NCBI RefSeq assembly: GCF_001308195.1
Contig: NZ_JXDF01000025.1
Location: forward strand, 1-62,970
Direction: 5' to 3'
Source: Apilactobacillus kunkeei
GTDB taxonomy: Bacteria > Bacillota > Bacilli > Lactobacillales > Lactobacillaceae
DNA: 62,970 nt
The notes beneath the pieces are model-generated. The model did not search any database. It worked only from the letters and a program-made list of their open reading frames with translations, and was not told the DNA's origin. Shown here in pieces: positions 1-62,970 of this stretch (within the stretch, counting starts at the first letter, position 1; each line of letters starts with the position of its first letter). The translations under genes were made by a program, and so were the position numbers.

Positions 1-92
1 ACCTCCGAATTATGTTATTTTATCAAATAAAAATAATCATTTTATCGAAAGTGCTTTTATTTATCTGTTCAATATTATAACTTCAGTTCCAA
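1..92 (-). repeat. Terminal inverted repeat, left copy (probable IS end)
   Basis: This 92-bp stretch is the exact reverse complement of the last 92 bp of the window. Read outward (minus strand) it starts TTGGAACTGAAG, is AT rich and ends in CGGAGGT, a good Shine-Dalgarno sequence, so an ORF probably begins just outside. It directly follows the first arm (AAAAAGGCCTGACT) of what should be the terminator of the neighbouring MFS gene; the second arm is missing. I infer the first 90 or so bases of a multicopy insertion element inserted in a terminator, where the assembly stopped. No transposase is visible, so the family is unknown. Confidence 0.7.
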
Positions 93-115
93 AGTCAGGC
101 CTTTTTATTTTGGTT

Positions 116-1525
116 TTATTTCTTAGTGTTCTTAAGCATTAATGCCATTGCTAGACCGAATAGTTCAATCACAAAGAATGTAATGAAGACGACATGGAAA
201 CCACCCATTTGGGCGATTGCATGGCTCATTCCCTTAGCAATGTTGTTGTTCATTACGTTAGATAAAATCAAGGTAGCAACCAAGACACCGGTTGATCCAA
301 GAATTTGTCTAAATGTTGAGATAACCGCAGTACCATCTGAGATTAAATCCTTTGGTAATGAGTTAGCACCCATTGTAACGGCCGGCATCATCACAAAGGC
401 GTTTCCACCTTCGATGATTGCAGCAATTACCATCATTGGAACTAGCCCCAATGTGGCACCTGTAATGCTCAATACTAACCATCCGGCTAGAATCATGAAC
501 ATCCCTGTTAGCATGGTTGATTTGAAACCAATCTTATCTGCTAACTTACCAGTTAGTGGGTTTAATAAACTCAACACAATGGCACCAGGAGCTAGTGCTA
601 GACCAGAAACGGTCTTGCTTACTCCTAATACGTCTTGGTAGTAAAGTGGGAAAATGATTGTTACAACAATCAAAGCGATGTATGAAGCACCGGTTAAACC
701 AACTGATAGGTCGTAGTTAAAGTCCTTCAATACTCTCAATTGTAGTAGTGGTTGATCCATCTTGAATTGACGAATTGCAAACATTGCAACCATTAAAATA
801 CTTACAACTAAGATGATAATGGCTTCAGTCAAATCAATGTTGGTCTTACCAATCATGTTAACCACGTATAGGATACCAATCAAACCAACTGATAGGATGA
901 CTGATGGGAAGTCTAGGTGACTTTCCTTTTGTGGCATGACATTCTTAATTGCAAATAGTGAAATCACAAATAGAACTGAAATGATAACGGCAAAGACGAT
1001 AAATAATCCACGCCATGCTGAGAAGTGTAGAACGATTGCTGAAAGAATTGGACCACAAGCAAGTGCTGAACCCATGATTAGGCCAGCAAATCCCATGGTA
1101 GTCCCCCTTTTTTCTTCCGGTGTAATGTATAGCAACACTGATTGGTATGATGGGAATAAAATACCCACAGCAATTGCTTCCATTGCACGACCTAACATCA
1201 TCACTGGGAAGTTAGGTGCAACTACTACAATCAAAGTTCCGATATCAAAAATTGCTAAAATCAATAAGAATAATTGCTTAAACTTAACATTGTTAAGTAA
1301 CCATGGACTAACCGGCATCATGACACACATGATTAGCATAAATCCGGTAGTTAACCATTGAACAGTCGAAGCATCAATTCCAAATGAGCTCATTAAGGTA
1401 GGATAAGCAGTTGAAATTGATGATTGGCTCATTGACATTGTAAAACTACCCAAAAGTAATACAATGACGAACAAAAAACGATTGTATGGCTTACCATTTA
1501 AATCGTAATTCTTCAAAACCTTCAT
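116..1525 (-). CDS. MFS multidrug exporter, DHA2 (EmrB/QacA) type, 14 TM
   Basis: Predicted drug/proton antiporter of the cytoplasmic membrane. The 469-residue protein is hydrophobic throughout, with about 14 membrane segments. Near residues 110-165 it has the DHA2-type stretch GRAMEAIAVGILFPSYQ followed by RGTTMGFAGLIMGSALACGP, the motif C region of exporters. The second half repeats the pattern (PGAIVLSLLNPLTGKLADK). The ATG is preceded by AGGAG. It is transcribed alone, and its terminator is cut by the terminal repeat at 1-92. The substrate cannot be told from sequence. Confidence 0.9.
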   Translation of the reverse strand: MKVLKNYDLNGKPYNRFLFVIVLLLGSFTMSMSQSSISTAYPTLMSSFGIDASTVQWLTTGFMLIMCVMMPVSPWLLNNVKFKQLFLLILAIFDIGTLIVVVAPNFPVMMLGRAMEAIAVGILFPSYQSVLLYITPEEKRGTTMGFAGLIMGSALACGPILSAIVLHFSAWRGLFIVFAVIISVLFVISLFAIKNVMPQKESHLDFPSVILSVGLIGILYVVNMIGKTNIDLTEAIIILVVSILMVAMFAIRQFKMDQPLLQLRVLKDFNYDLSVGLTGASYIALIVVTIIFPLYYQDVLGVSKTVSGLALAPGAIVLSLLNPLTGKLADKIGFKSTMLTGMFMILAGWLVLSITGATLGLVPMMVIAAIIEGGNAFVMMPAVTMGANSLPKDLISDGTAVISTFRQILGSTGVLVATLILSNVMNNNIAKGMSHAIAQMGGFHVVFITFFVIELFGLAMALMLKNTKK

Positions 1526-1606
1526 CTCCTAATTTAGAATCATTATAATTTAATACTTTTTCTATTTTATCGATTTAGGTTTAATAAGTAAACTATTTTG
1601 CTTTGC

Positions 1607-2482
1607 TTAATTTTCGTCGAACAAGAACCTAGCTATGATGTGATCAACGAAGATGTTGTGGTGCAAACGACTGTGTTGACCATTGACCCCGTTAACTGGG
1701 ATTTCTTCGTAGTTCTTAGCACGTTTGCCAATCAAGTACTTCAATGATTTAGCTGAAGCAACTGAAACAACACCGTCTGAATCTTGTTTTGAATTATCGT
1801 TTCCGTAGATATTTAGTACCGATACATCCTTAGGGAAGTTCTTACAGTCATTTAATAGTGTTTGATATGATGGGAACCACTTGTTTGATTCTGAGTAAAT
1901 CATTGGTTTACCTTGTGAATCAACATAGTTATCTGTTCCCATACTGCTTAATTTGATGACACCGTCGTATGGTCCGGCGATTGAAACAAACTTTTCTAGT
2001 TTTGGCATGTCTTCATCTTTATCGTACTTAGCAGCTGTATCTAAGATAGTAACGGCCCCGGTAGAGTGACCAACAGCGTTGTAGTACTTAAATCCATAGT
2101 GATCTCTTAGTCTCAATAGGATTTCGTGTAGCCAGCTAACTTGTTTATCAACTGGTGTGAACTTCTTTTGGAAAATAACTTGAATAATTGGCTTTCTGGT
2201 ATTTAATTGAAGTTTTCCTTTGTAATCAATTTTTCCGTCCTTATCCACTAGGATGACTAATGAACGGTTACCTCCATCACGTGATGCAATTGTTGCCAAG
2301 TGATTGGTAGATCTTCGAGATCCTCCCAAACCGTGGACATACAATGTTGGTGTGTTTTGACCACCTCTAGATGATCGAGACATTAATAGGTTGTCACTTC
2401 TAATCGCGAAAAAAACTGCGAAAAATGCAACAATTAATGTCACAATAATCAAAATAATATTGGTCTTAGCTGTTTTACTCAA
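1607..2482 (-). CDS. DUF915-family alpha/beta hydrolase, membrane anchored
   Basis: Alpha/beta-hydrolase fold protein of the DUF915 group, predicted to act outside the membrane. The N-terminus has a single hydrophobic helix (IILIIVTLIVAFFAVFFAI), then the oxyanion motif HGLGG and a nucleophile elbow GHSTG in the middle of the chain; a late His (NGQHSRLHHN) is the likely catalytic base. I place the start at the TTG at 2480-2482 because GAGGGG lies 8-9 nt upstream; an in-frame ATG at 2516-2518 has no ribosome site. The true substrate of this family is not known; esterase or lipase activity is an inference. Confidence 0.85.
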   Translation of the reverse strand: MSKTAKTNIILIIVTLIVAFFAVFFAIRSDNLLMSRSSRGGQNTPTLYVHGLGGSRRSTNHLATIASRDGGNRSLVILVDKDGKIDYKGKLQLNTRKPIIQVIFQKKFTPVDKQVSWLHEILLRLRDHYGFKYYNAVGHSTGAVTILDTAAKYDKDEDMPKLEKFVSIAGPYDGVIKLSSMGTDNYVDSQGKPMIYSESNKWFPSYQTLLNDCKNFPKDVSVLNIYGNDNSKQDSDGVVSVASAKSLKYLIGKRAKNYEEIPVNGVNGQHSRLHHNIFVDHIIARFLFDEN

Positions 2483-2633
2483 GATGATTCCCCTCTCTTT
2501 TCTTCTACTCTCTATCATACTAGAAAATCACAAAATTTACATCCATAATTATGTGCATTAATTAGCCAAATCTAGTAATTTGTAGTAGATTATAGGTATA
2601 GACTAAATATGAACGAATAAAGGAGAATTTATT

Positions 2634-3428
2634 TTGATTACACTTAAATCACCACGCGAAATCGAAATGATGGCCAAATCCGGTGAAGTCTTAGCTGGCG
2701 TTCACCTTGGCTTACGTGACATGATCAAACCAGGTCTAGATACTTGGGAAATCGAAGAATTTGCTGACAAATACATCACCGAACATGGTGCAAAGGCATC
2801 AGAAAAAGGTTTTGAAGGCTACAAGTTTGCTACTTGTGTTTCAGTTAACGACGAAGTAGCTCACGGAATTCCACGTAAGGGCCTAAAACTTAAAGATGGT
2901 GACATTGTTAAGGTTGATATGACCGTTAACAAGGATGGCTTTGAAAGTGACTCTTGCTGGACTTATGCAGTTGGAAACATTTCAGAAGAAGACCAAAAGC
3001 TAATGGACGTATGTAAGGAAGCTCTATACCGTGGTATCGACCAAGCCGTTGTTGGTAACCGTTTAGGTGATATTGGTTTTGCTTGCCAAGACTTCATTGA
3101 AAACCAAAACCACATGGGTGACGTTCGTGAACTAATCGGTCACGGAATTCAACCTACTATGCACGAGCAACCAAACGTTCCTGCATACGGTGAACCTGGT
3201 AAGGGTCTACGTCTAAAAGAAGGTATGACCATTACCATCGAACCAATGGTTAACCTAGGAACTTGGGAAATCACTGACAGATACGATGCTAAGGACGACT
3301 GGACTTACTACGTATCATCAGATGGTACTAACTCAGCTCAATACGAACACACCATTGCCATCACTAAAGATGGTCCAAAGATTCTAACCTCTCAAGGCGA
3401 CGACATCGACGAAAAGTACAAACTATAA
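2634..3428 (+). CDS. map: Methionine aminopeptidase, type I
   Basis: Cytosolic dimetal enzyme that removes the initiator Met from nascent proteins. All five metal ligands are present at the expected spacing: D95, D106, H170 (GHGIQ), E203 (TIEPM) and E238 (QYEHT). The length of 264 residues fits the bacterial type Ia family. The start is TTG with AAAGGAGA upstream. The gene stands alone and ends at a strong hairpin terminator. Two small insertions near residues 213-232 (DRYDAKDDWTYYVSSDG) are typical of lactobacillar forms as far as I recall. Confidence 0.95.
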   Translation: MITLKSPREIEMMAKSGEVLAGVHLGLRDMIKPGLDTWEIEEFADKYITEHGAKASEKGFEGYKFATCVSVNDEVAHGIPRKGLKLKDGDIVKVDMTVNKDGFESDSCWTYAVGNISEEDQKLMDVCKEALYRGIDQAVVGNRLGDIGFACQDFIENQNHMGDVRELIGHGIQPTMHEQPNVPAYGEPGKGLRLKEGMTITIEPMVNLGTWEITDRYDAKDDWTYYVSSDGTNSAQYEHTIAITKDGPKILTSQGDDIDEKYKL

Positions 3429-3435
3429 TAAACAA

Positions 3436-3472
3436 AAAAGCCTCGTAAGATGATTCTTACGGGGCTTTTTAT
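3436..3472 (+). terminator. Rho-independent terminator of map
   Basis: The stem AGCCTCGTAAGA pairs with TCTTACGGGGCT around a TGAT loop and is followed by TTTTT; flanking A and T runs make it usable from both strands (D-hydroxyacid dehydrogenase converges here). Confidence 0.9.
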
Positions 3473-3482
3473 TTTGTTTGAA

Positions 3483-4421
3483 TTAGTCCAAACCGTTAAC
3501 ACAGTGTTCAGGCTTTTCACCCTTTAGCACGTGGTTTACTTCACTACTTGCCATGTTGGAAATCTTAGTAAATGATTCTACTGAGAATCCTGAATTATGT
3601 GGAGTCATGAAGACGTTTGGTAGTTTTCTTAGTTCACTATCCATTGGAAGTGGTTCTTTTTCGAAGACGTCTAGACCTGCTCCGGCGATTTCACCAGACT
3701 TCAAGGCTTCAATCATGTCTTGTTCGTTAATCACTGCACCTCTGGCAAAGTTAACGATAAATGCTGAATTCTTCATCATCTTGAATGTGTCTTTATTAAC
3801 AGAACCGATAGTTCCCTTCACTGCTGGTAGATGTAGTGAAACGAAATCAGAACGTTTAAATAGTTCATCCCATTCAACGAATTCACCGTATTCTGAAGTC
3901 TTAGGGCTTCTGTTCCAGATCAATGTCTTAACACCGAAACCTGAAAGCATCTTGGCAGCTTGTTGACCAATGTTTCCATAACCAACAATCCCAATTGTCT
4001 TACCCTTAATATCGTGTGATGGGTGATGGAATGCGTATGAGTCATCACCTTCATGCATTTTTTGAGAAACTGTGTATAGGTTCTTAGATAAAATTAAAAT
4101 ATCGGTAACGGCACATTCAGCAACCGCCACTTCGTTTCCACCAGGTGTATTGGTAACGTAAATTCCACGTTCCTTACAGTGGTTTAAATCGACATTATCG
4201 TATCCCACACCAAAACGTGCGATAACCTTTAGGTTAGGCATTTGGTCGATAGTGTCATTGCTTAATGGAGTCGCATTAATTACCATTCCATCAGCATCTT
4301 TGTGTTGAAGTAGAGAGTCTGCGTATTGATCTTCTAATTCCACTACTTCAAAGCCATAATCCCTAAGTGGTTCGCCTAAATAATGAGCAAATTCTTTAGG
4401 AATAATTACTTTTTTAGCCAT
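3483..4421 (-). CDS. D-isomer-specific 2-hydroxyacid dehydrogenase
   Basis: NAD-dependent oxidoreductase of the 2-hydroxyacid dehydrogenase family (SerA/hydroxypyruvate reductase-like). It has the nucleotide-binding motif GIVGYGNIGQ near residue 147, the catalytic Arg in NFARGAVIN, the Glu in DVFEKEPLP and the His in MTPHNSG. At 312 residues it lacks the ACT/regulatory domains of true SerA. No serine biosynthesis genes are adjacent, so 2-oxoacid or glyoxylate/hydroxypyruvate reduction is as likely as phosphoglycerate oxidation. The start ATG follows GAGGAG. Confidence 0.9.
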   Translation of the reverse strand: MAKKVIIPKEFAHYLGEPLRDYGFEVVELEDQYADSLLQHKDADGMVINATPLSNDTIDQMPNLKVIARFGVGYDNVDLNHCKERGIYVTNTPGGNEVAVAECAVTDILILSKNLYTVSQKMHEGDDSYAFHHPSHDIKGKTIGIVGYGNIGQQAAKMLSGFGVKTLIWNRSPKTSEYGEFVEWDELFKRSDFVSLHLPAVKGTIGSVNKDTFKMMKNSAFIVNFARGAVINEQDMIEALKSGEIAGAGLDVFEKEPLPMDSELRKLPNVFMTPHNSGFSVESFTKISNMASSEVNHVLKGEKPEHCVNGLD

Positions 4422-4469
4422 TTTCTCTTCAACTCCTCATTTTTTATAACATATAAATATTATCACAAA

Positions 4470-4512
4470 AAAAGCCACTACATGGATTTTTTATATCCAT
4501 TAGTGGCTTTTA
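4470..4512 (-). terminator. Bidirectional terminator after the BCCT gene
   Basis: The arms AAAGCCACTACATGGAT and ATCCATTAGTGGCTTT form a long stem with U runs on both sides, between the BCCT stop and the dehydrogenase start. Confidence 0.85.
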
Positions 4513-4518
4513 GCGACT

Positions 4519-6144
4519 TTAATGTCTATTAATTGTGTTTTTTGGCCATAGGATTAATTTACCCTTAATGGCACTCCTTCGTTCAACAGTAACTGGTTTC
4601 TTCCCGCGACGTGGCGTCCATCTTGGATTTCTAATTACGGTAGGATCGTTTTTAATCATCTTAAAGACTGACATAATGATCAAGATGCAGACGAACATCA
4701 ATGGGAACCCGGCTAAGGTACAGAAAGTTTGAACTGTCTCAAATCCCCCAACGACAACTAAACTGAATGAGAATAGGATAAATACAACTACCCAGGTCAT
4801 TCTGTTAACACGACTAGGTTCTTTACCAGGACCAAGTGGCAAACTGGTAAATGAAGAAAGCACGAATGCTGATGATGAAATCGTGGTTGCCAAGAAGATG
4901 AAACAGGAAATAAAGTAAAATGCAAACATGACATACTTCATAGGTAAGGTTCCAAGAACGGCTGAAATAACAGCGGCTTGGCCTTGCGTATTTAAGATAT
5001 GTGTTAAATTCAATGTTCCGGTCTTTTGTAGCCATAGTGAGTAACCACCAAAGACGGCATAAAAACTCATGCATCCCAAAGCACCATAGGTAAGCATCCC
5101 CATGACGATTTGTCTGATTGTGCGTCCCTTGGAAATCTTAGCAATGAATAGTCCCATGAATGGCATGTATGATAACCACCAACCCCAATAGAAAATGGTT
5201 TCTTGTTGGGCAATTCCGGGACGACCGTTTGGCACGGTATTCATACTCATTGGAATGAATTTTTGAATCAATAATCCGACACTGTTTGTTTCTGAATTTA
5301 GAATGTATACGGTTGGACCAACTAGCAAGACGATTGCTAGGAAAATAATAGCGGTCCAGATGTGGGCATTACTTAACTTATCAATTCCACCGTTTAGTCC
5401 CTTAAAGACGGTTAGTGCAAAGATAATGAATAATACCAAGAATAATCCTAGTTTCATATTTAGATTATCAGGAATTCCGGTTAAAGAACTTAAGACTTTG
5501 GAAATGATTGGAATTTCCAAACCTACGGAGGCTCCTACCCCTCCCATGATTCCAAATACTACTAGTAGGTTGACGATTTTTCTGGCAATGTTTTGCCAAA
5601 GTTTTTCACCATCTAAGATGGTAATCGCATCACTTAGAGATTGTATTTTGCGTTTCTTGTTATACATCATATAACCAATAGCAATCGTGGGTGCCGCGAA
5701 CATCAACCAAGCCATTGGACCCCAATCGTATTGACCATACATGTGAGCTAAGTTGTAAGCAGTCACTGAGTATGGTTTAACAGATCCTTCTGGATGTTGA
5801 ACGTATCTCAATGGGTCCACCATGCTAAGCATTAAAATACTTGCATCGATGGCGGTCGCAAAGACCATTGAACCCCATTGGAAGTTCTTGTACACCGGCT
5901 TATCCGTAGGTTCCCCTAAACGAATATTGCCATACTTTGATAACATCAAATATACAAAAAACAAGAAATTGATGATGTAAATCCACATGTAACCCCAACC
6001 CATATTGCTGGTTACCCAGTTCAATACGTTGTTTAGAAGTCCTTGTAGTGAAGAACCACCAATTATCAAAAATACTGAAACCCCTAAAAATAATACGACA
6101 GTAGGAATAAAGACGAGCTTGTCGATATTTTTACTTTTAAAAAT
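4519..6144 (-). CDS. BCCT-family betaine/carnitine/choline transporter with apparent ATT start
   Basis: Secondary transporter for compatible solutes (glycine betaine, carnitine or choline type). The Trp-rich signature is present (IFYWGWWLSYMPF), with about 12 membrane helices. The coding frame clearly continues upstream of the first TTG (6069) through KNIDKLVFIPTVVLFLG, the normal first helix of BCCT proteins. No ATG, GTG or TTG exists between the upstream stop and that helix. AGGAGG at 6151-6156 is followed 6 nt later by ATT at 6142-6144, which I take as the start (541 residues). Starting at 6069 would delete helix 1 and has no ribosome site. A sequencing error is the alternative. Confidence 0.85.
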   Translation of the reverse strand: MFKSKNIDKLVFIPTVVLFLGVSVFLIIGGSSLQGLLNNVLNWVTSNMGWGYMWIYIINFLFFVYLMLSKYGNIRLGEPTDKPVYKNFQWGSMVFATAIDASILMLSMVDPLRYVQHPEGSVKPYSVTAYNLAHMYGQYDWGPMAWLMFAAPTIAIGYMMYNKKRKIQSLSDAITILDGEKLWQNIARKIVNLLVVFGIMGGVGASVGLEIPIISKVLSSLTGIPDNLNMKLGLFLVLFIIFALTVFKGLNGGIDKLSNAHIWTAIIFLAIVLLVGPTVYILNSETNSVGLLIQKFIPMSMNTVPNGRPGIAQQETIFYWGWWLSYMPFMGLFIAKISKGRTIRQIVMGMLTYGALGCMSFYAVFGGYSLWLQKTGTLNLTHILNTQGQAAVISAVLGTLPMKYVMFAFYFISCFIFLATTISSSAFVLSSFTSLPLGPGKEPSRVNRMTWVVVFILFSFSLVVVGGFETVQTFCTLAGFPLMFVCILIIMSVFKMIKNDPTVIRNPRWTPRRGKKPVTVERRSAIKGKLILWPKNTINRH

Positions 6145-6171
6145 AATAATCCTCCTCTGAGATTAAACACA

Positions 6172-6227
6172 AAAAGCTGCACAAATAAGTGATTCGTATA
6201 TAACGAATGACCATCTGCACAGCTTTT
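6172..6227 (-). terminator. Leader hairpin with U run before the BCCT gene
   Basis: On the minus strand AAAAGCTG pairs with CAGCTTTT, extended by wobble pairs and an inner ATTCGT/ACGAAT hairpin, and a T5 run follows. It lies between the predicted promoter (6275-6302) and the ribosome site (6151-6156), so it may attenuate the transporter transcript. It could equally be the late terminator of the upstream acetyltransferase gene. Confidence 0.6.
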
Positions 6228-6274
6228 CTAAGGTTATACAAATTAAATTCGAATTATTTTTGCATTTCAATTAT

Positions 6275-6302
6275 ATTATACACAAATAACAATTTATGTA
6301 AA
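6275..6302 (-). promoter_or_regulatory. Predicted sigma-A promoter for the BCCT gene
   Basis: On the minus strand TTTACA (6297-6302) and TATAAT (6275-6280) are separated by 16 bp. Transcription would start near 6268 and give a leader of about 120 nt. Confidence 0.6.
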
Positions 6303-6341
6303 ATGTGGCCGCACGGGCGTTTGAAAAGCATATTTTAATTC

Positions 6342-6893
6342 CTATTTGACCGTTTTAATAACACGAGCTGGATTACCTACAATGACCACATTGTCGCCAA
6401 ATGATTTGGTAACAACTGATCCAGCACCAACGACAACATTTTCACCCAATGTAACACCGGGCAATACAGTCACATGTCCTCCTAGCCAGCAATTATCACC
6501 GATGGTAATTGGTTTTCCCATTTCGACATCGGCCTTTCTTTGGTCTGGGTCCAATGGATGTACCGGTGTGTACAATCCAACGTCTGGACCAAAGTAACAA
6601 TGATCTCCAATTGTGATTGGGCATGTGTCCAACAATGTTAAGTGGTAGTTGGCATAAAAGTCGTCTCCAACATGGATGTTGTATCCATAGTCGAATTCAA
6701 CGCCGGTTTCAATCCATAGATTATTACCACTATCGCCAAGCAATTTAGCTAGTCGTTGGTTTTGTTCTTTATTATCTGATAGTGAATTAATGGCGCTTAA
6801 CTCTTTTCTAACAACACTACGTCTTTGTTGTAACTCTTCGTCATATTGTTGATAAGGTTCTCCTGCCGTCATTTTTTCACGTTCTGTTTTCAT
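6342..6893 (-). CDS. maa: Sugar O-acetyltransferase (maltose acetyltransferase type)
   Basis: Cytosolic acetyl-CoA-dependent acetyltransferase with a left-handed beta-helix. The N-terminal Maa domain (EREKMTAGEPY) matches E. coli Maa in layout, and hexapeptide repeats run from about residue 65 to the end. The catalytic His lies in LYTPVHPLD. The length of 183 residues is normal for Maa/LacA. The ribosome site is weak, but the first ATG is supported by alignment to the family N-terminus. Acetylation of glucose, maltose or other sugars for detoxification is the family role. Confidence 0.88.
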   Translation of the reverse strand: MKTEREKMTAGEPYQQYDEELQQRRSVVRKELSAINSLSDNKEQNQRLAKLLGDSGNNLWIETGVEFDYGYNIHVGDDFYANYHLTLLDTCPITIGDHCYFGPDVGLYTPVHPLDPDQRKADVEMGKPITIGDNCWLGGHVTVLPGVTLGENVVVGAGSVVTKSFGDNVVIVGNPARVIKTVK

Positions 6894-6942
6894 ATTTTGC
6901 CAGCTTTCATAACTTATTCAATTATTATTGTATCATATGAAA

Positions 6943-7815
6943 TTATTTATCAAAAAAACCTAAATCACGAAGGCTCTTCTCAATGTCAGATACTGACTTA
7001 TCTCTATCGATGTATTCCTTAACCGTTTTTGATTCAGCTGGTTTAACTGTCATATCGGGATTTTTTCCCTTTTTCTCAACGATTTTAGGCTCTTCGGTAC
7101 GCTTCTTAATTGTTGAATGAACACTTGTCTTGTTTGGTTGATTTAATTTCATATCATCCATTTTTTCATTCAAAAGTTTATCAACAAAATTGTTTCCAGA
7201 GTTATCAGCATGACCCTTAGTCCATTTGAAGTTTAAGTGCTTAAATTGGCCTAGTAGTGCTGATAGTTGCATGAATTCATTTTTGTTTTTGATGACTGTT
7301 CCATCGCTTTTCTTCCAACCACGACGACGCCAAGAGTTTAGCCATCCCTTAGTGATTGAATCTAAGACGTACTTAGAGTCCAATATAGCGTCAATAGACT
7401 CGTTTTGCCATCCCTGGTCTATGATGTACTGCAAGGCGTTAACTAGCCCTAAGACTTCCATTTTATTGTTTGTAGCACCGAATTCACCATCAGAGGCATA
7501 ATGCTTCTTACCGTCTTTGATAATTAAATATGCCCAGGCAGCCTTGTCGTCATCCTTAACGTGTTGGCCGAGCTTATTTCCATGGTTTCTAGAACCACCG
7601 TCACTATATAGTGTGATTGATCCACTCTTGGTCATCTTAGGCACAGACTTCTTAGCTGGTTTTGCTAATCCCATGTAGTCTTTGGCTTCTGATTGGGTCT
7701 TAAAACTTTTATATTCGGCGCCAGGAAAACCGTTAACTTGGTTCTTACATTCGTCCCAAGTGCTATATATACCAGGCTTTTTTCCTTTTCTTACTGCATA
7801 AAATTTACTAGCCAT
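6943..7815 (-). CDS. rnhA: Ribonuclease HI with N-terminal hybrid-binding domain
   Basis: Degrades the RNA strand of RNA-DNA hybrids. Residues 1-50 form the caulimovirus/viroplasmin-type hybrid-binding domain (FYAVRKGKKPGIYSTWDEC). The RNase H domain spans about 65-220 with the acidic residues in LYSDGGSRN, NNKMEVLGL and ILDSKYVLD, plus WTKGHADNSGNN near the end. A charged tail of about 70 residues follows, with no recognised domain. The ribosome site is AAGGAG. It lies downstream of the 40-residue small gene but is separated from it by a terminator. Confidence 0.93.
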   Translation of the reverse strand: MASKFYAVRKGKKPGIYSTWDECKNQVNGFPGAEYKSFKTQSEAKDYMGLAKPAKKSVPKMTKSGSITLYSDGGSRNHGNKLGQHVKDDDKAAWAYLIIKDGKKHYASDGEFGATNNKMEVLGLVNALQYIIDQGWQNESIDAILDSKYVLDSITKGWLNSWRRRGWKKSDGTVIKNKNEFMQLSALLGQFKHLNFKWTKGHADNSGNNFVDKLLNEKMDDMKLNQPNKTSVHSTIKKRTEEPKIVEKKGKNPDMTVKPAESKTVKEYIDRDKSVSDIEKSLRDLGFFDK

Positions 7816-7835
7816 CTTTTTCTCCTTTTATGTAC

Positions 7836-7861
7836 AAAAAAAGACCCAGAAAATCTGAGTC
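7836..7861 (-). terminator. Terminator of the 40-aa gene
   Basis: On the minus strand GACTCAGA pairs with TCTGGGTC over a short TTT loop and T7 follows. It lies between the small gene stop and the rnhA ribosome site. Confidence 0.7.
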
Positions 7862-7868
7862 CAAAAGA

Positions 7869-7991
7869 TTATTTAGCAGGCTTTGACTTCAAGAATTTTT
7901 GTAAGTCAGCAACTTCTTTTTGTTTCTTGTTACGCTTGTTGTTGTTGATTGGACGACGTCCTTGAACACCATTTGGATGACAAATTCTCAC
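7869..7991 (-). CDS. Small basic protein of 40 residues, unknown function
   Basis: Short gene with a good ribosome site (GGAAGGGG, 8 nt before GTG at 7989-7991), a -10-like TATAAT upstream near 8035 and its own terminator, so it is probably expressed. The product is very basic: an N-terminal RICHPNGVQGRRPINN segment followed by a Lys/Asn-rich helix ending in LKSKPAK. There is no signal peptide or membrane segment. A nucleic acid or ribosome-associated role is a guess from charge only. I do not recognise a named family. Confidence 0.65.
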   Translation of the reverse strand: MRICHPNGVQGRRPINNNKRNKKQKEVADLQKFLKSKPAK

Positions 7992-8158
7992 TAGAGACAC
8001 CCCTTCCTGTTAACCATAAATTAATTAGTACCATTATAATATAAAGACGGTACCTAACGCAAATTAGAATTATTCACTCATTATTATATCGATATTGTTT
8101 ACAATTTACAAGTTTGTGTTAAAATAACTTCAATTTAATAATAAGAGGTGGCAATTTT

Positions 8159-8959
8159 ATGACAAATGATTTTCCCCAAGTTTTAACCATTGCAGGTTCA
8201 GACAGTGATGGAAGTGCAGGAATGCAAGCCGATTTACATACTTTCTTTATGCATCATACTTACGGTGCTTCCGTAATTACAGCGTGTGTTGCAGGTAACT
8301 CATTTGGTATTCATGACAGTGTCTCTATGCCAGTTTCATTCATCAACCAAGAATTCAAAGACTTAGCTGATGACTTTAAGATTTTAGCATCAAAAACAGG
8401 AATGTTAGCTGATGCTGAACTTATTCGTACCGTAGTTGAAAACTACAAGAAATACGATTTTGGTCCATTAGTTGTAGATCCTGTTATCATGACTAAACAT
8501 GGCGCTATGTTACTTGAACAAGCCGCTTACGACACTTTGAAGGAAGAATTAATTCCTTTAGCCACAGTCTTGACCCCTAATTTCTACGAAGCACAAAAGT
8601 TAGCTGATATGGAAATTAACTCAGACGAAGACACCAAGGTTGCCGCCAAAAAGCTTCGCGAATTAGGCGCTAAAAACGTTATTATTAAAGGTAAACACGT
8701 CGCTGGTGAAACAGACGTCGTTAAAGATTACGTCCTATTAGAATCTGGAGAAGACTTCTGGATTGAAGGACCTTACTACCATACAGAACATAAGAATGGT
8801 ACTGGTGATTCTCTATCAGCAGCCATCACATCTGAAATTGCTAAAGGCACTTCCATCGCCGATGCTATCAGAATTGCTGACGACTATGTCGACAAGGCAA
8901 TCAAGAACGAAATTTCAGTCGCTCACAAATTCGGTCCAATTAACCACTGGGCTCAATAA
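8159..8959 (+). CDS. Pyridoxine/hydroxymethylpyrimidine kinase (ThiD/PdxK family)
   Basis: ATP-dependent kinase of the ribokinase superfamily acting on hydroxymethylpyrimidine (phosphate) or pyridoxine/pyridoxal. Seen in the sequence: the N-terminal TIAGSDSDGSAGMQADL substrate loop, VVDPVIMTKHG, VLTPNFYEAQKL, and the anion-hole GTGDSLSAAI with the catalytic Asp. The length of 266 is normal. AAGAGGTGG precedes the ATG. No thiamine genes are adjacent, so a vitamin B6 salvage role is at least as likely as thiamine synthesis. Confidence 0.88.
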   Translation: MTNDFPQVLTIAGSDSDGSAGMQADLHTFFMHHTYGASVITACVAGNSFGIHDSVSMPVSFINQEFKDLADDFKILASKTGMLADAELIRTVVENYKKYDFGPLVVDPVIMTKHGAMLLEQAAYDTLKEELIPLATVLTPNFYEAQKLADMEINSDEDTKVAAKKLRELGAKNVIIKGKHVAGETDVVKDYVLLESGEDFWIEGPYYHTEHKNGTGDSLSAAITSEIAKGTSIADAIRIADDYVDKAIKNEISVAHKFGPINHWAQ

Positions 8960-8992
8960 AAAAAGAGGACTCGCATAAGCGAGTCTTTTTTA
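8960..8992 (+). terminator. Terminator of the kinase gene
   Basis: GACTCGC and GCGAGTC pair around ATAA, flanked by A7 and T6. Its left arm is the same sequence as the truncated terminator arm at the right end of the contig. Confidence 0.9.
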
Positions 8993-9172
8993 TTACCATT
9001 TATCGGGACTCCACATTCTACCGTCCAATTCATCTTGGGCTTGTTGGAGTCTTTTTTGTTGTTCTTTATTAATATCTTTAATCCCATCTAAAAAGGATAA
9101 TAATTTAAAACTAGTTTCATCTTTTTTTAGTTCTTCGATTTGTTGGTCCAACCATTCGTTTTGACTAGCCAT
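8993..9172 (-). CDS. Hypothetical 59-aa protein, coupled to the quinone reductase
   Basis: Small acidic, helix-forming protein (starts MASQNEWLDQQIEELKK, ends GRMWSPDKW) with no Cys, signal or membrane segment. Its ATG overlaps the stop of the upstream reductase gene (TAATG), which implies translational coupling and a shared transcript. Heptad-like spacing of hydrophobic residues suggests a coiled coil. The function is unknown; a partner or regulator of the reductase is only a suggestion from position. Confidence 0.65.
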   Translation of the reverse strand: MASQNEWLDQQIEELKKDETSFKLLSFLDGIKDINKEQQKRLQQAQDELDGRMWSPDKW

Positions 9173-9876
9173 TATTCATCATCCTCCTTCTTGATTAGAT
9201 CAATTTCCCATTTTAATTCGTCCAATTGGTCGTAGTTGGATTGAAGATAATCGATTAAGATATCCATTCTATTTTGTTTGTCATCATCTAAGGATGCCTT
9301 TAAAACGGTTAATTGTTTGATGTACCATTTTTGAAAACTGGCAAAGCTATCAAAGTTATCATTGGTCAAATAACTGCGGTAATCAATTAATAGCTTTTGC
9401 TTTTGCGCATCAGTCATGTAGGCAAATTGTGAAATTACAAATGGTTTCAAGAATTTCATTTGACCACCTTGGGCGATTGCTTGGTATGGTTTCAACAATT
9501 CAGAGATACTAAAACCTTCCCTGCCACCAACTTGGTAGTCCTTGATTGGGTCACCCAATGTGGTAATGATGCCCATTTCTTTACCCTTCAAAACGCCCTC
9601 TTGTTCAAAAGCGATGAAGTTCTTGGTAAAGACATCGTCTTCATACTTCTTCATCAAGGCTGGTGCACTGTACCAATACATTGGAAATTGAAATAAAATG
9701 CGATCGTATTGTGCTAATCTTTGTTGTTCTTGTTCTTTATCAAAAGTAAAGTCTGTTTGGATATTATCTAAAACGACCCAATCCACATTTTCAATATCAG
9801 ACTGACATTGTTTTAAGAATGCTTCGGTCATTGAATTATCATATTCAGGATGTGATACTAACACCAAAGTTTTCAT
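9172..9876 (-). CDS. NAD(P)H-dependent quinone oxidoreductase, flavodoxin fold
   Basis: Flavoprotein of the NAD(P)H dehydrogenase (quinone)/KefF-YwrO-MdaB group, cytosolic. The N-terminus MKTLVLVSHPEYDNSMT is the FMN/FAD phosphate loop, and FQFPMYWYSAPALMKKYEDDVF is the typical quinone-reductase segment. At 234 residues it is somewhat longer than the roughly 190-residue core because of a C-terminal helical extension. It probably protects against quinones and electrophiles. The promoter carries a 19-bp box that is also found upstream of the A-type Fe-S protein gene at 46.7 kb. Confidence 0.87.
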   Translation of the reverse strand: MKTLVLVSHPEYDNSMTEAFLKQCQSDIENVDWVVLDNIQTDFTFDKEQEQQRLAQYDRILFQFPMYWYSAPALMKKYEDDVFTKNFIAFEQEGVLKGKEMGIITTLGDPIKDYQVGGREGFSISELLKPYQAIAQGGQMKFLKPFVISQFAYMTDAQKQKLLIDYRSYLTNDNFDSFASFQKWYIKQLTVLKASLDDDKQNRMDILIDYLQSNYDQLDELKWEIDLIKKEDDE

Positions 9877-10126
9877 ATTCGTTCCCTCGTTTCTTTAATA
9901 ACACTATTTTAAATGATTTAGCGCAAAATTTACACTATAACGAATTTACGTATATTTCAGATTAAAAGATTGTAATTGTTCGTATATTTTAAAATTATTT
10001 TTTAAAAATTTTTTCGTTATTTTTTAAGAATTTAGGGTGTGATAATGCTTAAAAACGCCTTTATATCAATAGTTTATACACGATGTATATTATTAAAAAT
10101 AAATAAAATTATTATTCTGATATTAG
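9877..10126. other. AT-rich intergenic region with the quinone-reductase promoter
   Basis: No gene is visible here. On the minus strand TTGATA (10064-10069) and ATTATC (10041-10046) with 17 bp spacing could drive the reductase, giving a leader of about 160 nt. Runs of A and T (for example 9985-10025) are strong. Two ATATACG-like repeats lie at about 9946 and 9977. Confidence 0.5.
10066..10084 (-). promoter_or_regulatory. 19-bp box overlapping the -35 (copy 1)
   Basis: On the minus strand it reads ATCGTGTATAAACTATTGA and runs into the -35 hexamer TTGATA. A copy differing at one base lies in the same position of another promoter at 47103-47121. It is a candidate operator for a shared redox or stress regulator; the regulator is not known. 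Confidence 0.5.
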
Positions 10127-10155
10127 TTGACATCACCCCCTATTTCGGGTATATT
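10127..10155 (+). promoter_or_regulatory. Strong sigma-A promoter of the cold shock gene
   Basis: TTGACA (10127-10132) and TATATT (10150-10155) are separated by exactly 17 bp. The start near 10162 gives a 5' leader of about 125 nt, a length typical of cold-responsive csp mRNAs. Confidence 0.85.
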
Positions 10156-10287
10156 ATTACCAATGTGTTACATAGTTTCGATTGTTAAGGTTACTTGTTT
10201 TATAGTTTTATGAAATGACCCCTTGATTCAGGCTTTTGATACATTAAGATTTTATAACGCACGATATGTGCAAGGAGGTTTCATATT

Positions 10288-10485
10288 ATGAAACAAGGTA
10301 CTGTTAAATGGTTCAACGCTGATAAAGGTTACGGTTTTATCACTACTGAAGACGGTGACGTATTCGTTCACTTCTCAGCTATCAACAAAGAAGGTTTCAA
10401 GACTCTAGAAGAAGGCGAAAAGGTTACATTGGACGTTGAAGACGGCGACCGTGGACCACAAGCTGCTAACGTTACTCCTGCATAA
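10288..10485 (+). CDS. csp: Cold shock protein, CspA family
   Basis: Single-stranded nucleic acid binding protein (RNA chaperone) of 65 residues. RNP1 (KGYGFIT) and RNP2 (VFVHFS) are intact, with the usual KWFNADKG start and the GPQAANV end. AAGGAGG precedes the ATG. The long leader from a near-consensus promoter suggests post-transcriptional control by mRNA structure, as for other csp genes; that part is inference. Confidence 0.97.
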
Positions 10486-10525
10486 GGATAACCTCTTAGT
10501 TAACTTTTAGTTTAAAAAGAGATCA

Positions 10526-10558
10526 AAAACACCCGAGATTTTCTCGGGTGTTTTTTTA
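10526..10558 (+). terminator. Terminator of csp
   Basis: ACACCCGAGA and TCTCGGGTGT form a GC-rich stem followed by T7. Confidence 0.93.
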
Positions 10559-10569
10559 TTGTCTCGAAA

Positions 10570-10605
10570 TAAAAAACTCCCTATCGATTACGATAGGAAG
10601 TTAGT
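10570..10605 (-). terminator. Terminator of the TetR gene, overlapping its stop
   Basis: On the minus strand ACTTCCTATCG pairs with CGATAGGGAGT and is followed by T6; the stem begins at the stop codon. Confidence 0.8.
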
Positions 10606-11125
10606 TAATCTTGAAATGCATGTACTTAGAAACGAAGATTACCAATGATTGAATTGGTTCCTTCATTCCGTCCTCAGTCCAAGTAATAATGATTTCTGTT
10701 AATCCACCGGCAATCAATGAAACTAACATCTTGGAAGATTCTTCTCTGGTTTCCAAAACGTTTTCATCAATTAAGTCGGAAATGTAGTATTTTAGTCGTT
10801 CTAATAAGATCATGGATAAATCATTTTTCATAATCATTTCCATCATGTCTTGATCCTCTTTGACAAGTTCGAAGAAGATGGTCGCGATATCGGTTAGATT
10901 GTGTGACTGACTTGATGCTAAACGTTGGATGAACGTGGTAAATGAGCTATCAAATCTGTAAATAATGATATCTTTTTTATTATGAAAATTTCGATAATAC
11001 GTCATTCGTGAAACATCAGCTTGTGCACAGATATCTTTCACATTAATTTCATCAAATGGCGTGGTCTTAAGTAGTTCGAACATTCCATTAACAATTTTAT
11101 TCTTTGTTGCAAATTTATCTCTCAT
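10601..11125 (-). CDS. TetR/AcrR-family transcriptional regulator
   Basis: DNA-binding repressor of 174 residues. The N-terminal helix-turn-helix (VKDICAQADVSRMTYYRNFHNKKD, read in two parts, about residues 30-53) is clear, and the C-terminal helical ligand domain resembles the short TetR_C_8 type. I start it at ATG 11123-11125 because GTGAGG lies 9 nt upstream; a GTG 5 codons earlier has no ribosome site. The gene is monocistronic, so targets cannot be inferred from an operon. Confidence 0.88.
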   Translation of the reverse strand: MRDKFATKNKIVNGMFELLKTTPFDEINVKDICAQADVSRMTYYRNFHNKKDIIIYRFDSSFTTFIQRLASSQSHNLTDIATIFFELVKEDQDMMEMIMKNDLSMILLERLKYYISDLIDENVLETREESSKMLVSLIAGGLTEIIITWTEDGMKEPIQSLVIFVSKYMHFKIN

Positions 11126-11295
11126 AAACTTTTGCCTCACTTCAGTATATTTATGAATATATACGAAATCGGGTTTAAATGCAAGTTAAGTCGCCCTTCT
11201 TTACTTTTGATAAATTATCAAAGCATAATTTTTAACAAATAGAAACATTAGAATTATAATGTAATTGAGCTTTAAAAATAAGGAGGAAATTTATT

Positions 11296-11529
11296 ATGGC
11301 AATGACTGCTGAACAAAAAGTAAACGATAGAGAAAGAGTATTGGACACACCAATGAACAAGGAATTCGATTGGTCAGATGATACTACACCTGTTCGTGAT
11401 GCTTTATGGAATCACTACATGGAAGAAGATGGCAAGGACACCATGGCTACTGAAGCTAAGATGCACCCTTACCTAGACATGTCTAATGATGAAGTAGCAG
11501 CAAACGCTGAAAAGATTCTAAAGAAGTAA
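11296..11529 (+). CDS. Small acidic protein of 77 residues, unknown function
   Basis: Cytosolic, strongly acidic protein with no Cys. It starts [16 protein letters not shown] and contains [20 protein letters not shown], ending in a short helix [10 protein letters not shown]. The ribosome site is excellent (AAGGAGG), which suggests high expression. No membrane or catalytic motif is seen and I do not recognise the family. Confidence 0.75.
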
Positions 11530-11606
11530 GCATTTGCTATTAATTTCGACGCTTAACAAAGCTCAACTTACTTATTAATAAGCTCAACTGGTTATAACAA
11601 CGCCAC

Positions 11607-11640
11607 AAAAAAGACTTGATATTAATCAAGTCTTTTTTTA
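11607..11640. terminator. Bidirectional terminator
   Basis: AAAAGACTTGAT and ATCAAGTCTTTT form a perfect stem around ATTA, serving the converging 77-aa and 103-aa genes. Confidence 0.9.
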
Positions 11641-11933
11641 GCTTCATTTAATTGTTCATCGCTTAGGACTTCACTGGTAAATCTTTGCAATGGTGTAAAT
11701 TCATGACGATCCTTGAACTTCACAGGTTCGTAGTCGACAACTGCCACTAGCATGTTGTTTTCAGTTAGAAACAACTGACCGACGCCTTTGAATTTACCCT
11801 TGGTATGCTTCCCGGTTCGCCAATCGTGAAGTTTAAATTCACCCTTGTCGTCCTTCTTAATTACATATTGGCCTGATTGATCTTCATCAACCACGACACC
11901 AATATATCGATTTACTTCATATTTACCCTTCAT
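11622..11933 (-). CDS. Hypothetical 103-aa protein, beta-rich
   Basis: Unknown cytosolic protein with alternating polar/hydrophobic residues (YIGVVVDEDQSGQYVIKKDD, then GQLFLTENNMLVAVVDYEPV), suggesting a small beta barrel, and a C-terminal helix (SDEQLNEAKKRL). I start it at the ATG at 11931-11933, 4 nt after AAAGGTGAT; a GTG three codons upstream sits inside the ribosome site. It is monocistronic, ends in the shared terminator and has no recognised motif. Confidence 0.7.
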   Translation of the reverse strand: MKGKYEVNRYIGVVVDEDQSGQYVIKKDDKGEFKLHDWRTGKHTKGKFKGVGQLFLTENNMLVAVVDYEPVKFKDRHEFTPLQRFTSEVLSDEQLNEAKKRLD

Positions 11934-12012
11934 ATCAATCACCTTTCTTATACTTTACCATAATTACACTGCTATATGTGATATCATTAAGTTACTTAAT
12001 TCACTTTAGGAG

Positions 12013-12708
12013 ATGATCGTTATTCGATCTGTTAATACATTAAAAACAAGAATTATAGCACTAATCTTTGGGCTATTATTAAACGCCTTCGGAAATGCCC
12101 TTACAATTGTATCCGGCTGTGGTTCCGGTATCTGGACCGCCGCATGTGTAAACATCCATCAATTGTTTGGCGTCGACGTTGGAATTATGATTTTTACATT
12201 TGGAATCATCAATGCTTTGACCAATCAAATCTTGATTAAACACATTGATGTCTTACGTTTTATTGAAGAAGTCATCTTTATCATCTTCTTCAGTTCATTC
12301 ATTCAAATCTTTACCAACTACTTTGAATCACTAGGTTGGAATCATCTATCACTATTCATTAGGGTGCCAATGGCATTGATTGGGGTTTGCTGCTTCTGTA
12401 CAGCCATCTCACTATACCAACGTGCCAACATCTTCATGCATCCCAACGATGATACAACCAACATTCTTCGTTTTGATTACTTAAACGGTAGTGCCATCAA
12501 GTCTCAACTATTGGACTTCGCACCACCTATCACAATCATTTTAATCTGTGCGATTTTCTTACACCGTATCTACTCTGTAAGCATCGGGACTTTGTTCTCA
12601 ATCGCATTTAACGGTATCTTGATTCAAACCGCTGACAAGTACGTTTTCCCATCTCTAAAGCATAACGAAAACATTAATACCCAAATTCAAAAACATTTTG
12701 AAAAATAA
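12013..12708 (+). CDS. YczE/YitT-like multipass membrane protein
   Basis: Integral membrane protein of 231 residues with about 6 hydrophobic helices. The first segment (IIALIFGLLLNAFGNALTIV followed by SGCGSGIWTAACVN) is the YczE/YyaS pattern. The role of the family is unknown. The ATG at 12013 directly abuts AGGAG with no spacer. An ATT 9 nt after AGGAG (12022) is in frame, so the real start may be non-canonical. It converges with the next gene across a shared terminator. Confidence 0.78.
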   Translation: MIVIRSVNTLKTRIIALIFGLLLNAFGNALTIVSGCGSGIWTAACVNIHQLFGVDVGIMIFTFGIINALTNQILIKHIDVLRFIEEVIFIIFFSSFIQIFTNYFESLGWNHLSLFIRVPMALIGVCCFCTAISLYQRANIFMHPNDDTTNILRFDYLNGSAIKSQLLDFAPPITIILICAIFLHRIYSVSIGTLFSIAFNGILIQTADKYVFPSLKHNENINTQIQKHFEK

Positions 12709-12744
12709 AAAAGAAGCGTTTCTTTACGAAGCGCTTCTTTTTAT
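12708..12744. terminator. Bidirectional terminator that includes the end of the next CDS
   Basis: AAGAAGCG pairs with CGCTTCTT, with A6 and T5 flanks. The last codons of the minus-strand gene (stop at 12724-12726) lie within this hairpin. Confidence 0.85.
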
Positions 12745-14463
12745 ATGCTTTTTCCATCTTAGAATTAGATAAATCATAATTCCTGCAATCAATCCCATCC
12801 AGCTAAATACGGTAACCCATAGTAAAGCTAATAAGATTGGTGTTGCATGATAGTAAATTTCAAGTTTATTATGACCAGGCTTTGAGTTAACGATTACACT
12901 ACCGATTTGAGTTTGTTTAACATTGCTAATGTGCTTACCGTTTAAAATCAGTTTGGTATCGTCATACTTAAAGATTGGTAATTGCATTGTCTTGTTGTCG
13001 TCTGAGTCATTATCCCAAGTTAACAATAAGTGACCATTACGTTTGATTGTCTTTGTGACCTCACCCTTATAGTTGATGATTTGATCACCGTAGTTACCAT
13101 ATGGATGATAATCAAAGTAGTTATAAGCAGTCATCTTGTATTGAACCGGTAAGTAGTCCGGAGTGGCCTTCGTTAACATCTTAAGAACGGCACCAGTATC
13201 ATGAGATGACAAACTATCTCTGATGGAGTTGGTGTCCGTTGTTTGATAATGAAGGTTGTAGTCATTTTGAACCACCTTAGGTGAGAAGAAGTGATGCACT
13301 CCCTTTCTCACTGGTCCACCCGCATTGTAGATAATGAAGAAGGTTAAAATCAACAATGCGTAGTTCTTAAATGCATTGACCCATTGCTTTTTAGAAGTAT
13401 CATTAATCATGATTCCGGCACAAATTAATAACAAAATAAACGGAATCACAACAAAACGTCGTGGCATTTGAATTAGGTAAGAAATACTTGGAAACTTCTT
13501 ATCTAGTGGTCCCCATGGAAATAACACTGATGAAATCCACATGAAGAATAATCCGGTAGTAAAGATAATCTTTCTAGATGAGCTAATCTTTTTAAAGTTA
13601 ATCACAAAGTAAATTGCCACGATAATAAAACCAACTGAATAAATTGGTGGCAATACAAAGACATTCTTGCCAAACAATGCCACCGAATCCTCGTACATAT
13701 CCAGTTGTGGAGCCACCCCTAATGCATGGTTGGTGAATGAAATTTGCATCATTCCATACCAGACATTGGCGGTCAAACATAATGTTAATAAAACTGACAA
13801 CATAGCATTCCGCCACATTTTCAGTTTTTCTTTACTATGAATCACACCATATATAAACATTGGAACTAGAGCCAATGCACCAGTTAGACTGCTCAACATG
13901 TGTGTTTGCAACAAAATTGACATTGGAATTGCTAGTTTTAATACGTTGATAGATTTGTAATCAATCATGTCAAAACCAGCCGCTAATAGCCAAGGTAATA
14001 AAGCAGCTCCCCATCCGGTAAATTGCATTCCTACAACCCATCCCATAATCAAATAAGATGACATGTAAGCAATACCGACAAAGACTGCGTATATTTTCTT
14101 AATATTAGTCCTAATTGCAAGGTTATACATTGTCATTCCACTGACGCATAACGTTAACAACGAAGTGACAATCTGGTATCTAACCCAATTGCCAGTAATC
14201 AACAAAATTAATCCATTAAAATAAGCCGCTAATGGGCCATATAATGCATTAATAATCCTCCCTGACTGTTGGTATCCGTAAATGGATATGAAGTAACTCA
14301 AATGGCCAGTTTTTAGTTGCATTGCCGCATCATAGAACCGATTCATATGAAAAATAGAGTCAACCCCTAAAATATATGATCCGGTTACGATTTGCGGCAA
14401 CATAATTAACACGGCAACCAGAAAGATTGTCATGTATGGCCAAAACTTAATCGCTTTTTTCAT
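12724..14463 (-). CDS. Large multipass membrane protein, PTPS-related/GT-C-like
   Basis: Membrane protein of 579 residues with roughly 11-12 helices. An early loop, SYILGVDSIFHMNRFYDAA, resembles the acidic first loop of GT-C-fold glycosyltransferases and the 6-pyruvoyl-tetrahydropterin-synthase-related membrane family. A soluble, beta-rich extracellular domain spans about 395-540 before a last helix. It may act on a lipid-linked sugar or wall polymer, but that is inference from fold only. No sugar-polymer genes are adjacent. Confidence 0.75.
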   Translation of the reverse strand: MKKAIKFWPYMTIFLVAVLIMLPQIVTGSYILGVDSIFHMNRFYDAAMQLKTGHLSYFISIYGYQQSGRIINALYGPLAAYFNGLILLITGNWVRYQIVTSLLTLCVSGMTMYNLAIRTNIKKIYAVFVGIAYMSSYLIMGWVVGMQFTGWGAALLPWLLAAGFDMIDYKSINVLKLAIPMSILLQTHMLSSLTGALALVPMFIYGVIHSKEKLKMWRNAMLSVLLTLCLTANVWYGMMQISFTNHALGVAPQLDMYEDSVALFGKNVFVLPPIYSVGFIIVAIYFVINFKKISSSRKIIFTTGLFFMWISSVLFPWGPLDKKFPSISYLIQMPRRFVVIPFILLLICAGIMINDTSKKQWVNAFKNYALLILTFFIIYNAGGPVRKGVHHFFSPKVVQNDYNLHYQTTDTNSIRDSLSSHDTGAVLKMLTKATPDYLPVQYKMTAYNYFDYHPYGNYGDQIINYKGEVTKTIKRNGHLLLTWDNDSDDNKTMQLPIFKYDDTKLILNGKHISNVKQTQIGSVIVNSKPGHNKLEIYYHATPILLALLWVTVFSWMGLIAGIMIYLILRWKKHIKRSAS

Positions 14464-14510
14464 CGATATTCTTCCTTAAAAAATAATTTACAAATTCAAT
14501 ATTAACATAT

Positions 14511-14548
14511 AAAAAAGAAGCGAACCTTAAAATCAGTCCGCTTCTTAG
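14511..14548 (-). terminator. Terminator of the DMT gene at 14.6 kb
   Basis: On the minus strand AAGAAGCG pairs with CGCTTCTT and is followed by T6. Confidence 0.8.
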
Positions 14549-14565
14549 TATAATATCAATATTTT

Positions 14566-15507
14566 TTAAACTTCGCTATGTTTATCAATCGTTAATTTAC
14601 GATGTGACTTTTGTAAAATGAAAATTGCTAAAATAACTAATACTGCACCCACAATTTCAATAAAACTAATTGAAATTTGGAAGAAAATAATACTTAGAAT
14701 AAATGTAACTACTGGTTGAGTTGCATCAACTAAACTAACAACTTCTGATGGTGCGAAATTCAAAGCATGTAGCAATAGCATGAATGGAAGAATCGTTCCA
14801 AATAGAATAATTCCACCAACTCCGAAAACGATACCAGTAGTTAAATGTGGCATGTTTATCCAGATTGGTTGTTTTAGGTTAAAGATAATACCCGCAATTA
14901 GCGTTCCCCAACCTAGAATTACCATTGGTGAGCTTTGACCAACGATAGGACGTGGTAGCACAACGTAAAGTGCAGCAGTTACACCAGATAAAATCCCCCA
15001 AATTAATGATTCAGGCGTAATTGAAAGAGATGAGAAATCACCCTTAGTTAGAGATAGTACAACTCCCGCCAAAGCGATTACGAAAACCATAATATCAATT
15101 GGTAATGGCTTTCTGTGTTGGAATACAATTGATCCCAATAGAATAAATAGTGGTGCTAGATATTGCAAAATAGTTGAAGCATTTGCGTTACCGGTTTGTA
15201 CACTCATGTAGAAAGTGTATAGGTTAGCACCTAGACCAAATATACCGTAAGCAACAATGCAAATAAATGATTTCCATGACTTAAAGACATTGAAAATGTG
15301 TCCTTTATAAACAATTGCAGAAATAACTAACAACACAATTCCAGAAATCATGGTTCTAGTTGATAGGAACCAGTTAGCTTCCAAATGTTCTGTTTGAGAT
15401 ACAAATTGCAAAATCGTACCAGAAACACCCCAAAGTGCTGAAGCTAAAAAAGCCCAGAAGATACCTTTCATGACATTAGTCTCTAAAAGGCCTGTTTCGT
15501 TTTCCAT
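14566..15507 (-). CDS. EamA/DMT-superfamily permease (paralog A)
   Basis: Ten-helix drug/metabolite transporter with two EamA repeats, 313 residues, in the cytoplasmic membrane. It is a close paralog of the next upstream gene: both share NVMKGIFW, TILQYLAP, VILGWGTLIAGI/VVLGWGTLIAGI and FAPSEV. The start ATG (15505-15507) follows GGGGTG; the frame remains open upstream but has no ribosome site there. The substrate is unknown; amino acid or metabolite export is common in the family. Confidence 0.87.
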   Translation of the reverse strand: MENETGLLETNVMKGIFWAFLASALWGVSGTILQFVSQTEHLEANWFLSTRTMISGIVLLVISAIVYKGHIFNVFKSWKSFICIVAYGIFGLGANLYTFYMSVQTGNANASTILQYLAPLFILLGSIVFQHRKPLPIDIMVFVIALAGVVLSLTKGDFSSLSITPESLIWGILSGVTAALYVVLPRPIVGQSSPMVILGWGTLIAGIIFNLKQPIWINMPHLTTGIVFGVGGIILFGTILPFMLLLHALNFAPSEVVSLVDATQPVVTFILSIIFFQISISFIEIVGAVLVILAIFILQKSHRKLTIDKHSEV

Positions 15508-15606
15508 ATTTTCACCCCATATAAAGCTATAATTCCAACAGATGTAAACTCTTCTTACTTGAAACCTATAATAAAAAGATATCACAAGTGAGAAAACTTG
15601 AAAATA

Positions 15607-15653
15607 GAAAAAGACTATTTATACGAAATAATGCGTAAAAATAGTCTTTTTTA
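15607..15653 (-). terminator. Terminator between the two DMT paralogs
   Basis: AAAAAGACTATTT and AAATAGTCTTTTT pair around an inner TACG/CGTA extension; U6 follows on the minus strand. Confidence 0.88.
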
Positions 15654-15659
15654 GACGTT

Positions 15660-16598
15660 CTATCTAATATCTGGATCCTTCTTATCTCTCTTTTGATGAG
15701 ATCTTTGTAAGAAGTAAATTGACACGATAATAATGATTGCACCAAGTGCTTCAATTGGTGTTGGAATTAAGTGGAATACAATCATACTTAGGATGATTGT
15801 AACAACTGGTTCAACGGCATCAACAATACTTGACACTTCTGATGGAGCAAACTTTAAACTGTATAGAACAGCAGAGAAAGCAAAGATAGTACCTACTAAG
15901 ATAACTCCACCGATACCTAAAACAATACCTGGTGTAATCTTAGGAGCATCTGACCAGAATGGGTGATAAGCGTTAAAACCAATACCAGCAATCAAAGTAC
16001 CCCAACCTAGAACAACAAATGGTGAATTTTCTTTTGTTAGTGGCTTTGGAACTGAGTAGTATACGGCAGCTGAAACAGCTGAAAGTAAACCAAAAATAAC
16101 GGCAGTCAATGGAACAGATAGTTCACCAATGTGACCGTTAGTAATAATCAAGAACACCCCTACTAAAGCTAACAAGAATGAAATTACATCAGCCTTTAGA
16201 GGTTTCTTCTTCATAAAAATCAATCCATATAGCACAATAAAGATTGGTGCTAAGTATTGTAGGATTGTGGCAGTAGCAGCATTACCTTCTTGAATACTTA
16301 CATAAAATGTTGACATGTTAACTGCTAAACCAAAAATTGCATAGATGAATAATCTAGTGATCGATTCTTTTGACTTCCAAACATCAAAAACATGTTTACC
16401 AACGTGAATTGAACCGATAGCTAACAATAAAATACCTGCAAATAATGTACGAACTGAAATGAACCATTGTGTAGGAACTGCTTCGTTTTTAGCGACAAAT
16501 TGCATGATAACTCCTGAGAAACCCCATAGGGTTGAAGCCATCGCAGACCAGAAAATACCTTTCATGACGTTTTCAGTCGTTGTATGTTGTTTTTCCAT
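15660..16598 (-). CDS. EamA/DMT-superfamily permease (paralog B)
   Basis: Second copy of a tandem pair, 312 residues and ten helices, with the same repeat motifs as paralog A but several divergent loops, so the duplication is not recent. The start ATG (16596-16598) is chosen because CGGGGAG lies 9 nt upstream. It lies immediately downstream of the APC permease (gap about 40 nt, no terminator), so the two are probably co-transcribed and share the leader control at 18.1-18.3 kb. Confidence 0.87.
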   Translation of the reverse strand: MEKQHTTTENVMKGIFWSAMASTLWGFSGVIMQFVAKNEAVPTQWFISVRTLFAGILLLAIGSIHVGKHVFDVWKSKESITRLFIYAIFGLAVNMSTFYVSIQEGNAATATILQYLAPIFIVLYGLIFMKKKPLKADVISFLLALVGVFLIITNGHIGELSVPLTAVIFGLLSAVSAAVYYSVPKPLTKENSPFVVLGWGTLIAGIGFNAYHPFWSDAPKITPGIVLGIGGVILVGTIFAFSAVLYSLKFAPSEVSSIVDAVEPVVTIILSMIVFHLIPTPIEALGAIIIIVSIYFLQRSHQKRDKKDPDIR

Positions 16599-16638
16599 TT
16601 TTAAAACTCCCCGTTTATTCATAATAACGAAATTGTTA

Positions 16639-18030
16639 TTAAGATTTGTTTGATTGGCTATGGTTAATTCCATAACCGAAATAAATACATAATCCGCCAG
16701 CAAACCAAATAATTGCTAAAATCCATGTATCAAGTGGCAATTGAATTAATAAATAAATACATGCTACCGCTGATACAATTGGTAAGACTGGATATAATGG
16801 AACTTTGAATCCATCATTTTTTATATCTTTACGTTTTCTTAGATATAATATTCCAATTGACATGAACGTAAAGGCAATCAAAGTCCCAATATTAACTAAA
16901 CTAGCTAGTTTATCTAGTGAAAAGATCCCACCCATCACTGCTATCACAATCGTTACGAAGATAACACTGTGGACTGGAACATTTTTCTTTGTGTCTATTT
17001 TACTCAATTTTTTAGGTAAAAGTCCATCACGACCAATGGAATAAATCAGACGTGAACTACTAAATACCATGTTTACCATCATAGTAAACATACCTGCTAA
17101 CGCACCCAATGAAATTAAAATTCCAAGTTTGTCCAAGTGAATCATTTGTAGTGCAAATGTTACTGGATCCGAAACGTTTAATTTTGAATAAGGTACAATT
17201 CCTGTAAGAATAATTGAGACTAATATGTACAAGATTGTACAAATGATTAATGTACCAATAATACCGATTGGCATTGTCTTTTTAGGGTTCTTTACTTCAC
17301 CTGCTGAGGCTGCAATAACATCAAAACCTAAGTAAGCAAAGAACACTAAGGAAGCCCCCTTGAAAACCCCACTAACACCAAATGGCATAAATGGATTCCA
17401 ATTAGTTGGCTTAACAAAAAATGCCCCGGCAACTACAAAGACAATAATGATTGCAATTTTGACTATCACCATTATGTCATTTAAACGTGTGGATGATTTA
17501 ACACCCCTGGTTAAGATCCATGAAATCAATAACACTATTAGAATCGCTATCAAATTAACATATGTGCCGTGATTCGGATCATAGTTAGCTGATAGTGCCT
17601 TTGGCATGTGGAGTCCGAAGTTAGCCAGTAATGATTGCAAATAAGCTGACCAGCTTGATGCAACAGTTGCTACTGAAAGCATGTATTCAAGAATCAAACC
17701 CCATCCGATAATCCATCCAGTAATTTCTCCGAAGATAACGTTACCGAATGTGTATGCACTTCCTGCAACCGGTAATGCTGATGAAAATTCAGCATAACAC
17801 ATTGCACAAAGTGAACATACGATTGTCGCAATTACGAATGAGAGGATAATTCCGGGCCCCGCAGTTGTTGCTGCAACTGTTCCTGGTATTACGAAAATTC
17901 CAGCACCAATAACAGCACCGATTCCCATCATGATTAAATCTTTAGTGTCGATAGTTCTTTGTAAATTTTGATCCCTATCGATGAACTTAGCCAATGATGT
18001 CTTACGATTCACCTTAGACAGAATATTCAT
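16639..18030 (-). CDS. APC-family amino acid permease (YfnA/CAT-like)
   Basis: Secondary amino acid transporter of 463 residues with 12-14 helices. The conserved helix 1 motif MGIGAVIGAGIFVIPG and the helix 6-loop FFAYLGFDVIAASAGEVKNP are present, typical of the cationic amino acid transporter/YfnA group. The start is ATG 18028-18030 after AAGGGGGA. Transcription comes from about 18.29 kb through a leader of about 260 nt with a short ORF and two terminator hairpins, so expression is probably attenuated according to translation of the leader. The substrate is not established. Confidence 0.88.
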   Translation of the reverse strand: MNILSKVNRKTSLAKFIDRDQNLQRTIDTKDLIMMGIGAVIGAGIFVIPGTVAATTAGPGIILSFVIATIVCSLCAMCYAEFSSALPVAGSAYTFGNVIFGEITGWIIGWGLILEYMLSVATVASSWSAYLQSLLANFGLHMPKALSANYDPNHGTYVNLIAILIVLLISWILTRGVKSSTRLNDIMVIVKIAIIIVFVVAGAFFVKPTNWNPFMPFGVSGVFKGASLVFFAYLGFDVIAASAGEVKNPKKTMPIGIIGTLIICTILYILVSIILTGIVPYSKLNVSDPVTFALQMIHLDKLGILISLGALAGMFTMMVNMVFSSSRLIYSIGRDGLLPKKLSKIDTKKNVPVHSVIFVTIVIAVMGGIFSLDKLASLVNIGTLIAFTFMSIGILYLRKRKDIKNDGFKVPLYPVLPIVSAVACIYLLIQLPLDTWILAIIWFAGGLCIYFGYGINHSQSNKS

Positions 18031-18055
18031 AAAAATCCCCCTTTTTACATGAATA

Positions 18056-18140
18056 AATAAAAACCGCACTAGTTTCCTAACTAGTGCGGTAAAAAAGCAC
18101 TAGAAAGAATAACTGTTTACCAGCCATTTTTCTAGTGCTT
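18056..18140 (-). promoter_or_regulatory. Tandem terminator hairpins (attenuator) before the APC permease
   Basis: Hairpin A (18095-18140) pairs AAGCACTAGAAA with TTTCTAGTGCTT and is followed by T6. Hairpin B (18063-18090) pairs ACCGCACTAGTT with AACTAGTGCGGT and is followed by T5. The arms share the core GCACTAG/CTAGTGC, so the 3' arm of A can also pair with the 5' arm of B. A second small ORF (18100-18153, starts MKTSEALEKW) runs through hairpin A. TAAACAGTT in the loop of A (18111-18119) can pair with AGCTGTTTA at 18183-18191, which overlaps the stop of the first leader ORF. Confidence 0.65.
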
Positions 18141-18189
18141 CCGAAGTTTTCATAGCGAAATAATCTCTTCTACGTACTATACTAAACAG

Positions 18190-18255
18190 CTAGTTCAGAT
18201 TAAAGAAGAAATTATTATTATCTTGTTTTATTGTCAGAATACAACAAGTAGCCAT
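18190..18255 (-). CDS. Leader peptide of 21 residues before the APC permease
   Basis: ATG at 18253-18255 has a strong ribosome site (TTGGAGG, 7 nt away) and lies about 35 nt after the predicted transcription start. The peptide starts MATCCILTIK and continues QDNNNFFFNLN before TAG. It thus has tandem Cys codons (4-5), three Asn codons (13-15) and three Phe codons (16-18). A ribosome halted on Phe codons would leave the stop-overlapping segment free to pair with hairpin A, while one at the stop would cover it. This is the pattern of a leader-peptide attenuator. Which amino acid is sensed is unknown. Confidence 0.55.
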   Translation of the reverse strand: MATCCILTIKQDNNNFFFNLN

Positions 18256-18296
18256 GATTGAACCTCCAATTTTCATTCGTTCATTTATTTGTAATA

Positions 18297-18325
18297 ATCT
18301 TACCGAAAATGTATGAAGAATGCAA
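18297..18325 (-). promoter_or_regulatory. Predicted promoter of the leader-APC permease transcript
   Basis: On the minus strand TTGCAT (18320-18325) and TAAGAT (18297-18302) are 17 bp apart. It sits directly behind the stop of the YczE-like gene, with no terminator between. Confidence 0.6.
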
Positions 18326-18331
18326 GTTTTT

Positions 18332-19255
18332 TTATTTATTATTAGCTTTTCTTTCCTTTAATTCGGCGTTTAATGATTCCAAACGTTTATTAAGAATCAA
18401 TTGGACTTGTTGATTTTTTCTCATATTATCGTTAGTCTTCTTAATTAATTCTTCAATCTCAGTATTAGTGTAACCAGACATCTGTTTTTGCATAATATAA
18501 GTATCTTGGTAAGCACTGCTTACGATATCGTAACCACGTTTTCCCAAACTAACTAATCCACCAGCTGCATCATGTAGACTAGGTCTTTGACTAAAGTGAT
18601 CAATATGAGTCATTAGTTCACGACTAACAGTGTTGTTCCAGAAGCTAATCAATGAACCAGCAAAGAATGCTGTAAAGATGGTCATGATTCCAAATGGTCC
18701 TGAAACAATAATGGCAACAAGCATAAAGATAATATCTTGAGCACTTCTCACTTTTCTGTACTCAATATGTGTTTTTTCAGAAATGATTGGTGCCAGTGCA
18801 TCATAAGGAGATACACCTAATTTAGTTGCCATATAGATTGAAGTACCTAATGTAAAAACTAAAATACCAACAATTGCATCGAAAACCATCATAGGAATGC
18901 TAATTTTACCAGGAAAAATCATCGAGTAAAAAGTACTGAAATATTCAATTTCATATCCTACTAATACCATGTTAAAAATGGTTCCTAATCCGATTTGTTT
19001 TCGATCAAAAATTAAAACAATAACGAATAATGCTAAGTTAGCAAATAATTGAAATGACCCCAATGAAGTCCCCAATTTATTTGCCATCCCTGCATTCATT
19101 GCGGTGAATGGGTCAATACCGACATGTCCTGAGCGCATAAAGGCGGCACCTAAAGCAATTAAGGTAACCCCTATTAATGACATAATCGCACGTAAAAAGA
19201 AGTCTAGCGGCTTATTAATCACGTTTTTTGAGTTATCGTATGAAATGTTTTCCAT
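18332..19255 (-). CDS. YczE/YitT-like membrane protein with charged C-terminal tail
   Basis: Membrane protein of 307 residues. Five to six helices occupy residues 20-215, with two YczE-type repeats (GHVGIDPFTAMNAGMANKLG and LGVSPYDALAPIISEKT). The last 80 residues are charged and helical (IEELIKKTNDNMRKNQQ), probably a cytosolic coiled coil. It resembles the shorter protein at 12.0-12.7 kb in the repeat motif. The function is unknown; a transporter-like role is inferred from topology. Confidence 0.8.
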   Translation of the reverse strand: MENISYDNSKNVINKPLDFFLRAIMSLIGVTLIALGAAFMRSGHVGIDPFTAMNAGMANKLGTSLGSFQLFANLALFVIVLIFDRKQIGLGTIFNMVLVGYEIEYFSTFYSMIFPGKISIPMMVFDAIVGILVFTLGTSIYMATKLGVSPYDALAPIISEKTHIEYRKVRSAQDIIFMLVAIIVSGPFGIMTIFTAFFAGSLISFWNNTVSRELMTHIDHFSQRPSLHDAAGGLVSLGKRGYDIVSSAYQDTYIMQKQMSGYTNTEIEELIKKTNDNMRKNQQVQLILNKRLESLNAELKERKANNK

Positions 19256-19344
19256 AATTTTATACCTTCTTAATGTTTATTATTTCAATTATGATTGCGC
19301 TTTCATTATAACTCTTTTATAGTTCCAAATGAAATGATTTATAC

Positions 19345-19378
19345 CAAAAAAGAGACGATGGAAAATCCATCGTCTCTC
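19345..19378 (-). terminator. Terminator of the MMPL gene
   Basis: AGAGACGATGG pairs with CCATCGTCTCT; T6 follows on the minus strand. Confidence 0.92.
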
Positions 19379-19395
19379 ATTCGTATTATTTTCAT

Positions 19396-22086
19396 CTATT
19401 CTTTATCGTCAGATTGACCATAAGTCAATTTGATCAATGCTGAGATTAGCATTGGGATGATAAATACTAGGATGATTAATCCAACAATTACCCCAATAGC
19501 AACTTGAATTAGAGTTAATACTCCTGATGGCATTAGAGCCGCAAAAGTACCACCTAAAATGATAGCTGCTGAGATAACTACCGTACCGATAACGGCACAG
19601 GCATGTTGAATTTGTTTTTCAGCTGTAGCGTCAACGCTACCGAATTCACGGTATTTCATCATCAAGAAGATACTGTAATCAACACCCAATGCGATTAGCA
19701 TTACGAATGTGAAGAATGGTGTGTTCCAAGTTAGGAACTTTTCACCTAATACAGCAGAGCTAATTAGCTTAGTGATGCTTAGTGATGAAATGTAAGCAAT
19801 GATTAGAGTACCTAAGATGTAGAATGGTTGAAGAATTGATCTGGTAATAACCATTAATGCAATCATAATTCCGATTACCATGATAACCGCAGTTCTCAAG
19901 AAGTCAGAACTTGCGATGTGGTGAGTATCAGAAGTAGTTGCGGTTTGACCACCAATTGCAACCACACTGTGATCTAATGAGGTACCTGAGATATTGTTGT
20001 ATACCTTGGTTTGTAGGTTATCAACTTGGTTCATTGCACTTTCAGAGTTAGGGTCTTTATCTAAAACGACAGTGATCTTAGCGGTTTTCTTATCTTCTGA
20101 TAGATAAGTGTTAACTGAACGCTTGAATGTGTCACTCTTTAGGACGCTTTCTGGAATGTTGAATGAATCAGAAGCTTGTGAGTTTGATAGAGAACTTAGG
20201 TAAGAATTAGCACTACCCATTCCCTTTTCGATTTTATCTAGACCAACGCCAGCCTTCTTTAGCTTAGCTTGTGTTTCTTTCAATTGAGCGGCTAATGCCT
20301 TGGCATTGTCACCAATACCTTGGGTATTTGAAGCAATGCCTTGTAGTTGTGATTGTAAACCACTCATTAGTGTTTGTTGCTTAGTTGCGCTTTGTTGTAA
20401 CAATGCACCTACAATTTGTAGTTGTGCTTGGCTTAGTGGTTGACCCACTGAGGCCATCTTTTGTTGTAGTTGAGTCAATACAGCTTGACCATTGGTATTA
20501 CCAGTTTGACTACTCATTGCTTGAATATTCTTTAGGTATTGACCAATTGTCATTGCTGAAGAACCAATGTCTTCCAATGGAGTAGCGTTGAATGATGAGT
20601 TCTTAGTACCTTGTTTGATGGTGCTAATACCCTTCTTAGCTGTCTTCATCTTGGAATTTAGTGTTTCTAGTTGGTCGTTTACGTAAAGTTGGTTAATTGG
20701 CATCCCACTTGGTTGAGTGACTGATGCCACAGTCTTTACGCCTGATTGTTTACCCAATTGTTGGGTTAGTCGATCAATTTCATTCAAGTCTTTTTCGTTA
20801 TTTAGCTTGTGGTCGGACTTAATGTAGATAGTTGAAGGTTCAGCAGTACCCTTTGAGAAGTGCTTTTGAACAGTCAATAGTCCTTGTTTAGCAGGAACAT
20901 TATTTTGTAGTTCCACACTGTTGTCGTAGTTTAGGTTGTTCTTGTAAGTAGCCATGAATGGAACATTTACAACAAGTACCAAGACGATAGCAGGAATTGC
21001 CCACTTGGTTGACTTGTTTGATAAGAAGCTCCATAGCTTGTTTTCACCTTCACCATCGAAGTTCTTTGATGGCCAGAAGATGTTCTTACCTAGAACTGAC
21101 ATGAAGAATGGGTTCAATGTTACCAATACAAGTAGTAATACGGCAACACCGACAGCCACACCAACGGCTGATTGGTAAATTGAGAACTTAGCTAGTGCTA
21201 ATGTTGCAAAACCAATCAATACTGATGTTCCTGAGTATAGGATGGTCTTTCCGGCAACTTTTCTTGCGTCGATAGTTGCTTGAATTTGATCCTTACCCCT
21301 ACTCAATTCTTCCTTAAATTGGTTGTATAACAAGATGTTGTAATCAGTACCAATACCGAATAGTACAACCACCATGAATACACGAGTGAAGTTTGAAAGT
21401 GGGAAACCGAAGTATTGAACAAGGTTCATCACGATGCTCAATGATACGATGAATGAGACACCCACAGTCAATAGTGATACCAATGGCACAATTGGTGATC
21501 TAAATACAATAATCAATACGATTAGGATAAAGACAGCGGCGATAACTTCAGTCTTTTGAATTCCTTCTTGTGTAGAAACTCTAAAGTCATCGTTTAGGAT
21601 ATCCCCACCTGTAACGTAAGTTTTAACTCCTGAGGTCTTAACAGCATCTTTAAGTTGGTTGTTAACACTTTGGATTGAACGCTTCTTGGTTACGTTTAAT
21701 TGCACAATTTCAGTGGTCTTATCCTTTGAAATTAATTGCTTCTTAGTTGCGTCGTTATCAAATGGCGCTGTTACACCCTTGATACCATATTCGGACTTGT
21801 TATCCTTTAATTTTTGAATTGTAGCATCGATTTTCTTTTGGTCACTTGAAGTGATCTTACTATTACCATTATTGAAAACAACAACTGTATCCATGGTATT
21901 GCTAATACCATGACCCCAATGCTTTTGAATGGTTTCAGCGACTTGACTTTGTGAAGTAGCCGGAATCTTAGTTTGGCCCTTTTGTGCTACTAAGTTAGAC
22001 ATGTTTGGTAAGAAGACTACACTTAGGATTACTACAACCAGCCATGCAATCAAGCTACCAGTATACTTCTTAATAAACTTTGGCAT
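19396..22086 (-). CDS. MMPL-family (RND-like) membrane transporter
   Basis: Large exporter of 896 residues with two MMPL halves. Each half has one N-terminal helix, a large outer domain and five further helices. GIGTDYNILLYNQF (first half) and ALGVDYSIFLMMKYREFG (second half) carry the conserved Asp/Tyr of the proton relay. The second outer domain is extended by a Gln/Ala-rich coiled coil (about 490-650), as in YdfJ-type proteins. It is preceded by a TetR gene with a 14-nt gap, so the pair is an operon, and induction by substrates of the regulator is likely. Lipid or drug export is the family role. Confidence 0.92.
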   Translation of the reverse strand: MPKFIKKYTGSLIAWLVVVILSVVFLPNMSNLVAQKGQTKIPATSQSQVAETIQKHWGHGISNTMDTVVVFNNGNSKITSSDQKKIDATIQKLKDNKSEYGIKGVTAPFDNDATKKQLISKDKTTEIVQLNVTKKRSIQSVNNQLKDAVKTSGVKTYVTGGDILNDDFRVSTQEGIQKTEVIAAVFILIVLIIVFRSPIVPLVSLLTVGVSFIVSLSIVMNLVQYFGFPLSNFTRVFMVVVLFGIGTDYNILLYNQFKEELSRGKDQIQATIDARKVAGKTILYSGTSVLIGFATLALAKFSIYQSAVGVAVGVAVLLLVLVTLNPFFMSVLGKNIFWPSKNFDGEGENKLWSFLSNKSTKWAIPAIVLVLVVNVPFMATYKNNLNYDNSVELQNNVPAKQGLLTVQKHFSKGTAEPSTIYIKSDHKLNNEKDLNEIDRLTQQLGKQSGVKTVASVTQPSGMPINQLYVNDQLETLNSKMKTAKKGISTIKQGTKNSSFNATPLEDIGSSAMTIGQYLKNIQAMSSQTGNTNGQAVLTQLQQKMASVGQPLSQAQLQIVGALLQQSATKQQTLMSGLQSQLQGIASNTQGIGDNAKALAAQLKETQAKLKKAGVGLDKIEKGMGSANSYLSSLSNSQASDSFNIPESVLKSDTFKRSVNTYLSEDKKTAKITVVLDKDPNSESAMNQVDNLQTKVYNNISGTSLDHSVVAIGGQTATTSDTHHIASSDFLRTAVIMVIGIMIALMVITRSILQPFYILGTLIIAYISSLSITKLISSAVLGEKFLTWNTPFFTFVMLIALGVDYSIFLMMKYREFGSVDATAEKQIQHACAVIGTVVISAAIILGGTFAALMPSGVLTLIQVAIGVIVGLIILVFIIPMLISALIKLTYGQSDDKE

Positions 22087-22100
22087 TTGAATTCTCCTCC

Positions 22101-22712
22101 TTATTTTTTGATGTTAATTAAATCTTGAGGCGCTGTTCTTTGCGTCGTTTTAATGATTTCAGCGATTTCACTAGGAGACTCTGGATGTTCTTTGCTCATC
22201 CAATAAACAACAATACTCATCAACCTATCCAAAATGATTTCCATCACATAATCTTTGGGAATTCCTGGATGGAATTCGATTTCAGAAGGTGCAGCATGAA
22301 ATGATTCAACAATTACTTCTTTAAACATCTTCTTAATCTTGCCGATTAAATATGGATCACCGTCTGGGCATAGCAATGCAGACAATAACTTGGAATTTTG
22401 GTAAAAGTAATCAAGTGTCTTAATTACTAATTCAGATGGAGTATTTTCACTATTTTCAGAAAACGCCTTTAATTCTTCTGGAACAATAGCATTTAAAATA
22501 TCTTGAATTTCACCTAATAAACGTGTTTCTGTCTTTGACAATAAATCAAACTTATCTAAATAATGAATGTAAAACGTACCACGACCAATTCCGGCTGTTC
22601 TGGTTAAGTCAGTAACATTTAAATTATTGAAACCCTTAGTGTGAATCAATTCAATTAAGGCTTCAGTAATTTGGGACTTGGTTTGGATCGTTCTACGATC
22701 TTGTTTAACCAT
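22101..22712 (-). CDS. TetR-family regulator of the MMPL operon
   Basis: Repressor of 203 residues. The HTH is at about residues 24-50 (LNVTDLTRTAGIGRGTFYIH), and the C-terminal helical domain is of the TetR_C_8-like type. The start ATG (22710-22712) follows GGGGAG; a TTG six codons upstream is unlikely. It lies directly upstream of the MMPL exporter on the same transcript and so probably represses it and itself. Confidence 0.9.
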   Translation of the reverse strand: MVKQDRRTIQTKSQITEALIELIHTKGFNNLNVTDLTRTAGIGRGTFYIHYLDKFDLLSKTETRLLGEIQDILNAIVPEELKAFSENSENTPSELVIKTLDYFYQNSKLLSALLCPDGDPYLIGKIKKMFKEVIVESFHAAPSEIEFHPGIPKDYVMEIILDRLMSIVVYWMSKEHPESPSEIAEIIKTTQRTAPQDLINIKK

Positions 22713-22764
22713 ACCTTCGTCTCCCCTCAAAAATCACTTTATCTAATAATTCAATTACATTATA

Positions 22765-22801
22765 AAAACAACGTGCTGAGAAAGTCAACACGTTGTTCAT
22801 T
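22765..22801 (-). terminator. Terminator of the third DMT gene
   Basis: AACAACGTG pairs with CACGTTGTT around a long loop, with T5 on the minus strand. Confidence 0.8.
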
Positions 22802-22814
22802 ATCTTTTTTATTT

Positions 22815-23726
22815 TTATTCGTTTTTATTTCCTAAAGCCAGGATAAACACAGTACTTAGCACCAAAATTCCCCCAATGACTTCTGCACCATTAAATGATG
22901 TATTAAGGAAAATGACGGCACCAATGGTTGCTGATAGCGGTTCAAACGTATCTAACATCCCTGCAACAGTAGGTGAAATGAATTTCAAACTGTTGATGAA
23001 ACAAATAAATGACATCATCGTTCCAAAGAAGACGATAAATCCGACCCCTAATACAGTTCCTAAGGTTAGTTTAGGCACATCCACCCAGAAAGGATGAACG
23101 ATGGTAAAGATGACTCCACCGACTAGCATTGCCCATCCGACAACGACTAGTGTTGAAAAACGTTTCAATAGGTTTACCGGTAGCATCGTTTGAATGGATC
23201 CCGCTAACGCTAACAATAGTCCGGCAGTTAATGCTGGCGTGGAGATTGCTAACTGGGTTAGATGTCCCTTAGTTACCAATAACCATGTTCCGATTAGTGC
23301 AACCAACACGGCGGTTGCTTCGTACTTATTAGGCAACTGATGATAAAAGATGGCGGTAAAGATAACAATCAGTACCGTTCCCAAACTTTGTAGCACTGTT
23401 GCAGTTCCGGCATTACTTAGGTTAACTGTCACTAGGTATAAGTATTGCACAGCAGCTAGACCAAATACGGCATAGGCGGCAAACACACCCAGATTCTTTG
23501 GTTTCTTCCAAAGATCCATTACTGGTTCTTTTTTTACAAAGTTAGTGAATAGTAAAATCACAATTCCTGAAATTCCCATCTTAATTCCCATTAACCATTC
23601 AGGTGATAGATGATTATCTTGGAATAAAAATTGTGATACTGGACCTTGAATCCCCCAAAGAATCGCCCCGGTCACGGCAAGAATTCCACCGATTAATCTC
23701 TTTTGCGCTTGTGTCTTATTTTCCAA
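22815..23726 (-). CDS. EamA/DMT-superfamily permease (paralog C)
   Basis: Third DMT-type ten-helix carrier, 303 residues, related to the pair at 14.6-16.6 kb but more diverged (ILAVTGAILWGIQGPVSQFL, VGWAMLVGGVIF). The start is TTG 23724-23726 with GGAGA 7 nt upstream. The open frame extends 47 codons further but lacks a ribosome site and overlaps the terminator of the AKR gene, so the long version is rejected. The substrate is unknown. Confidence 0.85.
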   Translation of the reverse strand: MENKTQAQKRLIGGILAVTGAILWGIQGPVSQFLFQDNHLSPEWLMGIKMGISGIVILLFTNFVKKEPVMDLWKKPKNLGVFAAYAVFGLAAVQYLYLVTVNLSNAGTATVLQSLGTVLIVIFTAIFYHQLPNKYEATAVLVALIGTWLLVTKGHLTQLAISTPALTAGLLLALAGSIQTMLPVNLLKRFSTLVVVGWAMLVGGVIFTIVHPFWVDVPKLTLGTVLGVGFIVFFGTMMSFICFINSLKFISPTVAGMLDTFEPLSATIGAVIFLNTSFNGAEVIGGILVLSTVFILALGNKNE

Positions 23727-23774
23727 TCCAATTCTCCATTTCTCTAGTTGTTTAATACCATTATAGGACAAAAG

Positions 23775-23807
23775 AAAAAGCGTTGTCATTAAAGACAACG
23801 CTTTTTT
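23775..23807 (-). terminator. Terminator of the aldo/keto reductase gene
   Basis: AAAAGCGTTGTC pairs with GACAACGCTTTT; T6 flank. Confidence 0.92.
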
Positions 23808-23826
23808 CTGAATAGTTAGTGTATAA

Positions 23827-24735
23827 CTAGTCTTTGTAGTTAGCAGGAGAATCGTCCCACTTATCAACAGTATCTGTCATTTGTCCGGTAGTGTGCCATT
23901 CAAAGTCTGGGTACCATAAACTACGCTTTTGCTTGTCGATACCTTCAATGGTCTTCATGTCATCTTCTGATAACTTGAAGTCAAAGATATCTGAGTTTTG
24001 AATAATTCTTTCTTCATGTGATGACTTAGGAATAGTTACTACACCTTTTTGCCAGTCCCAACGAAGAATTACTTGAGCAACTGACTTGTTGTACTTGTCA
24101 GCAATCTTCTTGATTTCTTCGTTAGATAAGGCTTCCCCACCACCAAGTGGTGACCATGCTTCTAGTTGAATACCGGCATGATTATTGAATTCTAGGATAT
24201 CCTTTTCTTGGTTAACTGGATTGAATTCCATTTGGTTAACGGCAGGAACGATATCACTGTGGTCTAGTAGATTTTGCAATCTTTCGTTATCGAAGTTTGA
24301 AATACCGATAGCTCTAATCTTACCTTGACGGTAAAGTTCTTCCATTGCCTTCCAAGTATCAATGTACTTGCCATCAACTGGCCAGTGCATTAAGTATAGG
24401 TCAATGTAAGTTAAGTCTAGACGTTTTAGTGTACCATTTAAGGCATTGATTGTACTTTCATAACCTTGATCACCGTTGAATAACTTAGTTGTGATAAATA
24501 AGTCTTTACGGTTTTGTCCGGTTGCAGCTAAACCTTCTTTAATTCCTTCACCAACACCAGTTTCGTTACCATATTGCTTTGCAGTATCAATTAAATGGTA
24601 ACCCTTGATGATTGATTCTTTAACTGATTCTTTAGCACTTGTATTATCTGTCTTCCAAACACCTAATCCAAGACGTGGCATTTCAACGCCATTGTTTAGA
24701 GTGGTTGTTTCTTCAAGTCCTTCTAATCTGTTCAT
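23827..24735 (-). CDS. Aldo/keto reductase
   Basis: Cytosolic NADPH-dependent reductase of aldehydes and ketones, 302 residues. The catalytic tetrad is present: Asp in LIDTAKQYGNE, Tyr in the same segment, Lys in FITTKL and His in YLMHWP. The signatures GIRAIGISNF-like (KIRAIGISNF) and IPKSSHEERI follow. It is close to YvgN/YtbE-type 2,5-diketogluconate/methylglyoxal reductases. The start ATG follows GGAGG by 10 nt. A promoter with an AAGTT/AACTT palindrome lies upstream. Confidence 0.93.
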   Translation of the reverse strand: MNRLEGLEETTTLNNGVEMPRLGLGVWKTDNTSAKESVKESIIKGYHLIDTAKQYGNETGVGEGIKEGLAATGQNRKDLFITTKLFNGDQGYESTINALNGTLKRLDLTYIDLYLMHWPVDGKYIDTWKAMEELYRQGKIRAIGISNFDNERLQNLLDHSDIVPAVNQMEFNPVNQEKDILEFNNHAGIQLEAWSPLGGGEALSNEEIKKIADKYNKSVAQVILRWDWQKGVVTIPKSSHEERIIQNSDIFDFKLSEDDMKTIEGIDKQKRSLWYPDFEWHTTGQMTDTVDKWDDSPANYKD

Positions 24736-24759
24736 AGAAAATTCAGCCTCCTATTTCTT

Positions 24760-24800
24760 AAGTTCAACTTCATGGTAAAGCCCATAGATTTGATTTTCAA
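24760..24800 (-). promoter_or_regulatory. Predicted AKR promoter with adjacent palindrome
   Basis: On the minus strand TTGAAA (24795-24800) and TACCAT (24772-24777) have 17 bp spacing. AAGTTGAACTT (24760-24770) lies just downstream of the -10 and is a possible repressor site. Confidence 0.45.
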
Positions 24801-24837
24801 GAAAAAAGAAATGATTATAATCAAATATAATTAAATA

Positions 24838-25827
24838 TTAATCTTCATAACCGTGTGGGTGTTTTTGAGTCCAAGTCCATGCACTAGCGATGATGTCTTC
24901 AACGTTGTCATGTTGAGGTTTCCATCCTAGTACTTCACGAGCCTTAGTTGAGTCAGCAACTAGTGTACTTGGGTCACCCGCTCTTCTTGGTGCGTCTTCG
25001 GCAGGAATTTCCTTGCCAGTCACCTTACGAGCGGTTTCTAGCATTTCTCTGTTTGAGAAACCAGTTGATGAACCTAGGTTAAATGCTTCTGAGTCTCCGC
25101 CCTTCATCAATCTGTCTAGGGCTAGGATATGAGCATCAGCTAAATCGACAACGTGAACGTAGTCACGGACGTTAGTACCATCTTTGGTTGGATAGTCAGT
25201 ACCAAAGATTTGTAGCTTATCACGAGTGCCTTGAGCAACTTGTAGAATAATTGGGATTAAGTGCGTTTCTGGACCATGGTCTTCACCAATTGATCCATCC
25301 ATCTTAGCACCACCAACGTTGAAGTAACGTAGTGCAGTGTACTTGATGCCATAGGCAACGTCAGCCCACTTCATCATCTTTTCCATCATTAGCTTACTTT
25401 CACCATAAGGATTGGTAGGTACTTGAGAATCAGTTTCCTTAACTGGAATGCTTTCAGGTTCTCCGTAAGTAGCAGCAGTAGAAGAGAAGATAATGTTGTT
25501 AACGTTGTGTCTTTGCATTGCTTCTAGTAGAGTAATCATTCCACCAGTGTTGTTATCGAAATACTTCAATGGTTTTTCCATTGATTCTGGAACGATAGAA
25601 TTAGCGGCAAAATGGATAATCCCATCAATCTTTTCGTTGTTAAAGATTTTGTCTAGGAAGTCAGCATCTCTGATGTCTCCTTCGTAGAACTTTGCGTTTT
25701 TGTTGACACTAGCTAAGTGTCCAGTTGCTAGGTTATCTGCAACGACAACATCGTAGCCTTTTTCAATTAAACGATCTACGGTGTGAGAACCGATGTAGCC
25801 GGCTCCACCTGGTACTAAAATTGCCAT
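24838..25827 (-). CDS. galE: UDP-glucose 4-epimerase
   Basis: Interconverts UDP-glucose and UDP-galactose using bound NAD. Extended SDR fold: GGAGYIGSH at the N-terminus, catalytic S-T-A (FSSTAATYG) and YGESK (Tyr and Lys), and the substrate segment RYFNVGGA. The length of 329 residues is normal. No other Leloir genes are adjacent, so it may serve both galactose use and envelope glycan precursors. The ribosome site AAAGGAG is good. No clear terminator is seen after it. Confidence 0.95.
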
Positions 25828-25901
25828 ATAAGAATGCTCCTTTTAAATTACTTATATTATCATTATCAAACAGGAACCTTAAAAATTCAATAAATTCCAG
25901 A

Positions 25902-25936
25902 AAAAAAGACGCGGTATTATACCGCGTCTTTTAATT
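25902..25936 (-). terminator. Terminator of the fabZ-fabF transcript
   Basis: AAAAGACGCGGTAT pairs with ATACCGCGTCTTTT. Confidence 0.93.
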
Positions 25937-25942
25937 GTTTTA

Positions 25943-27181
25943 TTAGTCGTTTTCGTACTTCTTGAATACAAGAACTGCGTTGTGACCACCAAAACCAAAT
26001 GAGTTTGAAATTTCGTAGTTAACTGGTGACTTCTTGTTGTCTTCGTTTACTAGGTCTACTTCAACTTCTGGATCGATGTTCTTAACACCGTAGTTAACTG
26101 GCATTTGTTGACGTTGTAATGCACCAACCATGATAACAGCTTCTAGTGAACCGGCAGCACCTAGAGCATGACCAGTCATACCCTTTGTACTACTTACCTT
26201 GATGTGGTCGTTGTCAGCAAATACTTTCTTGATAGCTTGTGATTCAGCTGAATCATTAGCATGAGTACTTGTTCCGTGAGCGTTAACGTAGTCAACGTCC
26301 TTAGGATCAACGTTAGCATCCTTAAGAGCTAACTTCATAGCATCAACAGCACCTGAACCGTCAGGTCTTGGAGCAGTTAAGTGGTAAGCATCTGAGTTAG
26401 TACCGTAACCAACAACTTCGGCTAAGATGTTAGCACCGCGAGCCTTGGCATGTTCTAGTTCTTCAAGAACTAAAGTACCGGCACCTTCACCCATAACGAA
26501 TCCATTTCTATCCTTATCGAATGGAATTGAACCACCTTCAACAGTTTCTGAAGTTGAAAGTGCTGATAGAGCAGCGAAACCTGCAATACCTAATTCGTTA
26601 ACTGAGGCTTCTGAACCACCGGTAATCATCATCTTGGCTTTACCAAAACGAATGTAGTCAAATGCATCACCAATAGCGTTAGTACCTGATGAACAAGCAG
26701 TAACGATAGCTTGAGAAGTGTTTCTAGCATTTAAGTTAATTGAAATGTTACCAGCAGCCATGTTAATGATTGAGTTAGGAACGAAGAATGGAGATACACG
26801 ACCTGGACCCTTCTTTGACATCTTAATAGCTTGTTCTTGGATAGTTGTTAAACCACCAATACCTGAACCATAGATAACACCTAATTCATCTGGATCAAAT
26901 TCGCCTTCTTTTAGGCCAGCTTGTTCCATAGCTTCGTAAGCTGAGTATAAAGCGTAACGTGAGAAGTCATCCATACGTTTTGAAATCTTCTTGTCGATAC
27001 GTTTTAGTGGATCAAAATCTTTAACTTCGGCAGCTAGAGTAACACCAGTTTCTGAAGCATCAAACTTTGAAATTGGAGCAATACCTGTCTTTGAAGCAAA
27101 AATATTGTCTAAGAATGTGTTAGCGTCGTTACCCAAAGGACTAACGGCACCAATACCTGTAATTACAACACGCTTTTCCAT
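25943..27181 (-). CDS. fabF: Beta-ketoacyl-ACP synthase II
   Basis: Condensing enzyme that elongates acyl-ACP with malonyl-ACP. The Cys-His-His triad is in TACSSGTNAI, NAHGTSTHAND and KGMTGHALGAAG. At 412 residues it is standard for FabF. It follows fabZ with a 13-nt gap and a strong AAGGAGG site, forming a two-gene transcript separate from the main cluster. It is the only FabF in the window, and it is absent from its usual place between fabG and accB. Confidence 0.96.
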   Translation of the reverse strand: MEKRVVITGIGAVSPLGNDANTFLDNIFASKTGIAPISKFDASETGVTLAAEVKDFDPLKRIDKKISKRMDDFSRYALYSAYEAMEQAGLKEGEFDPDELGVIYGSGIGGLTTIQEQAIKMSKKGPGRVSPFFVPNSIINMAAGNISINLNARNTSQAIVTACSSGTNAIGDAFDYIRFGKAKMMITGGSEASVNELGIAGFAALSALSTSETVEGGSIPFDKDRNGFVMGEGAGTLVLEELEHAKARGANILAEVVGYGTNSDAYHLTAPRPDGSGAVDAMKLALKDANVDPKDVDYVNAHGTSTHANDSAESQAIKKVFADNDHIKVSSTKGMTGHALGAAGSLEAVIMVGALQRQQMPVNYGVKNIDPEVEVDLVNEDNKKSPVNYEISNSFGFGGHNAVLVFKKYEND

Positions 27182-27194
27182 AGAGTTATCCTCC

Positions 27195-27638
27195 TTATTT
27201 ACGTTTTACGTCTGGAACGATAAATGTTAGTTGAGCTGAACAAGCCTTCTTGTCGCCAACGTAAGCAGTACAGTCAACTTGTCCCATGTTCTTCTTTTGT
27301 TTACCCATAGTAACTTCGAAACGTACAACGTCACCAGGTTTAACCATCTTTCTGAACTTAGCACCCTTAATTTCACCAAGGTAAGCAGTCTTATCCTTGT
27401 ATTGTTCACTCTTCAAAATAAGGATTGAAGCAGTTTGAGCCATAGTTTCAATGATTAAAACACCAGGCATAACTGGGTTTCCAGGGAAGTGACCTTGGAA
27501 ATAGTTTTCGTTGATAGTAACGTTCTTGGTAGCAACTACCTTTTCACCAGGGATTAATTCATCAACCTTATCGATGTATAGAATTGGGTATCTGTTTGGA
27601 ATTAAATCCATAATTTCTGTTGTATTTAAAACACTCAC
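27195..27638 (-). CDS. fabZ: 3-hydroxyacyl-ACP dehydratase (canonical FabZ/FabN type)
   Basis: Hot-dog fold dehydratase of 147 residues. The catalytic motif is intact (FQGHFPGNPVMPGVLIIE, with H50 and E64). The start is GTG 27636-27638 with GAGGAG 8 nt upstream. Pairing with fabF outside the main cluster resembles the fabN-fabO pair of enterococci, where FabN also isomerises the trans-2 to the cis-3 bond to allow unsaturated fatty acids. Whether this copy isomerises cannot be read from the motif. Confidence 0.92.
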   Translation of the reverse strand: MSVLNTTEIMDLIPNRYPILYIDKVDELIPGEKVVATKNVTINENYFQGHFPGNPVMPGVLIIETMAQTASILILKSEQYKDKTAYLGEIKGAKFRKMVKPGDVVRFEVTMGKQKKNMGQVDCTAYVGDKKACSAQLTFIVPDVKRK

Positions 27639-28006
27639 AATAAGCACTCCTCATATATAATTCAAAATTTTAACAATTAAACGTCTTTTATTAATCTAAT
27701 TTATGCTCCTAATCCAATAGGACTATTGATTACCTCTTCATCTAGTTTTGACATCTAGATGAACTAATCAACATAAATAAGTTTAACAATTACCATACTA
27801 AGTTACAACGTACAAGACTCTTTTTATTACTTAAAATAAATAAAACGTTGTTATAGCGGTGTTTTACGTATATTTCCTTATGTGACACATGGTTGAATGT
27901 ATATCTATTTTGCCGTTTTTTCATTAGAGATTATCTAATTTTCATGATTTGATTCGTTTAATGTTTGAACATCCCATTACCCCGGAAAATCATTTAACAG
28001 CAGATA
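27639..28006 (-). promoter_or_regulatory. Long structured 5' leader of fabZ-fabF
   Basis: No gene is visible in these 368 bases. At 27699-27778 the minus-strand RNA can fold as a three-way junction. The closing helix is ATTTATG/CATAAAT (27772-27778 and 27699-27705). Arm 1 is TTCATCTAG/CTAGATGAA (27755-27763 and 27737-27745). Arm 2 is TAATCAATAG with CTATTGGATTA (27710-27732). TTAACAATTA occurs twice, flanking the fold. No clear promoter hexamers are seen. It may be a protein- or metabolite-binding leader. Confidence 0.5.
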
Positions 28007-28597
28007 TTAATCGTCATATGTAGCAAGGGTTCCAACGTAACCATCAGCTACCTCAATATCGGTTAATTTAATTTTACGATCTAATCGTTTAGCAGATTTC
28101 TTGGTATCAACATCAATGTCGACACTCTTAACCTTACCGGATAAACCAGTACCGACTAATTTTAATGCTGCTTCCTTGATTGTCCATAACTTAAGGGTTT
28201 CATCCCCTTCTACTGATTCGTCTAGATTACTTAGGTAATTTAGTTCGTTATCAGTGAACGCACGAGTAATTCGTTTGTAAGTAAATGGACGCAACTTCTC
28301 AATATCTACTCCAACCTCTTGATCTGAAACCGCTAGGATTACTAAATCGTAAGAGTTTGAAATATTGTATTGAAATTGCTTTGACTTTAGAAATGGTTTG
28401 CCGTGATCACCGTAGTAAAAAAGGTCACCATGCAATAATTCATCAATACTAATTCCCATGTAATCTGCCAGCATCAAGTTACCGACAATCGCTTGACGTT
28501 TATTATACTTAGTAAAATCAACATCAGCCTTCTTGAAGATTTCTTGGTACTTTGGATTTTGAATAGAATCGATAAAAATTTCTGTATTATTAAGCAA
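28007..28597 (-). CDS. 4'-phosphopantetheinyl transferase (Sfp/AcpT type)
   Basis: Transfers phosphopantetheine from CoA to the Ser of ACP, making holo-ACP. Motifs seen: YNISNSYDLVILAVSD (a divergent form of the usual FNLSHS), VGVDIEKLRPF with the Mg-binding Asp, and LWTIKEAALKLVGTGLSG (W-x-x-KEA). About 196 residues. The likely start is TTG 28595-28597, 9 nt after AAGGGTG and overlapping the fabI stop; a GTG at 28607-28609 has no spacing to a ribosome site. As the last gene of the fab operon it fits ACP activation. Confidence 0.87.
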   Translation of the reverse strand: MLNNTEIFIDSIQNPKYQEIFKKADVDFTKYNKRQAIVGNLMLADYMGISIDELLHGDLFYYGDHGKPFLKSKQFQYNISNSYDLVILAVSDQEVGVDIEKLRPFTYKRITRAFTDNELNYLSNLDESVEGDETLKLWTIKEAALKLVGTGLSGKVKSVDIDVDTKKSAKRLDRKIKLTDIEVADGYVGTLATYDD

Positions 28598-29351
28598 GTA
28601 AATGAACACCCTTATCAGCGTAAATCAAGTCACCAGTAACACCTGATGATAGGTTACTCATTAGGAAAGTAGCAACGTCACCAACTTGGTGGATGTCAAC
28701 AGCTTCACCGTCAACAGTTCTTGCTTCTGATTCCTTCAATAGGTCACCGTGGTTCTTGATACCAGTAACAGCTAGAGTCTTGATGGCACCAGCTGAGATA
28801 GCGTTAACACGGATCTTCTTAGGACCTAAGTCTGAAGCTAGGTATCTAACGTTAGCTTCTAGAGCAGCCTTAGCAACACCCATCATGTTGTATGAAGGGA
28901 TAGCACGAGTTGAACCCATGTAAGTTAGAGTAGCAATACTACCTTGTGGGTTCATAACACGACTTGCGTAACGTGATACTGAGATTAGTGAGTAAGCTGA
29001 AACGTCTTGAGCTAAGTTGTAACCATCTTTCTTAACATCAATAACGCCACCTTCAAGAGTTTCCTTGTCAGCGTAAGCAATCGCATGAATAACACCATCG
29101 ATGTTACCAAATTTAGCTTGAATGTCTTGGAAAGTCTTTTCAACGTTTGCATCTTCAGCAACGTCACATTCAATCATTTCAGTTCCTTCTGGAACAAGCT
29201 TGTCTAATTGACGCTTTAATCTTTCGTTTTGGTAAGTAATGATAACTTTAGCACCGTTATCCATTAGTGACTTAGCACAACCCCAGGCAATACTACGCTT
29301 GTTAGCAACACCCATAACAACAATTGTTTTTCCATCTAATAAGTTTGACAT
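28590..29351 (-). CDS. fabI: Enoyl-ACP reductase (NADH)
   Basis: Last reductive step of each elongation cycle. SDR-type fold with VVMGVANKRSIAWG at the N-terminus and the catalytic Tyr-x6-Lys in YNMMGVAK. 253 residues. The ATG at 29349-29351 follows AGGAGG; the nine-codon longer frame overlaps the ribosome site and is rejected. It lies between accA and the phosphopantetheinyl transferase. It is the target type of triclosan-like inhibitors. Confidence 0.95.
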   Translation of the reverse strand: MSNLLDGKTIVVMGVANKRSIAWGCAKSLMDNGAKVIITYQNERLKRQLDKLVPEGTEMIECDVAEDANVEKTFQDIQAKFGNIDGVIHAIAYADKETLEGGVIDVKKDGYNLAQDVSAYSLISVSRYASRVMNPQGSIATLTYMGSTRAIPSYNMMGVAKAALEANVRYLASDLGPKKIRVNAISAGAIKTLAVTGIKNHGDLLKESEARTVDGEAVDIHQVGDVATFLMSNLSSGVTGDLIYADKGVHLLA

Positions 29352-29393
29352 TATGATTTGGCCTCCTAAAATATACAAATCAATTAAATTACA

Positions 29394-30161
29394 TTAGTTG
29401 AATTTACGGTAACGTTCGTGACGTTGGGCCAATAATTCTTCTTTAGGTAATTTGTTAAGTTCATTAATTTTTTCAATTAAAGCTTCTTTGAAGTTTTGCA
29501 TTGATTTTGCATCTTTGACTTCGGGAATAATCTTATCAATGATTTCATTGTCTAATAGTTCCTTTGGTGTAAGTTGCATTTGTTCAGCAGCTTCTGCTGC
29601 CTTACTTGAATCTTTCCACAAGATTGTGGCATAGCCTTCAGGTGATAGCACTGAGTAGATACTATCTTCTAAGGCCCAAACGGTGTCACCGACAGCTAGA
29701 GCTAAGGCTCCACCGCTTCCCCCTTCACCAATGATGACACTGATGTATGGCACTTTTAACTTAAGTCCTTGCATGATTGATTGAGCAATCATGTAACCTT
29801 GACCCTTGTATTCAGCGTCCATACCAGGATATGCACCAGGTGTATTAATCAAGTTAATGATTGGACGGTTAAACTTTTCCGCTTGTTTCATCAAACGTAA
29901 AGCTTTTCTGTATCCAGAAGGTTCTGCTGAACCGAAATGTCTTTCGATATTTTCGTCAGTGTCGTTACCCTTTTGGATACTTGTAATGGTAACTGGTTGA
30001 CCAGCAATAGTTCCGATACCAGCATATACTGCAGGATCATCGCTGTAAGCACGGTCACCGTGTAGTTCCATAAAGTCGTCAGTAATTCCAGCAACTAGGT
30101 CTTGGATACTAATCTTATCAGCACTTCTAGCCGCTAAAACACGATCATATGCTTTTCCCAT
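29394..30161 (-). CDS. accA: Acetyl-CoA carboxylase, carboxyltransferase subunit alpha
   Basis: With AccD it transfers the carboxyl group from carboxybiotin to acetyl-CoA, giving malonyl-CoA. Crotonase-like fold: GGSGGALALAVGD, MLEDSIYSVLSPEG-like (ALEDSIYSVLSPEGYATI) and NTPGAYPGMDAE. At 255 residues it is the short form typical of lactobacilli. AGGAGG precedes the ATG, and it follows accD by 15 nt. Confidence 0.95.
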   Translation of the reverse strand: MGKAYDRVLAARSADKISIQDLVAGITDDFMELHGDRAYSDDPAVYAGIGTIAGQPVTITSIQKGNDTDENIERHFGSAEPSGYRKALRLMKQAEKFNRPIINLINTPGAYPGMDAEYKGQGYMIAQSIMQGLKLKVPYISVIIGEGGSGGALALAVGDTVWALEDSIYSVLSPEGYATILWKDSSKAAEAAEQMQLTPKELLDNEIIDKIIPEVKDAKSMQNFKEALIEKINELNKLPKEELLAQRHERYRKFN

Positions 30162-30176
30162 AATACTAATATCCTC

Positions 30177-30995
30177 CTAATTCCAAGCCAATAACTTGGC
30201 TAATACTGATTTCATTTCATCTCTTTTAACAATGGCATCTAAGAAACCATTCTTAAGTAGAGTTTCTGCACGTTGGAAATCCTTTGGTGGACGTTGTTGA
30301 ATTGTCTTTTCGATAACTCGACGACCAGCAAAACCAATTAATGTGTGTGGTTCAGAGATGTTGATATCTCCTTCCATGGCATAACTAGCAGTAACACCAC
30401 CGGTAGTAGGATCAGTTAATACAGAAATGTATAGTAATCCTTTTTCGGCGTGATCAGATACCGCTTGTGATACCTTGGCCATTTGCATTAATGAGTGGAT
30501 TCCTTCTTGCATTCTGGCACCACCAGAACATGAGAAGACAACTACTGGTAAGTTCTTTTCGGTTGCTTGTTCGAATAATCTAGCAAGCTTTTCACCAGTG
30601 GCAGTACCTAAACTCCCCATGATGAAACGTGAATCCATCACACCTAGGGCAAATTCAGTATCACCAATCTTGGCGAAACCGGTTTGAACACTTTCGTTTA
30701 GGTCAGTGGCCTTCTTTGACTTTTCAAGCTTTCCAGCGTACTTTTCGTCACTTAAGAAACGCTTTGGTGCACTAATTTCAGAATCGATTGGTGTGAATTC
30801 GTCCACAGTCATGTTGATTCTTTCTTGTGCGCCAAGTCTAAAACCATAACCACAGTTAGGACATAGCTTGTATTCCCCTAACTTCTTGTTGTAAAAGCTT
30901 TCTTCACAAACTGGACATTTGATAAACAAATGATCTGGAACTTTGTCCATTAGAGTTTGTAAATCTTTGGTTTCTTCTGATTTATTATTCTTCAA
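30177..30995 (-). CDS. accD: Acetyl-CoA carboxylase, carboxyltransferase subunit beta
   Basis: Partner of AccA. The N-terminal Cys4 zinc ribbon is present (CPVC near residue 24 and CPNC near residue 43), followed by the transferase domain with FSCSGGARMQEG and TDPTTGGVTASYAMEGD. 272 residues. The start is TTG 30993-30995, inside the 3' end of accC (11-nt overlap), so translation is coupled. Confidence 0.95.
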   Translation of the reverse strand: MKNNKSEETKDLQTLMDKVPDHLFIKCPVCEESFYNKKLGEYKLCPNCGYGFRLGAQERINMTVDEFTPIDSEISAPKRFLSDEKYAGKLEKSKKATDLNESVQTGFAKIGDTEFALGVMDSRFIMGSLGTATGEKLARLFEQATEKNLPVVVFSCSGGARMQEGIHSLMQMAKVSQAVSDHAEKGLLYISVLTDPTTGGVTASYAMEGDINISEPHTLIGFAGRRVIEKTIQQRPPKDFQRAETLLKNGFLDAIVKRDEMKSVLAKLLAWN

Positions 30996-32358
30996 CGTTT
31001 TTCAACCACTCTTTCAAGAATGATTTTTCAATGTATAGATTATTGAAATCTGAATCATTGAAATGTTTGTCTTGTAACAAATCATTTAGGAATTGACGGT
31101 TAGTCTTTACTCCATCAACCTTAAATTCATTAATTACTCTTCTCATTTTTACGACAGCCTGAGGCTTGTCAGGCATATGTACAATGATTTTAGCAATCAT
31201 TGAATCATAGAAAGGAGAAATGGTGTCACCTTGTTCAACACCTGAGTCAATACGAACACCCTTAGTTCCGAATGGGAAGTTAACCTTACGAAGAGTACCT
31301 GGTGCTGGTAAGAAACCATGTGCAGGGTCTTCGGCGTTAATACGGCATTCGATTGCGTAACTATCTACCTTAATGTCATCTTGTGTGAATGGTAAAGCTT
31401 CACCAGCGGCAACTTGGATTTGAGCCTTGATTAATTGAACTCCAGCAACTTCTTCAGAAACTGTATGTTCAACTTGTAATCTAGTGTTCATTTCCATGAA
31501 GTAGAAATTGTTGGTCTTTTCATCCAATAGGAATTCGAAAGTACCAGTGTTTTCGTAACCAATTTCCTTGGTTGCTTTGGCAACAAGCTTACCTAGATAA
31601 TCACGTTGAGATTGAGAAACTTCCATACATGGAGTTTCTTCAATAATCTTTTGATGACCTCTTTGTAGAGAACAGTCACGTTCAGGGAAGTAAACAACAT
31701 TTCCCTTTTGATCAGCGATAACTTGCATTTCAATATGCTTAGCATCACTTAAATCTTTTTCCATGTACAATGAATCGTCATTGTATGAAATTCTTGCTTC
31801 ACGCTTGGTAGTGTTAAAGATTTCCTTTAATGCTTCTTCATCGTCACATTCACGAATACCTTTACCACCACCACCGGCAGCAGCTTTAAGCATAACTGGA
31901 TAACCAATTTCATCCGCTAGTTTTAAAGCATCTTCTAAACTATCAATGGAGCCGTCTGAACCAGGAATGGTTGGTACTCCACTGTTCTTCATCGCTGCCT
32001 TGGCATGAGATTTATTTCCCATTAAATCAATTACTTTTGAACTTGGTCCAATGAACTTAATTGAACATTTTTCGCAAAGTTCAGCAAATTCAGCGTTTTC
32101 AGATAGAAATCCGTAACCGGGGTGAATAGCTTCTGATCCAGTTAAAATTGCAGCGTCAATCACTGCAGCCATGTTCAAGTATGATTCGTTTGGTTGTGGA
32201 CCACCAATACATACTGATTCGTCGGCTAATTTAACGAACATGCTATCCTTGTCGGCAGTTGAATAAACGGCAACAGCTTTAATGTCCATCTCATGAAGTG
32301 CTCTTATGATTTGCACCGCGATTTCACCACGGTTAGCAATTAATACCTTTTTAAACAT
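30985..32358 (-). CDS. accC: Biotin carboxylase subunit of acetyl-CoA carboxylase
   Basis: ATP-dependent carboxylation of biotin on AccB. ATP-grasp fold: FKKVLIANRGEIAVQII at the N-terminus, KAAAGGGGKGIRECDD as the glycine-rich loop, and FYFMEMNTRLQVEHTVSE for metal and catalysis. 457 residues from ATG 32356-32358, which has AAGGA 8 nt upstream; an ATG three codons earlier lies in the ribosome site. Second gene after fabZ2 in the operon. Confidence 0.96.
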   Translation of the reverse strand: MFKKVLIANRGEIAVQIIRALHEMDIKAVAVYSTADKDSMFVKLADESVCIGGPQPNESYLNMAAVIDAAILTGSEAIHPGYGFLSENAEFAELCEKCSIKFIGPSSKVIDLMGNKSHAKAAMKNSGVPTIPGSDGSIDSLEDALKLADEIGYPVMLKAAAGGGGKGIRECDDEEALKEIFNTTKREARISYNDDSLYMEKDLSDAKHIEMQVIADQKGNVVYFPERDCSLQRGHQKIIEETPCMEVSQSQRDYLGKLVAKATKEIGYENTGTFEFLLDEKTNNFYFMEMNTRLQVEHTVSEEVAGVQLIKAQIQVAAGEALPFTQDDIKVDSYAIECRINAEDPAHGFLPAPGTLRKVNFPFGTKGVRIDSGVEQGDTISPFYDSMIAKIIVHMPDKPQAVVKMRRVINEFKVDGVKTNRQFLNDLLQDKHFNDSDFNNLYIEKSFLKEWLKNVEE

Positions 32359-32378
32359 TTCACTCATCCTTTATGAAC

Positions 32379-32792
32379 TTATTCAATTGCAAAGATTAAA
32401 GTACCTTCACAAATAACTTCGCCATCTCTAGTAACTGTTCCATGACCTTCACCTATGTTTCTCTTTAGCTTTGTCATTTCAACAGCTAGTTCCAACTTGT
32501 CGCCTGGTCTAAAGCTGTCTTTGTAAGTAGCTTCCTTGATACCACCAAAGAAAACATTATGTCCTTTGTATTCAGGCATTGATAGTAATGCACAAACTCC
32601 AGTTTGAGCTAGCATTTCCATCGCGATTGGTCTTGGCATTCCAAATTCAAGATGTTGTTTTGAGAAGAACCATTCGTTAACAGTTAAAAGCTTTTCAGCC
32701 TTTGCACCTTCACCAGGTCTTACTTCAATAATCTTGTCTAACATTTGGAATGGGAATCTTTGAGGAATGAAATCTTGTACGTTATAGTCCAA
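32379..32792 (-). CDS. fabZ2: FabZ-like hot-dog dehydratase with altered catalytic loop
   Basis: Hot-dog protein of 137 residues in the normal fabZ position between accB and accC. It keeps RFPFQMLDKI (the RYP.L..D start) and GEGTLIFAIE at the end. The canonical GHFPG...MPGVL..E loop is replaced by KQHLEFGMPRPIAMEML, leaving H47 and E59 only 12 residues apart rather than 14. It may be an altered-specificity or structural paralog of the canonical FabZ at 27.2 kb. The start is TTG, 7 nt after GAGGAGG. Confidence 0.88.
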   Translation of the reverse strand: MDYNVQDFIPQRFPFQMLDKIIEVRPGEGAKAEKLLTVNEWFFSKQHLEFGMPRPIAMEMLAQTGVCALLSMPEYKGHNVFFGGIKEATYKDSFRPGDKLELAVEMTKLKRNIGEGHGTVTRDGEVICEGTLIFAIE

Positions 32793-32794
32793 AA

Positions 32795-33232
32795 TTAGTC
32801 CTCCTCAATTTCAAAAATTGGTTGATCGTATTCAACCATGTCACCATTTTCAGCAACCTTCTTAGTAATAGTTCCAGAAACGGGACTCTTAACTTCGTTG
32901 ATAACCTTCATGGCTTCGATTACACAAACAGTGTCGCCCTTCTTAACGTGATCGCCCACTTTTTTGTAGACTGGTTTTTCAGGACTTGGAGCAAAGTATA
33001 CGATTCCAACAAGTGGAGCCTTAATCTTTGCACCTGAAGCTGCTGGTTTAGCAGCTGGTTGTTCACTTGCAGTTGCGCCAGCAGCTGGAGCTGGTTGAGC
33101 AACGTTTTGAACTGCAGCGTGTTCTAACTTACTGAAGTATAAGTCAGTACCATCATCGGCAGTAATCTTAAATTCTTTCATGCTGGACTTATCGAACTTG
33201 TCCATTAACTTTTCAATGTCTTTTTGTTCCAT
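32795..33232 (-). CDS. accB: Biotin carboxyl carrier protein of acetyl-CoA carboxylase
   Basis: Carries the biotin that shuttles CO2 between AccC and AccA-AccD. The biotinyl domain is at the C-terminus with the Lys in CVIEAMKVINEVKSP (V replaces the more usual M after the Lys). An Ala/Pro-rich flexible linker spans about residues 40-70. 145 residues. It sits directly after fabG; the fabF usually found between them is missing here. Confidence 0.95.
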   Translation of the reverse strand: MEQKDIEKLMDKFDKSSMKEFKITADDGTDLYFSKLEHAAVQNVAQPAPAAGATASEQPAAKPAASGAKIKAPLVGIVYFAPSPEKPVYKKVGDHVKKGDTVCVIEAMKVINEVKSPVSGTITKKVAENGDMVEYDQPIFEIEED

Positions 33233-33278
33233 GTTTTTATATCTCCTGTTAATTAAGAATGTTCTTACTTAACTTTGA

Positions 33279-34019
33279 TTACATAGTTAATCCACCGTCA
33301 ACGGTGATTACTTGTCCATTCATGTATTCGTTCTTGATTAAGAATTCAACAACTTGAGCAACTTCGTCTGGAGTACCAAAACGTTTTGCTGGGATTTTTT
33401 CTTCCCAATCAGCGATGTAACTATCGCCTAGTTTAGCTGTCATAGCAGTCTTAATCATACCTGGAGCAACCGCATTACAACGGATTCCACGTAGAGCACC
33501 TTCTTGGGCTGTAGTCTTAGTTAAACCTACGATACCGGCCTTAGTAGATGAATAGTTAGCTTGACCTAAGTTACCGTGTAGACCTGCGATACTTGAAAGG
33601 TTGATAATGCAACCCTTACGAGCTCTTTGCATCTTCTTCATAGCAAACTTAGTCATGTTAAATACACCAAACAAGTTAGTGTCTAATACTTGTTTGAATG
33701 AATCACCCTTCATTCTAGTTAATAGAGTGTCTTGGGTGATACCGGCATTGTTAACCAATACGTCTAGTTTGCCGTATTTTTCAATAACACTGTCAATCAT
33801 TGCTTTAGCGTCATCTTCTGAAGCAACGTCTCCAACCAATACATCAATTTCTGAATCGAAGTTAGCTTGGAAAGCTTTCAATTCTTCTTCATTCAATTGA
33901 CGGTGTGAGTTAGCGATTACGATATTATTTTCATCCTTAGCTAGACGAACTGCGTCAGCTAAACCTAATCCCTTAGTAGCACCAGTGATTAGAATTACTT
34001 GTTTTTCGTTATTTTCCAT
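33279..34019 (-). CDS. fabG: 3-oxoacyl-ACP reductase
   Basis: NADPH-dependent SDR reductase of 3-ketoacyl-ACP. TGATKGLGLA is the cofactor motif, NNAG and SSIAG are present, and YSSTKAG contains the catalytic Tyr-x3-Lys. 246 residues. The ATG is 2 nt after the fabD stop with AGGAG inside the end of fabD, so translation is coupled. Confidence 0.95.
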   Translation of the reverse strand: MENNEKQVILITGATKGLGLADAVRLAKDENNIVIANSHRQLNEEELKAFQANFDSEIDVLVGDVASEDDAKAMIDSVIEKYGKLDVLVNNAGITQDTLLTRMKGDSFKQVLDTNLFGVFNMTKFAMKKMQRARKGCIINLSSIAGLHGNLGQANYSSTKAGIVGLTKTTAQEGALRGIRCNAVAPGMIKTAMTAKLGDSYIADWEEKIPAKRFGTPDEVAQVVEFLIKNEYMNGQVITVDGGLTM

Positions 34020-34021
34020 AA

Positions 34022-34921
34022 TTATTCTCCTAACTTATCTAATAAGGCATCTAGAGTTTCAACACTTTCTACATTGTATGTATCAGCCTTTAATGTCTTT
34101 TTAGCAAGCTTACTTAGCGTATTTCCTGGACCGATTTCGATAAAAGCGTCAATGTTTTTGTCTTCCAATGAAGCAACATCTTGCATGAAGTGTGTAGGAT
34201 TGATTAGTTGGTTAACTAATGTTTCCTTGATGGTGTCCTTAGCAAATGGTTTTACGGTAGTATTACTGATTACATCTACTTGAGGTTCATCAAATTCAAC
34301 ACTTTCAAGACGTTTAGCTAATTGATCTGATGCAGGTTGCATCAATGGAGTATGTGAAGCGACGGCAACTTGTAGTGGAACTAAACGTTTTGCGCCTTTT
34401 TCCTTCAATACTTCCATGGCGTTTTGAACCCCTTCTTTAGTACCACCAATAACAACTTGTGACTTGTTATTGTAGTTAGCTGGGTAAACGTCATCAATTT
34501 CATCACAAACGCTCTTCACAAAATCAGGGCTAAGACCCAATACAGCAGCCATAGAACCTGGATTTTGCTTACCTGCTTCATCCATGTAATGTGAGCGATC
34601 GTGTACTAGCTTTAGCCCTGATTTAAAAGATAGTGCTTTAGCAGCAACTAAAGCACTATACTCGCCTAAACTCAATCCCATCATTGCAACAGGTTTCTCT
34701 ATTTTGTCTTCTAAAATACGATGAATAGCTACACTCATCGTCAAAATAGCGATTTGAGTATTATTAGGATTATCAAAAATTTCCGGATCAGCTAAGTTTA
34801 AATTCAATGTTTCTGAGGCCTCGTCAATTGTACGTTTATACACAGGGTTTGACTTGTACAAATCCTGTCCCATTTCCTTAAATTGACTACCTTGGCCACT
34901 AAATAGATAACAAATATTCAA
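34022..34921 (-). CDS. fabD: Malonyl-CoA:ACP transacylase
   Basis: Transfers malonyl from CoA to ACP. FSGQGSQ at the N-terminus, nucleophile GLSLGEYSAL and His in VASHTPLM are all seen. 299 residues. The start is TTG 34919-34921 with AGGAG 9 nt upstream. It lies between acpP and fabG in the operon. Confidence 0.95.
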   Translation of the reverse strand: MNICYLFSGQGSQFKEMGQDLYKSNPVYKRTIDEASETLNLNLADPEIFDNPNNTQIAILTMSVAIHRILEDKIEKPVAMMGLSLGEYSALVAAKALSFKSGLKLVHDRSHYMDEAGKQNPGSMAAVLGLSPDFVKSVCDEIDDVYPANYNNKSQVVIGGTKEGVQNAMEVLKEKGAKRLVPLQVAVASHTPLMQPASDQLAKRLESVEFDEPQVDVISNTTVKPFAKDTIKETLVNQLINPTHFMQDVASLEDKNIDAFIEIGPGNTLSKLAKKTLKADTYNVESVETLDALLDKLGE

Positions 34922-34954
34922 ACTTAAACACTCCTAGTTAATTAAAACTAATTA

Positions 34955-35197
34955 TTATTCTTCAACTTTACCAGCAACGTAGTCAACTAATTGTTGTACA
35001 GTTGCGATGTCGTTGTCACTGTCAATTTCGATGTCGTATTCGTCTTCTAGAGCATCGATGATTTCAAATAAGTCTAAACTGTCTAGGTCTAGTTCTTCTT
35101 TGAAGTTAGTGTCCATCTTGATGTCTTCAGCCTTAACGTCTGATTGATCTACAACGATTTCTTTTACCTTGTCAAAAATTGCGTTCTTGTCTGCCAT
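34955..35197 (-). CDS. acpP: Acyl carrier protein
   Basis: Small acidic four-helix carrier. The phosphopantetheine Ser is in LDLDSLDLFEII. 80 residues from ATG 35195-35197 with GGAG upstream; an in-frame GTG four codons earlier would overlap the ribosome site. It is located between fabH and fabD, and the phosphopantetheinyl transferase that can activate it is encoded at the end of the same operon. Confidence 0.95.
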   Translation of the reverse strand: MADKNAIFDKVKEIVVDQSDVKAEDIKMDTNFKEELDLDSLDLFEIIDALEDEYDIEIDSDNDIATVQQLVDYVAGKVEE

Positions 35198-35235
35198 AAT
35201 ATAATTCACTCCATATATAAAATTAAAATAATAAA

Positions 35236-36210
35236 TTAATACCTTAAAATAATAGTTCCTGTGGTTAGGCCACCACCGAAACCAGAAAGGGCGATAATAT
35301 CTCCCTTAGCTATTAAACCATTTTCCATCATTTCTGACAACAAAATAGGTTCACTAGCTGCAGAGGTGTTCCCATAAAGATTAATATTGATAGGGAATTT
35401 GTCCTTACTAACGCCTAATTTACGGGCTACTGATTTAATAATTCGAGCGTTAGCTTGATGTAACACAAAGTGATTTATGTCACTTAACTCAATCCCAGCT
35501 TTTTCTGCTGCTTCTTTAATTGATAATGGAACATTCTTGGTTGCGAAGTTAAATACTTCTCTACCATCCATATGCAAATAACGATCTGTGTCGTCATCAT
35601 CTCGTGGTCCAAATGTTTCATTTCCCAATATATGACCAGCAAGAAGAGCTTCTCTTCTATCTCCATAATTCTTCAAGTTACTGGATAATACTTCTCCATC
35701 ACCTTGGTTCGAAACTAGCATTCCACCAGCACCATCACCGAATAATACGGCGGTGGTTCTGTCTTCCCAGTTAATCAAGTTACTCATTTTTTCTGAACCA
35801 ATTACCATCCCTAAAGCATTAGGCTTTAGTTCAAATAATGAGTGCATCACATGAGTAGCGAAAACAAATCCAGAGCACGCAGCACTGATATCAAATGCAA
35901 CAGCATTCTTAGCACCAACAATACCTTGAACTGCAGAAGCAGTTGATGGCATATGGTAGTCTCCAGACATCGTAGCTACAATGATAAAATCAATATCATT
36001 CGCATCAACGTTTCCGTTCTTAAGTAATTGCGAAGCAACCTCAGCACTTAAAGAAGTGTTAGTTTCCTTAGTGGCGATTCTACGTTGCTTAATCCCGGTT
36101 CTTTTACTGATCCATTCATCAGAAGTATCCATGATTTTAGCTAAATCGTCATTGGTAACTATCTTTTCAGGAACAGCTTTAGCAGTAGCTAAAATTGAAA
36201 AACTGCTCAT
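35236..36210 (-). CDS. fabH: Beta-ketoacyl-ACP synthase III
   Basis: Starts chain synthesis by condensing an acyl-CoA (acetyl or branched) with malonyl-ACP. The catalytic triad is Cys in SAACSGFVFA, His in FVLHQANARI and Asn in NLYGNTSAAS. 324 residues. First gene of the main fab operon, with AGAGGAG before the ATG. No fabT (MarR) gene precedes it, unlike in streptococci and many other Lactobacillales. Confidence 0.95.
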   Translation of the reverse strand: MSSFSILATAKAVPEKIVTNDDLAKIMDTSDEWISKRTGIKQRRIATKETNTSLSAEVASQLLKNGNVDANDIDFIIVATMSGDYHMPSTASAVQGIVGAKNAVAFDISAACSGFVFATHVMHSLFELKPNALGMVIGSEKMSNLINWEDRTTAVLFGDGAGGMLVSNQGDGEVLSSNLKNYGDRREALLAGHILGNETFGPRDDDDTDRYLHMDGREVFNFATKNVPLSIKEAAEKAGIELSDINHFVLHQANARIIKSVARKLGVSKDKFPININLYGNTSAASEPILLSEMMENGLIAKGDIIALSGFGGGLTTGTIILRY

Positions 36211-36344
36211 GATATCTCCTCTAAACTGAATTTAGTTTACTTTCTCGATAGTATCTATAAAATACCACTCATTTATTTTTAATTAATTTCCCTTTTTTTT
36301 CAACTGATAAAAACTCATATCGACGTCTTGTCAATCGACAAACA

Positions 36345-36356
36345 TTGATATATCAA
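36345..36356. promoter_or_regulatory. Palindrome upstream of fabH
   Basis: TTGATATATCAA is a perfect 12-bp palindrome 135 bp before fabH. It partly resembles the FabT operator core (TTTGAT...ATCAAA) but is shorter. Clear promoter hexamers are not seen. It could be an operator for fatty acid control; this is uncertain. Confidence 0.35.
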
Positions 36357-36445
36357 CGGTTTAGCTATACTTTTTATCCATATTTTTAAAAGTTACGCAT
36401 TATATATTATGTAACTCATTAAATATTGGTGTTTCTTATAAAATT

Positions 36446-36475
36446 AAAAAGCCACCTATAATAGGTGGCTTTTTG
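36446..36475 (-). terminator. Terminator of the nitroreductase gene
   Basis: AAAAGCCACCTAT pairs with ATAGGTGGCTTTT. Confidence 0.93.
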
Positions 36476-36482
36476 TTTTTGA

Positions 36483-37139
36483 TTATTTGATTACTTTATA
36501 TACTTCATCCATTGGTTGGCGTTTCTTTGGAGTAATGTCTTGGTCACGGTAACCGAAACCAGCCATCACTGAAACACCCCATTCTTTAGGATCTAAGATA
36601 CCCTTTTGAGTTAAGATATCTTCAATCTTTGAACGGTTGAATCCTTCAATTGCACAACTATCGATATCTAATTCTGCAGCTGCAGTCATCATGTTAGCTA
36701 ATGCAATGTAAGTTTGTTTGCATGCCCAGTCAAATCGCTTTCTGTCATCAGTTAAATAAAATTGGGTCTTTTGGAAATCATCAAACTTCTTTGAGAATGG
36801 TGAGTCAGGTGCAAAATGGTGTCCACTAACATCTTCAGTAATGTGTTGAACATACTTACTTGTAGCAGTGATGCCCTTCTTAGCTAAAATGATTAAGAAG
36901 TGGCTAGCACCGTTTAGACTGTTTTGAGCACCCCATGCATCTTCATAGATGTCTTTTTTAACATCATCATTTTCAATTAAAAGGAACTTCCATGGTGAAA
37001 AACCAAAGGCACTAGGTGAAAGTCTACCAACTTCCATGATTGTATCCCAGTCTTTGTCAGAAATCTTCTTGTCAGCGTCGAACTTCTTTGTAGCGTAACG
37101 ACGGTGAGCAGTTTTAATAATTTCTTCGTTTTTATCCAT
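36483..37139 (-). CDS. NAD(P)H-dependent nitroreductase family protein
   Basis: FMN-dependent oxidoreductase (NfsB/YfkO type), 218 residues. AHRRYATKKFD holds the FMN-phosphate Arg residues, LSPSAFGFSPWKFLLIE is the family core, and EWGVSVMAGFGYRD lies near the C-terminus. It may reduce nitroaromatics or quinones; the physiological substrate is unknown. It lies alone between the fab promoter region and pgcA, transcribed away from pgcA. The ATG follows AAGAGGTAG. Confidence 0.9.
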   Translation of the reverse strand: MDKNEEIIKTAHRRYATKKFDADKKISDKDWDTIMEVGRLSPSAFGFSPWKFLLIENDDVKKDIYEDAWGAQNSLNGASHFLIILAKKGITATSKYVQHITEDVSGHHFAPDSPFSKKFDDFQKTQFYLTDDRKRFDWACKQTYIALANMMTAAAELDIDSCAIEGFNRSKIEDILTQKGILDPKEWGVSVMAGFGYRDQDITPKKRQPMDEVYKVIK

Positions 37140-37233
37140 TATTATCTACCTCTTTTACGTATATAGTAGATGTAACTTAACATAAAGATTTATTTAAGTT
37201 CAACAATATACACTTAACAGAAGCGTAATAGAA

Positions 37234-37262
37234 TTGACGCGCTATGCTGATTTAACTATACT
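37234..37262 (+). promoter_or_regulatory. Promoter of pgcA
   Basis: TTGACG (37234-37239) and TATACT (37257-37262) are exactly 17 bp apart; the start would be about 30 nt before the ATG. Confidence 0.8.
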
Positions 37263-37300
37263 TAGAATGTAATTTAAATAAGTTTATTGGAGACTTTATT

Positions 37301-39034
37301 ATGAACGCACAAGACTTATATCAAAAATGGGTTGCTCAACCCAACCTAAATGAATCCGTAAAACATGACCTAGCAAAAATCGCTAATAATAATGAAGAAA
37401 TTAACGATGCTTTTGGTACTAACATGTCATTTGGTACTGCCGGTATGCGTGGCTTAATTGGTGCTGGTATCAACAGAATGAATATCTACACCGTTAGACA
37501 AGCTACCGAGGGTCTAGCATCTTACATGGATACTTTAGATGAAGAATCAAAAAAACGTGGTGTTGCCATTAGTTTTGATTCAAGATATCACTCAAAAGAA
37601 TTCGCATACGAAACAGCTCGAGTATTAGGCCAACACAACATCAAATCATACGTGTTTGATGACATCCGCCCTACTCCTGAATTATCATTTGCAATTAGAC
37701 ACCTACATACTTTTGCCGGTGTTATGATTACTGCAAGTCATAATCCAATGCAATACAATGGATACAAAATCTACGGCCAAGACGGTGGTCAAATGCCTCC
37801 AAAGGCTTCTGACATGATTACCGACTACGTTAGAAAAGCCGATGATGTATTTGCAATCGACGTTGCTGACGTAAAAGACTTAAGAGATAAAGGACTTCTA
37901 TCAGTCGTTGGTGAAGACGTTGATGATGCATATCTAGCAAACGTCAAGACAGTTAACGTTAACCACGACCTAATTAAAGAAGTTGGTAAGGAACTAAAAT
38001 TTGTTTACACCCCTCTTCACGGTACAGGTAAGATCATCTGCCGTCGTGCCTTAGATAATGTTGGTTTTAAAAACTACTCATTAGTTAAGGAACAAGCAAT
38101 TGCTGATCCAGAATTTCCAACTGTGGACTTCCCTAATCCAGAATTCCCAGAAGCATTTAACTACGCTATCAAGTTAGGTAACGAAGAAAACGCAGACGTT
38201 TTAATCGCAACCGACCCTGATGCTGACCGTTTGGGTGCTGCCGTAAGACAACCAGATGGTTCATACGAATTAATGACTGGTAATCAAATCGCATCAGTAC
38301 TATTGGACTACATCCTAACCGCTAAGAAGAACGCTAACGAACTACCAACTGATGGAACAGTTGTTAAATCAATTGTTTCCACTGAACTAGCTACTAAGAT
38401 TGCTAACAACTATGGTGTTGAAATGCAAAACGTTCTTACTGGATTCAAGTACATCGCTGAAAAGATTAAGGACTTCGAAGAAAACAAGGATCACACATTC
38501 CTATTCGGTTTTGAAGAAAGCTTTGGTTACCTAATCAAGCCTTTCGTTCGTGATAAGGATGCTATCCAATCAACTGTATTACTTGCAGAAGTTGCTGCTT
38601 ATTACAAGCAAAAGGGCCAAACTTTATACGACGGTCTACAATCAATCTACAAGAAATACGGTTATCATGAAGAAAAGACCATCTCAAAGACCTTTAGCGG
38701 TATTGAAGGAAAAGAAAAGATGGCTAACATCATGAACGAACTACGTTCAAACCCATTAAACGAATTCAACAATCAAAAAGTCGAATCACTTGAAGACTTC
38801 CAAACATCTATCAAGACCAATGCTGATGGTTCTACTGAAACAATCGAACTACCAGAAGCTAATGTATTAAAATACTGGCTTGATGATGGCACATGGTTTG
38901 CTATCCGTCCTTCAGGAACAGAACCAAAGATTAAGTTCTACTTAGGAACTGTTGATGATTCTGCTGAAGCTGTTAACAACAAACTAAAGACATATGAAGA
39001 TGCAGTTGATCAATTGATTGAACAACTAGTCTAA
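37301..39034 (+). CDS. pgcA: Phospho-sugar mutase (alpha-phosphoglucomutase)
   Basis: Interconverts glucose 1-phosphate and glucose 6-phosphate. Four-domain alpha-D-phosphohexomutase: the phosphoserine S146 is in ITASHNPMQYNGYK, the Mg loop in ATDPDADRLG, the sugar loop in GFEESFGY and the phosphate-binding loop in IRPSGTEPKIKFY. 577 residues, typical of the Firmicutes PgcA group. It links central metabolism to UDP-glucose, used by GalE and for wall glycolipids. Confidence 0.95.
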   Translation: MNAQDLYQKWVAQPNLNESVKHDLAKIANNNEEINDAFGTNMSFGTAGMRGLIGAGINRMNIYTVRQATEGLASYMDTLDEESKKRGVAISFDSRYHSKEFAYETARVLGQHNIKSYVFDDIRPTPELSFAIRHLHTFAGVMITASHNPMQYNGYKIYGQDGGQMPPKASDMITDYVRKADDVFAIDVADVKDLRDKGLLSVVGEDVDDAYLANVKTVNVNHDLIKEVGKELKFVYTPLHGTGKIICRRALDNVGFKNYSLVKEQAIADPEFPTVDFPNPEFPEAFNYAIKLGNEENADVLIATDPDADRLGAAVRQPDGSYELMTGNQIASVLLDYILTAKKNANELPTDGTVVKSIVSTELATKIANNYGVEMQNVLTGFKYIAEKIKDFEENKDHTFLFGFEESFGYLIKPFVRDKDAIQSTVLLAEVAAYYKQKGQTLYDGLQSIYKKYGYHEEKTISKTFSGIEGKEKMANIMNELRSNPLNEFNNQKVESLEDFQTSIKTNADGSTETIELPEANVLKYWLDDGTWFAIRPSGTEPKIKFYLGTVDDSAEAVNNKLKTYEDAVDQLIEQLV

Positions 39035-39036
39035 TC

Positions 39037-39076
39037 AAAAGCGTTATTAACATGATGTTAATAATGCTTTTTTTGT
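39037..39076 (+). terminator. Terminator of pgcA
   Basis: AAGCGTTATTAACAT pairs with ATGTTAATAATGCTT and is followed by T7. Confidence 0.9.
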
Positions 39077-39124
39077 GTTTCGTGATAGAATGTTAGTATA
39101 AATTCAAGTTGAAAGGACATTTCC

Positions 39125-39922
39125 ATGAGAAAGCAAACATTCTCTGTTGAAATTGAGGCCAATCCCGGCGATTTGCGACAAATGAAGCATTACTTGCATA
39201 AATGGAAACCTGATTTTGTTTCAATTAGCAATCTTAGTCGCTATTCATACGAAGAAATGGTCCAATGTGCCAGATACATTCAGACGGATTTACACATCCC
39301 CGTTGTCATCCACCTAACTGGATTAACACATACAAAAGAAGAAGTAAAAAAGGCTTTTAATCAGTTAATGGACTTAAATATCCGTAACTTTTTATTAGTT
39401 CGTGGGAACATCCATCATAATATGCATATCGAAGATGACTTTAACTACGCTAGCGATTTGATTAAATATGTGAATCAACTAGATACGGATTCAAAAATCA
39501 ATGTCGTTGCCGGTTGTTATCCTGATATTCACGTACTCGCTGACTCACTTACAGAAGACATCGAGTATTTAAAACAAAAGGTGAATTCTGGAGTCGATAG
39601 CCTAATATCATTAATGTGTTTCGATAACAAACGAATCTATAAGTTTCTAGATAAGTCTCGTGAATTCGGCATCAATGTGCCAATCCGTATTGGTATCATG
39701 CCAATCACCGATCCGTTTAAAAAAGATTACCTAGCGCATAATGATGTTAAGATGCCCGAATTCTCTAAAGAAGAGGACAATCTACTCGAGGATGGAATTG
39801 ATTATGCCGTTAATCAAATCAACGATTTGTACGAACACAACGTTAACGGTATTCACCTATATACTCACAATGATTGGATGGTATCCGATCGAGTATTTGA
39901 AAACATCAAGCAAAACCTATAA
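39125..39922 (+). CDS. Methylenetetrahydrofolate reductase-like protein
   Basis: TIM-barrel flavoprotein of the MetF family (5,10-methylene-THF to 5-methyl-THF). VVIHLTGLTHTKEEV, IRNFLLVRGN, VVAGCYPDIHVLADS, LKQKVNSGVDSLI and IRIGIMPITD match the ordered MetF motifs. The N-terminal FSVEIEANPGD replaces the usual FEFFPP, and at 265 residues it is a little short. No methionine synthase is nearby. It shares a transcript with a DUF2075 ATPase, which is an unusual partner. Confidence 0.83.
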   Translation: MRKQTFSVEIEANPGDLRQMKHYLHKWKPDFVSISNLSRYSYEEMVQCARYIQTDLHIPVVIHLTGLTHTKEEVKKAFNQLMDLNIRNFLLVRGNIHHNMHIEDDFNYASDLIKYVNQLDTDSKINVVAGCYPDIHVLADSLTEDIEYLKQKVNSGVDSLISLMCFDNKRIYKFLDKSREFGINVPIRIGIMPITDPFKKDYLAHNDVKMPEFSKEEDNLLEDGIDYAVNQINDLYEHNVNGIHLYTHNDWMVSDRVFENIKQNL

Positions 39923-39936
39923 AGGAGCATCATCCA

Positions 39937-41148
39937 ATGGACAACAGTAATGCTGCTGACAATAAGCTTGCACCAACCAAGCAACTTACTGACGAACAAT
40001 CTCGCCTAGTCGAACAAATCAAACAGTTTGCAATCAATCACTTAAATGATGACACCCACGCTGTCTTCACCATTTACGGTGATGCCGGAACTGGTAAGTC
40101 CGTCATTTTAAGTAAGTTATTCTACGACATCCAACAAATGGCGCATGAAAAAAGCAGTCCGTTATATCAAACTAGTAACTATTTCTTGGTTAACCATCCC
40201 GAAATCCTAAAGGTTTACAAGAAGATGGCCGGAAGTCAGGATAATGTCTTAAAGAAGAACTTTAATCGTCCTACTTCCTTTATTAACCAAAACGACAAAA
40301 ACCATCAAAATGTGGATATCACAATTATCGATGAAGCCCACCTATTATTATCACGTGGGGATCACTACAATAATTTCTATTACGATAATCAACTATCTGA
40401 AATCATTAAGCGTTCTCAAATCACCATCTTGGTATTTGACCACCGCCAAGTTCTTAGAACTAAATCGTTTTGGAACTTAGACAGATTGCACCACATAATT
40501 GATCCATACACCAATGGTGAATATCACCTAACTCATCAATTCAGAATGACCGCCAGTGACTCGTTGGTCAAATGGATTAATACCTTTACTGATGGTAAAC
40601 TCACCCCGCTTCCTGCTGACGCTAAGAAAGATTACGATTTTCGTATCTTTGATAACGCTGAGGAAATGCGGAAGGCCATCTTTGCTAGAAACCAAGAAGT
40701 CGGCCTTTCTCGAATCGTTTCTACTTCTGGATACCCATCAACACTTGATGGTGGCAAACACTATGTCACTGAACCAGACTTCAAGATGCCATGGGATCAA
40801 TACAACTACACACAAACCCCATGGGCAGAAATTCCAGAAACCGTAAACGAAGTCGGTTCCATGTTTACCTGCCAGGGATTTGACTTGAACTACGTTGGAG
40901 TCATCTTAGGACCACCAATCTATCTAGATGGTGATGACGTCCACGTTGAAATGAGTAAGTTCACTGATGTGGAATCACTCAAGAAACGTAAGGACATGGA
41001 TGATCCAGTCGAGTTTGAAAAGATTAAGGAACAATTGGTATTGAACTCAGCCAACGTCTTACTAAAACGTGGTGTGAAAGGTTTATACATCTTTGTTCAT
41101 AACCAAGAACTACGCAAACGTCTCTTAGACGACTACAAGAAGTTATAA
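39937..41148 (+). CDS. DUF2075-domain ATPase (superfamily 1 helicase-like)
   Basis: P-loop ATPase of 403 residues. Walker A is GDAGTGKSVIL at about residue 50, Walker B is ITIIDEAHLLLS, and the helicase-like motifs LTHQFRM and VNEVGSMFTCQGFDLNYVGVI (read as parts) are typical of DUF2075/Schlafen-type ATPases. AAGGAG precedes the ATG, and it follows the MetF-like gene by 14 nt. A nucleic acid role is likely from the family, but the substrate is unknown. Confidence 0.88.
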   Translation: MDNSNAADNKLAPTKQLTDEQSRLVEQIKQFAINHLNDDTHAVFTIYGDAGTGKSVILSKLFYDIQQMAHEKSSPLYQTSNYFLVNHPEILKVYKKMAGSQDNVLKKNFNRPTSFINQNDKNHQNVDITIIDEAHLLLSRGDHYNNFYYDNQLSEIIKRSQITILVFDHRQVLRTKSFWNLDRLHHIIDPYTNGEYHLTHQFRMTASDSLVKWINTFTDGKLTPLPADAKKDYDFRIFDNAEEMRKAIFARNQEVGLSRIVSTSGYPSTLDGGKHYVTEPDFKMPWDQYNYTQTPWAEIPETVNEVGSMFTCQGFDLNYVGVILGPPIYLDGDDVHVEMSKFTDVESLKKRKDMDDPVEFEKIKEQLVLNSANVLLKRGVKGLYIFVHNQELRKRLLDDYKKL

Positions 41149-41151
41149 AAA

Positions 41152-41187
41152 ATGTCACTCAGATAATCATTTCTGGGTGGCTTTTTT
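41152..41187 (+). terminator. Terminator after the DUF2075 gene
   Basis: GTCACTCAGA pairs with TCTGGGTGGC using wobbles and is followed by T6. Confidence 0.8.
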
Positions 41188-41235
41188 GCATAAACTGATA
41201 TAATTGTTTCAATTAAGTTTTTTGGAGGGGAAAAT

Positions 41236-43041
41236 ATGAAATACTCGCTTAACTGGGATTTAGATTCAATCTTTGCCGGGGGATTACATGGTAAGGAATT
41301 AACGGATAAACTAGCTGTCATCGGCGAATCCATCGAAACATTTCGCCAAGCCATTAACGACTACGAATTCGACGATGATGACGCGCAATTCTCTAGATTT
41401 TCAGAACTAACGGACTTCTTACAAAAAATTCAGGCCGGAATTATTCAAACTTCAATGTACATAAACGGTAAACATTCCGACGATGTAAACAATGAGGAAG
41501 TTCCACCAATGATTGATAAGGTTCAATCACTAGATGTTAAAGCCGCCCAAATCGCCCAACTACTTCAAAAGAAGTTAGCCGATTTATCAGATGATCGTTT
41601 CAATGAACTAATCAAACAACCTGGTCTAGACACCATTGCCTTTTCTTTGCAGGAAAACAGACATTTTGGAAAAGAACTACTGGATGACACCCAAGAAACC
41701 ATCATTTCAGAAATGAACCTAGAAGGTTTAAGCTCATGGTCCAACCATTACAGCACACTAATTGCCGGCGTTAACGTCGACTTTAGAGACGAAGACGGTA
41801 ACCCTAAGACCCTATCAGCTGGACAAGCCGATAACGAAATCTTGGGTAACTCAGATGCCAAATATCGCCAAGACCTAATGCCTAAATGGGAAGCTGCCTT
41901 TGAAGAAAAACAAAACCTATTTGCGGACACATTAAACCACCTATCTGGTAGTCGTCTTCTAGACTACAAGTTCCATGGTACTGACGATTTCTTGAAGTAC
42001 CCTTTGGAACTTAACCGCATGTCAAAGCAAACCCTTGATACAATGTGGAAGGTCGTTGACGACAACAAGGACGTCTTAATTAAGTTCTTAAATCGCAAGG
42101 CCCAATTAATCGGCAAGGATAAGATTGGCTGGGAAGACGTCGCTGCCCCAATCAACATTGGAAACGAAAAATCAAAGACATTCACATACGATGAAGCTGC
42201 CGAATTCATCATCAAACAATTCAACAGTTTCTCACCTAAGATGGCTAAACTAGCTCAAAAGGCGTTTGACAACAGATGGATTGAAGCAGAAAACCGTCCA
42301 GGAAAAGAACCGGGTGGATACATGCAAGACCTACCGGAAACTGGCGAAGCTCGTATCTTTTTAACCTTCACCGGTTCACCAAACGATGCATCAACCATCG
42401 CCCACGAACTAGGACATGCCTTCCATAGTAGTGTGATGAATGATCTACCATACTTCCGCCAAGACTACGCAATGAACGTTGCTGAAACCGCATCAACATT
42501 CGGTGAACTAATCGTTTCTGACGCCAACGTTAAGGAAGCAAAAACTGATGAGGAAAAAATTAGCCTACTAAACGCCAAGATGGATAACCCGGTAGCAATG
42601 TTTTTAAACATCCGTGCTCGTTTCCTATTTGAAACTCGTTTCTACGAAAGAAGACAAGCAGGAGTTCTAACCGCTAACGAAATTAACGACTTAATGGTCC
42701 AAGCTCAAAAGGATGCCTACGGTGAATCACTATCTACCTACTCACCTCACTTCTGGGCAAGTAAGATGCATTTCTACATCGACGACATTCCTTTCTACAA
42801 CTTTCCATACACATTTGGTTACCTATTCAGTCTAGGAATTTACGCTAAGGCGCAAGCTACCGATGACTTCGAAGATCAATACATCTCATTACTAAGAGAT
42901 ACTGCTAACATGACTACCGAAGATTTAGCAAGCAAACACCTAGGTGTTGAATTGACCAAACCAGACTTCTGGGAAGCCGGAGTTCAACTAATCGAAAAAG
43001 ACGTTGATGAATTCATCAAACTAACAGAAAAATATGTATAA
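41236..43041 (+). CDS. pepF: Oligoendopeptidase F, M3B family metallopeptidase
   Basis: Cytosolic zinc endopeptidase that cuts oligopeptides, for example those imported from milk or plant protein. The zinc site is H390-E-x-x-H394 in TIAHELGHAFHS, with the third ligand Glu in NVAETASTFGE. 601 residues is the normal length. The ribosome site GGAGGGG is strong. The gene is monocistronic and ends in a strong bidirectional terminator. Confidence 0.95.
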   Translation: MKYSLNWDLDSIFAGGLHGKELTDKLAVIGESIETFRQAINDYEFDDDDAQFSRFSELTDFLQKIQAGIIQTSMYINGKHSDDVNNEEVPPMIDKVQSLDVKAAQIAQLLQKKLADLSDDRFNELIKQPGLDTIAFSLQENRHFGKELLDDTQETIISEMNLEGLSSWSNHYSTLIAGVNVDFRDEDGNPKTLSAGQADNEILGNSDAKYRQDLMPKWEAAFEEKQNLFADTLNHLSGSRLLDYKFHGTDDFLKYPLELNRMSKQTLDTMWKVVDDNKDVLIKFLNRKAQLIGKDKIGWEDVAAPINIGNEKSKTFTYDEAAEFIIKQFNSFSPKMAKLAQKAFDNRWIEAENRPGKEPGGYMQDLPETGEARIFLTFTGSPNDASTIAHELGHAFHSSVMNDLPYFRQDYAMNVAETASTFGELIVSDANVKEAKTDEEKISLLNAKMDNPVAMFLNIRARFLFETRFYERRQAGVLTANEINDLMVQAQKDAYGESLSTYSPHFWASKMHFYIDDIPFYNFPYTFGYLFSLGIYAKAQATDDFEDQYISLLRDTANMTTEDLASKHLGVELTKPDFWEAGVQLIEKDVDEFIKLTEKYV

Positions 43042-43077
43042 AAAAAGAAGCGCTCATATCGAGTGCTTCTTTTTTTG
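43041..43077. terminator. Bidirectional terminator
   Basis: AAAGAAGCGCTC pairs with GAGTGCTTCTTT, with A7/T7 flanks, between pepF and the converging C39-like gene. Confidence 0.93.
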
Positions 43078-43078
43078 A

Positions 43079-43960
43079 TTAACGAACTACAACGGCCATC
43101 TTACCTTCGTAGTTGTATAGACTCATGAATTGAGAAGTTGAAACCCAGAATACTGGATTACTCTTACCGGTCTTGAATTGGTATCTCCATGATGATGGAT
43201 CTGCCATCTTGAAGAATCCGTTCTTGTATCCAACAACAACTAAAGTGTGTCCAGTAGGTTTCTTCATACGGTATCCAGTGTATGCGATAACTGAGTTACC
43301 GTGTTTGATTTCATTGATGATTTGGTTCTTTGATGCACCACTGAAATTGTAAATTGTCTTTCTGTAAGTACGACCGTACTTAGCTAAAGCTCTTGGGAAG
43401 ATTGTCCAGTTTTGACTGGTGTTGTTCTTAGCGAATGGATTTCCTACGAAACCGTAGTTTTGATTGGTAGATCTTGGCATTCTATCTAAGAAGTACTTAA
43501 TTCCCTTGTTTAAACCAATGCTTCTAGTTGAAAGAGCCATCTTTAAGGCAGTCCCTTCACAACCGTTTGGTGCATCGAATGGGAAGTGTTGACTTGTATA
43601 TACGAAAGGAATTTCGTAGACACTAGTCTTGCTCAAGTCTCTTGAGCTAATCCATCCTTGGTTGATTCCTTGGTAACTAATCTTGTAGTAAACAGATTTT
43701 TTTAATTTAGCTACTTGAGTTAGTTGAACAAGTTGGTTTTGAAGATTGATTTTCTTCATCACCTTAACTCCTTCTTTGTAAGGAGAAACGTAAGTATCTA
43801 CGTTGTTTTTGTTAACGATTCTTGCATTATAGTTTCGCGCTGAACTAATGGTATAGTTCTGACTTTCTGCATTTGATGTATCAGAATGAGCTACGCCCAA
43901 TGCGACGATAACTACACCTAAAAACATTACCACACCAAGTGCAGATAACATTTTCTTCAT
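43079..43960 (-). CDS. Secreted GW-like/C39-family cysteine peptidase
   Basis: Exported protein of 293 residues. An N-terminal signal or anchor helix lies at residues 5-24. A GW/SH3-like wall-binding domain spans about 40-112 (YNARIVNKNNVDTYVSPYKEG to GWISSRDLS). A peptidase C39_2-like domain has C134 (PNGCEGTALKMAL), H238 (PTGHTLVVVGYK) and D254 (FKMADPSSW). The role is probably on the cell surface or wall. A perfect WalR-type box lies upstream at 44056-44072. The ribosome site is GGAGTGGAG. Confidence 0.87.
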   Translation of the reverse strand: MKKMLSALGVVMFLGVVIVALGVAHSDTSNAESQNYTISSARNYNARIVNKNNVDTYVSPYKEGVKVMKKINLQNQLVQLTQVAKLKKSVYYKISYQGINQGWISSRDLSKTSVYEIPFVYTSQHFPFDAPNGCEGTALKMALSTRSIGLNKGIKYFLDRMPRSTNQNYGFVGNPFAKNNTSQNWTIFPRALAKYGRTYRKTIYNFSGASKNQIINEIKHGNSVIAYTGYRMKKPTGHTLVVVGYKNGFFKMADPSSWRYQFKTGKSNPVFWVSTSQFMSLYNYEGKMAVVVR

Positions 43961-44055
43961 TATGTCTCCACTCCATCCATAAATTATTATTTATATTAAT
44001 AATATAATACAAACGAATTTCAAATTCTTAGAATAAACTATTCTGTAAATAAGTT

Positions 44056-44072
44056 TTAACATTTTGGTAACA
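44056..44072 (-). promoter_or_regulatory. WalR (VicR) box upstream of the C39-like gene
   Basis: On the minus strand it reads TGTTACCAAAATGTTAA, matching the WalR consensus TGTWAH-N5-TGTWAH at all specified positions. It lies about 95-110 bp before the start codon. Confidence 0.6.
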
Positions 44073-44088
44073 TTTTTGATATTTTATT

Positions 44089-44128
44089 AAAAAAAGACAT
44101 GATTAATAAAATAATCACGTCTTTTTTA
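44089..44128 (-). terminator. Terminator of the ABC-F gene
   Basis: AAAAAGACGTGATTA pairs with TAATCATGTCTTTTT with one mismatch. Confidence 0.88.
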
Positions 44129-44133
44129 CTATA

Positions 44134-45756
44134 TTAGTATAATTCTTCGACTTGTTTTTGAACGTCTGGATGATTTACGAAATCATCGTAGTGGGTGTCG
44201 GCTCTTTGAACCATCCCTTTATCAGACACTTCAATGATGTGGTCAGCGATAGTTTGAACAAACTCTCTATCATGAGAAGTAAAGATTAATGATCCGTCGA
44301 ATGGAATTAAAGCATCGTTTAGTGCGGTAATTGATTCCATGTCCAAGTGGTTGGTAGGATCATCTAGCATCAATACGTTACCCTTTTGTAGCATCATCTT
44401 GGATAACATACAACGAACCTTTTCTCCCCCTGATAATACCTTGATTTGTTTTTGAATATTATCACCAGAGAATAGCATTCTACCTAGGAAACTGCGTAAG
44501 AATGGATCATCACTTTCTTCTTTAGAAGCGAATTGTCTTAACCAGTCAATGATAGTTAATGAATCGTCTTCGAAATCAGAGTTGATGTTCTTTGGCATGT
44601 AGCTAGTACGAGTAGTTTGACCCCATACTACTTCACCTTCGTCTGGTTCCATCTTACCGGCTAGGATTTGCATTAATACAGTAGTAGCAACGTCGTTTCT
44701 ACTTATGATGGCAGTCTTTTCACCTGGACGTAGAGTAAATGTGATGTTATCTAATATTTTTTTACCATCAATTGTCTTTGAAACACCCTTTACAGAAACT
44801 AAGTCGTTTCCTAAATCACGTTCTTTTTCAAACTTGATGAATGGGTATTTACGTGATGATGGTTGGATATCATCTAAAGTAATCTTGTCTAATTGTTTCT
44901 TTCTTGAAGTAGCTTGTTTTGACTTAGAAGCGTTAGCAGAGAATCGAGCGATAAATTCTTTCAATTCTTTGATTTGGTCTTCCTTCTTAGCGTTAGCGTC
45001 TTGGCGCATCTTAGCTGCTAGTTGACTTGATTTCAACCAGAAGTCGTAGTTACCAACGTATAGTGAAATCTTCTTGAAGTCAACGTCACACATCATGGTA
45101 CATACTTGGTTCAAGAAGTATCTATCATGGGATACAACAATAGCGATGTTTTCGTAATCAGCCAAGAAGTCTTGTAGCCATTCAATAGTATGATTATCCA
45201 AACCATTGGTAGGTTCATCAAGAAGTAGGATATCTGGGTTACCGAATAAAGCTTGAGCTAATAAGACCTTCACCTTTTGTCCTTCAGAAAGTTCACTCAT
45301 CTTTTCGTAGTGTAGTGATTCATCAATTCCCACGCTTTGTAGTAATTGTGAGGCATCGGCTTCGGCGTTCCATCCGTCCATTTCGGCGAATTCACCTTCT
45401 AATTCAGCAGCCTTAACACCATCTTCGTCGGAAAAGTCTTCCTTAGCATACAAGGCATCTTTTTCCTTCATGATTTTGTATAGCTTTTCATGTCCTTGAA
45501 TTACAGTATCTAGGACTTCACAATCTTCAAAACCATAGTGATCTTGGTTTAAACTAGAAATTCGTTCATTCTTACCGATTGAGATACTACCACTAGTGGG
45601 TTCAATCTTTCCTTCTAGCATTTTTAGAAAAGTTGATTTACCAGCACCATTGGCCCCGATAACACCATAACAGTTACCAGGTGTGAATTTTAGGTTTACA
45701 TCTTCGTATAGTTTTTTACCCGAAAAATGTAATCCCATATTAGTTACAGTTATCAT
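44134..45756 (-). CDS. ABC-F family ATPase (YkpA/YbiT type)
   Basis: Soluble twin-ATPase that acts on the ribosome (translation factor family), 540 residues. First domain: Walker A GANGAGKSTF, signature LSEGQ, Walker B DILLLDEPTN. Linker with KQATSRKKQLDK. Second domain: LSGGEKVRC and VLMLDDPTNHLDM; its P-loop is degenerate (ISRNDVATTVL). The FTPGNCYGVIGANGAGKS start and DFSDEDGVKAAELEGEFAE match the Bacillus YkpA group. The ATG 45754-45756 follows GGAGG. No membrane partner is present. Confidence 0.92.
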   Translation of the reverse strand: MITVTNMGLHFSGKKLYEDVNLKFTPGNCYGVIGANGAGKSTFLKMLEGKIEPTSGSISIGKNERISSLNQDHYGFEDCEVLDTVIQGHEKLYKIMKEKDALYAKEDFSDEDGVKAAELEGEFAEMDGWNAEADASQLLQSVGIDESLHYEKMSELSEGQKVKVLLAQALFGNPDILLLDEPTNGLDNHTIEWLQDFLADYENIAIVVSHDRYFLNQVCTMMCDVDFKKISLYVGNYDFWLKSSQLAAKMRQDANAKKEDQIKELKEFIARFSANASKSKQATSRKKQLDKITLDDIQPSSRKYPFIKFEKERDLGNDLVSVKGVSKTIDGKKILDNITFTLRPGEKTAIISRNDVATTVLMQILAGKMEPDEGEVVWGQTTRTSYMPKNINSDFEDDSLTIIDWLRQFASKEESDDPFLRSFLGRMLFSGDNIQKQIKVLSGGEKVRCMLSKMMLQKGNVLMLDDPTNHLDMESITALNDALIPFDGSLIFTSHDREFVQTIADHIIEVSDKGMVQRADTHYDDFVNHPDVQKQVEELY

Positions 45757-45784
45757 TTCATACCTCCATCCAATCAATTAAGAT

Positions 45785-45826
45785 AAAAAGAGCCCTTGTT
45801 TCTCAATTGAATCAAGGGCGTTTTTA
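45785..45826 (-). terminator. Terminator of the NAD(P)-binding protein gene
   Basis: GCCCTTG pairs with CAAGGGC around a long loop, with A and T flanks. Confidence 0.8.
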
Positions 45827-45891
45827 ATTATTGATTCTATTAATAACTCAGATAACCATATCATATGAAAACTACTTAGACAAGCTAATTA

Positions 45892-46542
45892 TTATAGCAC
45901 GTCGTTAATATCGCTACTTCCGCTTGTAATTTCATAAATGCGGTTGATGGTTTTGTCGTCATGTAATACAGCAACAACGAAGTTAGCAACATCTTTTCTA
46001 GGAATATTCATACCTGATGCTCGTTGTTCGATTACATCGACCTTACCTGTTTCTTCATCGTTTGTTAGAGCTGATGGTCTAACAATAGTGTATTGTAAGC
46101 CACTGTTTATTAGTGCAACGTCTGCATAGTGTTTGGCGATGTAGTAGCCATGCAAACCAGAATCAGCCCAGAAGCTTCTATCGTCAGCACCCATGGCACT
46201 AACCATGACGTAGCGAGTAATGCCAGCTTGTTTAGCAGCTAGCATTGACTTTACGGCACCGTCTAAATCGATAATCAATGTTTGATCATCTCCGGTAGCA
46301 CCACCTGAACCTGCTGAGAAAACAATTTTATCAATGGAATTATCGGTGTAAACCTTAGCCATGTCTTCAATTGTGCTATTCAAATCAAAGATAACTGGTG
46401 AAACATTTTCTATATCCTTGTATTCGGTGAATTGCTTGTCACTTCTAACTCCGGCAAAAACATTATCCCCGGTTTTGCTTAGCTTTTCTACCATGTGAAT
46501 ACCTACGTGACCATGGGCCCCAATTACTAAAACGTTACTCAT
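45892..46542 (-). CDS. NAD(P)-binding atypical SDR protein (YwnB/YhfK-like)
   Basis: Rossmann-fold protein of 216 residues. VLVIGAHGHVGIHMVEKL is the cofactor loop; VMVSAMGADD and YTIVRPSALT match atypical SDR_a5 flavin/NAD(P)-binding proteins. The usual catalytic Tyr-Lys is not well placed (YYIAKHYAD). The start ATG 46540-46542 has AAAGGA 8 nt upstream. It is a stress-related reductase or sensor by family; no substrate is evident. Confidence 0.87.
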   Translation of the reverse strand: MSNVLVIGAHGHVGIHMVEKLSKTGDNVFAGVRSDKQFTEYKDIENVSPVIFDLNSTIEDMAKVYTDNSIDKIVFSAGSGGATGDDQTLIIDLDGAVKSMLAAKQAGITRYVMVSAMGADDRSFWADSGLHGYYIAKHYADVALINSGLQYTIVRPSALTNDEETGKVDVIEQRASGMNIPRKDVANFVVAVLHDDKTINRIYEITSGSSDINDVL

Positions 46543-46616
46543 TATATTCATCCTTTCCATACTTACTTATTACTAGTAATTCTATCAAGAATGGTAATAC
46601 TCATAAAACGATTTGC

Positions 46617-46655
46617 TCAAAAAAAGACGACCATCTGAGATAGTCGTCTTTTACC
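46617..46655 (-). terminator. Terminator of the A-type Fe-S protein gene
   Basis: AAAGACGACCATCT and AGATAGTCGTCTTT pair with one mismatch. Confidence 0.88.
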
Positions 46656-46697
46656 ATAATTGTTTTTTATTAAGCGTTTTGTCTTTAATTAATTTTT

Positions 46698-47042
46698 TTA
46701 TTTTCTCTTGTCAATAACTGGAACGTTACCATCAATCATACCTGAGTCACCAGATAGGATTAATGCATTGTACATAACGTCGAATTTCAAGTTTTGTTCT
46801 AAAAATGATCCACTGTAGTCTTTGTAGTAGATAGGTCCTAAATCTGAATCCATACTTGCGTTAAAATCTTTGTCTTCTAAATCAGGGTCAACTGCAATCA
46901 AGTCAAAAGATGTATCAATCGCACATGAACCTGCGTCAGAGTAGTTTCCAACACCATCATCTAAGCTCAAGAAGAACTTTGCGTCGCCTTGAACTTTGTT
47001 TTGAATCTTTTCTTTTGCTGCATCTGTAATAGTTAGTTTCAT
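46698..47042 (-). CDS. HesB/IscA-like Fe-S biosynthesis domain protein, single Cys
   Basis: Small protein of 114 residues with the Fe-S biosynthesis fold (MKLTITDAAKEKIQNKV, then LSLDDGVGNYSDAGSCAI). Canonical A-type carriers bind clusters through C-x60-C-x-C; here only C40 exists and the C-terminal Cys pair is absent, so classical cluster binding is unlikely. The promoter is TTGACA-16 bp-TATTAT (47079-47106) with a 19-bp box shared with the quinone reductase promoter. The ribosome site is GAAGGGGG. Confidence 0.82.
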   Translation of the reverse strand: MKLTITDAAKEKIQNKVQGDAKFFLSLDDGVGNYSDAGSCAIDTSFDLIAVDPDLEDKDFNASMDSDLGPIYYKDYSGSFLEQNLKFDVMYNALILSGDSGMIDGNVPVIDKRK

Positions 47043-47078
47043 AAAAATGAACCCCCTTCATTTATATTACAAGTATCC

Positions 47079-47121
47079 ATAATACTCGAATAAAATCTTG
47101 TGTCAATAGTTTGTACACGAT
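47079..47121 (-). promoter_or_regulatory. Promoter and shared 19-bp box (copy 2)
   Basis: On the minus strand ATCGTGTACAAACTATTGA (47103-47121) runs into TTGACA (47101-47106), followed after 16 bp by TATTAT (47079-47084). Only one base of the box differs from copy 1 at 10066-10084. Confidence 0.65.
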
Positions 47122-47145
47122 TTAATTAAAATTTACACTATTTTT

Positions 47146-48609
47146 TTATTGGCGATACCAATCATAAACCTTTTTAGCACCGTCATAATCAATATAATGA
47201 ACTTCGGCAGTTTGCGCAGAATTTCCTTTTCTAATCCGGATAACGATGTGAGCTAGGCTATTTCTCTTCATGAATACGCTAGATTCAAAGTGCATACTTT
47301 GAATTTCATGCCATCCAACATAGTAGGTTCTTTGTTTGAATAAAAATCCATTGGATACGATTAGGTAATCATCCTTAGTATTTCCTGTTAATCCAATTGA
47401 ACTAACCCTGTACTTAAAGTATGCATTACCAATAGTGTAAAAGAAAGTAAAAACACCGATAACGACTAACGAATATGTTAATGTTGTCCACCCAACAAAG
47501 TAAATCAGAATTGGTATGATGAACAATACCCAGTCAAAATTCCTGAAGAATAACCAAATTGATCGTTTACGGGAATTGAATTTTTCGACTGTTTTTAACG
47601 GTATCCACTCAAAGAAATCATTCATCATCTCAACGTACTTATCTGAGTTTAGAATCGGCAAGACCACCGCTTGTGATGATTCATCGTCACTACCATCTGA
47701 AGCCATGATAATCTTAACGGTCATAATCTTTAGCAGTTTCCCCATCACATTTTGTTCTATCAAAACACTTTGAATTCTATCGGTGGATAGTCGCACCTTG
47801 TTTCTGGTAAATAGTCCCTTTTCGTATTCAAGATACTTACCCTCTTTTACCAGGGTAAAATCATAGAATTGAAACATCGTGTAGATAAACGATAGTAATA
47901 AAGCGATTATAATCGCCATGATTGTAAAGGCAATCAAACTAATCATGTTCGAGCCAAATCCCTTTTGGTAGATGCTAATAGCGAAGTCTAAAACTTCACC
48001 ATGCATGATGTGGACAATCAAGAACATCGTAATGAAGACCCTAAAACTAGTAAAGGTATATAGCGCAATGTCCTTAGTCGAAATCTTGTATTGAGCATAG
48101 CCATTATCTTGAGTGTTTGCTTCCTCTTGGTTGCTATCCTCAATCTTTGCAATGTCTGATTGTTCTACTTCATCATTAACATCTTGGTTTTGGTATTGTT
48201 TGTGCTTTTCTTCTAAAACCTTACCAACGTATGTCTTCACCGCATCCAATTGGATTTTATCTTTAGAACTGCCCTTGCTTGCGTTGTTAATTTGTAGTTT
48301 TTCAACGTCAAATGGTCTAAATAAAAAGTACTGACTGTGTTCAATCGATTGAATTCTAGCGAATGGAACGTGGATGACTTTTTTGAAGATGACACCTTTT
48401 TTAATCACAATTTGACTATCTTCAATCGAATAGGTAAAGCAAAGATATGAAAGTATATCCCATACTATCGTAATAATTACGAATATAATCCCTAATTTAA
48501 AGCTATCAATGTGTAATGGCTCACCGATAAAGGAAGCTAAAAAAATCGCTATCAAGATGTCTTGAAGACGATTCACTAAGTTTAATGGACTCAGATGTTT
48601 ATCTTGCAT
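47146..48609 (-). CDS. ydbT: Bacterial PH-domain membrane protein (YdbT-like)
   Basis: Membrane protein of 487 residues with three helix pairs, each followed by a bPH2 domain (DUF304): IEDSQIVIKKGVIFKKVIHV near 75, FYDFTLVKEGKYLEYEKGLF near 250 and SNGFLFKQRTYYVGWHEIQSM near 430. Each carries the R.Q.../IQSIEH or IQSV pattern. It overlaps the upstream ydbS-like gene by 11 nt. In Bacillus the YdbST pair adds protection against some antimicrobial peptides; the same role here is inferred. Confidence 0.88.
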   Translation of the reverse strand: MQDKHLSPLNLVNRLQDILIAIFLASFIGEPLHIDSFKLGIIFVIITIVWDILSYLCFTYSIEDSQIVIKKGVIFKKVIHVPFARIQSIEHSQYFLFRPFDVEKLQINNASKGSSKDKIQLDAVKTYVGKVLEEKHKQYQNQDVNDEVEQSDIAKIEDSNQEEANTQDNGYAQYKISTKDIALYTFTSFRVFITMFLIVHIMHGEVLDFAISIYQKGFGSNMISLIAFTIMAIIIALLLSFIYTMFQFYDFTLVKEGKYLEYEKGLFTRNKVRLSTDRIQSVLIEQNVMGKLLKIMTVKIIMASDGSDDESSQAVVLPILNSDKYVEMMNDFFEWIPLKTVEKFNSRKRSIWLFFRNFDWVLFIIPILIYFVGWTTLTYSLVVIGVFTFFYTIGNAYFKYRVSSIGLTGNTKDDYLIVSNGFLFKQRTYYVGWHEIQSMHFESSVFMKRNSLAHIVIRIRKGNSAQTAEVHYIDYDGAKKVYDWYRQ

Positions 48610-49066
48610 TTCTGGCCTCCATCGCTAATCTCATTACTTGGGTCTTAATGTTTTCTGATTCTTCCTTGGTTACGGCAGCAATTTCATGACTGTCAGCGGA
48701 AGTATAAATACTAATCTTATATAGGTTCTTATGTCTTAAAATTGGACCTTGTTCGATATCAACGTTTTGCACACGGGCAATCGGAACGGTGACTTGTTCT
48801 CTAAAGATAAAGCCATTTTTAATTTCAACGCGATCTTCATGGATAGCATATTGGTGAAAAGCATACCGGTACGGGATTGAAATCATGTCAACTAGTGCCC
48901 AAACCACCAAAATGGTTCCTAAGACCGGTAGGATGTATTCAACATACTTCCAGTCCAGATACTTCACACCAATTGTGGCGAAGGTAAAGATGATGATTTC
49001 GACGATAATGGTAATAATGGCTGAATATAGCCATACTGTTTTGACACTCTCAGGTAATTTTTTCAT
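48599..49066 (-). CDS. ydbS: Bacterial PH-domain protein (YdbS-like)
   Basis: 155 residues, two N-terminal helices (residues 10-65) and one bPH2 domain (YAIHEDRVEIKNGFIFREQ, then VPIARVQNVDIEQGP). It is upstream of and overlapping ydbT, the same order as in Bacillus. GAGGAGAG precedes the ATG. The pair probably forms an envelope stress complex. Confidence 0.88.
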   Translation of the reverse strand: MKKLPESVKTVWLYSAIITIIVEIIIFTFATIGVKYLDWKYVEYILPVLGTILVVWALVDMISIPYRYAFHQYAIHEDRVEIKNGFIFREQVTVPIARVQNVDIEQGPILRHKNLYKISIYTSADSHEIAAVTKEESENIKTQVMRLAMEARNAR

Positions 49067-49088
49067 TTATATTCTCTCCTCGATGTTG

Positions 49089-49577
49089 CTATTTTATTCT
49101 CTCTAAATCTAGTAACAAGTTGTTGAAGTCGGCTAACTTACGGTAGCCTTCTGAATAGTCGACATTTAAAATGCGGTGAGTTGGAATAATCAAAATCAAT
49201 GGATTAGTTACTATTGCATTCCTGACATCGACCTCCTTGAAGTCATATGTATCACAGAACTCTTTGATATCCATGGTGTTGCCATAATCGATATCATTAA
49301 TCTTTTGGTAGATTTGTTCATTTAATTCGCAAGTTGATAGATTGACTGGTACCTCAAAGTATTTGCGGGTGCCGTCAATGTATTCGCGAAGTTGAATTTT
49401 ATACTCTTCTGTTTGCCTACGATTAAATACGAATTCCGCATCTAATTTTGGGTAAAAGTTATAAATATTGGAAATTCCTGTATTGGGATTATTAACGAAG
49501 CTAATCCCCTTTCTGGTACAGGTAAAATAGATTTTTTGATTTTGGTATTCGACTTGATCCCAGTATAGTTTTTCCAT
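49089..49577 (-). CDS. Alkyltransferase-like (MGMT-fold) protein lacking the catalytic Cys
   Basis: 162 residues with the layout of O6-methylguanine-DNA methyltransferase: an N-terminal ribonuclease-like domain (about 1-75), a helical region with the Arg finger R119 (VDVRNAIVTNP), then the active-site segment. The universal PCHR is P132-T133-H134-R135 (ILIIPTHRIL), so the alkyl-acceptor Cys is Thr. It should be unable to repair by alkyl transfer but may bind lesions, like Atl proteins (which usually carry Trp). The start ATG 49575-49577 has AGGAAGG; the longer open frame is rejected. Confidence 0.8.
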   Translation of the reverse strand: MEKLYWDQVEYQNQKIYFTCTRKGISFVNNPNTGISNIYNFYPKLDAEFVFNRRQTEEYKIQLREYIDGTRKYFEVPVNLSTCELNEQIYQKINDIDYGNTMDIKEFCDTYDFKEVDVRNAIVTNPLILIIPTHRILNVDYSEGYRKLADFNNLLLDLERIK

Positions 49578-49639
49578 TGGTATCCTTCCTATTTCTAGTA
49601 TTATTAATATCTTACCATAACTTAGTTTGAGTTTTAGAC

Positions 49640-49673
49640 AAAAAAAGACACGACGCAATGTCGTGTCTTTTAA
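49640..49673 (-). terminator. Terminator of the NlpC/P60 gene
   Basis: AAAGACACGACG pairs with TGTCGTGTCTTT; T7 on the minus strand. Confidence 0.92.
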
Positions 49674-49677
49674 AGTA

Positions 49678-50301
49678 TTAAGCTACTCGAGCGTAGCCAA
49701 CTTCATGCCACCAAGGAACATGAATCTTTTCTGTTACAACTCCACGATTTTGTGCATCAATCATTCTGTCATGACCAATGTAAATACCTACGTGGTAAAT
49801 GTTACTGCGGCTAGTACCAAAGAATACTAGATCACCCTTCTTAACATGCTTTCTACTTACGTGTCTGTTGGTGTTGTATTGCATTTGGGCTGTTCTTGCC
49901 AAGTATTTGTGTTTACCATGACGGTAAGCATATTGGGTAAAACCAGAACAATCAAAGCTATATGGACCCACAGCACCGTATACATATGGGTGACCTAACT
50001 TACTTGAAGCTGATCTATATAGGCTTGAGAATCCTAACTTACGAGTCTTCTTAACAACCTTATGTGCTTTCTTCTTAGCAGCTGGTTTCTTGTAGGCTAC
50101 TTTTCTGGCCTTTTTCTTATGCTTAGGCTTCTTTGTGACGTGTCTCTTCTTAGCCTTCTTCTTTTTGTATACCTTATGTGTTCTCTTATGATGAACCTTG
50201 CTAGCGCTTGCGTTGGTAACATCTGTTGCAAACAATGTAGCCATCGCCAAAACAGTCAACATTATTAACATGATTGTCTTTTTCGTTTTTGTTTTGTTCA
50301 T
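49678..50301 (-). CDS. Secreted NlpC/P60 endopeptidase with Lys/His-rich linker
   Basis: Peptidoglycan peptide hydrolase, 207 residues. The signal peptide (residues 1-33) has a hydrophobic core MLIMLTVLAMATLFA. Residues 36-88 are almost only Lys, Arg, His and Ala, in place of LysM or SH3 wall domains. The NlpC/P60 domain has C118 (FDCSGFTQYAYRHG), H170 (IYHVGIYIGH) and a later polar residue. A near-consensus WalR box lies at 50414-50430. Wall attachment by charge is inferred. Confidence 0.92.
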   Translation of the reverse strand: MNKTKTKKTIMLIMLTVLAMATLFATDVTNASASKVHHKRTHKVYKKKKAKKRHVTKKPKHKKKARKVAYKKPAAKKKAHKVVKKTRKLGFSSLYRSASSKLGHPYVYGAVGPYSFDCSGFTQYAYRHGKHKYLARTAQMQYNTNRHVSRKHVKKGDLVFFGTSRSNIYHVGIYIGHDRMIDAQNRGVVTEKIHVPWWHEVGYARVA

Positions 50302-50413
50302 AGCACTTTATTCCCCGCTTTTAAAAATTTTATACTTTCTTAACTTACGACTAAAGTATAGCTACAAAATGCTACATAACAGGAACAAAAGTATTTCAAA
50401 AACATGAAAAAAT

Positions 50414-50430
50414 ATTACCTAATTGTTACA
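50414..50430 (-). promoter_or_regulatory. WalR-like box upstream of the NlpC/P60 gene
   Basis: On the minus strand it reads TGTAACAATTAGGTAAT: one mismatch (G for T) to TGTWAH-N5-TGTWAH. It lies about 115-130 bp before the start codon. Confidence 0.45.
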
Positions 50431-50504
50431 TCCAATGGTTTTATAATATAAATCGTTCTATAATGAGAACTATACTTAATAACTTTTAAGAATAAGGTGA
50501 TTTC

Positions 50505-51812
50505 ATGGACTTATATTCATATGACTACTTAATCCATCCAAATACTATCGTTACATATTTACTATTAGCATTAGCGGTAATTGTTGGATTAATGATTATT
50601 TTTAACGGTTTTAAATACATGCGCGATAGAACCAACTTAAAATATCGTGACATATTTATTACCATGATCGTCATTGCGATATTATCAATTAGTATCGGAT
50701 TTAGTAATATTTTGCAACAACGCAACTCTTCGTCGCAAAATTCTCAAACTACTGAAATGGTTAAGGCCATTAGTCGAAGCAAACATATTTCAACATCAAA
50801 GATTTATGTTAGCTCCCCTCAATTAACTAATGGCATGACTGTAAAGGTTGGCGATAAGTTCTACCAAGCAACTTTCAACTCCAGTTTTAACAGTTACCAA
50901 CTTCAACCAATCCAATTAATTCCTACCAATATTACTTATCACGACAAACCATCACTTCAAATTGGTGACTTGAACAAGGAATACTTGGTAATCCTATTTA
51001 AGTTCTTAATCGGATTCGTCGTATTGGTAATTCAAATTAACATTTCTGGTAAAGGAAACTTGGCTCCTTCTAACGCGGTTGATCAAATTCAAAACTATGT
51101 TCTTGGGGGTATCATCGGGGGTATGATTTACAACCAACAAATCAGCACACTACAATTCTTCATCGTATTGTTAATCTGGTCATTGGTTATCTTTACCAGT
51201 CGTATCCTTAGTCGTCAGTTCTCGATATTCCATCGGATTTTCAATGGTGAACCACAAAACATCATTACCAACGGTATCGTTAACGTTGATACTGCCCTAA
51301 AGAATGGTATGTCAGCTGCTGATTTAGCATTCAAACTAAGAACTAAGGGGATTAGCAACTTCCAAGACGTTAAGTCAGCTGTCCTAGAACAAAACGGACA
51401 ACTTACTGTTACCACATTCGGTGATGAATCACTAAGCTATCCTATCATTACTGATGGGACAGTTAATGCCGAAGTCCTAGAAAAGATGGGACACGACATG
51501 GACTGGATTGAACAATTGGCGAAGGATTCACACAAAGAAATTGCTCAAATCTACCTAGGTCAATATGTTGAGGATCATTTGGTAATCATCCCATATCCTA
51601 CTCACAAGACTCGTCCTTGGTACTATGAATTGGGTGAACGTGTTGAAAACTTCTCCCACAACCACAAGCTAACACCTGAAAGCATTAAGAATGCAAAGGC
51701 ATTACAACAACTTAAGGAACTTTCAAAGAAGCGTCATTTAGGTGCTAAGTCAAACAAAGATGACAAGAAGCCTACTAACCAACGTGGTACAAAAGGAACA
51801 AAACAACAATAA
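50505..51812 (+). CDS. DUF3290-DUF421 fusion membrane protein
   Basis: 435 residues joining two domains that I know mainly as neighbouring separate genes. Residues 1-150 are DUF3290-like (YSYDYLIHPNTIVTYLLLA, two helices, then an extracytoplasmic domain). From about 155 it is DUF421/YcaP-like (three helices; GKGNLAPSNAVDQIQNYVLG and GGIIGGMIYN, then a soluble C-terminal domain with GQLTVTTFGDE). The last 45 residues are basic and disordered. There is no frameshift sign. The function is unknown; AAGGTGA precedes the ATG. Confidence 0.87.
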   Translation: MDLYSYDYLIHPNTIVTYLLLALAVIVGLMIIFNGFKYMRDRTNLKYRDIFITMIVIAILSISIGFSNILQQRNSSSQNSQTTEMVKAISRSKHISTSKIYVSSPQLTNGMTVKVGDKFYQATFNSSFNSYQLQPIQLIPTNITYHDKPSLQIGDLNKEYLVILFKFLIGFVVLVIQINISGKGNLAPSNAVDQIQNYVLGGIIGGMIYNQQISTLQFFIVLLIWSLVIFTSRILSRQFSIFHRIFNGEPQNIITNGIVNVDTALKNGMSAADLAFKLRTKGISNFQDVKSAVLEQNGQLTVTTFGDESLSYPIITDGTVNAEVLEKMGHDMDWIEQLAKDSHKEIAQIYLGQYVEDHLVIIPYPTHKTRPWYYELGERVENFSHNHKLTPESIKNAKALQQLKELSKKRHLGAKSNKDDKKPTNQRGTKGTKQQ

Positions 51813-51843
51813 ATAAAGATAGGTCATATGACCTATCTTTTTT
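51813..51843. terminator. Bidirectional terminator
   Basis: AAAGATAGGTCAT pairs perfectly with ATGACCTATCTTT. Confidence 0.92.
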
Positions 51844-51872
51844 ATTTATATTTTTATTTATTGGGATTGTTC

Positions 51873-52475
51873 TTACTTGAATACCTTGAAACGATCTTCG
51901 TCGTCCATGTAATCCTTTGATTGTGCAGGTGCTTCGATTGAACCGAATACCATTTCACCACGTAATCTCCAGCTAGCTGGAATATCGAATTCCTTAGCAA
52001 CGTCTTCGTCGATTAGTGGGTTGTAATGTTGTAGGTTAGCACCTAGGCCGTTTTCAGCTAAACCAGTCCATACAGCGTATTGTGCGTTACCTTGAGCTTG
52101 TTCTGACCAGTCGTAGAAGTTGTCAGCGTATGCTGGGAAGTTCTTTTCTAGACCGTGAACAACGTCCATGTCAGTGAAGAATAGGATAGTTGCGTAACCA
52201 TTCTTGAAACCGTTGATCTTGTCAGTAGTTGCCTTTAGAGCATCGTCATCTTTTAAGTGTGGCTTTAAGTTGTCTAAAGTAATGTCCCATACCTTGTCTT
52301 GGTTGTCGTTAAATAGGATAACGGCACGAGTTGATTGGCTGTTGAAAGCTGATGGAGCTTCTTTGATTGAAGCTTTGATGAAGTTTGCTAATTCATCTTG
52401 GCTTTGTTCAACGTTACGACCTAAAGCGTAAATAGTACGACGGTTCTTTTGTAAATCTAGTAGTTCTGTTTTCAT
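51873..52475 (-). CDS. Nitroreductase-family protein (HBN1/CinD-like)
   Basis: FMN-dependent oxidoreductase of 200 residues in the oxidoreductase-like nitroreductase subfamily. NRRTIYALGRNV holds the FMN-phosphate Arg residues, and FNSQSTRAVILF, AVWTGLAENGLGANLQHYNP and FGSIEAP match the group that includes lactococcal CinD. No CopY operator (TACAnnTGTA) is present, so copper control is not supported. The promoter (52517-52544) carries a 17-bp palindrome. AAAGGAGAG precedes the ATG. Confidence 0.9.
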   Translation of the reverse strand: MKTELLDLQKNRRTIYALGRNVEQSQDELANFIKASIKEAPSAFNSQSTRAVILFNDNQDKVWDITLDNLKPHLKDDDALKATTDKINGFKNGYATILFFTDMDVVHGLEKNFPAYADNFYDWSEQAQGNAQYAVWTGLAENGLGANLQHYNPLIDEDVAKEFDIPASWRLRGEMVFGSIEAPAQSKDYMDDEDRFKVFK

Positions 52476-52516
52476 GTTAAATCTCTCCTTTTGTCATATC
52501 TGATTGATTAATTTAT

Positions 52517-52544
52517 ATTATATCACTTACTTTTAGTTAGTAAA
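52517..52544 (-). promoter_or_regulatory. Nitroreductase promoter with overlapping palindrome
   Basis: On the minus strand TTTACT (52539-52544) and TATAAT (52517-52522) are 16 bp apart. TTACTAACTAAAAGTAA (52527-52543) fills the spacer and -35, a TTACT-N7-AGTAA inverted repeat resembling HxlR/MarR operators. Confidence 0.6.
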
Positions 52545-52639
52545 CCTTTTTGTTCAAATTTTTTTAATGAACAAATAAAAAGTTAAGTGATATTATTTAA
52601 GTATCAGCATAATATTATTTTTCGATGAGGTAAATTAAT

Positions 52640-52963
52640 ATGTTTTATTACTTATTTTTAGCGCTCGCTATTATTGGTGAACTCATTGGTACAAACCTAT
52701 TAAAGATGTCGATGGGTTTTACTAAGATACTGCCAACAATCGGATCGCTAATTTCATTCGCACTATGTTTTTACTTTTTATCAATTGCAATGGTTAAGAT
52801 TCCGCTAAACATCGCCTACGCTAACTGGAGTGCATTAGGAATTCTTGCCACCACCGCAATCGCATCTTTAGTTTACAAGGAACAAATTAACGTCATGAGC
52901 ATGATTGGTATTGTCTTTATCATCATCGGTGTCGTTTTGTTAAACCTATTCAGTGCAAAATAA
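52640..52963 (+). CDS. Small multidrug resistance (SMR/EmrE) exporter
   Basis: Four-helix proton-coupled exporter of cationic compounds, 107 residues. The conserved membrane Glu is in ALAIIGELIGTNLLKMS, and AYANWSALGILATTAIASLVYKEQ (read in parts) and FIIIGVVLLNL follow the family. It works as a dimer; only one SMR gene is present, so homodimerisation is expected. The ribosome site is GAGG. It ends in a clear terminator shared with the next gene. Confidence 0.93.
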   Translation: MFYYLFLALAIIGELIGTNLLKMSMGFTKILPTIGSLISFALCFYFLSIAMVKIPLNIAYANWSALGILATTAIASLVYKEQINVMSMIGIVFIIIGVVLLNLFSAK

Positions 52964-53001
52964 AAACGCTAAGTTAGAATATCTAACCTAGCGTTATTTT
53001 T
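52963..53001. terminator. Bidirectional terminator
   Basis: AACGCTAAGTTAGA pairs with TCTAACCTAGCGTT with one mismatch. Confidence 0.9.
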
Positions 53002-53690
53002 TATACATAGAAATAAATTGAGAAGTACATTAAGATAGTCCCAATCATTACAAAGACGTGCCAAATGACGTGGCCAAATGGAATTCTTGGGATACTGTAT
53101 ATTAATGCACCCACAGTAAATGCGATTCCACCAAATAGTAGTAATAAGAAACCGTGAATTCCTAGGTAATCATATAGTTTGACGATTCCTAGTAGGCACA
53201 TCCACCCCATTACAACGTAAATAATAGTAGAAAGTGTCTTTAATTTACCCATCCACAAGGCCTTGTAGATGATTCCTAACACAGTCATAATCCAGATTAC
53301 AGTTAGGATGACCCAACCTAGCCAACCACCAATAGCGATTAGACAGTATGGTGTGTAGCTTCCAGCAATTAGTAGGTAGATTGCTGAGTGATCAAAGATT
53401 TGGAATAGCTTTTCGACACGCGTGAAATACAGACTATGAAACATGGTAGAAGCAATGTAGAAAACTACTAATGTGATTGAGTAAATGACAAAACTAGTAA
53501 TTCTCATTGCCCCACCAACGTGAACACCATGAATAATCAATGCGACAGCACCAATTATAGCAAGTAGTTCCCCAATTCCGTGGGTGATTGCACTAAAGAT
53601 TTCGTTTAATAGGTAGTATGTTTTATCCTTAATCCAGTTAAACTTTTGCTTAACTGAATCGGTAGTCTTTTGTTTTAAGTCGTTGTTCAT
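53001..53690 (-). CDS. Hemolysin III/PAQR family membrane protein (YqfA, TrhA-like)
   Basis: Seven-helix protein of 229 residues. The family motifs are NEIFSAITHGIGE (zinc-type His in the first helix), STMFHSLYF, FDHSAIYLLIAGSYTPYCL and GHVIWHVFVMIG, with the paired His residues of the PAQR metal site. The name haemolysin III is historical; regulation of membrane lipid homeostasis is reported for E. coli TrhA. It is monocistronic with its own RBS GAGG. Confidence 0.92.
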   Translation of the reverse strand: MNNDLKQKTTDSVKQKFNWIKDKTYYLLNEIFSAITHGIGELLAIIGAVALIIHGVHVGGAMRITSFVIYSITLVVFYIASTMFHSLYFTRVEKLFQIFDHSAIYLLIAGSYTPYCLIAIGGWLGWVILTVIWIMTVLGIIYKALWMGKLKTLSTIIYVVMGWMCLLGIVKLYDYLGIHGFLLLLFGGIAFTVGALIYSIPRIPFGHVIWHVFVMIGTILMYFSIYFYV

Positions 53691-53765
53691 ATATAAAGTA
53701 CCTCTATTAATGTTTATTTAATTATATAACTATGTAATCTAGTTTTCAATACTAGATGTAAAAGA

Positions 53766-53799
53766 CTACAAAAAAGAACCCTCTTTGGGGTTCATTTAA
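53766..53799 (-). terminator. Terminator of the Apf-like gene
   Basis: GAACCC pairs with GGGTTC around a short loop; T6 on the minus strand. Confidence 0.8.
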
Positions 53800-54372
53800 T
53801 TAGTACCAGTTATGTGATAACCAGAATGCTTTGGCTTTCACCCATGATCCGTAACGACTCTTAACGTAGTTGTTAGCAGTACGTTCTTGGTTCTTATGAG
53901 ATAAGTTACCACCGTAGTAACTGATTAATAATTGGTATTTACCGTAACATGAACCGTTTGAGGCGGTGTATGAACCACCTGATTCATGGTTAGCAATCCA
54001 TGCTTTAGCAGCAGCATTTGCTCTTGATAAATGTTTTCTTACTTTGTAAGTTGAATGTTTCTTGATACGTCTAGAACTAACAATCTTTTTTACGGCATGC
54101 TTCTTAACACGTTTTACAGTGCGTTTCTTAGCTGCCTTCTTGTGAGTTCTTGCTACTTTATTAGCCTTCTTAGATACTTTCTTGTGTTTGCGTACCTTTT
54201 TAACATGTTTAGCAGCTTTCTTCTTAGCGGTTCCTTGAACGGTCTTTGTTTGAGCTGGTGTAGTTGGCGTAGCAACTGAATCAGCTTTTGCGGTTTGTGG
54301 TATTAAAAACAATGTCGCAATCAATAATGATACCAATACTGCAAAGGTAATCATCTTATTATTCGAATGCAT
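53800..54372 (-). CDS. apf: Aggregation-promoting-factor-like transglycosylase, secreted
   Basis: Secreted wall protein of 190 residues. The signal peptide (1-30) ends near AKA. A Lys/Arg/His-rich linker covers about 46-118. The C-terminal Apf domain is a lysozyme-like fold: AWIANHESGGSYTAS with the putative catalytic E130, GKYQLLISYYGG, ERTANNYVKSRYGSW and a terminal FWLSHNWY. Other Apf proteins carry LysM or long Q-rich regions in place of the basic linker. A perfect WalR box is present at 54443-54459. The ribosome site is AAGGAGGG. Confidence 0.9.
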   Translation of the reverse strand: MHSNNKMITFAVLVSLLIATLFLIPQTAKADSVATPTTPAQTKTVQGTAKKKAAKHVKKVRKHKKVSKKANKVARTHKKAAKKRTVKRVKKHAVKKIVSSRRIKKHSTYKVRKHLSRANAAAKAWIANHESGGSYTASNGSCYGKYQLLISYYGGNLSHKNQERTANNYVKSRYGSWVKAKAFWLSHNWY

Positions 54373-54442
54373 ATAATGTTTTCCCTCCTTAAAATTACTT
54401 GAATAAGATAACGAACCAGTTTTACTATCTTGTTAGAGTTAT

Positions 54443-54459
54443 GTTACAGGAATGTTACA
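54443..54459 (-). promoter_or_regulatory. WalR (VicR) box upstream of the apf gene
   Basis: On the minus strand it reads TGTAACATTCCTGTAAC, an exact TGTWAH-N5-TGTWAH direct repeat. Further upstream (about 54490-54535) CTTAAG occurs three times, possibly another regulator site. Confidence 0.65.
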
Positions 54460-54541
54460 TTTTATTTCAGTTGTGAAACAAAACTATTCTTAAGTCTGAT
54501 CTGAAAGCTCTTAAGACTTTCTTAAGTTTCATGAAAAAGAA

Positions 54542-54592
54542 TTGACTTTTAAAAGAAAAATGTATACAGTTAGTTACATAAGTAATTAACTA
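54542..54592 (+). promoter_or_regulatory. Promoter and inverted repeat of the ABC exporter genes
   Basis: TTGACT (54542-54547) and TACAGT (54565-54570) are 17 bp apart. TAGTTA (54571-54576) and TAACTA (54587-54592) form an inverted repeat over the start site, a likely repressor site. Confidence 0.65.
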
Positions 54593-54612
54593 TTATTATA
54601 AGGAGATGCACT

Positions 54613-55527
54613 ATGAAAACTCTTGAAGTTCAAAGTTTAAACAAGTTCTTCGGAAGAAAACAAGCTCTATTCGACGTTTCATTTGATATCGAACCTGGTA
54701 CCATTCTTGGTCTAATCGGACCAAACGGTGCTGGTAAGTCTACTATTATGAAGAGTATCGTTGGTCTAACCGACTACAACTCAGGTAGCATTAAAATTGA
54801 TGGAAAAGAATTAACTAAAAACAAGCGTAGCAGTCTAGAAAACGTTGGTTCAATGATTGAATCACCTGCTCCATACTTGAATCTAACTGGTCGCCAAAAC
54901 CTTAAGCTTTTCAATGACGGTTCTACCACCGCAGAAGAAATGCAAGAAATTATGGAAGAAACTCAAATCATTGAATTTGCTGACAGAAAAGCAAAGAAGT
55001 ACTCATTAGGTATGAAACAACGTTTAGGAATTGCTATTTCATTGCTTAACCACCCTAAGCTACTAATCTTAGATGAACCTATGAACGGTCTAGATCCACA
55101 ATCAACTCATGATTTACGTGACCTACTTGTAAAATTATCAAAACGTGGCATTAGTATCCTTATCTCAAGTCACTTACTTGATGAACTATCACGTATCGCT
55201 GATTACTATGTAGTAATTAACCACGGTAAGGTAATCAAGAAGTCAGACGCTAAGTCATTCCTATCAGAAGGTCCTAAGACTATTAAGTTCGAAGTTAAAG
55301 ACACTGACGCTGCTAAGAGTGCTCTTGACGCAGCCGGTTTAACTGCCACTATTTACGACAAGACTGTTGAAATCGAAGACAACAACGATTCAACTGCAAT
55401 GAACGCTGGTCTATCAGCATTGAACCAAGCAGGAATTGAAATTGAAAACGTTTCAAGAAACCAAACTGACCTAGAAGAATCACTATTGAAGCTTCTATCA
55501 AGTGATAACAACAAGGAGGCTAAATAA
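54613..55527 (+). CDS. ABC transporter ATP-binding protein (bacitracin/lantibiotic-exporter type)
   Basis: ATPase of 304 residues. Walker A GPNGAGKSTI, Q-loop, signature YSLGMKQRLGI, Walker B LLILDEPMNGLDP and H-loop SSHLLDELSR are intact. The C-terminal domain of about 85 residues is of the BcrA/CcmA type. It overlaps the next permease gene by 1 nt. It powers export by the adjacent permease(s); the substrate may be an antimicrobial peptide or a lipid, which is inference. Confidence 0.92.
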   Translation: MKTLEVQSLNKFFGRKQALFDVSFDIEPGTILGLIGPNGAGKSTIMKSIVGLTDYNSGSIKIDGKELTKNKRSSLENVGSMIESPAPYLNLTGRQNLKLFNDGSTTAEEMQEIMEETQIIEFADRKAKKYSLGMKQRLGIAISLLNHPKLLILDEPMNGLDPQSTHDLRDLLVKLSKRGISILISSHLLDELSRIADYYVVINHGKVIKKSDAKSFLSEGPKTIKFEVKDTDAAKSALDAAGLTATIYDKTVEIEDNNDSTAMNAGLSALNQAGIEIENVSRNQTDLEESLLKLLSSDNNKEAK

Positions 55528-56270
55528 TGTTAACTTTAATCAGACAAGAACTATACAAACAATTACACGGTAAGTTTTACATTGGCTGGGGTATCGTTAC
55601 ACTAGCAATGGCACTATTTGCTGGATTTGTATATCACTCATCTAAAGAATTAAGCCAAATCAACGCAAACGGCCCAATCTTCTCATCATCCATCATCGTT
55701 GTATTGGTTGCTATGATCGTCTTTGCTAGTTCAATTCTTACTACTGACTTCTCAAACAATACTGTTAAGTACTTGTTTGCTCGTCAATTCTCACGTGGCA
55801 AGATTTTCCTATCAAAACTAGTAACAATCGTTGCTATGTACGTCTACCTACTAGTTGTTTCATTTGTTTCAACTTTAATCGCAAATGCATTGTTCAACAA
55901 GATGCGTTCAATGCCTTTCGATGTATTTGGTAACAGAATTAGTGGTATGAGTTTCTACCTATTCTTGATGTTATCTCTTGTATTACTAATTAGTTGCCTA
56001 TTCAAGAGTAACGCTGTAGCAATCGCCATCGGAATTGTTTTCTACTTCGTAGTTAACATCATTAACCCATTCCTAAGCATCTTCATCTACTACCACTCAT
56101 GGGTTAAGTACGTTCCACTAACATTCCTAAATGTTTACTCACAAACAATCAGCCCAATGATGTCAGAAATGACTAAGCTATCATTGACTCAAATGAGAGT
56201 TGGATCAATCATTTGGGGAATTATCTTCCTATTAATTACTTACGTTGTTTACAACCGTCGTAATGTCTAA
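55527..56270 (+). CDS. ABC transporter permease, ABC-2 type
   Basis: Six-helix permease of 247 residues. The N-terminal LIRQELYKQLHGKFYIGWG and the loop TTDFSNNTVKYLFARQFSRGKIFLSK are classic for ABC-2 permeases of the BcrB/NatB-like group. Its start overlaps the ATPase stop (TAATG). A terminator separates it from the second permease. Confidence 0.9.
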   Translation: MLTLIRQELYKQLHGKFYIGWGIVTLAMALFAGFVYHSSKELSQINANGPIFSSSIIVVLVAMIVFASSILTTDFSNNTVKYLFARQFSRGKIFLSKLVTIVAMYVYLLVVSFVSTLIANALFNKMRSMPFDVFGNRISGMSFYLFLMLSLVLLISCLFKSNAVAIAIGIVFYFVVNIINPFLSIFIYYHSWVKYVPLTFLNVYSQTISPMMSEMTKLSLTQMRVGSIIWGIIFLLITYVVYNRRNV

Positions 56271-56283
56271 TAATAATATAGTA

Positions 56284-56320
56284 GAAAAAAGCGACTTAAT
56301 TATTGGTTAGTCGCTTTTTT
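56284..56320 (+). terminator. Terminator between the two permease genes
   Basis: AAAAAGCGACTTAA pairs with TTAGTCGCTTTTT with one mismatch, followed by T7. Confidence 0.88.
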
Positions 56321-56396
56321 TATTGGAATGAACGGCCTAAAAGTGATAAACTCTTGTTATTGATTAATTTCGAATAAAGATTTGGAGGCCAACATA

Positions 56397-57212
56397 TTGG
56401 TTGATTTATTAAAACAAGAAATGAACAAGAAAAATCGTCTTATTTTTCTTGCAATGGCAGTTTTCTTAGTTATCGTTACTATCCTAATGGCTGTTATTGG
56501 TAAAGACACTAGAACCTTAGATGGTTACAAACTAATGAACTCATTTGGTGGAATTACTCCTGTAATCGAACTACTCGCTACTATCATTACTGCAACCAGA
56601 TTTGCAGGTGTCGACAGTAACAAACAAGTTCGTAAAAACATGGAAAACCACAGCAAGATTACCATCTTCTTCTCAAAGATTTTTACTTGCATGATTGGAT
56701 ACTTCATCCTACTTGCTCTATCAGTCCTAACCATCATCTTCATGAAGTACCTTGTATTTCCTGAAAGTGCCTTTGCTGGTAAGCTAGCACAAGAATTACA
56801 ATGGGCTACATTAGGTAACATTGCTTACGTATTCATTTTTGAATCATTCGTAATCATGGTTATCGGTTTTTGTAAGACTTGGTACGGTGCCATCGCTTTC
56901 GGTGTTGCATTAAACTACATTACAGAAATCATTGCCGGAATCTTCATGATCTTCATTTACAACAACCGTCAACTAATTTGGAACCCATTCAACTTCTTCT
57001 TCGTTGAAAAACAAATTCAAGATGGTATGAAGCACATGATGACCCGTCTAACATTGAACCAAATCATTGCCGGTTCAATTGTTTACGCCGGTATCTTCTT
57101 TGTAATTGGATTTATCATCTTTGTCTTTATCAGAAAGTTCAAAACAGATGATGAACTAATCGCAAAACGCCAAGCTAAGAAAAACAAAAAGCAAAAATTA
57201 CAAACTGCATAA
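56397..57212 (+). CDS. Second ABC-2 type permease
   Basis: Permease-like membrane protein of 271 residues with six helices. LVDLLKQEMNKKNRLIFLAM at the start parallels the first permease, and GVDSNKQVRKNMENHSKITIFFSK matches the ABC-2 cytosolic loop. The C-terminus is very basic (KRQAKKNKKQK). The start is TTG 56397-56399, with TTTGGAGG 8 nt upstream. Despite the terminator before it, it may pair with the upstream ATPase; partial read-through could set a lower dose. Confidence 0.82.
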   Translation: MVDLLKQEMNKKNRLIFLAMAVFLVIVTILMAVIGKDTRTLDGYKLMNSFGGITPVIELLATIITATRFAGVDSNKQVRKNMENHSKITIFFSKIFTCMIGYFILLALSVLTIIFMKYLVFPESAFAGKLAQELQWATLGNIAYVFIFESFVIMVIGFCKTWYGAIAFGVALNYITEIIAGIFMIFIYNNRQLIWNPFNFFFVEKQIQDGMKHMMTRLTLNQIIAGSIVYAGIFFVIGFIIFVFIRKFKTDDELIAKRQAKKNKKQKLQTA

Positions 57213-57233
57213 TATTCCTTATATATTGCACTC

Positions 57234-57272
57234 AAATAGGCACCGTGAGTAAAATCACAGTGCCTATTTTGT
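57234..57272 (+). terminator. Terminator of the second permease gene
   Basis: AAATAGGCACCGTGA pairs with TCACAGTGCCTATTT with one mismatch. Confidence 0.88.
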
Positions 57273-57302
57273 TGACCAATTTCAATTTAGTGATATTCTT
57301 TA

Positions 57303-57318
57303 ATATTGTATACAATAT
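57303..57318. promoter_or_regulatory. Perfect 16-bp palindrome, candidate OhrR-type operator
   Basis: ATATTGTATACAATAT overlaps the -10 (TATAAT, 57316-57321) of the MarR gene. It resembles the TACAAT/ATTGTA half-sites bound by OhrR repressors, so autoregulation is likely. Confidence 0.65.
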
Positions 57319-57368
57319 AATCATTTGCTAGACAAAATCCACCGAACGAAAGAAAGGAGTTTTGCATT

Positions 57369-57815
57369 ATGCCAAAAGAAGTAACTCTAAACGATCAAAT
57401 TTGTTTCCAAATTTCTCGTGCACATCAACTATTCAACAAGTTCTATCAAGAACCTCTAGAAAAATTCAACTTAACATACGTTCAATACATTACACTATTA
57501 TCACTATGGGAAAACGACGGAGTGACTGTTAACTACCTAAGCCAAAAGCTAGGTCTTTCTAACGGTACTTTGACTCCTCTATTAAAACGTCTTGAAAAAG
57601 CTGGCTGGATTACCAGAAACCGTGATAAAGCTGATGAACGTCGCGTCCTAATTCACTTAACACAATTAGGTAAGGACAACAAAGAACCAATCTTGGAATC
57701 AGTTCAAGGTTGCTTAAACCGTCTAAACTACAGCGATGACGAATTCGCTGACGCAATGGATACCATTGTTGATCTACAACACCGTTTGGAAAAAACTAAC
57801 GAAAACGACAAATAG
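57369..57815 (+). CDS. MarR-family regulator, OhrR-like (one-Cys)
   Basis: Winged-helix repressor of 148 residues. The N-terminal DQICFQISRAHQLFNKFYQ with C12 and YVQYITLLSLWEND match OhrR, where this Cys senses organic peroxide. The recognition region is LSQKLGLSNGTLTPLLKRLE and the wing is RDKADERRVLIHLT. The Tyr of YVQY that pairs with the Cys is present. No ohrA gene is in the window, so its target besides itself is open. AAAGGAG precedes the ATG. Confidence 0.9.
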   Translation: MPKEVTLNDQICFQISRAHQLFNKFYQEPLEKFNLTYVQYITLLSLWENDGVTVNYLSQKLGLSNGTLTPLLKRLEKAGWITRNRDKADERRVLIHLTQLGKDNKEPILESVQGCLNRLNYSDDEFADAMDTIVDLQHRLEKTNENDK

Positions 57816-57831
57816 TTTTGTCACTATTTAA

Positions 57832-57860
57832 TTGACACCTGTCTTTTATGAGTATACAAT
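57832..57860 (+). promoter_or_regulatory. Promoter of the T-box leader
   Basis: TTGACA (57832-57837) and TACAAT (57855-57860) are exactly 17 bp apart. Confidence 0.85.
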
Positions 57861-57867
57861 ATTAGTT

Positions 57868-58095
57868 GTTAAGAAAAGACATGTCTATTTGATGGTGCTT
57901 TCCAGAGAGGATTACATTTTTCTGTAAGTAATCTATCGCATTCAAATAGTTACCACTTTTCTCTTCTATTAAATCGATATTATTTTTAATGACTAATATG
58001 AGGGCATTATGGACCTAACCGTAGTGCTAAAGATGGGTGGAACCACGTTAATACTAACGTCCCTGACACATAAGTGTCAGAGGCGTTTTTTGTTT
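57868..58095 (+). promoter_or_regulatory. T-box riboswitch, predicted threonine specifier
   Basis: The antiterminator T-box GGGTGGAACCACG and the competing terminator (ACGTCCCTGACAC with GTGTCAGAGGCGT, then T6) are clear. UGGA (58038-58041) fits a tRNA with discriminator U73. Stem I: AAGAAAAG (57871-57878) with CTTTTCTCTT (57956-57965), then CTATTTGA (57885-57892) with TCAAATAG (57942-57949). The 3' strand of the loop between them is TTACCA, giving ACC (Thr, 57952-57954) followed by A. A further stem GCATTATGG/CCGTAGTGC lies at 58003-58027. Confidence 0.88.
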
Positions 58096-58129
58096 CCCCA
58101 CCTCAAATAAATTCAAGAAGGTGGAAGTA

Positions 58130-59500
58130 TTGTCAGAAAATAATGATAAGTTAGAAAGAAAGCTTAGCGCCCGTCATATGAAAATGATTGCGCTAGGTGG
58201 AACTATCGGGGTTGGCCTATTCATGGGTGCCAAGTCCACAATCGGTTGGACTGGTCCATCCGTGTTACTAGACTACGCAATCGCAGGATTATTCCTATAC
58301 CTAATCATGCGTGCGCTAGGTGAAATGTTATATGTACATCCAGTTACTGGATCATTCTCACAATTTGCATCAGAATACCTACACCCCGTTTTCGGTTACT
58401 TAACCGCATGGAGTAATGTCTTCCAATACATCGTTGTTGGAATCTCAGAAGTAATTGCGATTGGTACATACATGCAATTCTGGTGGCCTCATTTACCAAC
58501 CTGGTTACCAGGAATCATCGCCATTGTCTTCCTATGTATTGCCAACTTAGTATCAGTAAGTGCCTTTGGTGAACTAGAATACTGGTTCGCCCTAGTCAAA
58601 GTCGTTACCATCATTGCCATGATCATCATTGGTTTGGTCATCATTGTCTTTGGTTTTAATGGTATTCACCCTACTGGTATATCAAACATTTGGAGTCATG
58701 GTTTCTTCGCAAACGGTTTTAAAGGATTCTTCTTCGCCCTAGCAATTGTAATTGCCTCATACCAAGGAATCGAATTAATTGGTGTGACTGCCGGTGAAGC
58801 TGAAAATCCTAAGCAAACACTAGTGAAGGCCATTCAAGATACCATTGGTCGTATCCTAATCTTCTACATCGGTGCCATTTTCGTTATCCTAAGTATTTAC
58901 CCTTGGGACAAGATTAGCCAAATCGGTTCACCTTTCGTAGAAACATTCTCACAAGTTGGTATCACCGCGGCTGCTTCAATCATTAACTTCGTTGTGGTAA
59001 CCGCTGCACTATCAGGATCTAACTCAGGAATTTACAGTGCTAGTCGTATGGAATTCTTACTATCTGAAGAAGGTCAACTTCCAAAGGTATTCAAGAAGTT
59101 AAACCGTCATGGTGTCCCATATGTCTCAGTAATTAGTATTTCAGCAGGGATTCTAATTGGACTATTCTTAAACGTTTTACTACCAATCTTCTTCCCATCA
59201 GCAAACCAAATCTTCGTGTACGTCTACAGTTCATCTGTACTACCAGGTATGGTGCCATGGGTTGTTATCTTGGTATCTCAAATTCGTTTCAGAAAGCAAC
59301 ATCCAGAAGAATTAGTGAACCATCCATTCAAGATGCCACTATCACCTATCAGTAATTACATTACGCTAATCTTCTTAGCAATTACCTTGGTGTTCATGTT
59401 CATTAACCCTTCTACTAGAATTCCTTTGATTATAGGAATCTTCTTCCTATTAATCATGACAATTCTATACTTCGTAAAATTCAATCAAAACAACAAATAG
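58130..59500 (+). CDS. AAT-family amino acid permease, probably for threonine
   Basis: Twelve-helix APC/AAT-type carrier of 456 residues. MIALGGTIGVGLFMGAKSTI is helix 1, YQGIELIGVTAGEAENP the helix 6 region, and SGSNSGIYSASRM follows. The start is TTG 58130-58132 with AAGGTGG 5 nt upstream, matching the start of the paralog 1.7 kb downstream; a GTG at 58121 lies in the ribosome site. Threonine as substrate is inferred from the predicted ACC specifier and U73-type T-box, and agrees with the Thr permease YbxG being in this family. Confidence 0.88.
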   Translation: MSENNDKLERKLSARHMKMIALGGTIGVGLFMGAKSTIGWTGPSVLLDYAIAGLFLYLIMRALGEMLYVHPVTGSFSQFASEYLHPVFGYLTAWSNVFQYIVVGISEVIAIGTYMQFWWPHLPTWLPGIIAIVFLCIANLVSVSAFGELEYWFALVKVVTIIAMIIIGLVIIVFGFNGIHPTGISNIWSHGFFANGFKGFFFALAIVIASYQGIELIGVTAGEAENPKQTLVKAIQDTIGRILIFYIGAIFVILSIYPWDKISQIGSPFVETFSQVGITAAASIINFVVVTAALSGSNSGIYSASRMEFLLSEEGQLPKVFKKLNRHGVPYVSVISISAGILIGLFLNVLLPIFFPSANQIFVYVYSSSVLPGMVPWVVILVSQIRFRKQHPEELVNHPFKMPLSPISNYITLIFLAITLVFMFINPSTRIPLIIGIFFLLIMTILYFVKFNQNNK

Positions 59501-59814
59501 GATGTGCGACGTTTGTTGAATAAAATTCATCAATTGTTAAATTCCTTGACATTAATTTTAATATGTAATAACATTTCTTAAATAATAAACATTAGAATTA
59601 TGTAAGTAAAAAATCTTACTGGGGAATTTTTAACGATTGTCAGCAAGATCGTCGTGAAGTCAAACCCATGCAATATGCCAGCAATTTTAGCGATTATTTA
59701 AAGATTATTTAAATATATTGTATTGGTTATGCATTTTTATAAAAACCCTAGTACAATAGACAATGTAGTACTAGGTTTTTTATTACATAATTTCTTACAG
59801 GATGGTGAAATATA
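59501..59814 (+). promoter_or_regulatory. Structured leader with terminator before the second AAT permease
   Basis: No gene is visible. TTGACA (59546-59551) with TAACAT 17 bp on is a possible promoter. Hairpins GTAAG/CTTAC (59602-59619) and ACGAT/ATCGT (59633-59652) and a possible CTGG/CCAG closing pair precede an intrinsic terminator (CCTAGTAC/GTACTAGG, 59741-59781) only 34 nt before the start codon. No T-box consensus is present. A terminator in this place suggests transcription attenuation by an unidentified signal. Confidence 0.55.
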
Positions 59815-61191
59815 TTGGCAGAAGAAAAGCAAGAAAAGAAACTAGAACGTAAATTAAGTTCTAGACAGATGCAAATGATCGCCCTTGGGGGAACAATCGG
59901 GGTTGGTCTATTTATGGGTGCCAAGTCCACAATTGAATGGACTGGTCCTTCTGTATTGCTAGCATATGCAATTGCTGGTGTGTTCTTATATCTAATTATG
60001 AGAGCTTTAGGTGAAATGTTATACGATAACCCAATTAGTGGTTCATTCTCACATTTCGCTTCTGAATACATGCACCCCGTGTTCGGTTACTTGACCGCTT
60101 GGTCTAACATCTTCCAATGGGTTGTTGTTGGTATTTCAGAAATGATTGCTATTGGTACTTACATGCAATTCTGGTGGCCATCAATTCCATCTTGGGTACC
60201 TGGTATTATCGCGGTAGTATTCTTATGTATTGCCAACTTAATCTCAGTTAGTGCCTTTGGTGAATTGGAATACTGGTTCGCTTTAATTAAGGTTGTTACT
60301 ATTATCGCAATGATCATTGTCGGTTTAGTAATCATTGTTTTAGGTTTCAATGGTGTTGGCCCTACTGGTATTTCTAACCTATGGTCACATGGATTCTTTA
60401 CTGGTGGTTTCAAAGGATTCTTCTTCGCACTATCAATCGTATTCGCTTCTTACCAAGGAATCGAATTAATTGGTGTTACTGCTGGTGAAGCTGAAAACCC
60501 TAAGAAGACTTTAGTTAAGGCTATCCAAGACACTATTGGTCGTATCTTAATCTTCTACATTGGATCAATCTTCGTAATGCTATCAATCTACCCATGGGAT
60601 AAGATTGCAAACATTGGTTCACCTTTCGTAGAAACATTCTCACAAGTAGGTATTACTGCTGCAGCTTCAATCATTAACTTTGTTGTTTTAACAGCCGCTC
60701 TATCAGGTTCTAACTCAGCAATTTACAGTTCAAGCCGTATGTCATACCTATTAGCACAACAAGGTCAATTACCTGACAGATACAACAAGATTAACAAGCA
60801 TGGTGTTCCATACATCTCTGTTATCTCAATTGCTACTGGTATTTTATTGGGAGTTATTCTAAACGTAGTTCTTCCTCTATTCTACAAGGGAGCAAACCAA
60901 GTATTCGTATACGTATACAGTTCATCTGTTCTTCCAGGTATGGTTCCATGGTTCGTAATTATCATGTCAGAACTTAAGTTTAGAAAGCAACATCCTGAAA
61001 AACTAGTTGGTCATCCATTCAAGATGCCACTAGCACCTTTCTCAAACTATCTAACATTACTAGTACTATTCGTTACTTTAGTATTTATGTTCTTCAATGA
61101 TGATACAAGAATTCCATTGATTGTAGGAATCGTCTTCTTAGCATTAATGACAATCCTATACTTTGTTAGATTTAATAAGAAAGCAAAATAA
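59815..61191 (+). CDS. AAT-family amino acid permease (paralog of the upstream gene)
   Basis: 458 residues, 12 helices, and nearly the same protein as the upstream permease along its full length (for example LERKLSSRQMQMIALGG, YQGIELIGVTAGEAENP). The N-terminus and the end of helix 10-12 differ most. The start is TTG 59815-59817 with GGTG 7 nt upstream. The leader differs entirely from the T-box leader of its sister, so the duplicates probably answer to different signals or amino acids. Confidence 0.9.
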   Translation: MAEEKQEKKLERKLSSRQMQMIALGGTIGVGLFMGAKSTIEWTGPSVLLAYAIAGVFLYLIMRALGEMLYDNPISGSFSHFASEYMHPVFGYLTAWSNIFQWVVVGISEMIAIGTYMQFWWPSIPSWVPGIIAVVFLCIANLISVSAFGELEYWFALIKVVTIIAMIIVGLVIIVLGFNGVGPTGISNLWSHGFFTGGFKGFFFALSIVFASYQGIELIGVTAGEAENPKKTLVKAIQDTIGRILIFYIGSIFVMLSIYPWDKIANIGSPFVETFSQVGITAAASIINFVVLTAALSGSNSAIYSSSRMSYLLAQQGQLPDRYNKINKHGVPYISVISIATGILLGVILNVVLPLFYKGANQVFVYVYSSSVLPGMVPWFVIIMSELKFRKQHPEKLVGHPFKMPLAPFSNYLTLLVLFVTLVFMFFNDDTRIPLIVGIVFLALMTILYFVRFNKKAK

Positions 61192-61208
61192 TTCATATTA
61201 AAACTAAT

Positions 61209-61243
61209 TTAGCCACCCTTTTGCTATTCAAGGGTGGCTATTT
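61209..61243 (+). terminator. Terminator of the second AAT permease
   Basis: TAGCCACCCTT pairs perfectly with AAGGGTGGCTA. Confidence 0.9.
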
Positions 61244-61291
61244 TCATGTTAAAATATTAATTACGTTTGTTTATTATTTACAAACACCATT

Positions 61292-61319
61292 TGACAAATT
61301 AACAAAAACGATTAAAATA
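61292..61319 (+). promoter_or_regulatory. Predicted promoter of the last permease
   Basis: TTGACA followed after 16 bp by TAAAAT, about 75 nt before the start codon. Confidence 0.6.
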
Positions 61320-61391
61320 TAATCAATTTCTAATCATTTTTTAATAAACGAGATGCCATCTTGTTTATACATACGAAAAGAGGTAATTTTT

Positions 61392-62852
61392 ATGGCGAAT
61401 CTATTCAAACGAATGAATCGAAAAGAAGACCCTAGTGTCTATGAGCAAAAGGATTCTAACTTGGTCAGATCATTGACTACAAAGGATTTCCTTGCTTTAG
61501 GAGTTGGAACAATTGTTTCTACTGCTATCTTCACCCTTCCTGGTATCGTGGCTGCAAACAATGCAGGTCCTGCGGTAACTATTTCTTTCTTACTTGCAGC
61601 GATTGTTGCTGGGTTGGTTGCTTTATCTTACGCAGAAATGGCTTCAGCCATGCCGTTTGCCGGTTCTGCATATTCATGGATTAACGTTGTTTTTGGAGAA
61701 TTCTGGGGTTGGGTTGCCGGATGGGCACTTCTAGCAGAATACTTCATCGCTGTTTCCTTTGTTGCAGCTGGATTATCGGCTAACTTCCGAGGTCTAATTG
61801 CACCACTTGGAATTAACTTCCCTACATACTTAGCTAACCCTGTCAGTGCAAAAGGCGGATTAGTTGATATTTGTACCGTTGTTGTAATTTTGATCGTAAT
61901 GTTCTTAATTACACGTGGTGACAAGCAAACTTCTCGTGTTGAAAATGTATTAGTAATTTTAAAGGTAGCTGCCGTATTAGTATTTATCGTTGTCGGTGCT
62001 ACTGCCATCCACTTCGCAAACTACGTTCCATTTATTCCTGCTCACCATGTTAATGCCGATGGTACTAACTTTGGTGGCTTCAGTGGAATCTACGCTGGTG
62101 TTTCAGTAATTTTCCTATCATACATTGGTTTTGATTCAATTGCTGCAAACTCAGCAGAAGCAAAGAACCCTCAAAAGACAATGCCTAGAGGTATCATTGG
62201 TTCCCTAGTAATTGCTGTTACACTATTCGTTGCCGTATCACTAGTCCTAGTTGGTATGTTCAAGTACACTAACTACGCTGGTAACGCAGAACCAGTTGGT
62301 TGGGCCCTACGTCAAGCTGGTCACCCAATCGTTGCTTCAGTTGTTCAAATTATTGCCGTTGTAGGTATGTTCACTGCCCTAATCGGTATGATGATGGCAG
62401 GTTCACGTCTACTATACTCATTCGGTAGAGATGGAATGCTACCTAAATTCCTAGGTAAGGTTAACAAGAAGAGTCACCTTCCACTAAATGCAATCATTAC
62501 TATGACTGTTATCTCAGTTGTTATTGGTGCCTTCCTAACATTTACATTCCTATCACAACTAATTTCAGCTGGTACATTGATCGCTTTCATGTTCGTTTCA
62601 ATTGGTATTTACCCACTTAGAAAACGTGAAGGAAAAGACATCAACATGCCTGGCTTCAAAGAACCATTCTTCCCTGTTATGCCTGCTCTAGGTTTCCTAG
62701 CATCACTAGCCGTATTCTGGGGTCTAGACAACGACGCTAAGATTTATGCACTTGTATGGTTCATCATCGGTATGGTTATCTACTTTGTATATGGTATGCA
62801 CCATAACACTAGAAACCAACAAGCCGAAGTTAAATCAAATGATAATGAATAA
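61392..62852 (+). CDS. APC-family amino acid permease (CAT/YfnA-like)
   Basis: 486 residues with 12-14 helices. GVGTIVSTAIFTLPGIVAA is helix 1, with S-T where related carriers have G-A-G. FLSYIGFDSIAANSAEAKNPQKTMP is the helix 6 region and MMMAGSRLLYSFGRDGMLP helix 8-9. It is related to the APC permease at 16.6-18.0 kb. The start ATG 61392-61394 follows AGAGG; the longer open frame begins 13 codons earlier without a ribosome site. Its terminator is cut by the terminal repeat. Confidence 0.9.
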   Translation: MANLFKRMNRKEDPSVYEQKDSNLVRSLTTKDFLALGVGTIVSTAIFTLPGIVAANNAGPAVTISFLLAAIVAGLVALSYAEMASAMPFAGSAYSWINVVFGEFWGWVAGWALLAEYFIAVSFVAAGLSANFRGLIAPLGINFPTYLANPVSAKGGLVDICTVVVILIVMFLITRGDKQTSRVENVLVILKVAAVLVFIVVGATAIHFANYVPFIPAHHVNADGTNFGGFSGIYAGVSVIFLSYIGFDSIAANSAEAKNPQKTMPRGIIGSLVIAVTLFVAVSLVLVGMFKYTNYAGNAEPVGWALRQAGHPIVASVVQIIAVVGMFTALIGMMMAGSRLLYSFGRDGMLPKFLGKVNKKSHLPLNAIITMTVISVVIGAFLTFTFLSQLISAGTLIAFMFVSIGIYPLRKREGKDINMPGFKEPFFPVMPALGFLASLAVFWGLDNDAKIYALVWFIIGMVIYFVYGMHHNTRNQQAEVKSNDNE

Positions 62853-62878
62853 TTAAAACCACAAAAAAAGAGGACTCG

Positions 62879-62970
62879 TTGGAACTGAAGTTATAATATT
62901 GAACAGATAAATAAAAGCACTTTCGATAAAATGATTATTTTTATTTGATAAAATAACATAATTCGGAGGT
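62879..62970 (+). repeat. Terminal inverted repeat, right copy (probable IS end)
   Basis: Exact reverse complement of positions 1-92. It follows AAAAAAAGAGGACTCG (62863-62878), which is identical to the first arm of the intact terminator at 8960-8992, and replaces the second arm. As on the left, the repeat reads outward and ends in a ribosome-site-like CGGAGGT at the contig end. Confidence 0.7.

Follow-up and report, generated by a model that had tools for sequence, protein, structure and literature searches.

A predicted phenylalanine-responsive transcription attenuator with his-type strand order upstream of a BcaP-like permease gene in Apilactobacillus kunkeei

Features of the leader upstream of the permease gene

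The stretch of DNA analyzed, referred to here as the window, is a 62,970-nt contig of Apilactobacillus kunkeei (NZ_JXDF01000025.1), and all features of the locus lie on its minus strand. The presumed regulated gene (16639-18030) encodes a BcaP-like amino acid permease of the APC family, recognized by a profile match and by its solved relatives. A YczE-like gene on the same strand (18332-19255) ends at 18332, upstream of the leader. A promoter-like site, read by eye, follows this gene and consists of TTGCAT (18325-18320), a 17-nt spacer and TAAGAT (18302-18297); it is absent from the list produced by a computational scan of the window. Similar hexamers with similar spacing were seen, also by eye, at the equivalent position in relatives, in keeping with the promoter placed here by the original prediction, which was made from the window sequence alone.

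Downstream of this site lie a Shine-Dalgarno (SD) sequence, GGAGG (18263-18267), and a leader ORF of 21 codons, MATCCILTIKQDNNNFFFNLN (18190-18255), both of which had been predicted. The putative regulatory codons, TTC TTC TTT for three consecutive Phe residues (FFF), occupy 18202-18210. An SD-preceded ATG ORF containing FFF arose in none of 2000 shuffles of the 450 nt upstream of the window's permease gene. The leader RNA (18285-18050) folds with an energy of -86.2 kcal/mol, compared with -43.9 ± 4.3 kcal/mol in shuffles (z = -9.9), a value reached by none of 200 shuffled sequences.

Folding and pairing tests place strand 1 (18204-18216), which includes part of the Phe codons, opposite 18171-18159, so that 18159-18171 is the 3′ arm of helix 1:2. 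Strand 2 (18176-18194) starts 2 nt before the leader stop codon and can form an antiterminator, 2:3, with strand 3 (18121-18142), the 5′ arm of hairpin A. Strand 4 (18093-18115), the 3′ arm of hairpin A, has strand 5 as its alternative partner. Strands 2, 3 and 4 were delimited by pairing, covariation and a stalled-ribosome model, strand 2 also by its spacing from the Phe codons. Hairpin A (18142-18093; 18091-18142 with its U-run) was found by folding and is absent from the terminator list, whereas hairpin B, formed by strands 5 and 6 (18090-18063; 18059-18090 with its U-run), is an intrinsic terminator found by both the scan and folding. Both hairpins contain a GCACTAG repeat. The OFF pairs 1:2, 3:4 (hairpin A) and 5:6 (hairpin B) are mutually exclusive with the ON pairs 2:3 and 4:5.

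Distribution of the leader and covariation of its helices

A DNA search with the window leader located it in all 16 Apilactobacillus genomes (L044-L059), two of which (G012 and G014) pass the threshold by a 55-nt part only, and the ORF with its SD is kept in every one. The other matches were the hairpin on the opposite strand and one 29-nt stretch in G010. Alignment with relatives, the check named in the original prediction, revealed a conserved Phe run and SD together with competing helices that covary. In the 16 aligned leaders, 15 of them distinct, the SD, the Phe codons and TAATAATTTCTTCTTTAA are invariant and the N-terminal codons are variable. A second short ORF (18100-18153), which had been proposed as part of the switch, was rejected: it is interrupted by frameshifts and an early stop, has lengths of 6-41, is absent from two of the 16 genomes and lacks an evident SD.

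Related leaders of diverged sequence precede orthologues of the permease gene in two further lactobacillus genera, g21 and g42, and a run of FFF to FFFFF is the residue feature common to all three. Within the g21 leader clade, an ORF that follows an SD and contains three to five consecutive Phe codons (for example MLINRLSSTSQRFFFFFNQPGYQPVS) is present at 12 of 13 loci. The thirteenth (L091, in G266) has no FFF leader within 1500 nt; there a TnpB-like coding sequence, named by eye, lies directly upstream of the permease gene. No FFF ORF was found at any of the 12 loci of a second g21 permease paralogue, and the FF seen at three of these (L173, L177 and L181) belongs to unrelated ORFs. Secundilactobacillus paracollinoides (L023) carries the leader MLTTQLHQLNRFSFFFNEPGYRPVQLKKRS. 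Over 136-148 aligned residues, the permease of this species shares 77-88% identity with twelve g21 permeases; on this sequence identity, g21 is probably Secundilactobacillus. The permease frame of this strain, JCM 11969, is broken by 18 stops in straight translation, through either assembly error or decay, and the leader ORF is open. Genus g42 has a leader at all six loci (for example MNSMQRVAFSFFFKLPSNRLVD). In several g42 species (L156-L160) additional, repeat-like sequence follows hairpin B and places the leader 293-522 nt upstream of the permease gene.

A scan of 159 upstream regions, each of 450 nt and with partly redundant ids, gave 44 that contain an SD-preceded FFF ORF, all of them from Apilactobacillus, g21 or g42; the known leaders L094 and L156-L158 were missed through the limits of the scan. 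Such ORFs arose by chance in 0 to 3 of 2000 shuffles of five of these regions. Candidate leaders in g49 (MCLLVLNVNSFNRKFFSFC, one of two genomes) and g41 (MTHSLISSKNFNDGAFSLFG, one genome) were too weak to count. In genus g20, all five leaders (L072 and L182-L185) are aromatic, with FRFWFF, FSFWYF or FYFGYF, and their hairpin arrangement differs. Phe and Tyr codons are mixed in these leaders, with Trp also in two, a composition that suggests a broad aromatic signal. In a quickly built tree with 95 permeases, 6 changes account for the leader label, compared with a mean of 30 after shuffling, and even 6 may be too high since two rows scored as leaderless (L156 and L158) do have a leader. One clade (support 97) takes in most leader lineages and also a group of 10 without a leader, and g20 falls outside this clade; both a single origin with losses and several origins are compatible with this picture.

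Covariation was scored on the Apilactobacillus alignment, with shuffles that ignore the relatedness of rows; rows L058 and L059 probably carry an alignment error at hairpin B that would depress the scores of both structures. In the ON structure 95.3% of cells are paired, five pairs are changed on both sides (reached by 2 of 500 shuffles), and the covariation score is 0.190, compared with 0.144 ± 0.009 in shuffles (0 of 500 as high) and at most 0.090 in slid versions. The OFF structure has 94.9% of cells paired and a covariation score of 0.121, also reached by none of 500 shuffles. The number of further pair types showed no excess in either structure, with 265 of 500 shuffles reaching the value for ON and 394 of 500 that for OFF. 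A 9-bp pairing between AGCTGTTTA at the leader stop and TAAACAGTT within hairpin A, put forward in the original prediction, is complete in the window strain (with one G-U pair) but is kept in only 86.7% of cells across the genus, compared with 93.9% for the alternative pairing of ACTAGCTGTTT with AAATGGCTGGT in the 5′ arm of hairpin A (helix 2:3). The 9-bp pairing was thus replaced by 2:3, which it overlaps; it is weaker rather than absent (covariation 0.140, reached by 3 of 500 shuffles). As judged from sequence, the switching partner of strand 2 is strand 3.

Helix 2:3 was matched by at most 15 of 300 one-strand shuffles in 28 of 33 leaders, and by more than 15 in L001, L003, L006, L156 and L160. 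For helix 4:5 the same comparison gave at most 9 of 300 in all 15 Apilactobacillus leaders, at most 15 in two and at most 24 in nine of the 12 g21 leaders, and no improvement over shuffles in any of the six g42 leaders. The relay through 4:5 therefore has firm support in Apilactobacillus alone, moderate support in g21 and none in g42. Among 14 representatives, duplexes between a leader's own strands were more stable than those with partners from other lineages for 2:3 (means of -18.6 and -13.0 kcal/mol), 4:5 (-11.9 and -8.2 kcal/mol) and 1:2 (-12.6 and -9.2 kcal/mol). Partner exchange did not weaken 4:5 in the three g42 representatives, and the pattern failed to hold in single comparisons for L008 (4:5), L089 (1:2) and L059 (2:3 and 1:2, when the strand of one side was exchanged). 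In g21 and Apilactobacillus, 4:5 can extend into hairpin B past the repeated core (TGTCT:GGACA in L094 and TTCT:GGAA in L057).

The U-run 3′ of hairpin A is present in Apilactobacillus except in L007 and L008 (the A. apinorum clade, 2 of 16 genomes) and was found in none of the 12 g21 and none of the six g42 leaders examined. Of the original claim of two terminator hairpins that share GCACTAG/CTAGTGC and swap partners, the repeat is confirmed and the 4:5 pairing supported in Apilactobacillus, but hairpin A lacks the terminator U-run in those two genomes. Where it has the U-run, hairpin A is probably a first terminator; it may be a relay element that acquired a second role, as a terminator, within part of a single genus, this being the presumed direction of change.

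Codon-to-helix spacing and a stalled-ribosome model

The position of strand 2 relative to the Phe codons was examined by searching for the best partner of strand 3 anywhere from the leader start to hairpin A. In 30 of 33 leaders this partner starts 13-20 nt past the first Phe codon, a count that becomes 33 of 33 if a 13-nt lower limit is built into the search. Measured from the last Phe, it starts 5 to 12 nt downstream in 30 of 33 leaders and exactly 8 nt downstream in 14; in the remaining three (L059, L060 and L156) it starts elsewhere or earlier. The leading edge of a ribosome lies 13 nt beyond the A-site codon; stalling was modeled by masking this footprint and computing a partition function for nascent RNA that ends with strand 3.

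In this model, a ribosome with the first Phe codon in its A site gives helix 2:3 of the window leader a probability of 0.97; the value is 0.00 if the ribosome is absent and also 0.00 if it has reached the stop codon. At the stop codon 0.00 was obtained for all 33 leaders, mostly as a consequence of the mask, which there takes away strand 2. Stalling at the first Phe brings 2:3 to at least 0.86 in all 15 Apilactobacillus leaders; when no ribosome is present, 11 of them stay at or below 0.05 and the other four lie at 0.28-0.56. In the 12 g21 and six g42 leaders the probability of 2:3 is 0.61 or more whether or not a ribosome is present; helix 1:2 there loses to 2:3 even without a ribosome, so that the untranslated state would read through. 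When strand 3 is taken, 4:5 reaches at least 0.83 in all 15 Apilactobacillus leaders, compared with 0.00 in all 15 when it is free. The corresponding values are at least 0.81 in ten of 12 g21 leaders (0.04 in L164 and 0.64 in L168) against 0.00-0.48, and 0.10-0.93 against 0.00-0.59 in g42. When the leaders were folded to equilibrium with the stalled ribosome masked, hairpin B persisted in 31 of 33, the exceptions being L060 and L164. The ON state must therefore be kinetic, which is the accepted view for other attenuators.

Scanning the stall position along the window leader with the 13-nt edge gave 0.00 for 2:3 at Cys4/5 and 0.97 at Phe16/17. Over the range of edges assumed, 2:3 is 0.96-0.97 at Asn13-15, 0.81-0.97 at Phe16-17, 0.01-0.81 at Phe18 and about 0 thereafter. 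In seven other leaders scanned the permissive stretch likewise fades at or shortly past the last Phe of the run. It extends back to the first codons in L008, L060, L159 and L166 (about 0.86 or more before the Phe run), so that the run sets only the end of the permissive stretch there, and it partly reaches early codons in L053 and L057. Stalls ahead of the Phe run would cause antitermination in these leaders as well. A stall at any early codon of L008, Cys4 included, gives about 0.9, and Cys4 in L053 gives 0.57.

The original prediction had left the signal as Phe, Asn or Cys. Phe fits best, its run being common to three genera. The value of 0.00 at Cys4/5 holds for the window leader only and, given L008 and L053, the stall scan is not general; Cys is therefore rejected chiefly because relatives have lost the Cys pair.

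Three features of the attenuator class are present: an SD-preceded leader ORF, a run of Phe codons, and mutually exclusive terminator and antiterminator helices. Apilactobacillus also has the feature of a his-type relay, a second alternative helix (4:5) that competes with the terminator 5:6. Conservation, geometry and covariation all support the original proposal that the position of the ribosome on the leader decides termination upstream of the permease gene. Taken together, these data make it very probable that the leader is a ribosome-mediated transcription attenuator of the his type, with six strands, that responds to charged tRNA-Phe ahead of the BcaP-like permease gene. With ample Phe, the ribosome would pass FFF to the leader stop and cover strand 2; hairpin A (3:4) would then form, strand 5 would stay free and terminator B (5:6) would form. 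With Phe in short supply, the ribosome would stall on FFF and strand 2 would emerge to pair with strand 3. Strand 4, thereby released, would pair with strand 5, leaving strand 6 without a partner, and RNA polymerase would read on. The conserved ORF and Phe run, the exclusive covarying helices and the codon-to-helix spacing were shown by computation; from them we infer actual stalling, the termination efficiencies and the kinetics of the relay. Computational support for the switching device is good in Apilactobacillus, and its relay is weaker in the other genera.

Alternative explanations and the supply of phenylalanine

The same hairpins could be plain tandem terminators of the YczE-like gene, with the short ORF incidental, since that gene lies on their strand and ends at 18332, and nothing else terminator-like was listed by the scan before hairpin A is reached. 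The conserved promoter-like site, however, sits between the gene and the hairpins, and plain terminators need neither an invariant SD and Phe run nor covarying 2:3 and 4:5 helices, so that we regard this explanation as very improbable. Control of the permease by a T-box or another riboswitch would be in keeping with the genome, in which 33 T-box (RF00230) matches (E ≤ 0.001) were found, 13 of them above the gathering score, including one before pheS (C17:137836; gene named by TIGR00468). None of the 33 falls at the window leader, though, and no Rfam family reaches its gathering score at the locus, where 11 weak matches (E up to 10) include no T-box; a riboswitch here thus has next to no likelihood. 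The abundance of T-boxes agrees with the earlier remark that a peptide-based attenuator would be unusual where they are common. At the gathering score, a set of 20 loci, most of them leaderless or paralogous, yielded two cspA matches, one Ref68 match and no T-box, and a mixed set of 20 loci yielded no match at all. Elsewhere in the window, a match to the cspA thermoregulator family (91.6 bits) lies at 10186-10557 (plus strand), and three APC-type permease matches at 58133-62819 have a sub-threshold T-box (52 bits) just upstream, at 57867-58067 (plus strand). Three tandem T-box matches (L144-L146; G000:C30:77114-77868, minus strand) precede a gene that by eye resembles argininosuccinate synthase.

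Two further explanations accept the short ORF as functional and read its codons differently. A drug-sensing leader peptide, like those before ribosome-protection genes, has a precedent in drug-responsive uORFs of this type in Firmicutes, hflX being the case given in the part of the source consulted (PMC8632094). The gene downstream here is an amino acid permease rather than a ribosome-protection gene, and the conserved Phe run is spaced from strand 2 as suits starvation stalling; this possibility appears negligible. An attenuator that in Apilactobacillus answers to asparagine, besides or instead of phenylalanine, has rather more in its favor. Two or three Asn codons lie directly 5′ of FFF in all 15 distinct Apilactobacillus rows, and stalling at Asn13-15 of the window leader is as good for the formation of 2:3 (0.96-0.97) as stalling at Phe. 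Since Asn13-15 fall inside the permissive stretch that also holds the Phe codons, an added Asn response in this genus is conceivable. Asn before the Phe run is, however, absent from g21 and most g42 leaders, which keep Phe (one Asn, as NFFF, is found in L156 and L157). Another Asn sensor is indicated by a T-box (L137) before a gene of the A. kunkeei genome that by eye resembles asnS, although the same argument applies to Phe through pheS. On balance a response to asparagine seems unlikely, and the reading based on Phe is followed here.

The permease itself scores best with the NCBIfam model NF053761 (BcaP), at 619.3 bits, below the curated cut-off of 690. Its nearest solved structures are 5oqt and 6f34, it is 99-100% identical to Apilactobacillus kunkeei records, and it resembles branched-chain carriers rather than known Phe carriers. 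BcaP scores of four leader-bearing relatives (562 to 633) overlap with those of four leaderless ones (424 to 632), so that score does not separate the two groups. Import of phenylalanine or aromatic amino acids is what we infer for the BcaP-like permease, as its presumed function. No prephenate dehydratase (PF00800) was found in the 16 Apilactobacillus genomes, by a search that detected it in 14 of 14 known genomes used as a control. Across the family it occurs in 40 of 397 genomes, including all 15 g21 genomes, so that the leader does not track auxotrophy and a general link between leader and Phe auxotrophy was rejected. With a T-box before pheS and a translated leader before the permease gene, Phe supply is probably sensed in two ways, by the former for the synthetase and by the latter for the permease.

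A broader history would be that, in a lineage with a T-box before its Phe-tRNA synthetase gene, a paralogue of a branched-chain-type carrier became an importer of Phe or aromatic amino acids and gained a his-like six-strand relay. The ancestral middle hairpin would have lacked termination power, and a U-run added in most Apilactobacillus would have produced two successive termination checkpoints; the leaders of a further genus would be mixed Phe/Tyr/Trp sensors. We give this scenario about even chances.

The leader suggests a family of Phe-reading leader peptides in a group where T-boxes are usual for amino acid genes, and it predicts a substrate for permeases so far named only after branched-chain carriers. 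For the bee-associated A. kunkeei, where the search for prephenate dehydratase gave no match, the leader would be the switch for obtaining Phe. The g21 paralogue pairs with and without a leader, together with the presence or absence of the hairpin A U-run, make the relay directly testable.

Comparison with known systems

Among the titles and abstract beginnings of the open-access PMC matches listed, no Phe leader peptide before a lactobacillus permease was found. The his operon attenuator of Escherichia coli and Salmonella comprises six strands, A to F. Like the leader described here, it has a run of regulatory codons in a leader peptide and opposes OFF pairs 1:2, 3:4 and 5:6 to ON pairs 2:3 and 4:5. 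It differs in responding to His and controlling biosynthesis genes, whereas the Apilactobacillus leader would respond to Phe and control a permease in Lactobacillaceae; in most Apilactobacillus, unlike in his, the middle hairpin also has a U-run. In E. coli, the pheA and pheST leaders contain a Phe-codon run read by the ribosome, alike in this respect but differing in gene class and phylum.

Closer in phylogeny are several systems described in the portions of the sources consulted. The candidate uORFC-13-1 before aroF of Acholeplasma, whose U-run codes for at least one Phe 5′ of a terminator (PMC8632094), precedes a biosynthesis gene, and the part of its description consulted includes no relay. 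The ilv-leu operon of Staphylococcus aureus has a Leu-rich leader-peptide attenuator (PMC5794164), and His-leader peptides precede two hisS paralogues in bacilli (PMC2965389); according to these excerpts both are, as here, Firmicutes peptides in place of a T-box, for a different amino acid and gene. For histidine genes in Lactobacillales, the excerpts of PMC8632094, PMC2965389, PMC5794164, PMC2494555 and PMC9413887, taken jointly, name the T-box as the device found most often. A Phe T-box precedes an NSS transporter gene in the Bacillus cereus group, and Phe supply is thought to regulate this transporter through antitermination (PMC2494555, in part). That system shares with the Apilactobacillus leader a transporter under Phe control, but has, as far as this excerpt describes it, a carrier of another family and a T-box in place of a translated leader.
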